From: a virus
Strand: one strand, 5' to 3'
Length of the DNA: 32,117 nucleotides
Virus record (IMG/VR): IMGVR_UViG_3300042560_001120
Location: 1 to 32,117 of that record
Of this stretch, positions 1 to 32,117 are shown piece by piece. The position numbers and the translations under genes were made by a program. The notes beneath the pieces are model-generated. The model saw only the letters and a program-made list of their open reading frames with translations. It ran no database searches and was not told the DNA's origin. Position 1 is the stretch's first letter, and each line of letters opens with the position of its first letter.

Positions 1-605
1 GTTGCGGGGTGGCGGTCAACAAGTGTTTCTGTCCACGATGTCGAAGATGTGGAAGCGGCAATAAATGTTACTTGCTGTCCTGTAAGAATATCGTTTGTAA
101 AAAATCCAGACGTTGAGCCGCGCACAGGAGTAAGGCTTTGCCCCGTAACCGAAGTGAAGCGAATGGTCACCACATCGCCCGCCATGACGCCTGTAGTTGG
201 CAGCAAGATTCGCAGGCCAGATGTGGTTGTGTTGACCGTATATATTTTAGCGCGGGCGGCGGTCAGTGTGACGTTGGCGGTAATTGTGCCGAGGTCTTCG
301 GTGACAAAGATCGACTGCGCCCCAATATCACTCGGAGCCAGCGCATCCGTGCCGCCTGTGGCGTGGGATGCTTTGTGCGCGAGGGTGCTGCTTGGCGTCC
401 TCGCATCACTCAACCGCGCATCGTTCCCCTCGCAAAAGCTCCCTGCCGCCGTGCCGAATGAACCCGCCTCGATGACGCCGTTTGTGCCTGTTTTGAGCGG
501 GAGGTTGGCGGTGGTGCCGAGTTTGAGATCGGAGGCGGCGAGGGCGATTTCGTCAAACGCGCCCTGCGCGTTTTCTTTTGGGACTACAATGTCGTTGAGA
601 GCCAT
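1..605 (-). CDS. Tail fibre / host-recognition protein, 3'-truncated by window edge
   Basis: This frame opens at an ATG at 605 and stays open to base 1, so the C terminus lies outside the window. The visible 201 residues begin MALNDIVVPKENAQGAF. Around residues 59-95 they carry a GNDARLSDARTP ... HASHATGGTDALAPSDIGA pattern (slightly varied here), a recurring signature of phage tail-fibre and appendage proteins. The rest is Thr/Ser/Gly-rich, as in beta-structured fibres. It is the last visible gene of the tail operon, 6 bases after the collagen-like fibre gene. The fibre role is inferred from the motif and position. The receptor is unknown. Confidence 0.75.
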   Translation of the reverse strand, partial: MALNDIVVPKENAQGAFDEIALAASDLKLGTTANLPLKTGTNGVIEAGSFGTAAGSFCEGNDARLSDARTPSSTLAHKASHATGGTDALAPSDIGAQSIFVTEDLGTITANVTLTAARAKIYTVNTTTSGLRILLPTTGVMAGDVVTIRFTSVTGQSLTPVRGSTSGFFTNDILTGQQVTFIAASTSSTSWTETLVDRHPA

Positions 606-611
606 GATAAA

Positions 612-1616
612 TTACCAGTTAGCAATGGCGACTCGACGCCATTGATCTACGCCAGTGCAAAAGTAAATATATCGACCGTCTGCGGCAAATTCGCCAGGAT
701 AGCCCACGGCGCTTGCTGATTGTGGAACAGCGCGGTTATACGGCTCGACCAGTCTCACCCAACGATTTGGGAAAATGTTTGTTGAGTAGATAAAAAACAT
801 GGAATGTCCGTTGTAGGCGTTGAAATTTCCAAAGCCGTTGGTGGCAACAATAACTTTTACAAACTGCGCTCCATTGTTGGATTTGTTCAAAACGTCCACG
901 CGCACCGTTGCGCCGTTTTGCGGCGAAGTTGTATTGAGGTTAATGGTCAAATCCGTGTTCATTCCTGACTGAGCAACAATGACTTGCACGTTAGCGAGCG
1001 CAGGAGTCGTAAAGCTGGTGATATTGCTGCCCGGATCACCCCCGTGGCCCGTTGAGCTCCCGTTGATTGTCGTGTTTTGAATCAAATAAGTGGCAACTGG
1101 CGGCGGCACGTTTTGCCATGACGGAACCGAATTTTGAACGGTTAGAACTTGGCCGGAAGACCCGATTGGCACTCTGCTGACAGAGCCATTGGCCCCGCGA
1201 GTAAGCGTGTCGCCCGTCGCGGTAAAGAGCGAGGAAGAAACCGCGCCAACGTCTGCCGCGTCAAGCGTCACCGCGCCTGTCTCGCCATTGACGCTCGTGA
1301 CCGCGCCCGACTCGTTGCCCCACGAGGGGATGCCGTTGGCAACTTTCAGCACTTGGCCGCTGGTGCCAATGGCGAGGCGCAACGCCGTCGATGCCCCGCG
1401 ATAAAGTAGGTCGCCTTGGGTCGTAAGCGTCTCGATGCCCGTTCCCGCTGGCCCTTGCGCCCCGGTCGCGCCTGTTGCGCCCGTGGCTCCCGTTGCCCCG
1501 GCTGGCCCCGCAGGGCCAATGGTCGGAAGCGTCACGTTCACCGTCTGCGGCGAAGGAATACCAACCTCGACCGCGTTGGTGTTCAGGGACACTTCAACTT
1601 TGTGGTATGCGGCCAT
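612..1616 (-). CDS. Collagen-like tail fibre protein
   Basis: 334 residues. An N-terminal region (1-33) probably attaches it to the baseplate. It is followed by eight uninterrupted Gly-X-Y triplets (residues 34-58, GPAGPAGATGAT-type), a collagen-like rod that phage fibres use as trimeric stalks. Two related repeats follow, near residues 65-101 and 130-168. Each has the form T-x-GD-L-x-RG ... IG(T/S)SGQVL-x-V ... PSW, a unit common in tail fibres. The C-terminal third is beta-rich with no recognised enzyme domain. It probably acts in host adsorption. The ATG overlaps no neighbour and lies one base from the stop of the upstream gene. Confidence 0.8.
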   Translation of the reverse strand: MAAYHKVEVSLNTNAVEVGIPSPQTVNVTLPTIGPAGPAGATGATGATGATGAQGPAGTGIETLTTQGDLLYRGASTALRLAIGTSGQVLKVANGIPSWGNESGAVTSVNGETGAVTLDAADVGAVSSSLFTATGDTLTRGANGSVSRVPIGSSGQVLTVQNSVPSWQNVPPPVATYLIQNTTINGSSTGHGGDPGSNITSFTTPALANVQVIVAQSGMNTDLTINLNTTSPQNGATVRVDVLNKSNNGAQFVKVIVATNGFGNFNAYNGHSMFFIYSTNIFPNRWVRLVEPYNRAVPQSASAVGYPGEFAADGRYIYFCTGVDQWRRVAIANW

Positions 1617-1617
1617 G

Positions 1618-1983
1618 TTAGAGCGGGGCGGTGCGAGTGGTTACGTCGGAGAGGACTTTCCACAAGCCGCCGAAAAGCGTGTAGATTTTGTTGGTCGAGT
1701 CCTTTAGCTGCACATCGTAATACCGTGTCCCTGCGGTGGCGTTGTCTGTGGTCAGAAGATCAAAGTGGGACAACCCACCCGCCGCGTTGCTGTGCGAGGT
1801 GACTTCCTTGCGAATCACGGCGGCAGAATCCGCATCGGTCAGCGCGGACTTCACCGTCAGAAAAAGCGTGGCCCCTGTGAGGTTGTAGGCCGTGCCGTCC
1901 GCGTCTTTGACTGACACATCGAGGCGTCCGCTGTCGCCGCGAGTCCACGTGAGATCGGCTTGTGATGAGGTGCAGGCGCTCAT
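1618..1983 (-). CDS. Small baseplate/tail protein (BppU-N-like)
   Basis: 121 residues from the chosen ATG at 1983, which overlaps the upstream stop as ATGA and has AGGA about 10 bases upstream. A second ATG at 2001 would add six residues but breaks the overlap pattern seen in this operon. The sequence (RGDSGRLDVSVKDADGTAYNLTGATLFLTVKS ... GTRYYDVQLKD, abridged) looks like the immunoglobulin-like N-terminal domain of baseplate upper proteins, which anchors receptor-binding proteins. The protein at 2626-3162 looks related in style. The assignment rests on motif resemblance and position only. Confidence 0.55.
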   Translation of the reverse strand: MSACTSSQADLTWTRGDSGRLDVSVKDADGTAYNLTGATLFLTVKSALTDADSAAVIRKEVTSHSNAAGGLSHFDLLTTDNATAGTRYYDVQLKDSTNKIYTLFGGLWKVLSDVTTRTAPL

Positions 1984-2165
1984 TTGTTCCGATCCTTCCA
2001 TGCTTTGCGAACCGTCAGCAGTCCCGCTATGAGTCCGAGCCCAAGCACTCCTAAGCGTGCGGCAGTCTCAAGGTGCGGCAGCAGGCTAACGATCACACTG
2101 CCGAGCGATGTCGAGACGCCGATAAGCGGACGCGAAAGGAAGTCGATGGGGTCGTGGAAGCTCAT
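1980..2165 (-). CDS. Small membrane protein, possible holin
   Basis: 61 residues. A hydrophobic stretch (about 14-30) and a clear transmembrane helix (about 36-52, LGVLGLGLIAGLLTV) are followed by a basic tail RKAWKDRNK. Size, one or two membrane segments and a charged C terminus fit a holin or another phage inner-membrane protein. No endolysin is adjacent, so lysis function is only a possibility. The gene overlaps both neighbours by ATGA junctions and is therefore translated with the tail-fibre genes. Confidence 0.6.
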   Translation of the reverse strand: MSFHDPIDFLSRPLIGVSTSLGSVIVSLLPHLETAARLGVLGLGLIAGLLTVRKAWKDRNK

Positions 2166-2623
2166 TGCACCGATTGCAAAATGCCGTTGGAGAAAACGAG
2201 CGTGTTGGTGTTGTTGGTGCCAACTACCGACACCGATCCGCTGAATGGGTGGTTCGTGTTGGTTGATCCGGACAGCGCCCGCATCGTTGTGACGTTGCTC
2301 GTGTTGGTGAGGGCTTGAAGCGGCAGGCCGACGTTGGTGCGAACACTGGCTGCGGCCTCAAAAGTGATGCTGCCCCCAAACGTCCAGTCGCCAAAGAAGC
2401 GCCTCTCTTCCAAGCTAATGCGATCCTCGTTGGCAAATTGGAGAACCGAGCTAACGATGCCCGCATCTCCCCCGAATTTCACGGCGCTCGGAAGCTGCAA
2501 GGTGTTCGTGCCGCTGTAAGCCACAACGCCATTCGTCGTATTAAACGACAGCGCCTTCATCGTCTGCCCGTAGCCAGTGGCCGCGCAGAGGGTGACGAGG
2601 AGGAGGGTGAGAAAGGGTTTCAT
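2162..2623 (-). CDS. Structural protein with signal-peptide-like N terminus
   Basis: 153 residues from the ATG at 2623. The N terminus MKPFLTLLLVTLCAATGYGQ has the charge, hydrophobic core and small-residue cleavage site of a Sec signal peptide, unusual for a tail-operon protein. The remainder is rich in Asn, Thr and Ser (SGTNTLQLPS, GTNNTNTLVFSNG) and likely all beta. A longer frame extends to 2818, but its first 65 residues are Arg/His-rich antisense-like sequence, so it is rejected. It could be an exported lysis accessory or a fibre-associated protein; function is unknown. Confidence 0.6.
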   Translation of the reverse strand: MKPFLTLLLVTLCAATGYGQTMKALSFNTTNGVVAYSGTNTLQLPSAVKFGGDAGIVSSVLQFANEDRISLEERRFFGDWTFGGSITFEAAASVRTNVGLPLQALTNTSNVTTMRALSGSTNTNHPFSGSVSVVGTNNTNTLVFSNGILQSVQ

Positions 2624-2625
2624 GG

Positions 2626-3162
2626 TTAGACTTTTTGGGTGGTCAAAACTCCGTCTGCGTCGATGGTCACGCGCCAGATCGAGTTGTCGCTGGCCCGGAG
2701 ATCGAACTGGTTCATAACATTGGCGAAGCTGACGGAGCCTTCCGACCCGCGAATGACATCGTTGTAGATGACACAAGAGCAGGGCATGGTGCTGGACGTG
2801 GTGCCGCTGACTGTCCACGACACCTCAATCTTCGCCGTGATCGAGTCGGTTGATGCGTCGGGGTTGAACTCGGCGGTGAGTTCGGTGGTGTTGAGGGCCA
2901 AGTCGAACTGGTAAACCGTGCTGGTGCCCGTTCCTGTCTTCGTCCACCCCGCATCGTTGGCGAGGAAGCTGCCCGTGTAGGTCTTTTTGATGCCAAGCTG
3001 CCCCGTGGCCCCGGCCCCCAACTCGACCACGCCGCCGTTGCGGACAAACTGAACTTCAACTGGCACGGTGTCGCGGCGGACAAAATAGTGCGTGTTGACC
3101 CGTTGCGTGAGGACGGGGGAAACGACAAATTCGGATGTGTCGAGATTGATGTAAACGCGCAC
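2626..3162 (-). CDS. Baseplate/tail appendage protein
   Basis: 178 residues starting at a GTG (3162) with AGGAG six bases upstream. After an N-terminal segment MRVYINLDTSEFVVSP come repeated beta-strand patterns such as RDTVPVEVQFVRNGGVVEL and DSITAKIEVSWTVSGTT. These resemble BppU-type baseplate proteins, as does the smaller protein at 1618-1983. It likely forms part of the adsorption apparatus. No catalytic motif is visible. The gene follows the sugar-epimerase gene after a 35-base gap. Confidence 0.55.
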   Translation of the reverse strand: MRVYINLDTSEFVVSPVLTQRVNTHYFVRRDTVPVEVQFVRNGGVVELGAGATGQLGIKKTYTGSFLANDAGWTKTGTGTSTVYQFDLALNTTELTAEFNPDASTDSITAKIEVSWTVSGTTSSTMPCSCVIYNDVIRGSEGSVSFANVMNQFDLRASDNSIWRVTIDADGVLTTQKV

Positions 3163-3197
3163 AGAGGACTCCTGCCCTCGGCCTCTGTGTCAAAGTG

Positions 3198-3626
3198 TCA
3201 GCGCGACTCCACAGCCCAACGAAACGGAAAGGCCAACGGCCCTCGGCGCTCCTCGTCGGGATTGGCAGGATCGTATTCGCGGGATGGAAGGTTAAGAATC
3301 GCCGCCTCGCGGTGGCCGTGGCATGGCGTGAAGCCGTGGAACAGCCCTGCGGGGATGATGAGAAGCTGCGGCGTGTCGGCGGAAAGGATGATGGTTTGCC
3401 CCCGCTTGGCCTTGGCGTCCCAAATTCCGACCTTTGCCGCGCCTGCCACGCAATACCACCGATCCACTTGTAGCCGATGGCGGTGCCACGCTTTGACCAC
3501 GCCCGCCGCGCAAGTGGTGATGTAGGCTTGGCCGAATCCGTGCGCGTCATCCGAGGCCCGGAAGATTTCGGTAAGCCTGCCCCGCTCATCGAGGTGGGCG
3601 GTGAGTGGGCGGATCTCGGCTAACAT
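3198..3626 (-). CDS. RmlC-like dTDP-4-dehydrorhamnose 3,5-epimerase family cupin
   Basis: 142 residues. It shows the RmlC-type cupin pattern: DERGRLTEIFR at the N terminus, GVVKAWHRHRLQVDRWYCV with the active-site-type His, a PAGLFHGF strand and the family ending YDPANPDE. Such enzymes epimerise or isomerise nucleotide-linked 4-keto-hexoses. The ATG at 3626 is chosen because AGGA lies nine bases upstream; an ATG at 3635 would sit directly against that AGGA. It overlaps the end of the glycosyltransferase gene by seven bases. The pair may supply and attach a deoxysugar to virion proteins (inference). Confidence 0.75.
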   Translation of the reverse strand: MLAEIRPLTAHLDERGRLTEIFRASDDAHGFGQAYITTCAAGVVKAWHRHRLQVDRWYCVAGAAKVGIWDAKAKRGQTIILSADTPQLLIIPAGLFHGFTPCHGHREAAILNLPSREYDPANPDEERRGPLAFPFRWAVESR

Positions 3627-4642
3627 GGCATCCATTCCTGTTGGCGAACGCGGAGGTGGCCTCGGTATTCGCCCTCGGTTTCGTGATAGGCCCGGTGGTG
3701 GACGATCTTGCCGCCCCCGTCCCGCTTCACATGATCCGCCGCCGTGTGCGGGATGCAGGCAATCCGCAACCCTGCCGGGTGCCAGCGGTGCCAGCATAGG
3801 AACAAGTCTTGCGTCCCGCGCCCGTCGTAGCCCTCAAAGGTCGCCAGCGCCAACGCCTTGGCCGACATGAGCGTGCAGCCGAGGCCGCACCAATCTGATG
3901 GGACGATAGCCCCGCGACCAATGCCAGGATATGCAAAGTCCATCCACCCGCGCCGACGCCATCCGTGCTTGGCTGTGACTTCAAAGACGTTGCCATCGGG
4001 CGGGCATTTCTTCACCCGCTCATGCAGGCGACCAAGGCGCTTGCCCTCTTTGTCGCCGATCTTCTGGTCTTTGCAGCCCTTTAGCCGCTCGCGGCAAACC
4101 TCCAAGGCACGGACGAGGCGCGGCGGTAGCTTGCGCTCTTTCTCGGTGAAGTCCTCGGCAATCGGATTTTGAGGCGTGCCATTGCCCCCAAGAAAAAGGC
4201 CGTTCGGGTAGGTCACGGCGGCAACATCGTAAAAGTTTGCCCCATCTGCCTGCGGCATTTGCAGCGTCCACTCGGCCACTCGGAGGGCGTCTGCCGGCAC
4301 AAGGTTGTCGGCCTCCACGCTCCACAACATTGAGGCGCGGATCTTGCGGGCGGCGGCAAACGCGGCCCCTTGAAGCGCGGCAATCCGCATCTGTGCGGGC
4401 GTCTGGTAGTCCTTGCCCTCGGCTCCCCCGTCATCGAGTGGCAGGGCTACGGCTTGAATGCGCCACCCCTCGGGAAGTTCATGGCGCGCCGCCTCAACGG
4501 CCTGCTTTGCCTCGTCACTCTGGTCGGTCGCCAGAATGAAATGCGCCTCGGCGTGGTGCCCTGCTGCGGCGGCTATCCTGCGGAGAAACTGCGGCCAACA
4601 GTAAAAATAGCTCTTGGTCGCGTATGTCGCTATCGCCAGCAC
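3620..4642 (-). CDS. Glycosyltransferase (GT-A-like)
   Basis: 340 residues with a GTG start. The N terminus LAIATYATKSYFYCWPQF and the acidic metal-site-type motif SVEADN (residues 108-113) fit a GT-A nucleotide-sugar transferase. Later elements (PSDWCGLGCTLMSAKAL, then GTQDLFLCWHRWH) resemble the acceptor/catalytic half of family-2-like enzymes. It lies between the Ser/Thr-rich tail protein and the RmlC-like epimerase, so a role in decorating a tail component is plausible. The sugar and acceptor cannot be read from sequence. Confidence 0.65.
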   Translation of the reverse strand: MLAIATYATKSYFYCWPQFLRRIAAAAGHHAEAHFILATDQSDEAKQAVEAARHELPEGWRIQAVALPLDDGGAEGKDYQTPAQMRIAALQGAAFAAARKIRASMLWSVEADNLVPADALRVAEWTLQMPQADGANFYDVAAVTYPNGLFLGGNGTPQNPIAEDFTEKERKLPPRLVRALEVCRERLKGCKDQKIGDKEGKRLGRLHERVKKCPPDGNVFEVTAKHGWRRRGWMDFAYPGIGRGAIVPSDWCGLGCTLMSAKALALATFEGYDGRGTQDLFLCWHRWHPAGLRIACIPHTAADHVKRDGGGKIVHHRAYHETEGEYRGHLRVRQQEWMPC

Positions 4643-4660
4643 TCGGAAGCGGGCGATGTG

Positions 4661-6433
4661 TCAAGTGGGCAGAGCAGTGAAATTTCTTTGTGCCGATGTA
4701 TAGCGCACCGCGCCACCGCGTAGAAAGTTTTGAGCAGTGAGGATTCCAAGATAAGAGCCCACGGTGCTGCTGCCGCTAAGAAGTTGCGTGCCCGTTCCTC
4801 CAGCCGAGTCGAACGTGTAGTAAGTTCCCTGCCCGGCAAGAACCGTCGCCGTCCCTGTCTTTTGCAATCCGCCATCGGCCACGCGGGAAAGCGCCGTGCT
4901 GGCGGCTGTGACGGGGGTTCCGATGGTCACCCACGAACCAGAGGTAGTTGTTTCCGTGGCCGAGCTTCCCGACGAGATGGATGTCGCGCTGACGCCGCCC
5001 GCCCATGCGCTCGCGGTGACACTTGTTGAATTGCTTACATAGCTCCACGAGGTAGGCCAAACTCCGACCACAAGCTGATTCGCCCGCAGGGTGGTCGGAA
5101 TACTCAAGGTCATGTTATTGACCGAAAGCAGGCTTGCCGCATCGGTGGCGCTATTGAGGGCAAACCATGCCGCACGGTAAGAGCGCCCGGCCTGAGTCGG
5201 TGTTCTTGGGGCGGCTTGGTAAAAGTGCGCCGACTCTCGGCTCCACTGGCCCTCGGCGGTGTTGGCGCTACGCCAGGCGCTTGATTCCGACCCGCTGCCA
5301 ATGTCGGAAATTTCTTGGCTGGTTGAGGTCGTAAAAGATTCTGAGTTGGTAACGAAATAGGTGGCCTCCCATTGATTCGTGGTGGCCGTGGTGATTTGTG
5401 TTGTCGTGTAGTTGCTGCCAGCGATGTTCTCCGCAATGCTTGTTGAAATAGTGCGCGTGGAACTAAACGACGATCCGAATCCCTGCGTAATAACTTGAAA
5501 TGTTGCGGTTCCGGTCTGCGTCGAAATGCCAAACACAAAACCCGTAGAGACGTTGGCCGGGATAATGCCAGCGTAAGCCCGCAGCGCGGACGAATTGTTT
5601 TGCACCCCAGAGCCATAAGTCGTGGAGGTAATTGTGCTGTATCCCGTGGCTGGATCGAAGGTGGTTCCGTAAACGCCCGCCTGAAAGAACTCCTTGGCCG
5701 GGTAAATCGTGGTCGAATCGGTATAGCTTGTTGCTGCGGAGGAAAGGATTCCGTCTGCGGCGGCAGTCAAAACCCACAACACTTCATTTTCCTGCGGCAC
5801 CAGAACGGTCGCGTATTCGTAGGCAGGTGTTCGGTAATAAGATGCGCCCACCTCTGTGTCGGTGGCGGTGTAGGCAGTTATGCGTGTTTCGGTCGCTTCG
5901 GTGAGCGTTTTTCTTGAGTGCGTTATCGAGTCAACAGTAGTTGTGTCCACAGTCGTTTCAATCGAAGCGGTAGCGATGACCGAGCCGTAGCTTGCCGTGA
6001 GCGTGCTGCTTGTTCGCGTAGTGGTTGTTCTTCCAAAAAAAGTAAACGATTCGCTTGTGGTTGTCTGAATTTCAACCACCGCATTTTCGGGAACGCCAAC
6101 AATGGTCTTTGAAGCTCCCATCTCTTGCCGTTGATAGGTAAAGGCACCGTTCCAAGATTCCGTTGTGTAACCGGAGGCGGCGGTGTTGGTAGTGTAGACA
6201 TCCGCGTCCTCGCCCACATAAATAATTGTCTGCGCGGTGGTTCCTGCGGCACTTTCTGAATAAGTTGTTGATCTTGGGCCGTGACTTTCTTCGTTCTCGT
6301 TTTTTGAGGATGTGGAATTGCTCTCCGCAAACTCATCGAAGTAAGTGTTGAAGTTTGTCGTGCTTGCGGATGATGTCTCCCTGAAGAACGATGTCGCGTT
6401 CGTCGGCTCGACGGTGACAGGAATTTCCAACAT
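4661..6433 (-). CDS. Ser/Thr-rich tail structural protein
   Basis: 590 residues. It is strikingly rich in Ser and Thr: 33 of the first 100 residues are one or the other. Acidic runs occur near the N terminus (TSSKNENEES), and there are many short alternating patterns such as TTTRTSST and SSFSSTRTISTS. The C-terminal part (from about 390) contains strand patterns like those of fibre or carbohydrate-binding domains (SYRAAWFALNS, LVVGVWPTSWSYVS). No enzyme motif is visible. Position after the tail-tip genes suggests a tail-tip or fibre component. The composition makes it a candidate target for the glycosyltransferase encoded next. Confidence 0.6.
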   Translation of the reverse strand: MLEIPVTVEPTNATSFFRETSSASTTNFNTYFDEFAESNSTSSKNENEESHGPRSTTYSESAAGTTAQTIIYVGEDADVYTTNTAASGYTTESWNGAFTYQRQEMGASKTIVGVPENAVVEIQTTTSESFTFFGRTTTTRTSSTLTASYGSVIATASIETTVDTTTVDSITHSRKTLTEATETRITAYTATDTEVGASYYRTPAYEYATVLVPQENEVLWVLTAAADGILSSAATSYTDSTTIYPAKEFFQAGVYGTTFDPATGYSTITSTTYGSGVQNNSSALRAYAGIIPANVSTGFVFGISTQTGTATFQVITQGFGSSFSSTRTISTSIAENIAGSNYTTTQITTATTNQWEATYFVTNSESFTTSTSQEISDIGSGSESSAWRSANTAEGQWSRESAHFYQAAPRTPTQAGRSYRAAWFALNSATDAASLLSVNNMTLSIPTTLRANQLVVGVWPTSWSYVSNSTSVTASAWAGGVSATSISSGSSATETTTSGSWVTIGTPVTAASTALSRVADGGLQKTGTATVLAGQGTYYTFDSAGGTGTQLLSGSSTVGSYLGILTAQNFLRGGAVRYTSAQRNFTALPT

Positions 6434-6436
6434 GGC

Positions 6437-7066
6437 CTACACCCCCCAGACAAAATAAATTTCGTAAGGAAGAAAGCCTGGCGCGGCGGCGGTTGCGCGG
6501 TCTTTCACATAGTGCTGCTTTCCGCTGACCACAATGTTGTCGTAGATGATTTGGTAAATTGATGCGTTGCGGACGATGCCGAGGAGCACCTTGTAGGTTG
6601 TCGGAGCGGCAAAAAGTGTGGGCGCTTGCGCTGCGGGTGCGGTGCTATCGACCGAGATCGAGCAGGATGTGAATTGGCTATTGGTTGCCGAGGCGGTTAG
6701 AACGACGTATCTGAGTTCGTCTTCCGAATAGGAGTGTTGGGTCAGATTATCACCATCAAAGGTGTTGGTCGGCAAAAGCGTGTTGATCGTTCCGGGGCGA
6801 ACGGTGCAATAGAAACCATCTTCGGCGTTGCCTCCGGTGGCGATTTGAAATGGGTGTAGGGTGCTTGGGGCAGAGGTGCCGCCGCGTGGCAGGGAAGCGG
6901 CAAGGCCGATGTAGGTGCCAGTGCCGTCTTGCCTGACGGTAATGCCGCGCTCGCCCTTGGGCTTGTTGCGTTTGATTTCTTGCAGGATCGTGTTGAGACG
7001 ATCGGCGCTCAGTTCGCGCAGGAGCGGCCTGTTGGGCAGGAATCGGATTTGCGCGAAGTCGGACAT
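6437..7066 (-). CDS. Tail/baseplate protein of unknown function
   Basis: 209 residues. The N terminus (FAQIRFLPNRPLLRELSADRL followed by NTILQEIKRNKPKGERG) looks like a helical attachment segment. The rest (SYSEDELRYVVLTAS, TYKVLLGIVRNASIYQIIYDNI) is beta-rich. No family is recognised. Its place between the preceding structural gene and the Ser/Thr-rich protein, with only three-base gaps, indicates a tail-tip or baseplate part. Confidence 0.55.
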   Translation of the reverse strand: MSDFAQIRFLPNRPLLRELSADRLNTILQEIKRNKPKGERGITVRQDGTGTYIGLAASLPRGGTSAPSTLHPFQIATGGNAEDGFYCTVRPGTINTLLPTNTFDGDNLTQHSYSEDELRYVVLTASATNSQFTSCSISVDSTAPAAQAPTLFAAPTTYKVLLGIVRNASIYQIIYDNIVVSGKQHYVKDRATAAAPGFLPYEIYFVWGV

Positions 7067-7069
7067 GGG

Positions 7070-7723
7070 TTAGCTCCAGCCGTAAAGAAGTTCCACATCA
7101 TCCCACTCGCTGAAGTTGAGCGTGTATTCGCGGGTCACTTCGTAGCGCGTTCCGATCGGGTTGGCTGTGATCGCCGTGCAGACCCAGAAGGTTCCACTTG
7201 GGGCGTTTAGCTCCGAGGGGTCGGCCACTTTAGCAATAGGCGACAGGCTTGGCAGGGTGGATTCAATTTCCGAGATGCGGCCAACCACGGCAGGCGCGAG
7301 CGCATATTCCACTTTTTTGCGGAGGAAGTTGTAGAGAAGCTGCTGTGTTTGGTTTGAAAAAATGGCCCACTCGTCAGGAGTCGGGCTCTCAATCTTGGTC
7401 ATTACTTCGGCCAACTGCGTTTCGGTCAGGTCTTTGAATTTAGGGTGCGTCTGAATCGGCACCTCTCGCGTCCCGCCCGTGAGCTCGATGCGCTTGCCGT
7501 AAGCGTTGTAAGACGCGCCCCCCTCGCCGCCTTGGGAGTATTCGGCCACGGCGCGGCGGATGCCGCCGGGTTCTTCGCTGGCGCTAACCGAGGAAAGGGG
7601 GTAGCCCCCCTGGCTTGCCGGGATGTTGACCAATTCGCCGCCTGTCGTGACGTAGACCTTGCGGATTACTTTGCGGTCGCCGCTGTCGAGAAATCCGCCG
7701 CCTGTTGTTTCGAATTGTGCCAT
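7070..7723 (-). CDS. Putative distal tail / baseplate protein
   Basis: 217 residues immediately after the tape-measure gene. The N-terminal half has Gly-rich loops (TTGGGFLDSGDR, SQGGEGGASYNAYG). A helical centre follows (DLTETQLAEVMTKIESPTPDEW), then a C-terminal strand region TRYEVTREYTLNFSEWDDVELLYGW. In siphophages the gene following the tape measure usually encodes a distal tail protein, but no sequence signature confirms this. Treat the role as positional inference. Confidence 0.5.
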   Translation of the reverse strand: MAQFETTGGGFLDSGDRKVIRKVYVTTGGELVNIPASQGGYPLSSVSASEEPGGIRRAVAEYSQGGEGGASYNAYGKRIELTGGTREVPIQTHPKFKDLTETQLAEVMTKIESPTPDEWAIFSNQTQQLLYNFLRKKVEYALAPAVVGRISEIESTLPSLSPIAKVADPSELNAPSGTFWVCTAITANPIGTRYEVTREYTLNFSEWDDVELLYGWS

Positions 7724-7726
7724 AGG

Positions 7727-9310
7727 TTATGAGGATGCAGGCAGAACCAGCGGTTCGCCTTTTTTGAGGAGTTCGTAAATTTGCTTGGCCGCGTCTGCCG
7801 CCCGCTTTGTTTCTTTGCTTGGGTCTTCCCTGCGCCGGGTGTCGAAAAACTCGTTTGAGGCAAAGCCGATGCGCTGCAAGGATGACGCGCCCATTGATCC
7901 AACCAAAGCGCCTTGGCCCTGGCCTTGGATTTGTTGCTGCAAGGCCATGATTCGCCCGATGGCCGCTTCTTTCTGCGCTTCAACCTCTGGCCCGACAAAA
8001 CCCTCCAAGTCGGCCAATCCCTGCATTTCAAAATCCAACTGCTCTTGCGGCGTCATCGTCGCCCGCCTGTTCGCCATTGCCTGCGATTGTGTTGAGGCAA
8101 GCGCGCTGCGTTGCGCGGCGGCGGTTGCTTTGGCTGCGCGCTCTGCTTCGTCGGCAATTTGTTTTTCCAGTTGCGCTTGAACTTGTTTGCTCTTGGCAAT
8201 CTCAGCGTTCAGTTCGGCCACGCGCGCGGCGATTTCGGCCATTGATTGCGCGCCTTGAGACGCGCCGACAACCTCGCCCTGCAATCGAGTTTGATTGGCC
8301 TGCTCTTGCGCCAGCCTTTCTTGCGGCGTCATGCCGATCTGCGCGGTCTGCGCGGTGGTTGCCGCTGTCTGCTGATTAGCGGCAAATTCGCGGGCTTGCG
8401 CGCTCATTTGATCCTGCATGGCTTGGATGCCTTGCAGTTCTCTTACTTGCTGCTCAATACTTGCAGGATCGGCCCCCTGTGATTGAAGGCCCGATTGCAA
8501 ATCTTCAATTTCCCTGCGCTTTTCTTGTTCTCTTTTGATGCGCGCAACTTCGGCGGGATCGCCACCCGCGCCCGTCAATTCAAACGCCTCCAAGTCCATC
8601 CGCGCCATGTTTGCCATCATGTTTTCTCTGGCAATGCGCCGCTGTTGCTCTTGCCCCGCATCCAATTCTCCGCGCACCGCCCCGCCTGTGCTTAGATCGG
8701 CCAGCCGCGCCATTAGCTGCCCCGGTCGGCCCTGCAAGGCGTTGGCGATGGCCTCGCCTATGTTTTTGCCGAAGGTTTCGGCAATGAGCTTGCCTGTTTG
8801 TTTTGCCGCGTTGCTGAGTTGAGTAAATTCTGAAATAGCGCCCGATAGGCTTGTGGCCCGCCCCGCTTGGGAAAGGGTCTGATTAAATTGCTCTTGGATG
8901 CCAATGGCAGATTTTACGGCGGTGCTTAGTTGGTCAAACGCAGCCGAGACGATTTTTCCAACTGCGGCGGCTCCAGCGACTAACAGCGTCATGCGCCCCG
9001 CGCTGCGGGCTATCCCGCCGCTAAATTCCTCTGCGGGCGCTGGATCAAGAGCCTGCTGTGCGGCTTGCCGTGTCTTCTTTAGCTCCTCCTGCAATTCCCG
9101 CAACGGCCCAAGGCCGTAGTCGCCAATATCAATGTCTATCGGCCCGCCGCTTCCGCCCGGCTGTTTTACTTGCGGCATTCTTGGCGCGGTGGATGCCCGC
9201 GCAAAAGTCTGCTGCACTTGTGTCGCCGTCTTTTGTGCATCGGCCAAGACGGACTGAAAACCAGTTTGCGTCTGGTTGGCCGCTGTTATTTTTACTTTTA
9301 CTTCAGCCAT
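7727..9310 (-). CDS. Tail tape measure protein
   Basis: 527 residues. Long Ala/Gln/Glu-rich coiled-coil stretches (residues about 200-440, e.g. ANQTRLQGEVVGASQGAQS and repeated AQLEKQIADEAERAAKA) and a hydrophobic segment MTLLVAGAAAVGKIVSAAF near residue 107 are typical of tape measures, which set tail length and help DNA entry. The ATG at 9310 is chosen because GGAGG lies nine bases upstream; the frame continues open to 9346 without support. It overlaps the assembly-chaperone gene by eight bases. A protein this short implies a short siphovirus-type tail. Confidence 0.85.
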   Translation of the reverse strand: MAEVKVKITAANQTQTGFQSVLADAQKTATQVQQTFARASTAPRMPQVKQPGGSGGPIDIDIGDYGLGPLRELQEELKKTRQAAQQALDPAPAEEFSGGIARSAGRMTLLVAGAAAVGKIVSAAFDQLSTAVKSAIGIQEQFNQTLSQAGRATSLSGAISEFTQLSNAAKQTGKLIAETFGKNIGEAIANALQGRPGQLMARLADLSTGGAVRGELDAGQEQQRRIARENMMANMARMDLEAFELTGAGGDPAEVARIKREQEKRREIEDLQSGLQSQGADPASIEQQVRELQGIQAMQDQMSAQAREFAANQQTAATTAQTAQIGMTPQERLAQEQANQTRLQGEVVGASQGAQSMAEIAARVAELNAEIAKSKQVQAQLEKQIADEAERAAKATAAAQRSALASTQSQAMANRRATMTPQEQLDFEMQGLADLEGFVGPEVEAQKEAAIGRIMALQQQIQGQGQGALVGSMGASSLQRIGFASNEFFDTRRREDPSKETKRAADAAKQIYELLKKGEPLVLPASS

Positions 9311-9866
9311 TGGATTCGTCCTCCTTTTTTGCCTTGCTGCGAGCAATGGCGATGCGCTCGGCGTCGGTTACGATGTCGAGGTGTGAACCACTTTCTGTCT
9401 CGTAGGCTGCGGCCTCATACCATGCCGCCGCGCCCACGGGGGCGGCCCACGCTTGCTGTTCGCTCATGCCGAGGCGCATGAGGCGGGCCACGGTGCTGAT
9501 GGCGTTAGGAATCTTGGATGGTTCGCCGCGCTCCTCCCCTGCCTTGAGTTGCTTGTTCCACATCTGCGGCGGGGCGCAGTAGTCGGCGACATAGGTGCGC
9601 CAGCGGGCAACCTCGGCCACAAAATCAATCTTGCGCCATTTCCACAGGCGGCAGGCCAGGGAATCCATGTCAGGCAAGACCAGCGCGGGGCGCGAACAAA
9701 TCCACGCGGCAAGGCGCAATTCCTGCTCGCTGCCCATCTGCCCGTGGTAAAATGGCGAGCCGATAGCTTCCAGGGTGAAGGCATGGCCCACGGAGAGCGG
9801 AAGCATACGCAGCCCACAAACGCGGTGTGTCGCGTTTAAGAACGCTTCAGCGGCCAGCGCATCCAT
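9303..9866 (-). CDS. Probable tail assembly chaperone
   Basis: 187 residues, helical, between the tail-tube candidate and the tape measure, which is the position of lambda G/T. The sequence contains LRLAAWICSRPALVLPD and ISTVARLMRLGMSEQQAWAAP, the latter like tail-chaperone helices that follow a T4-like 'ARL...G.s...A...P' pattern. Near the end (9324-9330 on the minus strand) lies an A-AAA-AAG heptamer in the correct phase for -1 slippage. The -1 product would gain only eight residues. Function is assigned mainly by synteny. Confidence 0.6.
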   Translation of the reverse strand: MDALAAEAFLNATHRVCGLRMLPLSVGHAFTLEAIGSPFYHGQMGSEQELRLAAWICSRPALVLPDMDSLACRLWKWRKIDFVAEVARWRTYVADYCAPPQMWNKQLKAGEERGEPSKIPNAISTVARLMRLGMSEQQAWAAPVGAAAWYEAAAYETESGSHLDIVTDAERIAIARSKAKKEDESNG

Positions 9867-9877
9867 AGCGCGAGCCC

Positions 9878-10438
9878 TTACGATCCGGCAAAAGCGACCG
9901 TGGTGACGGTGACGCGCTGGTAATCGGTGTTACCAAACCGCTTTTCAACTCGGATGGTGGAGGTCGAAGAATGGTCGCCTGTGGTGAGCGTTGATCCGCC
10001 GACCGTCGCCGTGTTGATGGCCGTGCCACGAATGTTTGACTTAACCACATCGCCCGCCGTTTCGGCCTTCTCGGCGCTCAGAACTGTAAAGGTAATGCTA
10101 TCGAGCGAGAAGCTGCTGCCTGTGAAGTCGCCCAAAACCTGCGCCGAGGCTTCGGCGCGTGGGTTGTAGAATCTGATAGCAGGGGGCGCAGTGTTGGCGC
10201 TGCCGCTTTCAATGAGTTGCTCGTCGACTTGGGCGGTGATGGTGGCGTTGAGAACTTCGTGGCTGCCGATGGTGCCAGCGCCGAAGGTGCTTCCGACAGT
10301 CTCGGTGGTTGTCTCTGTGCGGACATACTTTGAGATAATCGTCGTGGTGACGCCGTTCTGGTCTTGAACCAGAAGTTTTTCAAACGTCTTGGCCGTGCTT
10401 TTGGAAAAAGCGCCCGAAACACCGTAGCTGATAGGCAT
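9878..10438 (-). CDS. Probable major tail (tube) protein
   Basis: 186 residues, beta-rich with repeated Thr/Ser/Val strands (TTTIISKYVRTETTTETVG, ATITAQVDEQLIESGSAN, TSTIRVEKRFGNTDYQRVTV). It is encoded after the tail-terminator candidate and before the chaperone and tape measure, the normal location for the tail-tube gene. Length is in the usual range for tube proteins. No direct family signature could be confirmed, so position carries most of the call. Confidence 0.6.
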   Translation of the reverse strand: MPISYGVSGAFSKSTAKTFEKLLVQDQNGVTTTIISKYVRTETTTETVGSTFGAGTIGSHEVLNATITAQVDEQLIESGSANTAPPAIRFYNPRAEASAQVLGDFTGSSFSLDSITFTVLSAEKAETAGDVVKSNIRGTAINTATVGGSTLTTGDHSSTSTIRVEKRFGNTDYQRVTVTTVAFAGS

Positions 10439-10454
10439 ACCCTCGCCGGGCGTG

Positions 10455-11336
10455 TCAATTCTGCTGGCAATAGAGGGTCACGCTAAGAACGTCAGTAATG
10501 CGGTTGTTGGCCGTATCGACCGAGTGCGCGCTTTCCAACAGCCCGGCAACCGTGACGTTGGCCGAGGTGAAGTCTTGGGCCACGATCTCGCGCAGGGTTT
10601 CCTCGACTTGCTCCACCACCTCGTCATGGGCGCTGGCGTATTCGCCGGGGCTGATGATGTGAATGGTGGCGTCGGCCTGCCAGCGGGCCAACTGCGGAAA
10701 GGGTCGGCTGGCCGACAAGCAGGCGGCGACAATGCGCCGAGGCGGGGTCGTGGTTTCCGAGTAATAAGGATACACGGTGTAATCGTCTGTGACGGCGCTC
10801 GGTAACTCGGTGCCGAGGTGGGCCGACACGATTTGCTCAATCTCATGCCGAAGGCTGTAGGTCTGCGGGGTGGCTGAGGCCGGGCCTGTGGGTGCGGTGG
10901 CGATGCGGTCGCCTGCCACGGCGCTGATGCGGATGGTGTCGGTTTGGATGTTCGGCGCGGTGTTGCCCGAAAGCTCGACAAGATGCCATCCGTATAGCGT
11001 GAAATCGGCCTGCGCGGCGTTGATGGCGACAAGCGCGGTGTTCGTATTGGTATCGTCCAAAATGCGCGAGAGCGCGGCCACACGGTTCTTGTGGGATGTC
11101 TGCCAGCCTGTTCCGTCATTGGCCGAGGTAAGAACGCTAAAGTCCACACTTACCCGGCTGGCCGATCTTACCCCGCCCTCGACAAGCTCGGAGCCTGCCG
11201 CCGAGACGATAACGCAAGGCAGGGCCAGCGGATCGGTCGGAACGGCATGACGAATCGGGATGCCTGCGAGCGCGGTTCCCGTGCGGGCGGATTCGATGCG
11301 GGCGGCAAATTGAGCTTCTAATTGGCGGTGGATCAT
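10455..11336 (-). CDS. Tail terminator/completion-like protein, apparently two-domain
   Basis: 293 residues from the ATG at 11336, which overlaps the upstream stop as ATGA. An open frame to 11411 exists but lacks this coupling. Two halves share a layout: an N-terminal helix (IHRQLEAQFAARIES / LRHEIEQIVSAHL), a core strand (LPCVIVSAAGSEL / PRRIVAACLSASR), an antiparallel strand (SVDFSVLT / DATIHIIS), a helix (KNRVAALSRILDD / HDEVVEQVEETLREIV) and a closing strand. This resembles the single-domain tail terminator gpU fold repeated twice. Position between neck and tube genes agrees. Confidence 0.55.
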   Translation of the reverse strand: MIHRQLEAQFAARIESARTGTALAGIPIRHAVPTDPLALPCVIVSAAGSELVEGGVRSASRVSVDFSVLTSANDGTGWQTSHKNRVAALSRILDDTNTNTALVAINAAQADFTLYGWHLVELSGNTAPNIQTDTIRISAVAGDRIATAPTGPASATPQTYSLRHEIEQIVSAHLGTELPSAVTDDYTVYPYYSETTTPPRRIVAACLSASRPFPQLARWQADATIHIISPGEYASAHDEVVEQVEETLREIVAQDFTSANVTVAGLLESAHSVDTANNRITDVLSVTLYCQQN

Positions 11337-12220
11337 GCGGCTTGGGCTAACTTGCCGAGGCGGTTGTTCATTTCGCGCTCGATCTGTTTCTGGCGGAATC
11401 CAACCAGCCAATTAAGCGCGCCCTGGCTAATTTTCCCGCTTGCGTTCGGCGTAGTATTGGCAAGCTCGACATACATATTTTCGGGGTTGGCAAAACTCGC
11501 GCGGCCCTTGCCGCTGGCTTTGTCCAAGTTGCGCGAGGCAAATTCTGGAAGGCTAACCCGAAGCATTGCGCCTTTGGCTGCTTGGCCCCACCCCGCTTTC
11601 ATCAATCCGACACGCTTGGAGATTGTTTTGGTGTAAGCGTTCATCTTGCCGTAGCTCATCACCAACTGCGACCAACGGGCTTGATTCACGCGCCCCTGAG
11701 AGTTTCGGCTTTGCTTGTGCAGGGATCGGTTGGGTTCTTCGCCCACATATTGCAGATTGCCGAGGCGAGGATCGCCCAAAGAAGAAACTTGCCGCGTCTG
11801 GGAATAGCTTCGGACGCGCTTACCGCTTTTGGTCGTGTAGGGACGAACCTCGACAAGCGTGGGTGTTTGATTGTTGAGATAATCAAGAGCGCGGGCCTCG
11901 GAGTAGTCGGGGCTACCCGGTTTGATGTAGCGATTGAAGGCCCGGCGAGCGCCGCGCACCCCGCTCTCGGCAAGGATTTTGCGGATGGCGGCGATGCTGA
12001 CAAAAACACGGTTGATGTCTCGCGTGACTGCGCCGACGCCTTGGCCCTCGTCTTTCGGCGGCGTGATGGACAGCAAGCCATTGTCGCCGCTATCACGCAC
12101 AAGCAGTTTTGCTTGGCGAATAAGTTCTTGTCCGACTTCTTTTGTTGTCGCATTGACAAACTTCGGGACGAACTTACGCAATTCATCCAGCGTAATGTCG
12201 GCTGAGACTGCCGCCGCCAT
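11333..12220 (-). CDS. Minor tail / neck protein (gpZ/HK97 gp10-like position)
   Basis: 295 residues, basic. The N terminus TLDELRKFVPKFVNATTKEVGQ followed by ELIRQAKLLVRDS resembles the opening helices of HK97 gp10 and lambda gpZ-type tail-connector proteins. The middle is Arg/Lys-rich (TTKSGKRVRSYSQTRQVSS) and the C terminus QKQIEREMNNRLGKLAQAA is helical. It ends with an ATGA overlap into the terminator-like gene. The family assignment is supported by gene order more than by motifs. Confidence 0.6.
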   Translation of the reverse strand: MAAAVSADITLDELRKFVPKFVNATTKEVGQELIRQAKLLVRDSGDNGLLSITPPKDEGQGVGAVTRDINRVFVSIAAIRKILAESGVRGARRAFNRYIKPGSPDYSEARALDYLNNQTPTLVEVRPYTTKSGKRVRSYSQTRQVSSLGDPRLGNLQYVGEEPNRSLHKQSRNSQGRVNQARWSQLVMSYGKMNAYTKTISKRVGLMKAGWGQAAKGAMLRVSLPEFASRNLDKASGKGRASFANPENMYVELANTTPNASGKISQGALNWLVGFRQKQIEREMNNRLGKLAQAA

Positions 12221-12222
12221 AA

Positions 12223-12555
12223 CTATTCGGCCAAGCCGCCCGCTGTGATTTCAACCACTGCGCCGTCCTGCGAGACGGCCAACACTTGAAGCTCTTGCCC
12301 GCGCACCGTCACGCGGCTCCAGATGGCGGGAACGGCGTTGTCGATCTTATCAAAGCGCGGCTCAAAGGCGCTGGCTTGGAGCGCCAGGCGCACGCTGCGG
12401 ATCTGACGCACCCCACCCTCGGCCAATTCGTCGCGGGTTTCAGTGTCGCCAACCACAGCCTTGTAGTCGATCCCGCCAATGGTCACACACTCGCCGCCGA
12501 CATCGGTAATCGCGGCCACGCCAAGGATGTGCGCGGTGTCTAACTGGCTTGCCAT
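12223..12555 (-). CDS. Head-tail joining protein (gpFII-like)
   Basis: 110 residues. A compact beta-barrel-like pattern (GGIDYKAVVGDTETRDELAEG ending in VRQIRSVRLAL, then AIWSRVTVRGQELQVLAVS, abridged) matches the type of small connector proteins that sit between the portal ring and the tail, such as lambda gpFII. It is three bases from the neck-protein gene. Low sequence conservation in this family limits certainty. Confidence 0.6.
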   Translation of the reverse strand: MASQLDTAHILGVAAITDVGGECVTIGGIDYKAVVGDTETRDELAEGGVRQIRSVRLALQASAFEPRFDKIDNAVPAIWSRVTVRGQELQVLAVSQDGAVVEITAGGLAE

Positions 12556-12558
12556 GCC

Positions 12559-14310
12559 CTAATCCTTGGAGTCAAAGGCGTCAGGGTTGCGGCGCTTGAA
12601 GACTTCGGCCCCGAATTTGTTTGCCGCGTCGGAGTTCTCCACATCGTAGACGGCATCTGTGGCTACCTTCGGATCAAAAAACGGGTGGTTATGCAAAAAC
12701 ACAATGTCGCTGTCCAAGACGATCCCAGCTTTGCGTGTGCGGTGGGAAAATTCCGTGTCGGAATAAATGCCGTGATAGTCGCCAGACAAGATGCCGCCGC
12801 CGTTTCCAAGCCAGCCGAGGGTTGGACGGGTGCAAATGAACGTCACCATGAGGCCGTCCGTGCGGTGGCCGTCTTTCACGCCAAGCACTTTTGGGCGCTT
12901 TAGGTGCGGCTCCAACGCCTGCCAAACAAGCTCGTCCCAAAATAGCGGCGGCTCGATGTCATCCTGTGCAGTGACGATGATTTGCCCTGACGATGCCTTT
13001 ACTGCCGCGTTGTAATTCGCCACGGCGTTTCCACCGACTTGATCCATGAGGCCAGCGGGCGAAAGGCCGTGCTTGAAGCGCCCCAAAACGTCCCGCGTCT
13101 CGTCATCGTCCTCGGCAAAGCCAAAGATGTATTCCACGCTTTGCGGGTCTTTGGCCGCTTCCAGCCACTTCTTGCGCGTCTCGGCAGCTTGAAGCGGACG
13201 GCCACGGGTCGGGTGGCAAACGCTGATCTTGGCCCCGCACTTCTTGAACCACTCCAATTCAAACTGATCGGCGCGCTCGGTGTCGCCATTGGCTCGCAGA
13301 GTGCAGGCGTAAAGCCCGACGCCGCCGAAGCCATAGACCACCGGGCGGTGTGTCCACGGGACAATCTCTGGCACAGGCAGGGCCATAAATGCGCGAGCAT
13401 AGGCCAGGGCATCTTGCGCCTCGCCGTTGTCTAGGCTGGTGGCCGCGAGTTGGGCCAAGGCTTCCCTGCGCCACGGACTGACCTTGTAGGCCTCGTGCAA
13501 TAGCGATTTCTTGGGCGCGAATGCCTGCGTCCGCATGGCGAGTTGCAGATAAAGCTCATACCGCTCATCCCCTGAGAGCGATTCGTGTTTCAGCGCCTCG
13601 ATGGCGAGTTCCATGCCGCGCGCATCCTCTTTCATGCCGAAATGCTCAAGGCTGCCGTAGAAAATCCAGCGCGGGTCTTTGTCCCAATCGGGCTGCGAAG
13701 CGATGATGCGCCAGTTGCGGGCATTGCCGCGCTTTTCGGATGCCTCGTCTTTCTTTTCGTCGGGGGCGTGGACAATGCGGGCGTCCTCCCACCTCACTTG
13801 CCCGTCTCCCGATTTGTCCAAGGGCTCAAGGTGTTCGTGAACAGCGCCGTCCCACTTGGCCGTCCCGCGCCGCCAGATGCGCTCACGCAAAAGGTTCAGT
13901 CCATTATTGGTCAAACGATAGGGAACCATCGCCAGCGTGGTCGTGGGGGCTGTCTCGCGCAAATGCTGGCGGATAATGTCGCAGGACTCTTGCTCGATAA
14001 TATCGTCCGTATCGGCCCAAATGAGCCAATCGTGGCCGTCTGCCTCGGCCATGTCCGTCGCCATCTGCCGGGCGGCGGCAAAGTTGTCCACATGATCCCA
14101 AAACTGGAACGCTTCGGCGTTTTTGTATTCGCCCGTCTTGCACCCCATTTCGCGGGCAATGTCGAGCGAACGATCTGGTTCCCTGCCGCCGCAGGCGCGG
14201 ACAATGTAGATGTGGGGCGTGAGCTTTTGGAAAGCCTCGATGAATCGCCCGATGTAACCCTCGCTATTTCCAGTAATAGCGACCAACGCCAAGGAAGGCT
14301 GTGTGTCCAT
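12559..14310 (-). CDS. Two-domain glycosyltransferase with central helical repeats
   Basis: 583 residues. Residues 1-200 form a family-2 glycosyltransferase-like GT-A domain: LALVAITGNSEGYI at strand 1 and the metal-binding motif WADTDD at 97-102. Residues about 205-355 look like TPR-type helix pairs. Residues 360-540 form a second GT-A-like domain with ISVCHPTRGRP at strand 1, AEDDDETRD at 399-407 and TAQDDIEP at 447-454. It would transfer sugars from activated donors, perhaps onto capsid proteins. It interrupts the otherwise lambda-like order between the major capsid and joining-protein genes, as a cargo gene would. Confidence 0.75.
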   Translation of the reverse strand: MDTQPSLALVAITGNSEGYIGRFIEAFQKLTPHIYIVRACGGREPDRSLDIAREMGCKTGEYKNAEAFQFWDHVDNFAAARQMATDMAEADGHDWLIWADTDDIIEQESCDIIRQHLRETAPTTTLAMVPYRLTNNGLNLLRERIWRRGTAKWDGAVHEHLEPLDKSGDGQVRWEDARIVHAPDEKKDEASEKRGNARNWRIIASQPDWDKDPRWIFYGSLEHFGMKEDARGMELAIEALKHESLSGDERYELYLQLAMRTQAFAPKKSLLHEAYKVSPWRREALAQLAATSLDNGEAQDALAYARAFMALPVPEIVPWTHRPVVYGFGGVGLYACTLRANGDTERADQFELEWFKKCGAKISVCHPTRGRPLQAAETRKKWLEAAKDPQSVEYIFGFAEDDDETRDVLGRFKHGLSPAGLMDQVGGNAVANYNAAVKASSGQIIVTAQDDIEPPLFWDELVWQALEPHLKRPKVLGVKDGHRTDGLMVTFICTRPTLGWLGNGGGILSGDYHGIYSDTEFSHRTRKAGIVLDSDIVFLHNHPFFDPKVATDAVYDVENSDAANKFGAEVFKRRNPDAFDSKD

Positions 14311-14339
14311 GCGGCCACGGCGGGCCTGTCAACTTCACC

Positions 14340-14369
14340 AAAAGCAAAACCCCCGGCTATGCCGGGGGT
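14340..14369 (-). terminator. Intrinsic terminator after major capsid gene
   Basis: A nine-base-pair perfect stem (14349-14357 with 14361-14369, ACCCCCGGC / GCCGGGGGT) with a three-base loop is followed, on the minus strand, by TTTTGCTTTT. This is a standard Rho-independent terminator for transcripts leaving the capsid gene. It lies 28 bases after that gene's stop codon and before the glycosyltransferase. Confidence 0.85.
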
Positions 14370-14397
14370 CTGCTGAACACACGAACCAGAACAGTCT

Positions 14398-15312
14398 TTA
14401 GGCTTTCTTGGCGAGGATCTTAAGACCCGCCGTGATGCCGTAGGTGAATCCGCCCACCACCTCAAAATTGAGGAAATGAGTCCCATTTGCTGTATTATAG
14501 TGACGGCGATAGCCCAAACCAATACCAGAGACGGGATCGACCACGGTGCGGGCTTCCAGATACTCTGAAGGAGCCTGCGGCTGAAGGGTGCGGATTGCCA
14601 CGGCGATGGCCGAGGGATGCACCGCGAAGCCTGCGAGGGTGATGCTGGTTCCGACGTTGGTGGCCGGGATCAGGGTGGACTCGTAGACGTTCATGCCCGC
14701 CAGACGGCGAACCACTCCCTCGCGCACACCTTCGGGGCCGAAGTTGAGGTTAGCGAGGATGTTGGTGCTGTCCGAGAGGAGAGCGTCGTAGGCTTCCGGC
14801 TCCAAGAACAACGCGCGGTCGTTCTGCGGGGCTTTGGCCTTGGTGAGTTCCAAGCGGGCCTTGCGGACATCGGCCATCGAGAACGAGGCCGAGGTGAACG
14901 AGGCAACCGCCGCGCCGAAGTTACCCGTGGTGATCATGCCCCAAGCTGCGCTGATGAAAGCCTGCGCCACTGCGCGGCCCTGCTCTGCGCCGATTTCGGC
15001 AAGCATCTGCGGGGTGAGCGCGGAGGACTTGCTCCACTGCGTGTCGGTGAAATCGACCGTGCTGAGATAGTGCTTGTCGATCGTGACCTCACGGGCGGTG
15101 AGGGTAACGTCTCCGTCCGCACCTTCGTAGGTGTTGTTGAACGTGGAGGCGGTGATCGAGGAGATGAGCGGGATGCTCACCACTTCGCCTTTGCGCGCGG
15201 CTTCGGCGTTGTAGTTCACGCTGAAAGCGTTCAGCGGATGGAGGGAATCAACGAACGCCTTGAGCGCCGCTGAAGAGATGATGTCGTCGTTAAGACCAGT
15301 GATGGAGGCCAT
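14398..15312 (-). CDS. Major capsid protein
   Basis: 304 residues. It starts MASITGLNDDIISSAALKAF and shows capsid-like patterns: RKGEVVSIPLISS, GDVTLTAREVTIDKHYLSTVDFTDTQ, an Ala-rich helix EIGAEQGRAVAQAFISAAWG and NDRALFLEPEAYDALLSD. Together with its location after the protease/scaffold gene and before the joining genes, this supports an HK97-fold capsid subunit. No strong Shine-Dalgarno is visible upstream of the ATG (AACCTACTAAC), odd for what should be a highly expressed gene. A strong terminator follows. Confidence 0.8.
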   Translation of the reverse strand: MASITGLNDDIISSAALKAFVDSLHPLNAFSVNYNAEAARKGEVVSIPLISSITASTFNNTYEGADGDVTLTAREVTIDKHYLSTVDFTDTQWSKSSALTPQMLAEIGAEQGRAVAQAFISAAWGMITTGNFGAAVASFTSASFSMADVRKARLELTKAKAPQNDRALFLEPEAYDALLSDSTNILANLNFGPEGVREGVVRRLAGMNVYESTLIPATNVGTSITLAGFAVHPSAIAVAIRTLQPQAPSEYLEARTVVDPVSGIGLGYRRHYNTANGTHFLNFEVVGGFTYGITAGLKILAKKA

Positions 15313-15321
15313 GTTAGTAGG

Positions 15322-16161
15322 TTATTTGGATTGTTTGAGCTTGTTGATGAGGGAGAAATCGCTGGCCTCAAGCGCCTTGCGGACGATTTCAAATTTTGTG
15401 GCGCGGTCGCCAGAAGCGTAAGCGTCTTCGACCGAAACGGCGGAACCGTTGCCCGTGATGGCGTTGTCGCCGCGAGCGGCGAGTTCGACTTCCAGAGCGG
15501 AGAGCTTGGTCATCGCGGCATCGAGCTTCGCGGCCATTTCCGAATCAACGGGAGCGGCAACGGGCGCGGGGGTTTCTTCTTTGGCGGCGGCAATGCCGTC
15601 CACGGTGGACTTGAGGTCGGCAACCGAAGCGGTCAACGCTTCGATGGCGGCTTGCGCGTCGAACTCAACTTTAGCGACAGAATTATTTTCGGTCATGCCC
15701 ACTGCGGCGGTGTCAACTTCGGGCGCTGCTTCGGGCTCCGACCCGGCGCGGAAAACGCCGTCAGGGTTGGCGGCGGGGCGGGAAACCAGATCCACGCTGA
15801 CCAGTTCTGAGACGCGGGCGAAACGCTTTCCGTCTTGCTCGTCGGGCGTTCCGCTGAACGTCATGGAAAAACCGACACGGTTTGGCGCTTTGGTCAGGAT
15901 CTCGCTGTAGAAAGTGGCCTGCGGGTGCGAGCCGAGAAGTTCCAAGTCGGCGCGCAGTTGGTCTTCGACAATGCGGAAGTTGGCGAGGAATCCGATGAGG
16001 GAGTCAATGCTTTCGTCGTGATCGACAAAGACTTTGACGGGTGAACCAGCAACGCCTGCGGCCTCGGCCTGCGAGAGCGTCAGTCCGTCCACCATCATGG
16101 CGTGGCCGAGGGCCGGGCCAACCGTGGCGACAGATATTCCTTCAAATTTCAGGGCGTCCAT
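15322..16161 (-). CDS. Prohead protease fused to scaffold domain
   Basis: 279 residues. Residues 1-140 fit a capsid maturation protease: VFVDHDES with candidate catalytic His48, NRVGFSMTFSG with candidate Ser99, and ELVSVDLVSRPAANPDGVF, the closing strand typical of these enzymes. Residues about 156-279 are Ala/Glu/Lys-rich and helical (DAQAAIEALTASVADLKST, LDAAMTKLSALEVELAARG), as in scaffolds. An internal in-frame ATG at 15696 (M156) could yield a separate scaffold, as in lambda C/Nu3. It lies directly before the major capsid gene. Confidence 0.75.
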   Translation of the reverse strand: MDALKFEGISVATVGPALGHAMMVDGLTLSQAEAAGVAGSPVKVFVDHDESIDSLIGFLANFRIVEDQLRADLELLGSHPQATFYSEILTKAPNRVGFSMTFSGTPDEQDGKRFARVSELVSVDLVSRPAANPDGVFRAGSEPEAAPEVDTAAVGMTENNSVAKVEFDAQAAIEALTASVADLKSTVDGIAAAKEETPAPVAAPVDSEMAAKLDAAMTKLSALEVELAARGDNAITGNGSAVSVEDAYASGDRATKFEIVRKALEASDFSLINKLKQSK

Positions 16162-16178
16162 ACTCGGACGCGCTCATG

Positions 16179-16370
16179 TCAAGCGGTCGGCTTATCTTCT
16201 GGCTTCTTGCGCTTGTAGATCCGCTTCTTTTTGCGGGCGCGGGCGGAGAACTCGGACGGCTCCTCTATCCCAAGTTCGCGCTTTGTGTGTTCAATCCATT
16301 TTGGATCTCCAAAATCGGCTTGCGAGTAGGGGCCGTCTAAAATTATTTGCTTATCTTTTGATTCGCTCAT
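16179..16370 (-). CDS. Small basic protein of unknown function
   Basis: 63 residues, start ATG at 16370 with AGGGG six to seven bases upstream. It overlaps the 3' end of the portal gene by 20 bases. The C-terminal half is very basic (ARARKKKRIYKRKKPEDK) and could bind DNA or another head protein. The first half (DGPYSQADFGDPKWIEHTK) is encoded by AT-rich DNA continuous with the portal's C-terminal domain, while the second half returns to the usual GC. It may be a partner of that domain or a minor head protein; neither is shown. Confidence 0.6.
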   Translation of the reverse strand: MSESKDKQIILDGPYSQADFGDPKWIEHTKRELGIEEPSEFSARARKKKRIYKRKKPEDKPTA

Positions 16371-18444
16371 ATTTCGCCCCTATCCATGCAGCTACATTAC
16401 TATTCCATTCGTGCGTATATTCAAAATTTGCTTCTTCAACAGTGATTTTTCCCTGCTTGTAAAGAGTTTCAAATTTGTCAAACGACACTCTTTTTTCCTC
16501 GTTTACTGTTTTTCTAAGCGTGGAAAGCGCAGGCCACCCTTTTTCTGGTCTTTTAAGAACATAAACATATTTGCTGCTCGTAACCCTAAACTCAGCAGCA
16601 TCTATTTGTTTTGCGGCAATCCAATCTGGCGAACTAAACGATTTTGATGTCGGGTGATTGTGGCTCGCCACAAGACCCGGAATTTGAATTTTTCCGTCTA
16701 CAACTCCGTCTGCCTGATCAAGCGCCCCGAAATCAAAATCTACGCTTCTTTCGTCGCCGTCTTTCTGAACCAAGACATTGCCCGACCCATCAAGTATGAG
16801 GATGCTTTCAAAGTCCTGAGATTTTACCCTTTCCTCAAAGTCAGTAATCGCTTGATGCTTGTGGGGCGCGGGGTGGCCTGATTTCTCCCCCTTCGGCTCA
16901 TCTTTTTTTTTACCCGAAGCGCCACCACTCGCGCAATCGTTGCCCGGCTTAAACCCTCCTGCGCCCGTGCCGCAATCAAGTTTGGCAATAAGCTGCGAAA
17001 ACTCAGCGGCGGGCATGACCACCTCTGGCTCAACCGCTGCTGGGAGAATTTGATCCTGCGGTTGCGCCTGCTCCACCCCGATCATCACGCCAAGATCGGC
17101 GGCAAATTCGCGTTCGGTCGCAATCTCGGCCACAGCCTCCTTCCAATCAATGCCCTGCTCACCGAAGTAGTCCGAGAGCGTCATTAGCCCGGCCTTCACA
17201 TCGTCGCGGCGGGCGGTGGCCTCGCGGCCTACGTCCACCGTGATCGAGCGCGGAGTTTGCCAGCCGACAGACTGCCAGCCGGGATTCATGGGAAGTTCTT
17301 TGCGCGAGATGGCGCGAGCAATCGCATAGCGCCAGAGTTTCGATAGGAACGCATTAACCAGCACATCCTGGCGGGCGGCAAAGCATCTCGCCGCCTTCTG
17401 TATGATAAACCTTTGCGCCACGCCGCCGATCGCGCTGGTGTCCCAAACAAACTCGTAAGGCAGGCCCAAGCCGATGGCCGCTGCCCGAATGTATTGCTCA
17501 AGGTGCTTATCGAGCTTCTCGTTCGGGCGGTTCATCACGAAGGATTGAATGTCCTCCGTGTTCTTCATGCGCGGAACCAGCCCGCCGCCGAAAATGCTTT
17601 CGCGGGTCAGGTTGCCATTGCTGTCCTTGCTGAAGTCGCCAAGGAATCCTTCCGCGCCGATGTTCCCTGTGGAGTTTTTGATGACGAGGCCGATGCTGCT
17701 GCCAGCCTTTGCCGCCATCATCTCAAATCTTAGAAGTTCGTCCCGATCCAAAACGCTGTTGAGCGCCACGCCGATCGCAGGATAGCCGCGCACTTGGTCG
17801 GCGCGCTCTGGCTCGTAAACGTGAAGCATGGCGTCGGCCTTTACCTCGCGGTGGCGGCGCGGGTATTCGTCGCCCTCCCCAATGAAATAGCCAAGCGGGC
17901 GCTGGAATTTGTCGAGCTTCACGCCGTCCACCACGCCGTTGTTGCTTGCCGAGGTGTCGGGCGACTCCACGCGGTGCGCCTCGACAATCTGCACGGCGGG
18001 AGCGCCGTCTGTCTTGGCCGTAAGGATGGCGAAAATTTCCCCGTCCCGGTCAATGGCCTCCGACACGAGCATTTGCAGGGAGCGCATATCGTGCCGCCCG
18101 CTGATTTCGGGCGAGCGCGCCCAATTCTCCCACCATTGCTCTGCCGCATCGTCCCACGCTTGATCACCTGACATGGCTTGCGGGCGAATGCCGATGCCGC
18201 TGCCCACGGAATACATGGCCTTGTCGCGCACTGCGCCCCGCACTATCGCGTTGTTGTAGAAACATTTACGCGAAAGCGCCATGAGGCGGGTGCGGTCATA
18301 GGAGGAAAGGTCAACCTTGGAATCCTGCGCTTGCGCGTAAACCCAACCACGCTCCTCGCTGCGGTGGTTCACGGCCTCAATCATGCGCGAGAACCCGAAT
18401 GCCGCTGCCACGCGGTCAACAAATTTGGTCTGCTTGGTCTTCAT
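16351..18444 (-). CDS. Portal protein with C-terminal JAB/MPN-like domain
   Basis: 697 residues from the ATG at 18444 (ATGA overlap with the gpW-like gene). Residues 1-480 are a lambda gpB-type portal: RCFYNNAIVRGAVRDKA-like opening (starting RK), QWWENWARSPEISGRHD, VQIVEAHRVESPD and AAAIGLGLPYEFVWD. A linker at 491-504 reads CGTGAGGFKPGNDC, then a Lys/Glu/Gly tether. Residues about 530-697 form an added domain with FESILILDGSGNVLVQK (Glu546), SHNHP (His595, His597) and SSPDW (Asp607), a JAMM-like metal-site arrangement with one residue fewer than the textbook spacing. The added part is about 42% GC (16381-16860), against roughly 58-67% in sampled portal-core lines. Confidence 0.8.
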   Translation of the reverse strand: MKTKQTKFVDRVAAAFGFSRMIEAVNHRSEERGWVYAQAQDSKVDLSSYDRTRLMALSRKCFYNNAIVRGAVRDKAMYSVGSGIGIRPQAMSGDQAWDDAAEQWWENWARSPEISGRHDMRSLQMLVSEAIDRDGEIFAILTAKTDGAPAVQIVEAHRVESPDTSASNNGVVDGVKLDKFQRPLGYFIGEGDEYPRRHREVKADAMLHVYEPERADQVRGYPAIGVALNSVLDRDELLRFEMMAAKAGSSIGLVIKNSTGNIGAEGFLGDFSKDSNGNLTRESIFGGGLVPRMKNTEDIQSFVMNRPNEKLDKHLEQYIRAAAIGLGLPYEFVWDTSAIGGVAQRFIIQKAARCFAARQDVLVNAFLSKLWRYAIARAISRKELPMNPGWQSVGWQTPRSITVDVGREATARRDDVKAGLMTLSDYFGEQGIDWKEAVAEIATEREFAADLGVMIGVEQAQPQDQILPAAVEPEVVMPAAEFSQLIAKLDCGTGAGGFKPGNDCASGGASGKKKDEPKGEKSGHPAPHKHQAITDFEERVKSQDFESILILDGSGNVLVQKDGDERSVDFDFGALDQADGVVDGKIQIPGLVASHNHPTSKSFSSPDWIAAKQIDAAEFRVTSSKYVYVLKRPEKGWPALSTLRKTVNEEKRVSFDKFETLYKQGKITVEEANFEYTHEWNSNVAAWIGAKYERIKR

Positions 18445-18704
18445 GTGCGGTTCGGAAAGCGCATTTGCGTCACACGCGAGTTGCCGATTGTCCCGGCATT
18501 GATGGCAAGGGCCGTCTCGATGAGGCCAAGCATATCCCATGCATCGTAGGACTTTTGCAGGGTGACGCTGCGCCCGCCCACACTGCTTGACACCACGAAC
18601 GCCTGACTCGCCCCGCCAGCAAGAATCTGAGCCTTACAACTGGCTTTGAGTTGCGAAAGTTCAGAGGCCGTAAAAACTTGGGCCAGAATAGCAGCGTCCG
18701 TCAC
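18441..18704 (-). CDS. Head-tail joining protein, gpW-like
   Basis: 87 residues with a GTG start at 18704. Two helices (ASELSQLKASCKAQILAGG; YDAWDMLGLIETALAIN) flank a short beta hairpin (VGGRSVTLQKS), the arrangement of lambda gpW, which completes the packaged head. It sits between the large terminase and portal genes as in lambda, overlapping the portal start by ATGA. Confidence 0.7.
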   Translation of the reverse strand: MTDAAILAQVFTASELSQLKASCKAQILAGGASQAFVVSSSVGGRSVTLQKSYDAWDMLGLIETALAINAGTIGNSRVTQMRFPNRT

Positions 18705-18720
18705 GCACTCGCGGCGTGTG

Positions 18721-20502
18721 TCAAGGAGCGGGCTGGCCCGCTTGGAACTGCGACATGATGGAGTCGATCAGAACCAGCGCCATCTTCTCGCAGTCGGCAA
18801 GGTGGTTCGGCCCAAGACGCTGCCATTTCGCCACGCCCTCTTTTTCGATCAGCGCCTCTCCCTGCAACTGCGAAACGTAGTCTTTCGCTATATCTCGCGG
18901 CAGATACCAGCGCCCACGGCCATCGCGTAAAACGTCATGGTAAAGCCGCGCCTGCCAAAACTCGGCGTCGAATTGGAGCATCCAAATGTTATGCCCCGCG
19001 CCCAAGATTTGCTGGAATTTCCACGGCTCGCGCAATCCCTGCGACACCGTGCGGCCCTTGGCCGCGCAGAATAGACCGCCCGACCGCGCCACGAAGTCGT
19101 AAACGCCTGCCGGGGTCTTCGCCGCATACCCCGAATCGACCACACCCTTGAAGCATTTGTAGTGGCGAAACTTTTCCATCACCAAATCCCAACCAATCGC
19201 CGCCCCGTAATCGACCAAGTAACTGCTACCGTCTTCGTGAAGCTCGCGGATGACCCACCACAGTTCCGTTTGCTGAACGTCCACCGACATGATGCGACCC
19301 AACATTTTGCCTTCGGGCGGCTGGCCTATCGTGTAACGCGGCGAGGCGTCCACCCGCTCGCGTATCATCGCCGTGGTGATGAGTGACCCCGCCGCCACCC
19401 AAGGCAAGGCCAGTTCGCGGTTAAAGAAATCCTGCAAGCCCCCCGGTGTCTCGCGGTCTTGGAGGAATTTGACGGCCAGATCCGACCACCTTCGCCAAGG
19501 AGCATAAAGCGAAGACAGATGGTAACTGCGCCGCCCTGGCTCGGCGGCAAGGTCAGTCGCCCGCCACTCGCCGCGCTCAAGCATCTGCGCCTTATCGGCC
19601 TCGGTGTGCGCGTGGTCGCACTTCGGGCAATGGCAACGCGCCGATTCCGAGACAAGTTCCATGTTCCACGCGGAATCTTGCTTCGCTTCCTGCGCCCACT
19701 TGATGCGCTCCCACTCCAAGACAAACATTTCGCCGCAGGCCGCGCACGGGACGAAGTATTTGCGCTGATCGCCTTTGAGCCATTCTTCCCAAATGGCCCC
19801 ATCCTCATAGGTTGGGGTCGAGGTTGTGATGATGATATGCTGCGGATAGGTCGCTACGCGGGCCTCGGCCAACTGCAAAGGCGCAGATTCCTTGCCGCCC
19901 TTCGATGGAAACTTGTCCAATTCGTCCATGCACAGCGCGGCAATCGAACGCGAGGAAAGCGAGGCGGGGCTGTTGCTGCCCGTGAACCACACGCTCATGC
20001 GGTCAAAGTGCTGTTCCAAAAGCCTATACTTGTCGGGATCGGCCTGCTTGTGCCGCGCGAGCGTCGGGTTCTGGTCAATCAATGGCATCCACCGCGTTTC
20101 CGAAAACGAGCGGGCCAAGTGCGTGGACGGCATGACCCACAGACAAGGCGCGGGCGAGTTGTCCAATTTGTAGGCCATTCCGACAATGATGGCCGTGGTC
20201 TTCGATGTCTGCGCGCCCCACACCAAGGCAAGCCGCCGCACCCGTTCGTCTGCGAAGCATTCCAACACTTCGCGCACATAGGGGGTGCGCTGCGTCAGGT
20301 AGCTCCCCGGCTTGTTCGTGATTCGCTCGGAGAGCTTCAGATTTCCCTCGGCCCACGCCACCACCCCCGGCTTCGGCGGGGCAATCGTCACCTCATGGCT
20401 TGCCGCCCAAGCCTCGGCTAATCCGCCTTGGTCTGCTCGCTCAAGGATGGCGGCAATGTCGCCAGATGTTTTCGCAGTATTGAGGTCGCCTGTTCCCCCC
20501 AT
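18721..20502 (-). CDS. Terminase large subunit (gpA family)
   Basis: 593 residues. The ATPase shows a Walker-A-like GAQTSKT (96-102) and Walker B IAALCMDELD (187-196). Paired-Cys zinc-type motifs PCAACG and CHCPKC follow. The nuclease half contains IMSVDVQQTELWW and VVDSGYAAKTPAGVYDF. It packages DNA into proheads with TerS. The ATG at 20502 is chosen since an upstream extension to 20964 is Arg/Gly/Pro-rich, runs through the small-subunit gene in another frame and looks non-coding. It overlaps the TerS gene by 85 bases. No strong ribosome site is visible, so translational coupling is likely. Confidence 0.9.
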   Translation of the reverse strand: MGGTGDLNTAKTSGDIAAILERADQGGLAEAWAASHEVTIAPPKPGVVAWAEGNLKLSERITNKPGSYLTQRTPYVREVLECFADERVRRLALVWGAQTSKTTAIIVGMAYKLDNSPAPCLWVMPSTHLARSFSETRWMPLIDQNPTLARHKQADPDKYRLLEQHFDRMSVWFTGSNSPASLSSRSIAALCMDELDKFPSKGGKESAPLQLAEARVATYPQHIIITTSTPTYEDGAIWEEWLKGDQRKYFVPCAACGEMFVLEWERIKWAQEAKQDSAWNMELVSESARCHCPKCDHAHTEADKAQMLERGEWRATDLAAEPGRRSYHLSSLYAPWRRWSDLAVKFLQDRETPGGLQDFFNRELALPWVAAGSLITTAMIRERVDASPRYTIGQPPEGKMLGRIMSVDVQQTELWWVIRELHEDGSSYLVDYGAAIGWDLVMEKFRHYKCFKGVVDSGYAAKTPAGVYDFVARSGGLFCAAKGRTVSQGLREPWKFQQILGAGHNIWMLQFDAEFWQARLYHDVLRDGRGRWYLPRDIAKDYVSQLQGEALIEKEGVAKWQRLGPNHLADCEKMALVLIDSIMSQFQAGQPAP

Positions 20503-20957
20503 TGAAACGTCGAAAAATCCTGCACCGCCGCCGAGATTAGCCCACGAATCGCCGCCACCGTCTCGGCTTTGTTGAGGGTGGTCTTGGTCATCGAAAGGAA
20601 TTGCGAAAATTCCTGCTCCGCTTGTGCTGCTGCCTTCCGACTGTCCCGCCACGCTCCCGCCAGTTCGGCCACCGTGCGGCTGTTTATTTCGTCCACGTTG
20701 GCTGCGGCCTTCCACAGTTCGTAGTGCCGAAGCTCGCCCTCGGCGGCGCGGTCGAGTCGCGCCTTCGGCCCCATCGCCGGGTTGCTGCTCGCGGTCGGGG
20801 CTGAGAGCTTGCCGCCCTTCCTGCGGCGGATGTTCGCCGCCAGCCACGCCTTCGCCGTCTCCACCGAGTCGGTCGGCATCCCCTGGGCTTTCCACAGGCT
20901 GATGCTCGTCTGGTTCGCGTCGAGCGCGCGGGCGAGTTGGATCTGCGTCAGGGCCAT
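20418..20957 (-). CDS. Terminase small subunit (Nu1-like)
   Basis: 179 residues. The N terminus TQIQLARALDANQTSISLWKAQG is a helix-turn-helix, followed by AKAWLAANIRRRKGGK, the wing-like basic segment of Nu1-type small terminases. A helical oligomerisation region follows (about 70-150). It recognises the packaging site and recruits the large subunit. It opens the packaging operon and is preceded by an intergenic region with paired inverted repeats. Confidence 0.8.
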   Translation of the reverse strand: MALTQIQLARALDANQTSISLWKAQGMPTDSVETAKAWLAANIRRRKGGKLSAPTASSNPAMGPKARLDRAAEGELRHYELWKAAANVDEINSRTVAELAGAWRDSRKAAAQAEQEFSQFLSMTKTTLNKAETVAAIRGLISAAVQDFSTFQWGEQATSILRKHLATLPPSLSEQTKAD

Positions 20958-20985
20958 GCGGCATCTTGATACGGCTTTTTCGTGT

Positions 20986-21164
20986 GTCTCACTATCAAAT
21001 CGGCTATTGAGACGGCCAGCGGCGAGAAGTGTTTATTACTTGAGCCAATCGCAATAAATTTTGCCCCAAATCTTGCCAGTCGTGGCCTCCTCGCGCTCTG
21101 GCTTCCAAAGAGATGCCTTTCTCATGTCTCAACAAGGAGCCTTGTTGTTTACGCCTATTGAGAC
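20986..21164 (-). repeat. Paired inverted repeats upstream of terS, candidate packaging/terminase site
   Basis: The 216-base gap before terS holds two related elements. One is GTCTCA (20986-20991) facing TGAGAC (21008-21013). The other is GTCTCAA (21126-21132) facing TTGAGAC (21158-21164) with an inner perfect palindrome CAACAAGG/CCTTGTTG (21130-21147). CTATTGAGAC is repeated exactly at 21004-21013 and 21155-21164. cos or pac recognition sites commonly sit next to terS, so these are candidate terminase-binding sites. Regulatory operators are the alternative. Confidence 0.5.
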
Positions 21165-21173
21165 TGGCGGGTG

Positions 21174-21752
21174 TCAAGACGCGCCCCCCTTCAGTTGCAC
21201 ATACCTCTGCTCATACGCATAGATCGCATCACGAACAGGCTTGACCACGCGCAGGGTATCCTCGATCTGCGCCACGTTCATCTGGTCAGGCGGCATCTTG
21301 TGGATCAGTTGCGAGAACCAGCGCCGGGCATCGTAGACCCAACCCGCCGCAATATCCCTCACGCTGATGTCCTCATGCTCATCCTGCTTTGGCGCGTCTG
21401 CCTCGCCTGTCGCCTCGCTGTTCGCTGCTGCCTGCGCCTGCACGCTGGCCCTGTCTTCGATGTGCTTGAACCCCGGCAAGAACAGTTGGTCAGGGTGATA
21501 GTGGGCATGGTGCCGAATGTATCTGTCCGCTGTCGTTGTCGGCATCGTGACCTTCTCGCGCAGCCAATGACCAAAGGCCGGGCCGATAGTGTCGCGGGCG
21601 CTGGTTAGCTTCATGCCCACCTCGTTAGCCATTGCCCCGATCTCGCGGGCCGTGGCCTTTACATCCTCCACCCGCGCCATGATAGCCGCGTGTTGTTCGT
21701 TAATGTCTGAGGCCAGAGCGTCGGCTGCGGCCAGTTCGATTTCCTTACTCAT
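21174..21752 (-). CDS. DUF3102-like putative DNA-associated protein
   Basis: 192 residues from the ATG at 21752, chosen for AAGGAG nine bases upstream and the ATGA overlap with the preceding gene. Residues about 20-85 (HAAIMARVEDVKATAREIG ... GHWLREKVTMPTTTADRYI) match the style of DUF3102 proteins, found on phages and plasmids, with a helix-turn-helix-like end. The C terminus is helical (DARRWFSQLIHKMPPDQMN). It is the last gene before the late packaging region. Function unknown, possibly regulatory. Confidence 0.6.
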   Translation of the reverse strand: MSKEIELAAADALASDINEQHAAIMARVEDVKATAREIGAMANEVGMKLTSARDTIGPAFGHWLREKVTMPTTTADRYIRHHAHYHPDQLFLPGFKHIEDRASVQAQAAANSEATGEADAPKQDEHEDISVRDIAAGWVYDARRWFSQLIHKMPPDQMNVAQIEDTLRVVKPVRDAIYAYEQRYVQLKGGAS

Positions 21753-22258
21753 TGTGTGTTCTCCTTGTCTTCGTGTCGTTTTGTCCAAGAGCGGCGCGCT
21801 GCCGCGCGGGAACTCTCCCGTGCTTGGTCGCTCTTTTGAAATCCGTTGTGGCCCGTGATGCCGAGACGTTCCTGCATTTCGATGACGGCTTTGCTTAGTG
21901 CTGCCCGCGTTACCCCGATCTTGCGGGCAAGCTCGCTGTAGCTGTGGGCCAGGGTGATGGAGGTATCGCCCGCCGCCAGCAGGAAAGCGTAATAGCGCAG
22001 CGTCTTATTGCCGCGCGGCTCGTTGAGGTAAGTCAGGATTGGAATAAGCATACGCGAGGCCAGTTCCCGGCTCTCCCGCATCTGGTATTCGGCCATGAGA
22101 ATGACCAGCGCCTTGTGCTGCCACTGCTCAAGCTCAAGCTCCTCGGCCCACTCGTCGGCCAGCGTGTCCACGACCCCGGCCATGTCGGGCCTGTAGGCCG
22201 TTTCCAGTTTGTCCAAAGGGTTTTCTCCCATCGCGGCGAAGCGTCGAATGTCAATCAT
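21749..22258 (-). CDS. Helix-turn-helix protein, possible transcription regulator
   Basis: 169 residues. A helical first half (VDTLADEWAEELELEQWQH, RELASRMLIPILTYL) is followed by a helix-turn-helix at about 105-135 (SYSELARKIGVTRAALSKAV). The tail is basic (SSRAAARRSWTKRHE). The DNA-binding segment resembles regulators that act on middle or late phage genes, fitting its place just upstream of the late operon. Targets are unknown. It joins its neighbours by ATGA overlaps at both ends. Confidence 0.6.
   Translation of the reverse strand: MIDIRRFAAMGENPLDKLETAYRPDMAGVVDTLADEWAEELELEQWQHKALVILMAEYQMRESRELASRMLIPILTYLNEPRGNKTLRYYAFLLAAGDTSITLAHSYSELARKIGVTRAALSKAVIEMQERLGITGHNGFQKSDQARESSRAAARRSWTKRHEDKENTQ
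21753..21764 (-). promoter_or_regulatory. GGAG + GAACACACA leader before start at 21752
   Basis: On the minus strand the bases before the ATG read AAGGAGAACACACA. The GGAG gives a proper ribosome site, and the AACACACA spacer recurs before several other early genes in this window. The same bases encode the C-terminal KENTQ of the upstream protein. Confidence 0.6.
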
Positions 22259-22482
22259 AAGCTAAATTCCTTCCTCGCTCGCCGTATCTGCTTGGCTCGC
22301 AGTTCGGCAAAATGTTTTGCAGCGCCCTTGGCTTCCCTGACCCCCACAGCAGACCGCCGATGCCATTTGCAGCAATAGACGCACAGATAAGTCTCCTGCT
22401 CTGGAAAATACTTGCTGGCCTTTAAGGCATCAGCCTCCGAGTCGTAAGCCCGCTTCCAAATGCACGCTTCCCACTTCTTCAC
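22255..22482 (-). CDS. Small putative zinc-binding protein
   Basis: 75 residues, GTG start overlapping the upstream stop as GTGA. The pattern KRAYDSEADALKAS ... YLCVYCCKWHR places Cys34, Cys37 and His41 as metal-binding candidates with Cys7. Small proteins of this style (tyrosine, C-x2-C, W-H) are common in phage genomes and have no known function. It is basic overall. Confidence 0.6.
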   Translation of the reverse strand: MKKWEACIWKRAYDSEADALKASKYFPEQETYLCVYCCKWHRRSAVGVREAKGAAKHFAELRAKQIRRARKEFSL

Positions 22483-22682
22483 GCCGCCCTCCTCGCCTCA
22501 TCCCGCGCCCGCAAAGCCCTCAGGTCGCGTTTTTCTAGCCACACAATAGCCACACCGCCATTACCCACCTCGGCCACGCTCACGGCATTGTCAGAGATGA
22601 CCCCGTGGTCTTGCAGTTCGTTCATCACCAGCCGAGCGTCGAGGCCACGGGCGGCGATATAGGCGCGGAGGGAGTCGCTCAT
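22479..22682 (-). CDS. Small hypothetical protein
   Basis: 67 residues. A helical N terminus (LRAYIAARGLDARLVMNELQDHG), a short beta stretch (AVSVAEVGNGGVAIVWLEK) and an Arg-rich C terminus (RDLRALRARDEARRAA). No family is recognised. It is a real coding gene by context: ATGA and GTGA overlaps link it to the dpdA-like gene and to the next small gene. Confidence 0.55.
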   Translation of the reverse strand: MSDSLRAYIAARGLDARLVMNELQDHGVISDNAVSVAEVGNGGVAIVWLEKRDLRALRARDEARRAA

Positions 22683-23320
22683 AGCAAAGCCTCCATTACC
22701 ATCTGCGGCCTTTTGTCGTTTCGTGTGGATAGGCGCAAATACCGCTCAAGTTCTTCCAAGCGATCTTCGCCGCCACGCATCCATCCTGTGCCGTCACAGG
22801 ATTCAGCCCCAGCGTCGTGCGCCATCCACAAAAGGCGCTCGCTATTGACCCGCCCGACATGGACGCGAGGGTGCGCTGCCGTCCACATCTTGAGGTTGCG
22901 CCACTTCCACTCGGTCGAGCCGCCCACAAAAATCACATCGGCATCGGTCGGCACATCATCGACGGTCATGCCGTCCTGCACGACAAAAGCCAAAGGCGCG
23001 TTGATGACGCCTCGGATACGCTGCGACCACTCCGGCCAGCGCGCCCTGGTCGCCTTGGCGTCGGCCACCACATCGGGAACAGCAACCCACATCGGGCGAA
23101 ATTCGCGGCGGGCGCGGTCGAGGAGATCCAGAAAGCCTTGCTCATCCCACTCGCGTTTATTGAGCCACGCGCCGAAAGCGCCATTGTCCAGCGCGTAGGG
23201 CATCCACGACGGCGGCTTCCGCCACCCATCGGGCGAGATTAGCCAGCCCAAACGATTCGGATACTTGCCGCACAAGTAGCCGATTTGGATTCCGCTGTTA
23301 TTTGTGGGCATGACCAGCAT
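22679..23320 (-). CDS. dpdA: DpdA-like 7-deazaguanine transglycosylase (TGT-like)
   Basis: 213 residues from the ATG at 23320; an ATG at 23311 is also possible, and neither has a clear ribosome site. It has TGT-barrel-like motifs: LDNGAFGAW (44-52), WVAVPDVVADA (78-88), VIFVGGSTEWKW (129-140), RVHVGRVNSERLLW (152-165) and ESCDGTGW (173-180). DpdA enzymes exchange guanine in DNA for a 7-deazaguanine base. Being next to queC and queD, with an overlap into queC, makes a DNA-modification role much more likely than a tRNA one. It is shorter than full TGT enzymes, as in phage forms. Confidence 0.7.
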   Translation of the reverse strand: MLVMPTNNSGIQIGYLCGKYPNRLGWLISPDGWRKPPSWMPYALDNGAFGAWLNKREWDEQGFLDLLDRARREFRPMWVAVPDVVADAKATRARWPEWSQRIRGVINAPLAFVVQDGMTVDDVPTDADVIFVGGSTEWKWRNLKMWTAAHPRVHVGRVNSERLLWMAHDAGAESCDGTGWMRGGEDRLEELERYLRLSTRNDKRPQMVMEALL

Positions 23321-23912
23321 CGGCAATGGCTTTCAGTCTGACTTGGCACGCACCGCATTGGCCGCACGGCTCGTCGCCGCCCGCGTAGCATGACCACGTT
23401 TCTTCCAGCGGCACGTTTAGCCGCCATGCAATATCGACCACCTTGGCCTTGGTGCGGACGATGTAGGGCAGATGAACCTCCATCCGGCGCGTGTGGCAGC
23501 ACCGCAGGGCAAAATTGAGGTGCTTCATAAAGTCGGCGCGGCAATCGGGATAGACCTCCGCATCGTCGCCGTTCACCGCGCAGGAAACCGCCGTGCATCC
23601 GTGCGAAAGCGCATAGCTTGCCGCCATTGCGATCAGCACCATGTTGCGGTTTGGCACTACGGTTGGCTTACCGACCAGCGGTTCGTTTCCTGTGGTCAGC
23701 GCCGACCGCTCAAATAGCTGCGGCGGCAGGGTGATTTTGTCGTAAGCCACGCCCAGCTTGGCGCAAGTCGCCTCGGCAAAGGTCAGTTCCTTGATGTGCC
23801 GCTGTCCGTAGTCGTAGAGCAGGCAATGGGCTTTGTGGCCTTGATGCAGAAGGTCGTAAAGCAGAGTGGTGCTATCCAGCCCGCCCGACATGAGATGAGT
23901 GAATTTAGCCAT
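23298..23912 (-). CDS. queC: 7-cyano-7-deazaguanine (preQ0) synthase QueC
   Basis: 204 residues. PP-loop ATPase motif SGGLDST at residues 9-15. RNMVLIAMAASYAL and NGDDAEVYPDCR are family motifs, and the C-terminal zinc cysteines are Cys175, 183, 186 and 189 (CYAGGDEPCGQCGAC). QueC converts 7-carboxy-7-deazaguanine to preQ0 with ammonia and ATP. All key residues appear intact. It lies one base after queD and overlaps the dpdA-like gene, so the three are co-translated. In phages such sets make modified DNA bases that block host restriction. Confidence 0.9.
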   Translation of the reverse strand: MAKFTHLMSGGLDSTTLLYDLLHQGHKAHCLLYDYGQRHIKELTFAEATCAKLGVAYDKITLPPQLFERSALTTGNEPLVGKPTVVPNRNMVLIAMAASYALSHGCTAVSCAVNGDDAEVYPDCRADFMKHLNFALRCCHTRRMEVHLPYIVRTKAKVVDIAWRLNVPLEETWSCYAGGDEPCGQCGACQVRLKAIADAGHAHK

Positions 23913-23913
23913 A

Positions 23914-24267
23914 TCAGTTCTTGGTCAGAATCACGTTTGAGGTTGGCGTTTCGCGGACTTCGACGCGGGAAAGCAGCGGCAATCGCGGCTGCAATTCGCG
24001 CCAAAGCCACGCGGCAAGGTTTTCGGCGGTGGTCGCGCATGGAAGCATATCGTTGAGGTTTCGGTGATCGAGGGACGCCACGATCGGCTTTACCACGGCG
24101 CTGATGTCCGCGTAGTCCTGCACCCATTCGTTAGCGATCGGGCCGCACACGCCGACCAGCACTTCGTAGCTATGGCCGTGCAGGCGATGGCATTGATGGT
24201 CTGCCGGGAGATGTGGCAGCGAGTGCGCGGCCTCAAAACGGTAGGCTTTGGTGATTTCGTATTTCAC
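23914..24267 (-). CDS. queD: 6-carboxytetrahydropterin synthase QueD
   Basis: 117 residues, GTG start overlapping the replication gene as GTGA. Typical features: FEAAHSLPHL (zinc His15), CHRLHGHSYEV with catalytic-type Cys26 and zinc His30/His32, DYADISAVVKPI, SLDHRNLND (Asp67-His68) and VEVRETPTSN. QueD makes 6-carboxytetrahydropterin from dihydroneopterin triphosphate on the way to preQ0. QueE and FolE are not in the window, so they must come from the host or from genes outside it. Confidence 0.9.
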   Translation of the reverse strand: MKYEITKAYRFEAAHSLPHLPADHQCHRLHGHSYEVLVGVCGPIANEWVQDYADISAVVKPIVASLDHRNLNDMLPCATTAENLAAWLWRELQPRLPLLSRVEVRETPTSNVILTKN

Positions 24268-25127
24268 GCCGCCACCTCCACGCCAGCCAACCTCTGCCGC
24301 ATTTCCGATATGGACGCCTTCAGCGCCTTCACCTTCGCCATCGGCTCGGCCTTCAAGCGCCTGTCGAACGAGTCAGGGACGGCTTCCTTGTTCGCCGGGT
24401 TCGCGCAAATGCGATCCACCTCCTTCTGCGCGGCCTCGATGCGTTGCTGAAGCTGCCACACGCCTTCGGGTTTCGGGCTCCCGTTATGGCCGTTGACCGC
24501 ACCGTTGCCGAACTGCTTCGGGCTGCGGTTGCTCTGCCACTTGCGCCAAAAGCCCGACAAGTCGTGCGGCATGGACGAGACGCGCCTGCCCTTGCCGTCC
24601 AGCCATCCCGCGCCCTCGCGGTCATCGAAGTAAGCCCGGCAAACGTCTTCGGGGATGCTGGCGCGTCTTCCTGCCTCGATGACTTCCTCGACCGCAAACC
24701 CCGCCTCGCCACCTACTGTGCTATATATACTCTTCTCTTCTCTTCTCTGGTAACGCTCTTGTAACGCTGGGAGCGTTACAGAATCGGCCCTTGTTTTTTC
24801 GACCCGATTCTTTGTAAGTGCCCGCTTCTTAGCTGTTTGGCCGTTGTGACGGTCAAAGTGCGGGAAGGACAAGTCGCCATCGCGGCCCTCCAACCAACCC
24901 ACCTTTCGCATCGCCTCGGCGAAACCCGGCGTGGTCGTGATGCGATCGAGCACATTTGCTGTAACGCTCACAGCGTTACAATCTGCGATATGCTGATCGG
25001 CCCACGCCCAGACCTTCCAGAGCCTTCCGACTACGGCAAGCTCGTCCATTTCCAACGCCGCCGCCATCTGGAACACGGCGGGGTCGGTGTCCAGATTGCA
25101 GCGCATTTTGATCCAATCGCCAGCCAT
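24264..25127 (-). CDS. Replisome-organizer-like replication protein carrying an origin candidate
   Basis: 287 residues. The N terminus (WIKMRCNLDTDPAVFQMAA, VVGRLWKVWAWADQH, DRITTTPGFAEAMRKVGWL, FDRHNGQTAKKRALTKNR) resembles the DNA-binding winged-helix part of phage replication initiators. Helices follow, with a C-terminal coiled region (QQRIEAAQKEVDRICANP). It is followed by queD (GTGA overlap) and preceded by a conserved gene (TAATG overlap). Two palindromes with identical arms lie inside the coding DNA, as iterons do in lambda O. Initiator function is inferred; no helicase gene is visible. Confidence 0.65.
   Translation of the reverse strand: MAGDWIKMRCNLDTDPAVFQMAAALEMDELAVVGRLWKVWAWADQHIADCNAVSVTANVLDRITTTPGFAEAMRKVGWLEGRDGDLSFPHFDRHNGQTAKKRALTKNRVEKTRADSVTLPALQERYQRREEKSIYSTVGGEAGFAVEEVIEAGRRASIPEDVCRAYFDDREGAGWLDGKGRRVSSMPHDLSGFWRKWQSNRSPKQFGNGAVNGHNGSPKPEGVWQLQQRIEAAQKEVDRICANPANKEAVPDSFDRRLKAEPMAKVKALKASISEMRQRLAGVEVAA
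24750..24780. repeat. Origin-candidate palindrome A plus half-site
   Basis: The half site GTAACGCT (24750-24757) is followed by a perfect palindrome with arms TGTAACGCT (24760-24768) and AGCGTTACA (24772-24780) around GGG. Immediately to the left is an AT/pyrimidine tract (TATATATAC then TCTTC repeats, 24722-24747) that could unwind. Similar to initiator-binding iterons beside a melting region. Confidence 0.6.
24960..24980. repeat. Origin-candidate palindrome B
   Basis: The same arms, TGTAACGCT (24960-24968) and AGCGTTACA (24972-24980), surround CAC, exactly 200 bases from palindrome A. The two copies are read in different codon phases of the host gene (SVTLPALQ against CNAVSVT), so their identity is conserved as DNA, not as protein. 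Confidence 0.6.
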
Positions 25128-25618
25128 TAGATTGCCTCTCGTATGGCCGTGAATACCCCTGTCATGTCTGCCACCCGCTCAAGCTGCGAATATTTAACGG
25201 TAAAAGCGCGAAGCTCCGACTTGGCGGCATTGATGATCTGCGCCAAAGCCTTCTCGTCTTGGAAAGCGTCAGCGAGCGGCAAGTATGTTCCACGTTTAGC
25301 CGCATCAATCGTCCCGTCGTTTTCGACCTGTTTCACCGGCCAAAAAGCGCGGATCGTCAGCGTCTTGTTGTCGGGTGTCTCAATCGTCACCTTTACCCGC
25401 CGGATCAACTCGTAGGCTTGTAACTCTCGGTATTTCCGCGCCGCCTCCGTATCGTCCCAGCAAAAGTAAGCGTGCAGGGTTGAGCGTGGACTCTTGGCAA
25501 CGGCCAAGACCGATTCCGGCGTCAGGCCGCGCTTGCTGGCGGCGATGGCCGTGAGTTCCTTGCGGATTTCGTCGTTGCGAGTCAGTGACCCGCGTTCTGG
25601 TTCAATTAGGCTAATCAT
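25127..25618 (-). CDS. Conserved phage protein of unknown function
   Basis: 163 residues from the ATG at 25618. Residues about 20-80 (KELTAIAASKRGLTPESVLAV, STLHAYFCWDDTEAARKYR, AYELIRRVKVTIETPDNK) form a pattern I have seen in many phage early regions: an aspartate-rich W-D-D-x-E-A-A motif followed by a strand. The C terminus is helical. The frame stays open to 26131, but that part is repeat DNA and is excluded. It overlaps the replication gene by one base (TAATG), so a replication-linked role is likely but unproven. Confidence 0.6.
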   Translation of the reverse strand: MISLIEPERGSLTRNDEIRKELTAIAASKRGLTPESVLAVAKSPRSTLHAYFCWDDTEAARKYRELQAYELIRRVKVTIETPDNKTLTIRAFWPVKQVENDGTIDAAKRGTYLPLADAFQDEKALAQIINAAKSELRAFTVKYSQLERVADMTGVFTAIREAI

Positions 25619-25630
25619 TGGTGTGTGTTT
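25619..25630 (-). promoter_or_regulatory. AAACACACACCA leader before start at 25618
   Basis: A variant of the recurring ACACAC leader directly precedes this ATG, without a visible Shine-Dalgarno sequence. Confidence 0.4.
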
Positions 25631-25700
25631 GGTTTGTTGTTCTCTGCAAAAAATGAGCGCAATTTTTACCCCGGTCGCGCCCCCCGGTTTGTGTCGTGTC

Positions 25701-26071
25701 CCTGTCATGCCGCGCCCTGCCTGGCCTGGCCGCGCCTGGCCGCGCCTGCGTTGCCTCGCCACGCCGGATCGTTCCAAGCCGTGCCATGCCGTGCCATGCC
25801 TGCGTTGCCAATACGCGCCTGGCCGCGCGCTATCGCGCTGTGCCCAGCCTAGCCTGCGTTGCTTCGCCTGACCCTGCCTAGCCCGGCCTACCAAGCCTGC
25901 GTTGCCGCGAATTGCCGCGACTCGTCTTGCTATACCTTGCCAGCGTTGCTTCGCCTGGCCCAGGCGCGCCGGGCCTATCTGCGCCTGCGAAGCCTTAGCT
26001 CGCCCAGCAGTGCAGCGCCTAGCCCAGCCAGCGTTGCGCTGACGTGACGGGCCAAGTCTAGGCGTGCCTAG
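25701..26071. repeat. Nested pentamer / 44-54 bp repeat array, non-coding
   Basis: Eight units start at 25701, 25745, 25799, 25853, 25896, 25940, 25984 and 26028, with lengths 44, 54, 54, 43, 44, 44, 44 and 44. Most open with CC(T/A)GCGTTGC: four copies of the T form, two of the A form, CCTGCGAAGC at 25984 and a diverged CCTGTCATGC at 25701. Within units the DNA runs in pentamers, 50 of 68 ending in GC. Each unit is 8 or 10 pentamers plus four bases (three in the fourth unit), so the phase slips at every unit boundary. It fills most of the 525-base gap between genes. Function is unknown. Confidence 0.8.
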
Positions 26072-26143
26072 CTCCACGCGCCCCACGGAGCGCGCAGCAG
26101 TTTGATTGTTCGCCGTGGCGAAATTGTTCATGACAAGTCTTGG
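26072..26143. other. Remainder of the non-coding gap
   Basis: No gene is seen. It contains a small palindrome TTCGCC-GT-GGCGAA (26109-26122) downstream of the gene ending at 26144. It lacks a T-tract, so it is not a convincing terminator. The opposite flank, 25619-25700, is also non-coding, with runs of T and C and no clear promoter. Confidence 0.5.
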
Positions 26144-26776
26144 CTATTCCGTTGCCAGCGTGAAATTGCCCCAGCCCATGCCCGCCGACATTTTGCTGTC
26201 GTTGCGCCCCTCGCCAATGCCGACCTGTTGGCCGACACGTTGCAGCAGGTTAGCGACATCGGTTGCGCTGAACTGATCGGTGTCGTAGCTCACGCGCACG
26301 TTAGCCGACCACGGCCAGAACTTTGCCCGCACACGCAGGTCGCAGACGCCCGTGGCGTTGCGAGCGTGCATAATGTGCTTTTCGGCCTCGCCATCGATCT
26401 TGATAAGCGGCACCGCGTCCACGATGTCGAAGCCATCGGCCTCCGTGAACAGCGACAGCTTGGCGAGCGTCATCTTGAAGCCGACCAGCCGACAGGCCGA
26501 GATAAGCGCGTTGCGGAAGGCGGATGCCGGGATGCCGCACCATCCTTCCGTGCTGATGTGTTTTGCCGCCTCAAAGTCGGCGTCGAAATCGCGGGCCTCG
26601 CGGGCCTTCTTTTTGTTTGCCTGCGATCCAGCCGCCATTTTCGCCATCATCGTCTCGATGGCTTTCTGCGAAAATCGCAGTTGGATGTAGGGTGATGTGC
26701 CGACGATCTTAAAAGCCGCTGTCGAGATGGACGGCGCTTTTATCGTCACGTTTTCTTCTTTAGTGTTCTTGCTCAT
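26144..26776 (-). CDS. Conserved phage protein with RAMP-like motifs
   Basis: 210 residues from the ATG at 26776. An N-terminal strand (AAFKIVGTSPYIQLRF) is followed by a Lys/Asp-rich helix. GIPASAFRNALISACRL (81-97) resembles the IPGSSLKGALR-type motif of Cas7/RAMP proteins. The C terminus LLQRVGQQVGIGEGRND (177-193) ... GMGWGNF (199-205) resembles the glycine-rich RAMP loop. The centre (AKFWPWSANVRVSYD) is strand-rich. It lies with recombination and replication genes. The RAMP-like fold is inference from motif order; no function is claimed. A longer frame to 26968 would run into the wHTH gene and is rejected. Confidence 0.6.
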   Translation of the reverse strand: MSKNTKEENVTIKAPSISTAAFKIVGTSPYIQLRFSQKAIETMMAKMAAGSQANKKKAREARDFDADFEAAKHISTEGWCGIPASAFRNALISACRLVGFKMTLAKLSLFTEADGFDIVDAVPLIKIDGEAEKHIMHARNATGVCDLRVRAKFWPWSANVRVSYDTDQFSATDVANLLQRVGQQVGIGEGRNDSKMSAGMGWGNFTLATE

Positions 26777-26786
26777 GTGTGTGTTC
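26777..26786 (-). promoter_or_regulatory. GAACACACAC leader before start at 26776
   Basis: The bases directly before the ATG on the minus strand read AGAGAACACACAC, another copy of the recurring leader. The gene begins after a real 46-base gap. Confidence 0.5.
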
Positions 26787-26822
26787 TCTTTGTGTGTTTC
26801 TTGGTTTCGCCCGTAGGCAAAT

Positions 26823-27146
26823 TCATGTGATCTTCCAAACAATGGCCCTGCTTCCGCTTGGGCTTGGGCGGCGAAGCCCCGAATCCTCGACCAGCCCAAG
26901 GTCGCGCAATTCGCCACGGCGCTTGCCAATGCTGGTCTGCTGCCATCCCGAAAGCTCGGCCAACTCAAAGTCGGTCAGGCCATCCGAGTGGGCGAAAAGC
27001 AAATCCAACGCGATCTTGCGACCTCTTGCCGCGTTCAATAGCGCGTCCTTTCGCGCCTCGTTGCACGTTTCGGGGTCGCTGTAGCGGACTGGCGCAACGT
27101 CGATGACCGCCGCGCCTGCGTCGAACAAGTCAGGTTGCCAGGTCAT
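26823..27146 (-). CDS. Winged-helix DNA-binding protein
   Basis: 107 residues from the ATG at 27146 (ATGA overlap with the upstream gene). After a variable start (TWQPDLFDAGAAVIDVA), residues about 45-100 (LDLLFAHSDGLTDFELAEL, QTSIGKRRGELRDLGLVED, GSRAIVWKI) form a winged helix-turn-helix like those in small phage regulators. Target unknown. Confidence 0.65.
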   Translation of the reverse strand: MTWQPDLFDAGAAVIDVAPVRYSDPETCNEARKDALLNAARGRKIALDLLFAHSDGLTDFELAELSGWQQTSIGKRRGELRDLGLVEDSGLRRPSPSGSRAIVWKIT

Positions 27147-27334
27147 CGGGACAACCTCCATCCGTTGCTTGCAATGGCCTCATCGCGCTTTCTCCGAGCT
27201 TCCTCGATGTCGCGGGTCTTGAGGTTCAGCGCCACGCGCTCGGTCTTGGCCGGATCGTAAGGCTGAACCCGCATCCACCATGTGCCGTGGTTGCTCCACA
27301 AATAGCGGTTGGGATTGAAGGTCCAGCGGTTCAT
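27143..27334 (-). CDS. Small protein resembling an integrase arm-binding domain
   Basis: 63 residues from the ATG at 27334 (ATGA overlaps at both ends). The sequence NHGTWWMRVQPYDPAKTERV then ALNLKTRDIEEARRKRDEAI resembles the N-terminal arm-type DNA-binding domain of tyrosine integrases: a three-stranded sheet, then a helix. The catalytic domains are absent and no integrase is seen elsewhere in the window. It may act alone as a DNA-binding protein. A longer frame to 27421 lacks support. Confidence 0.55.
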   Translation of the reverse strand: MNRWTFNPNRYLWSNHGTWWMRVQPYDPAKTERVALNLKTRDIEEARRKRDEAIASNGWRLSR

Positions 27335-28167
27335 GCCGCCCCCTTCCCATAAACCCAACTCGGCAAGTTGAGGCACTGCACCTCTGCCGTGTAGCCCGGC
27401 CACACGCCCGCGTCCTCGCATTGCGCGATCAGTTCCAGCGCGTCATTCATCATGCCCACGCCCAGATCGAGCGCGTCAGGATGAATCTCGTAGACGGCCA
27501 CCGCATAAGGCGGGGCCACTTCCACCGCGATCCAGTAGAACCGCGCAGGCGGCAGGCCGTTCAGCCCCGCCAAGTGGCAATACCATGCCGCCGAAACGTG
27601 GTAGTTGAGCGATGCCGCTTGCCGCGAGAAGGTGTTATAGTCCGCGCCCGCGCTCGTGGTTTTCACGTCCACGATGACGGACTCCATATCGTCCACCACT
27701 TTGAGCGCATCGACGCGGCCTTTAATCCACAAGCCCGTCCTGTGCTCGGCAAACATCGCCACCTCGCTGTCGCAGCCAAACAGCAACGCCTTCGCCGCAT
27801 CGTGCGCGGCGATTGAGTCGCGGATTCCCCGCACGGCCCGCGCCTCGTCGGCGTCGAGGATCGGCGTGGTGCCGATGCTTTCGCGCCATTCCTTGCCTGC
27901 CTTGGTGCGGAAGTCGATGTCGCTCGGCTTTTCTACAAAAGCCGTGTCGAGCTTGTTGGGCTCAAGCACGGCGAGGTGCGACATCGTTCCTAGAAGCATC
28001 GCCTTGGTCTGCTCGCGCTTCGTCTCGCCAGCCATGTGGGCCGCGTAGTGCGCGGGCGATTTAGGCGGCAGGATGTGCTTGGCGTCACTGCCCGCGATGG
28101 CCGGGGCCATGCGGTATTCTTTCTCGTCCATTTGGTAATGGATGCCTGTGAGGTTTTGGGCGCTCAT
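27331..28167 (-). CDS. PD-(D/E)XK exonuclease (RecE/RecB type)
   Basis: 278 residues. The N terminus (IHYQMDEKEYRMAPAIAGSDAK) and the catalytic core (Glu135; GRVDAL with Asp153; VIVDVKTT with Asp167 and Lys169) fit the phage exonuclease VIII family. GTMSHLAVLEP (60-70) is the helix typical of these enzymes. It resects double-stranded ends to give 3' single strands for the RecT-like annealer encoded immediately upstream. A two-base gap separates the pair. Confidence 0.8.
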   Translation of the reverse strand: MSAQNLTGIHYQMDEKEYRMAPAIAGSDAKHILPPKSPAHYAAHMAGETKREQTKAMLLGTMSHLAVLEPNKLDTAFVEKPSDIDFRTKAGKEWRESIGTTPILDADEARAVRGIRDSIAAHDAAKALLFGCDSEVAMFAEHRTGLWIKGRVDALKVVDDMESVIVDVKTTSAGADYNTFSRQAASLNYHVSAAWYCHLAGLNGLPPARFYWIAVEVAPPYAVAVYEIHPDALDLGVGMMNDALELIAQCEDAGVWPGYTAEVQCLNLPSWVYGKGAA

Positions 28168-28169
28168 GG

Positions 28170-29219
28170 TCAGAACGGGATATCGTCATCCGCGAGTTCA
28201 GTGGCCTTGTCCTCGGCCTTGGCCGGAACGTCCTGCCGCGACACTGCCTTGAGGTCGTAGCCCTTCTTAATCTCGCCCGTCTTCTTGTCCTCGTATTCAC
28301 GCGAGGCGATTTGAACCAAGATGCTTTCGCCCTCCTGGCACTCTTCCAGCACCGCGCCAAGTTCCGCGTCGAACGTGGACGGATACAGCTTCTTGCCGTT
28401 GTCCATTTCAAGCGTGGCCTTCCACACCGTCCACGGCCCCTTCGCGCCTTGACCGCTCTTGGTGGTCTTCTCGCAGAGCGTGGCGGTTTCCCAATCCGCG
28501 CCTTCGTCCATTGCGGCCACGGGTTGCCGCTTCCGCAGCTTGGCGTCAGGTGTGTTGAGCTTCACCACATCCTCGGCAATGTTGCGGATGCGTTCGGGCA
28601 CCACGTCGATGATATCGGCCTCATCGGTCAGCACCGGGGTCTGCGGTTCGGGCCGCGTGTAAGTCACAGGCGCTGACGCCAAAGGCTCAAACTGCCCGAC
28701 CTCTTCGGGCGTGTAGAAGCCCCCGAGCACGCCGGGGAACACGGCGCGAACGCCTTCGCTCACCACGCGGGCCGAAAGCATCTGGCGCGGGTATTGGTTC
28801 CAGTTGCTCTTGCCGCTCAACAACCCTGCGCGCTTGGCATCATCCAGCGTCCAGCGGATATCGCACTTGCCGCCCTGCGGGTGCGCGAAGGTTGCCGCGC
28901 ACGCCTTGTCGGTGCGCTCCGTCCACTGCACAGAGCCGCCTGCCTGTTGAAAGCGAGCCAGCATGGCATCGGCCTTCAAAGCCGGGCGTCCTTGGATAAC
29001 GTGGTATTGCGAGAAGACCGTGGCAGGGTGTTTGCCTTCGGCCTGCGCGATGAGCATGAGCGCCATCGCCTCGGTGGGCTTTTTGATGCCGAAGAAATTC
29101 GACTCAACGCCGATCTTCGCCATCTGCTGCATATCCGACAGCGGCACAAGCGCGAGGCTTGCGTGGCCGTTGCCGTTGGTGTTGCGTGTATTTGACACGC
29201 TATGTGGGTTCTGTTCCAT
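28170..29219 (-). CDS. RecT-like ssDNA annealing protein with SSB-type tail
   Basis: 349 residues. Residues about 25-175 match RecT-family annealing proteins (LMLIAQAEGKHPATVFSQY, QGRPALKADAMLARFQQAGG, WNQYPRQMLSARVVSEGVR, FPGVLGGFYTPEEVG). After a Pro/acidic linker, residues about 245-325 (KGPWTVWKATLEMDNGKKLYP; ESILVQIASREY, abridged by two residues at the first end) look like an OB-fold. The last residues, ELADDDIPF, copy the C-terminal DDDIPF tip of bacterial SSB, which recruits repair proteins. It would anneal strands in recombination with the exonuclease downstream. The ATG at 29219 follows a GAACACACCA leader. Confidence 0.75.
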   Translation of the reverse strand: MEQNPHSVSNTRNTNGNGHASLALVPLSDMQQMAKIGVESNFFGIKKPTEAMALMLIAQAEGKHPATVFSQYHVIQGRPALKADAMLARFQQAGGSVQWTERTDKACAATFAHPQGGKCDIRWTLDDAKRAGLLSGKSNWNQYPRQMLSARVVSEGVRAVFPGVLGGFYTPEEVGQFEPLASAPVTYTRPEPQTPVLTDEADIIDVVPERIRNIAEDVVKLNTPDAKLRKRQPVAAMDEGADWETATLCEKTTKSGQGAKGPWTVWKATLEMDNGKKLYPSTFDAELGAVLEECQEGESILVQIASREYEDKKTGEIKKGYDLKAVSRQDVPAKAEDKATELADDDIPF

Positions 29220-29229
29220 TGGTGTGTTC
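29220..29229 (-). promoter_or_regulatory. GAACACACCA leader before start at 29219
   Basis: Another copy of the recurring leader, directly before the annealing-protein ATG. The gap here is 55 bases and no clear Shine-Dalgarno is visible. Confidence 0.45.
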
Positions 29230-29274
29230 AATTGCGGGTCGAGCGTTAGCGCGCTCGGCCCGTCTTGGTTTTGG

Positions 29275-29838
29275 TCATGCGGGCGGCACTGCGTTGTTGC
29301 TTTGCCGTCCGAAAATGGTGTCCCACCCGTAGACCGCCACCGCGAGCGCGGCCCACTCGTGCGACTTGATGCCGTAAGTCGGCCCTTGGTTTTTCTTGCT
29401 GCCCTGCGGCCCGATGCGGTCAATCAATGCCTGCCGCACGTTCGCATCCTTGGCGCGTGGGGAGTTGCATAGGTGCAGCTTTATGTCGCGGCGGAACACG
29501 CGAGAGAGTTTGCCGCCAGCGAGGCGAGAAAGTTCCGTGAAGCGCCCGATCCAAACGCACGTCTCAAACACACTCGCGCCAACGGCCATTCCGTAACACG
29601 CGATCATCTCGATAAACACTTGGCGGCTGCTCCAGTAGCCATCGCACTTTGCCAACTCTTCGTTGGTGACGATGCCGCGATCGAAGACCCGCCCGTCGCT
29701 GAGACAAACGAAAGCCGACTGCTCTGGGCCGGGATCAATGCCGATCACCATGCCCGCGCTCTGCTCGCAGTCGCCGCAGTCGGTCATGTCGCCAAAGATC
29801 GACTGGCCGCAGCGGCAATAGTGGATCTCGCGGCTCAT
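29275..29838 (-). CDS. RuvC-like resolvase with N-terminal zinc ribbon
   Basis: 187 residues from the ATG at 29838 (ATGA overlap). Residues 8-24 carry C-x-C-x10-C-x2-C (Cys8, 10, 21, 24), a zinc ribbon. The RNase-H-like core follows: MVIGIDPGPEQSAFVCL with Asp35 as the first catalytic Asp, QVFIEMIACYGMAVG with the Glu, ETCVWIGRF, KDANVRQALIDRIG and SHEWAALAVAVYG. This is the phage RuvC-like family that cuts four-way junctions. A small Pro/Ala tail closes it. It lies next to the recombination pair. Confidence 0.75.
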   Translation of the reverse strand: MSREIHYCRCGQSIFGDMTDCGDCEQSAGMVIGIDPGPEQSAFVCLSDGRVFDRGIVTNEELAKCDGYWSSRQVFIEMIACYGMAVGASVFETCVWIGRFTELSRLAGGKLSRVFRRDIKLHLCNSPRAKDANVRQALIDRIGPQGSKKNQGPTYGIKSHEWAALAVAVYGWDTIFGRQSNNAVPPA

Positions 29839-30167
29839 ATGTTGGCCCACCCTCCATCTGCCGCTGCCTTGTCCCGGCACGACTCGCGGCAGGCGTCATC
29901 TCGCAGGCAATCAATCTTGTTTTTCAAGATGGCTTGCTCGGCTTCCAACACGGCGATGCGAGCATTGGCCTCGGAAAGCTCGCAGTCCTGCCGCACAATC
30001 GTCTGGCAAGCGATTTCGTAAAGCTCCCGCAGGCTCGGCTCGTCGCTCCACGTTGGGCCAAAGCCAACGGCACCGACTTCAAAGTTAACCGGGGCGGCTT
30101 TAGCGGAGCCCCCAAGCTCCACCGCCCCGGCATTGCCGCCGCTCCCTTGATTCAGCGACAAATTCAT
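29835..30167 (-). CDS. Small coiled-coil protein
   Basis: 110 residues from the ATG at 30167 (ATGA overlap). A Gly-rich N terminus (QGSGGNAGAVELGGS) is followed by a heptad-type coil (ELSEANARIAVLEAEQAIL, then KNKID). The C-terminal Cys residues (CLRDDACRESCRDK) may bind metal. Function unknown. It overlaps the resolvase gene and the next coiled-coil gene. Confidence 0.55.
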   Translation of the reverse strand: MNLSLNQGSGGNAGAVELGGSAKAAPVNFEVGAVGFGPTWSDEPSLRELYEIACQTIVRQDCELSEANARIAVLEAEQAILKNKIDCLRDDACRESCRDKAAADGGWANI

Positions 30168-30424
30168 AGATCCAAAGCCTCCGCTTCGGCCCGCCGCAGC
30201 GCGGCAAGTTGGATCTCCGCGTCGGCCTCGTCGGCCCACGATTGCAACTGCTTGCGAAGCTCAAGGTTTTCCTTGGTTGCTCGTTTCGCCGCCGTGTAAA
30301 GATCGGCGATCTCGTTCTCCAATCGCTCGATAATGAGGCGGCAGCGTTGCAACTCCTCGCGCAGCGCGCCGAGTTCGGCATCCTTTACGCGAAGGAAATC
30401 CTCCATTTCCATTTCATGCAACAT
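30164..30424 (-). CDS. Small coiled-coil protein
   Basis: 86 residues from the ATG at 30424, supported by GGAGGG nine bases upstream. Nearly the whole chain is a coiled coil (DAELGALREELQRCRLIIERL, abridged by none; RATKENLELRKQLQSW). It is followed by an Ala/Glu-rich end. Probably oligomeric; it may pair with the neighbouring coiled-coil protein. Function unknown. Confidence 0.6.
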   Translation of the reverse strand: MLHEMEMEDFLRVKDAELGALREELQRCRLIIERLENEIADLYTAAKRATKENLELRKQLQSWADEADAEIQLAALRRAEAEALDL

Positions 30425-30848
30425 GGTTGAGCCCTCCGTGTGTCTTAAGTGTGTTGTGGAAAATCTCTTTGGCTGGCAGTCGGCACCCAATGAGGTCGCA
30501 AAAGCTCTGCGCGTGGTCTGATAGGAACCAGGCTTTGAGTTCCCTGTGCTCGTTCGGCCCTTTGGCCGTTGCCAAATTGCGCGGGACACGGTGCCAGTAG
30601 GTGCCGAGCTTCCCGCTGGGGCCGTATTTGGTGATGCGCTTCATCGTGGTCGGCCACGGAAGGCACTTGCCCGAAGTGGTGATGATGCCGAACCGGGCGA
30701 ACAGCACGAGGTCGGCCACGGCCTGCTCCAAGATGGCCCACGCCAGAAGCTCCCAGCCGCTACGATCCAGCGACGGGTTGCCGCCCACAGAGCGGGAAGG
30801 TTTGCCGTTGTGCGAGGCCACGCAAATGTCGGAGATGTCGGAGATCAT
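30414..30848 (-). CDS. Conserved phage protein of unknown function
   Basis: 144 residues from the ATG at 30848 (ATGA overlap with the small membrane protein). The first half is helical with a hydrophobic stretch (WELLAWAILEQAVADLVLF). The second half (HRELKAWFLSDHAQSFCDL followed by IGCRLPAKEIF) resembles a DNA-binding motif seen in small phage proteins: W-x-x-S-D ... C-x-x-x-G. No role is proven. A TTG start at 30875 would extend it by nine residues. Confidence 0.5.
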   Translation of the reverse strand: MISDISDICVASHNGKPSRSVGGNPSLDRSGWELLAWAILEQAVADLVLFARFGIITTSGKCLPWPTTMKRITKYGPSGKLGTYWHRVPRNLATAKGPNEHRELKAWFLSDHAQSFCDLIGCRLPAKEIFHNTLKTHGGLNHVA

Positions 30849-30952
30849 CGCATCCAATTCGCAACGGTTTCGCAAAGCACCACGAGCAACACGGCCAGCG
30901 CCGTCAGCACCAGCATTGCTCCGATTGCCTGATCCGGGGGTTCGGGATTCAT
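30845..30952 (-). CDS. Very small single-pass membrane protein
   Basis: 35 residues, ATG at 30952, overlapping its neighbours by ATGA on both sides. After MNPEPPDQ, a transmembrane helix (AIGAMLVLTALAVLLVVL) fills most of the chain, ending CETVANWMR. The overlaps are the main evidence that it is a real gene. Confidence 0.55.
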   Translation of the reverse strand: MNPEPPDQAIGAMLVLTALAVLLVVLCETVANWMR

Positions 30953-31122
30953 CGGGCGAGCTTTTTGCGGAGTTGAGCCAGGGCGCGCTTCACGCGGTCG
31001 GCGAGTGTTGGCGCGTGGCCGTTGCAGATGGCATCCATGACGCGGCCCAAGATCATCGGGTCGTTGCATGGCCGTTGCCCGTGGTAGTCCACGATGACGC
31101 CGAGGCGGGTGTCGTTGCTCAC
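30949..31122 (-). CDS. Small protein with GTG start
   Basis: 57 residues, read from a GTG at 31122 that overlaps the upstream stop as GTGA; its own stop overlaps the next gene as ATGA. It starts MSNDTRLGVIVDYHGQRPCN, continues DPMILGRVMDAICNGHAP and ends in a basic helix TLADRVKRALAQLRKKLAR. No family is recognised. The stop/start overlaps on both sides and a plausible GC-rich coding pattern support it. Confidence 0.55.
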   Translation of the reverse strand: MSNDTRLGVIVDYHGQRPCNDPMILGRVMDAICNGHAPTLADRVKRALAQLRKKLAR

Positions 31123-31337
31123 GCCCGCACCGCCTTTCTCGCTGCCTTGCGGCGGTTGCGCGCGGCCTTGGAGGGGCGGTTGTTGAGCGAATCCAACACG
31201 CCGTTAATGCGACGGTTTGCCGATTCGCGCTCGCGGTCAATGCCGCTTGCGCTGCCGAGTTCCCATCCGCTCATAAACGCGAGGCCCACGAGGGCGGCGA
31301 TGGCGGCGGTTCCGAGGATTAGGGTTGTGTAGTCCAT
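31119..31337 (-). CDS. Small membrane-anchored basic protein
   Basis: 72 residues. One transmembrane helix near the N terminus (LILGTAAIAALVGLAFMSG), then a charged region (GIDRERESANRRINGVLDSL) and an Arg/Lys-rich C terminus (SKAARNRRKAARKAVRA). The topology suggests an inner-membrane anchor with a cytoplasmic basic tail. GGAG lies nine bases before the ATG. It overlaps the excisionase-like gene by 19 bases. Confidence 0.6.
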   Translation of the reverse strand: MDYTTLILGTAAIAALVGLAFMSGWELGSASGIDRERESANRRINGVLDSLNNRPSKAARNRRKAARKAVRA

Positions 31338-31501
31338 TGTGTGTTCTCCTTTTTGTTTTCAATGAGCGCCCGGATGTCCGCTATGTCATAGCGGGTTCCA
31401 TGCGCCGAAAGTTTCACGGCGGGAAGATGCAGCTTCACCTTGTTGCGCGAGATACGGAGCATCTCGGCGGCTTCCTTCGTGGTGACAAGTTGCGGGATCA
31501 T
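31319..31501 (-). CDS. Excisionase/MerR-type HTH DNA-binding protein
   Basis: 60 residues. PQLVTTKEAAEMLRISRNKVK is a winged-helix DNA-binding motif of the excisionase (HTH_17) type, and HGTRYDIADIRALIE is its wing and closing helix. Such proteins act in excision or as small regulators. It overlaps the upstream ribbon-helix-helix gene by ATGA and is thus part of the leftward early operon. Confidence 0.7.
   Translation of the reverse strand: MIPQLVTTKEAAEMLRISRNKVKLHLPAVKLSAHGTRYDIADIRALIENKKENTQWTTQP
31338..31349 (-). promoter_or_regulatory. GGAG + GAACACACA leader before start at 31337
   Basis: The bases AAAAAGGAGAACACACA before the ATG are almost identical to those at 21753-21764. They lie within the end of the excisionase-like gene, where they encode KENTQ. 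Confidence 0.6.
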
Positions 31502-31665
31502 TGTGCCGCTTCTTGCACGCGCTCCATGAGGAGCAGACGAACAAACATCGAAAGGCTCATGCCTTTTTGAAACGCCGCCTTGCGCGCTTCGCGGATCAAG
31601 TCAGGCGGAAGCGAAATGCCTGCGGGGCGGGAATGTTTGTGGGTTGGGATTTTGCGCCGTGCCAT
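31498..31665 (-). CDS. Ribbon-helix-helix regulator, leftward copy
   Basis: 55 residues, ATG at 31665. The core SRPAGISLPPDLIREARKAA then SLSMFVRLLLMERVQEA has the ribbon-helix-helix shape of CopG/Arc-like repressors: a short strand, then two helices. A matching core is present in the rightward gene at 31797. It is first in the leftward early operon and probably binds the palindromes in the shared control region. The stop overlaps the excisionase-like ATG. Confidence 0.7.
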   Translation of the reverse strand: MARRKIPTHKHSRPAGISLPPDLIREARKAAFQKGMSLSMFVRLLLMERVQEAAQ

Positions 31666-31796
31666 AGGTAATATGGCGGCATCTTCTAAAGTTTGTTAAA
31701 CTTTGTAAAGGTTTAAAATGGGGTATTCCCCCCATTAAATAAAATTGTTAAGGATTGCCAAAGTGTGCCATTTTGTGGGGGTAGCTCACTACGCAC
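31666..31796. promoter_or_regulatory. Divergent early control region with palindromes and leftward promoter
   Basis: An AT-rich 131-base gap between divergent regulators. It has AAAGTTT-GTT-AAACTTT (31688-31704) and AATGGGG ... CCCCATT (31717-31723 with 31730-31736). On the minus strand TTGGCA (31756-31761) and TTTAAT (31734-31739), 16 bases apart, form a sigma70-like promoter whose -10 overlaps the second palindrome. This layout fits autoregulation by the flanking repressors. No comparable rightward promoter could be picked out. Confidence 0.6.
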
Positions 31797-32060
31797 ATGA
31801 ACACACGAAAGACGGACGGGGAGAAGTCTCACCCCGCAGGCATTGCCCTACCTCGCGACTTAATCGAGGTCGGGCGGGAATACGCCAAGCGGCACGGGTA
31901 TGGTGGCCTTAGTGGCCTTACGCGCCACTTGCTCACCACTTACTTGGCACAAGCGGCAGAGGCCGCGCAGGATGCCAGCCAATCGGCCAAGCACAAAGGC
32001 AAGAAGAAGGTAGCAAGCGCCACTCGCAAGCTCCGCCAGCGCCGAAAGAATGGGGAATGA
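31797..32060 (+). CDS. Ribbon-helix-helix regulator, rightward copy
   Basis: 87 residues. The core HPAGIALPRDLIEVGREYAK (12-31) then LSGLTRHLLTTYLAQAAE matches the leftward ribbon-helix-helix protein in position of its strand and two helices. A long basic tail follows (KHKGKKKVASATRKLRQRRK). It is the only clear plus-strand gene here and may be the opposing repressor. The ribosome site is poor: the nearest G-run is over 15 bases from the ATG. An in-frame TAG at 31782-31784 precludes a longer start. Confidence 0.7.
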   Translation: MNTRKTDGEKSHPAGIALPRDLIEVGREYAKRHGYGGLSGLTRHLLTTYLAQAAEAAQDASQSAKHKGKKKVASATRKLRQRRKNGE

Positions 32061-32067
32061 GTTTTTC

Positions 32068-32117
32068 ATGTCGGGGGGTATTGTTATGGGGGGCGTAGGA
32101 CATCCGCAGTATTGCCC
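32068..32117 (+). CDS. Possible start of a further rightward gene, 3'-truncated
   Basis: An ATG at 32068 opens a frame (MSGGIVMGGVGHPQYC) that runs off the right edge; ATG 32086 is in the same frame. It has a position consistent with a second rightward gene eight bases after the regulator. No ribosome site or family signature supports it, so it is a weak call. Confidence 0.2.
   Translation, partial: MSGGIVMGGVGHPQYC

Follow-up and report, generated by a model that had tools for sequence, protein, structure and literature searches.

A pentamer array in a phage locus

The window analysed here is an entire virus record of 32,117 bases. It holds an array of short repeats with a predicted vipr gene (P0003) upstream of it and a candidate vap gene (P0002) nearby, and the minus strand is the sense of all genes flanking the array (Table 1). 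RecT-like, exonuclease VIII-like and replication genes make up the other neighbours, and a tRNA search returned none. Further along the minus strand (22679–23912), a QueC-like gene adjoins a gene weakly matching queuine tRNA-ribosyltransferase, a possible sign of deazaguanine DNA modification.

Table 1 Features of the locus in the window
Feature	Positions	Strand	Description and basis
vipr (P0003, phrog_4652)	26144–26776	−	Predicted RAMP/Cas7-fold protein, 210 aa; profile, fold, homology; upstream of array
Putative vrRNA guide array	25701–26068	−	GGCNN pentamers in eight units; sequence reading
Unit 1	26030–26068	−	39 nt, most degenerate; NN: AC TA TT CC AC AG AA
Unit 2	25986–26029	−	44 nt; NN: TG TA GC AC TG GA AA TT
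Unit 3	25942–25985	−	44 nt; NN: GC TA CC GC TG CA GA AA
Unit 4	25898–25941	−	44 nt; NN: AA AT AA GA GC AA GC AA
Unit 5	25855–25897	−	43 nt; one pentamer short by a base at 25889–25892
Unit 6	25801–25854	−	54 nt; NN: TA TG AC GC AG GC CA GC TT AA
Unit 7	25747–25800	−	54 nt; NN: AT AC AT AC TT AC CC GT GA AA
Unit 8	25702–25746	−	About 45 nt, continues into tail; NN: GC CA GC CA CA AG GC AT AG
3′ tail	25655–25701	−	Predicted H-type pseudoknot; pairing/swap test, stem coordinates from sequence
Tail stem 1	25684–25687 with 25671–25674	−	CCGG with CCGG
Tail stem 2	25677–25682 with 25655–25660	−	Loop GGGCGC with GCGCTC, one G-U pair
Candidate vap (P0002, phrog_15946)	25127–25618	−	vipr accessory protein, 163 aa; position, conservation
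Replication-initiation-like gene	24264–25127		Array lies upstream

Each unit of the array comprises whole pentamers plus four bases (5n+4). Units meet at a joint, GGCA(A) followed by a four-base step CGCA or CGCT (in general form GGCA(N)(C/G)GCA), and the step resets the pentamer phase. The unit lengths are those given in an earlier note on this DNA, the sole 43 arising from a pentamer, GGTA, that lacks one base. The same note had placed a head CC(T/A)GCGTTGC at eight unit starts. We found it exactly at 25745, 25799, 25853, 25896, 25940 and 26028; at 25984 it is degenerate (CCTGCGAAGCC), and position 25701 has no head, being the array edge where the 3′ tail begins. Autocorrelation of 25701–26071 at the claimed periods was far above dinucleotide shuffles (z 7.7 at lag 5, 7.8 at lag 44, 5.6 at lag 54), as it was at lag 49 (z 7.2); none above the shuffles was detected at lag 43. 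Spacing is kept while unit bodies differ, which excludes simple tandem duplication, as had been argued. Tandem Repeats Finder (TRF) detected only 40 bp of the array, and an Rfam search gave no match for the region. We conclude that the array is genuine and that GGCNN on the minus strand, rather than a plus-strand motif, is the useful reading.

The neighbouring gene is a predicted Vipr homologue

VIPR (Viral Interference Programmable Repeat), reported for the first time in an April 2026 preprint (PMC13142463), binds DNA under RNA guidance in a manner resembling CRISPR. It comprises a RAMP protein, Vipr, together with an accessory gene, vap, and vrRNAs in which 9–16 GGY/NN repeats precede a structured tail. 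The NN pairs recognise double-stranded DNA while leaving out one base between pairs, in most cases the wobble position of a codon, and the system silences genes of competing phages and prophages (PMC13142463).

We found 29 relatives of P0003 in IMG/VR. Their alignment shows an N-terminal G.aP motif, the motif GIPA.AFR.A.ISACR and a glycine-rich C terminus, VGIGEGRPDSK.SAGMGWGTF, and these features suggested a RAMP protein. A profile of the 29 proteins matched the Vipr chain of phage SUSP1 (36pp_D) with an E value of 3.4e-12 over 188 aligned positions, and gave no other confident match in the PDB. With SUSP1 Vipr as the tblastn query, a member of the same family, gp39 of Gordonia phage UmaThurman, was recovered (E 5e-4). 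The AlphaFold model of P0003 has a pLDDT of 88, and the Foldseek matches listed for it were all backbone chains of type III (Csm3) or type VII CRISPR effectors (best E 1e-5, probability about 1). We conclude that P0003 is, as judged from profile and modelled fold, a RAMP/Cas7-fold homologue of Vipr, in agreement with the RRM-like core and G-rich loop that characterise Vipr.

P0002 is conserved next to P0003 in nearly all loci, and in Mycobacterium phage Gorge the homologues of both lie inside one annotated gene, gp54 (L093, 2215–3432); we therefore consider P0002 a candidate vap. Comparison with SUSP1 vap1 detected no convincing homology, and a structural search with the P0002 model (pLDDT 87.5) gave no match. 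Neither P0002 nor P0003 matched a defence model in PADLOC-DB. Family profiles were built with the arrays masked, as a guard against open reading frames running through them, and because the vap-family profile also picked up vipr proteins, vap counts use position and length too.

The array ends in one predicted pseudoknot

The tail follows the last unit only, and the remaining units have none of their own. Within the window's clade, stem 1 is either CCGC/GCGG or CCGG/CCGG and is complementary in all 15 distinct tails. For stem 2, the tail loops pair with their own downstream arms, and none of 5000 swaps paired as well; the window keeps its one change as a G-U pair. These patterns predict that the array terminates in a single tail folding as a covarying pseudoknot. 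Other clades have different 3′ flanks, and the pseudoknot was seen only in the clade of the window. A TATAAAT next to the array was considered as a promoter −10 box and rejected; this conserved sequence links one stem of the pseudoknot to the other.

Guide-like units turn over rapidly between related phages

Nearly all P0003 relatives carry the array in the corresponding position and orientation, in many cases far cleaner than in the window. We found arrays in dozens of environmental phages, always in gene sense and beside the same two genes; in nearly all loci the array precedes P0003, follows P0002 or separates the two. The joint and pentamer pattern occurred in 52 stretches of viral contigs as against three in 257 Gb of bacterial and archaeal genomes; two of these three are in metagenome-assembled contigs and the other (Belnapia) has no array.

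We extracted 571 units from 96 arrays. Their joints carry GGCA (253) or CGCA (164), and the preceding pentamer is mostly GGCA plus C, A or T. We consider the joint likely to be the boundary signal between guides. Unit lengths cluster at 39, 44, 49, 54 and 59, so that the rule of whole pentamers plus four, proposed in the earlier note for this array, is general. Because units occur at all 5n+4 lengths (these five and more), we rejected helical phasing, an idea raised by the same note's remark that the unit lengths are near four and five helical turns. Distinct unit bodies seldom recur (19 of 427), and only 20 of 220 guides are shared between phages whose Vipr proteins are at least 97% identical. 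Guide turnover is thus fast between phages with near-identical vipr genes, which raises the question of how phages acquire their VIPR guides.

Dinucleotides resemble codon positions 1 and 2

For 415 guides, we set the NN strings against a mixture of six codon-phase models derived from the coding sequence of phages. The entire weight fell on the two models in which the wobble base is skipped (71% sense, 29% antisense), a result that speaks to composition and not to target identity because the reference codons come from VIPR-bearing phages. The gain in log-likelihood over the best other skip was 155 (99% bootstrap interval 120–184). Strand was coherent within guides (z 6.6), and reversed dinucleotides placed zero weight on the wobble-skip models. 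The guide dinucleotides therefore look like codon positions 1 and 2 without the third base, as expected from the published one-nucleotide-skip code, and they offer independent sequence evidence for the noncontiguous code of VIPR in phages far from those studied.

Exact scans of IMG/VR with five guide patterns gave zero or chance-level matches, and the searched sequence yielded no natural target. Units 6 and 7 of the window had no exact match, nor did a guide of nine dinucleotides. A mycobacteriophage guide matched two contigs (37% and 49% GC), out of the same-strand wobble-skip codon phase, which we judged to be chance, and a guide common to four phages had 18 matches in unrelated genes, equal to the chance expectation. 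Contigs of VIPR-bearing phages showed no excess of matches over shuffled guides, and two order-level genome scans around array-carrying metagenome-assembled genomes yielded zero targets. One perfect skip-3 match was rejected as a target because it was left over from a related array. Real targets could sit in prophages or satellites outside the searched sequence, or could require mismatches beyond exact scans.

Relation to known RNA-guided systems

Taken together, we read the region as a phage VIPR locus consisting of vipr, a candidate vap and a multi-guide vrRNA array, with a probability of about 0.93. The earlier note knew of no named element of this kind; one now exists in the VIPR vrRNA, and an unexplained repeat is thereby tied to a newly described RNA-guided system. 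The closest comparison is type II VIPR of the Escherichia phage SUSP1 (PMC13142463; PDB 36pp), which is likewise phage-encoded, has a RAMP protein homologous to P0003 over its length and an adjoining accessory gene, and uses RNA of alternating GGY/NN pentamers with a pseudoknot tail. In SUSP1, however, vrRNAs are separate and have one tail each, whereas the many guides of the window follow one another through 4-nt slips and have one tail in common. Units here hold about 7–11 repeats, with a tail after the last only, whereas published vrRNAs have 9–16 repeats followed by an invariant 3′ tail. VIPR itself is already known; what is new here is a member with a layout of many guides and one tail. 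The preprint also mentions staggered arrays with overlapping vrRNAs (PMC13142463, fig. S18); judged from this description, they probably have the same architecture, in which guides succeed one another and lack individual tails, and they may already cover the layout.

The predicted fold of P0003, its glycine-rich loop and the RNA-guided logic recall Csm3 of type III CRISPR and the type VII backbone (Cas7 family). Unlike CRISPR, the locus has neither near-identical repeats with long spacers nor a cas operon, and its guide information is split into dinucleotides. When the window was examined for a CRISPR–Cas array, near-identical repeats and unique spacers were absent, only the pentamer period and a 9–12-nt joint recurred, and no cas genes flanked the array.

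By analogy with SUSP1 VIPR, we propose the following mechanism. Minus-strand transcription would run through vipr, the array and the candidate vap, whose product may serve as the accessory protein, and would yield an RNA of about eight guides, each of about 6–10 GGCNN repeats, ending in the pseudoknot tail; single guides might then be processed from it. Vipr subunits would coat the RNA, one per pentamer, with the GGC triplets held by protein and the NN pairs facing outward. These pairs would bind double-stranded DNA with one base skipped (NNxNNx...), usually the codon wobble base, and the bound ribonucleoprotein could block transcription or otherwise repress genes of rival phages or prophages. 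We suggest, tentatively and with other outcomes favoured, that one RNA with many phase-slipped tandem guides, a single pseudoknot cap and whole guides swapped between near-identical phages constitutes an exchangeable repertoire.

Alternative explanations

Much of the evidence also bears on readings in which the array acts as DNA. The protein-binding scaffold suggested earlier would make it a cis element to which a phage protein binds near the replication genes (iterons, a partition site or an operator array), and both its tandem short motifs, typical of iterons, and its place upstream of the replication-initiation-like gene are compatible with this. Such an element leaves unexplained the strand fixed relative to the genes, the arrays that also occur before vipr and after vap, the codon-like dinucleotides, the covarying RNA pseudoknot at the array end and the RAMP protein next door, and we regard it as very improbable. 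The earlier suggestion of a recombination-prone buffer, here a neutral minisatellite, draws on the very fast unit turnover between near-identical phages. However, units rarely repeat one another, distant phages retain GGC and the 4-nt joint, and the dinucleotides are non-random; the fixed strand, the RAMP gene and the RNA tail are again unaccounted for, and we give this reading almost no credence.

Other readings accept RNA or the VIPR origin itself. TRAP sites resemble a pattern of triplets with two-nucleotide spacers, and the array, which has this form, lies within the 5′ region of the candidate vap gene; it could then be a structured leader or attenuator acting in cis on the downstream gene, for example through TRAP-like binding to two-base-spaced triplets. 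Against this, the whole-region array RNA folds no better than shuffles (z −0.77), arrays occur also downstream of vap, before a terminator-like hairpin, and the hypervariable NN pairs hold codon-like information. We consider an ordinary leader highly unlikely; from the earlier proposal of a structured RNA leader we retain minus-strand RNA as the possible functional form, as a guide-RNA array. Decay of the window copy deserves more weight. GGY is found in 66% of its pentamers, compared with 74–77% in the two nearest relatives, 95% in mycobacteriophages and 98% in a clean related clade, and one pentamer misses a base. Because many relatives stand at 95–98%, activity of the window copy is putative, and the copy may be partly decayed. 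Yet vipr retains an intact frame whose 210-residue product matches two relatives at 100% identity, the pseudoknot of the tail persists, its one change held as a G-U pair, and joints are kept in most units; we therefore think it unlikely, though worth bearing in mind, that the locus is VIPR-derived and inactive. A genuine VIPR locus, present here as a somewhat degenerate copy, remains our preferred reading.

VIPR-like loci in isolated phages

In INPHARED, the P0003 family occurs in 33 records (27 Mycobacterium phages, five Gordonia phages and one cyanophage), and all ten isolate or assembled phages inspected from these three groups carried the array. These matches put VIPR in Cheoctovirus phages of Mycobacterium and in teaching-collection phages of Gordonia, and laboratory tests in Mycobacterium smegmatis are therefore possible.

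Several arrays are annotated, wholly or partly, as hypothetical proteins: UmaThurman gp40 (L089, 2674–2997) and Pipp gp43 (L091, 2745–3014) in Gordonia phages, and ByChance gp39 (L001, 2531–2689), Gorge gp53 (L093, 2014–2178) and Quico QUICO_56 (L094, 1397–1912) in Mycobacterium phages. Two loci with Vipr relatives of 58% and 35% identity (L030 and L031) had no GGC array in the flank examined. In another locus (L066, 219–993), a recurrent block, GGCAATGTTTCGGCGGGGGCGGGGGTGTTCACGGCA, stands between guides and perhaps provides one tail per guide. In cyanophage Cy-LDV1 (L092, 4620–5620), arrays occur between the two genes and also after them, close to its repressor and excisionase genes.
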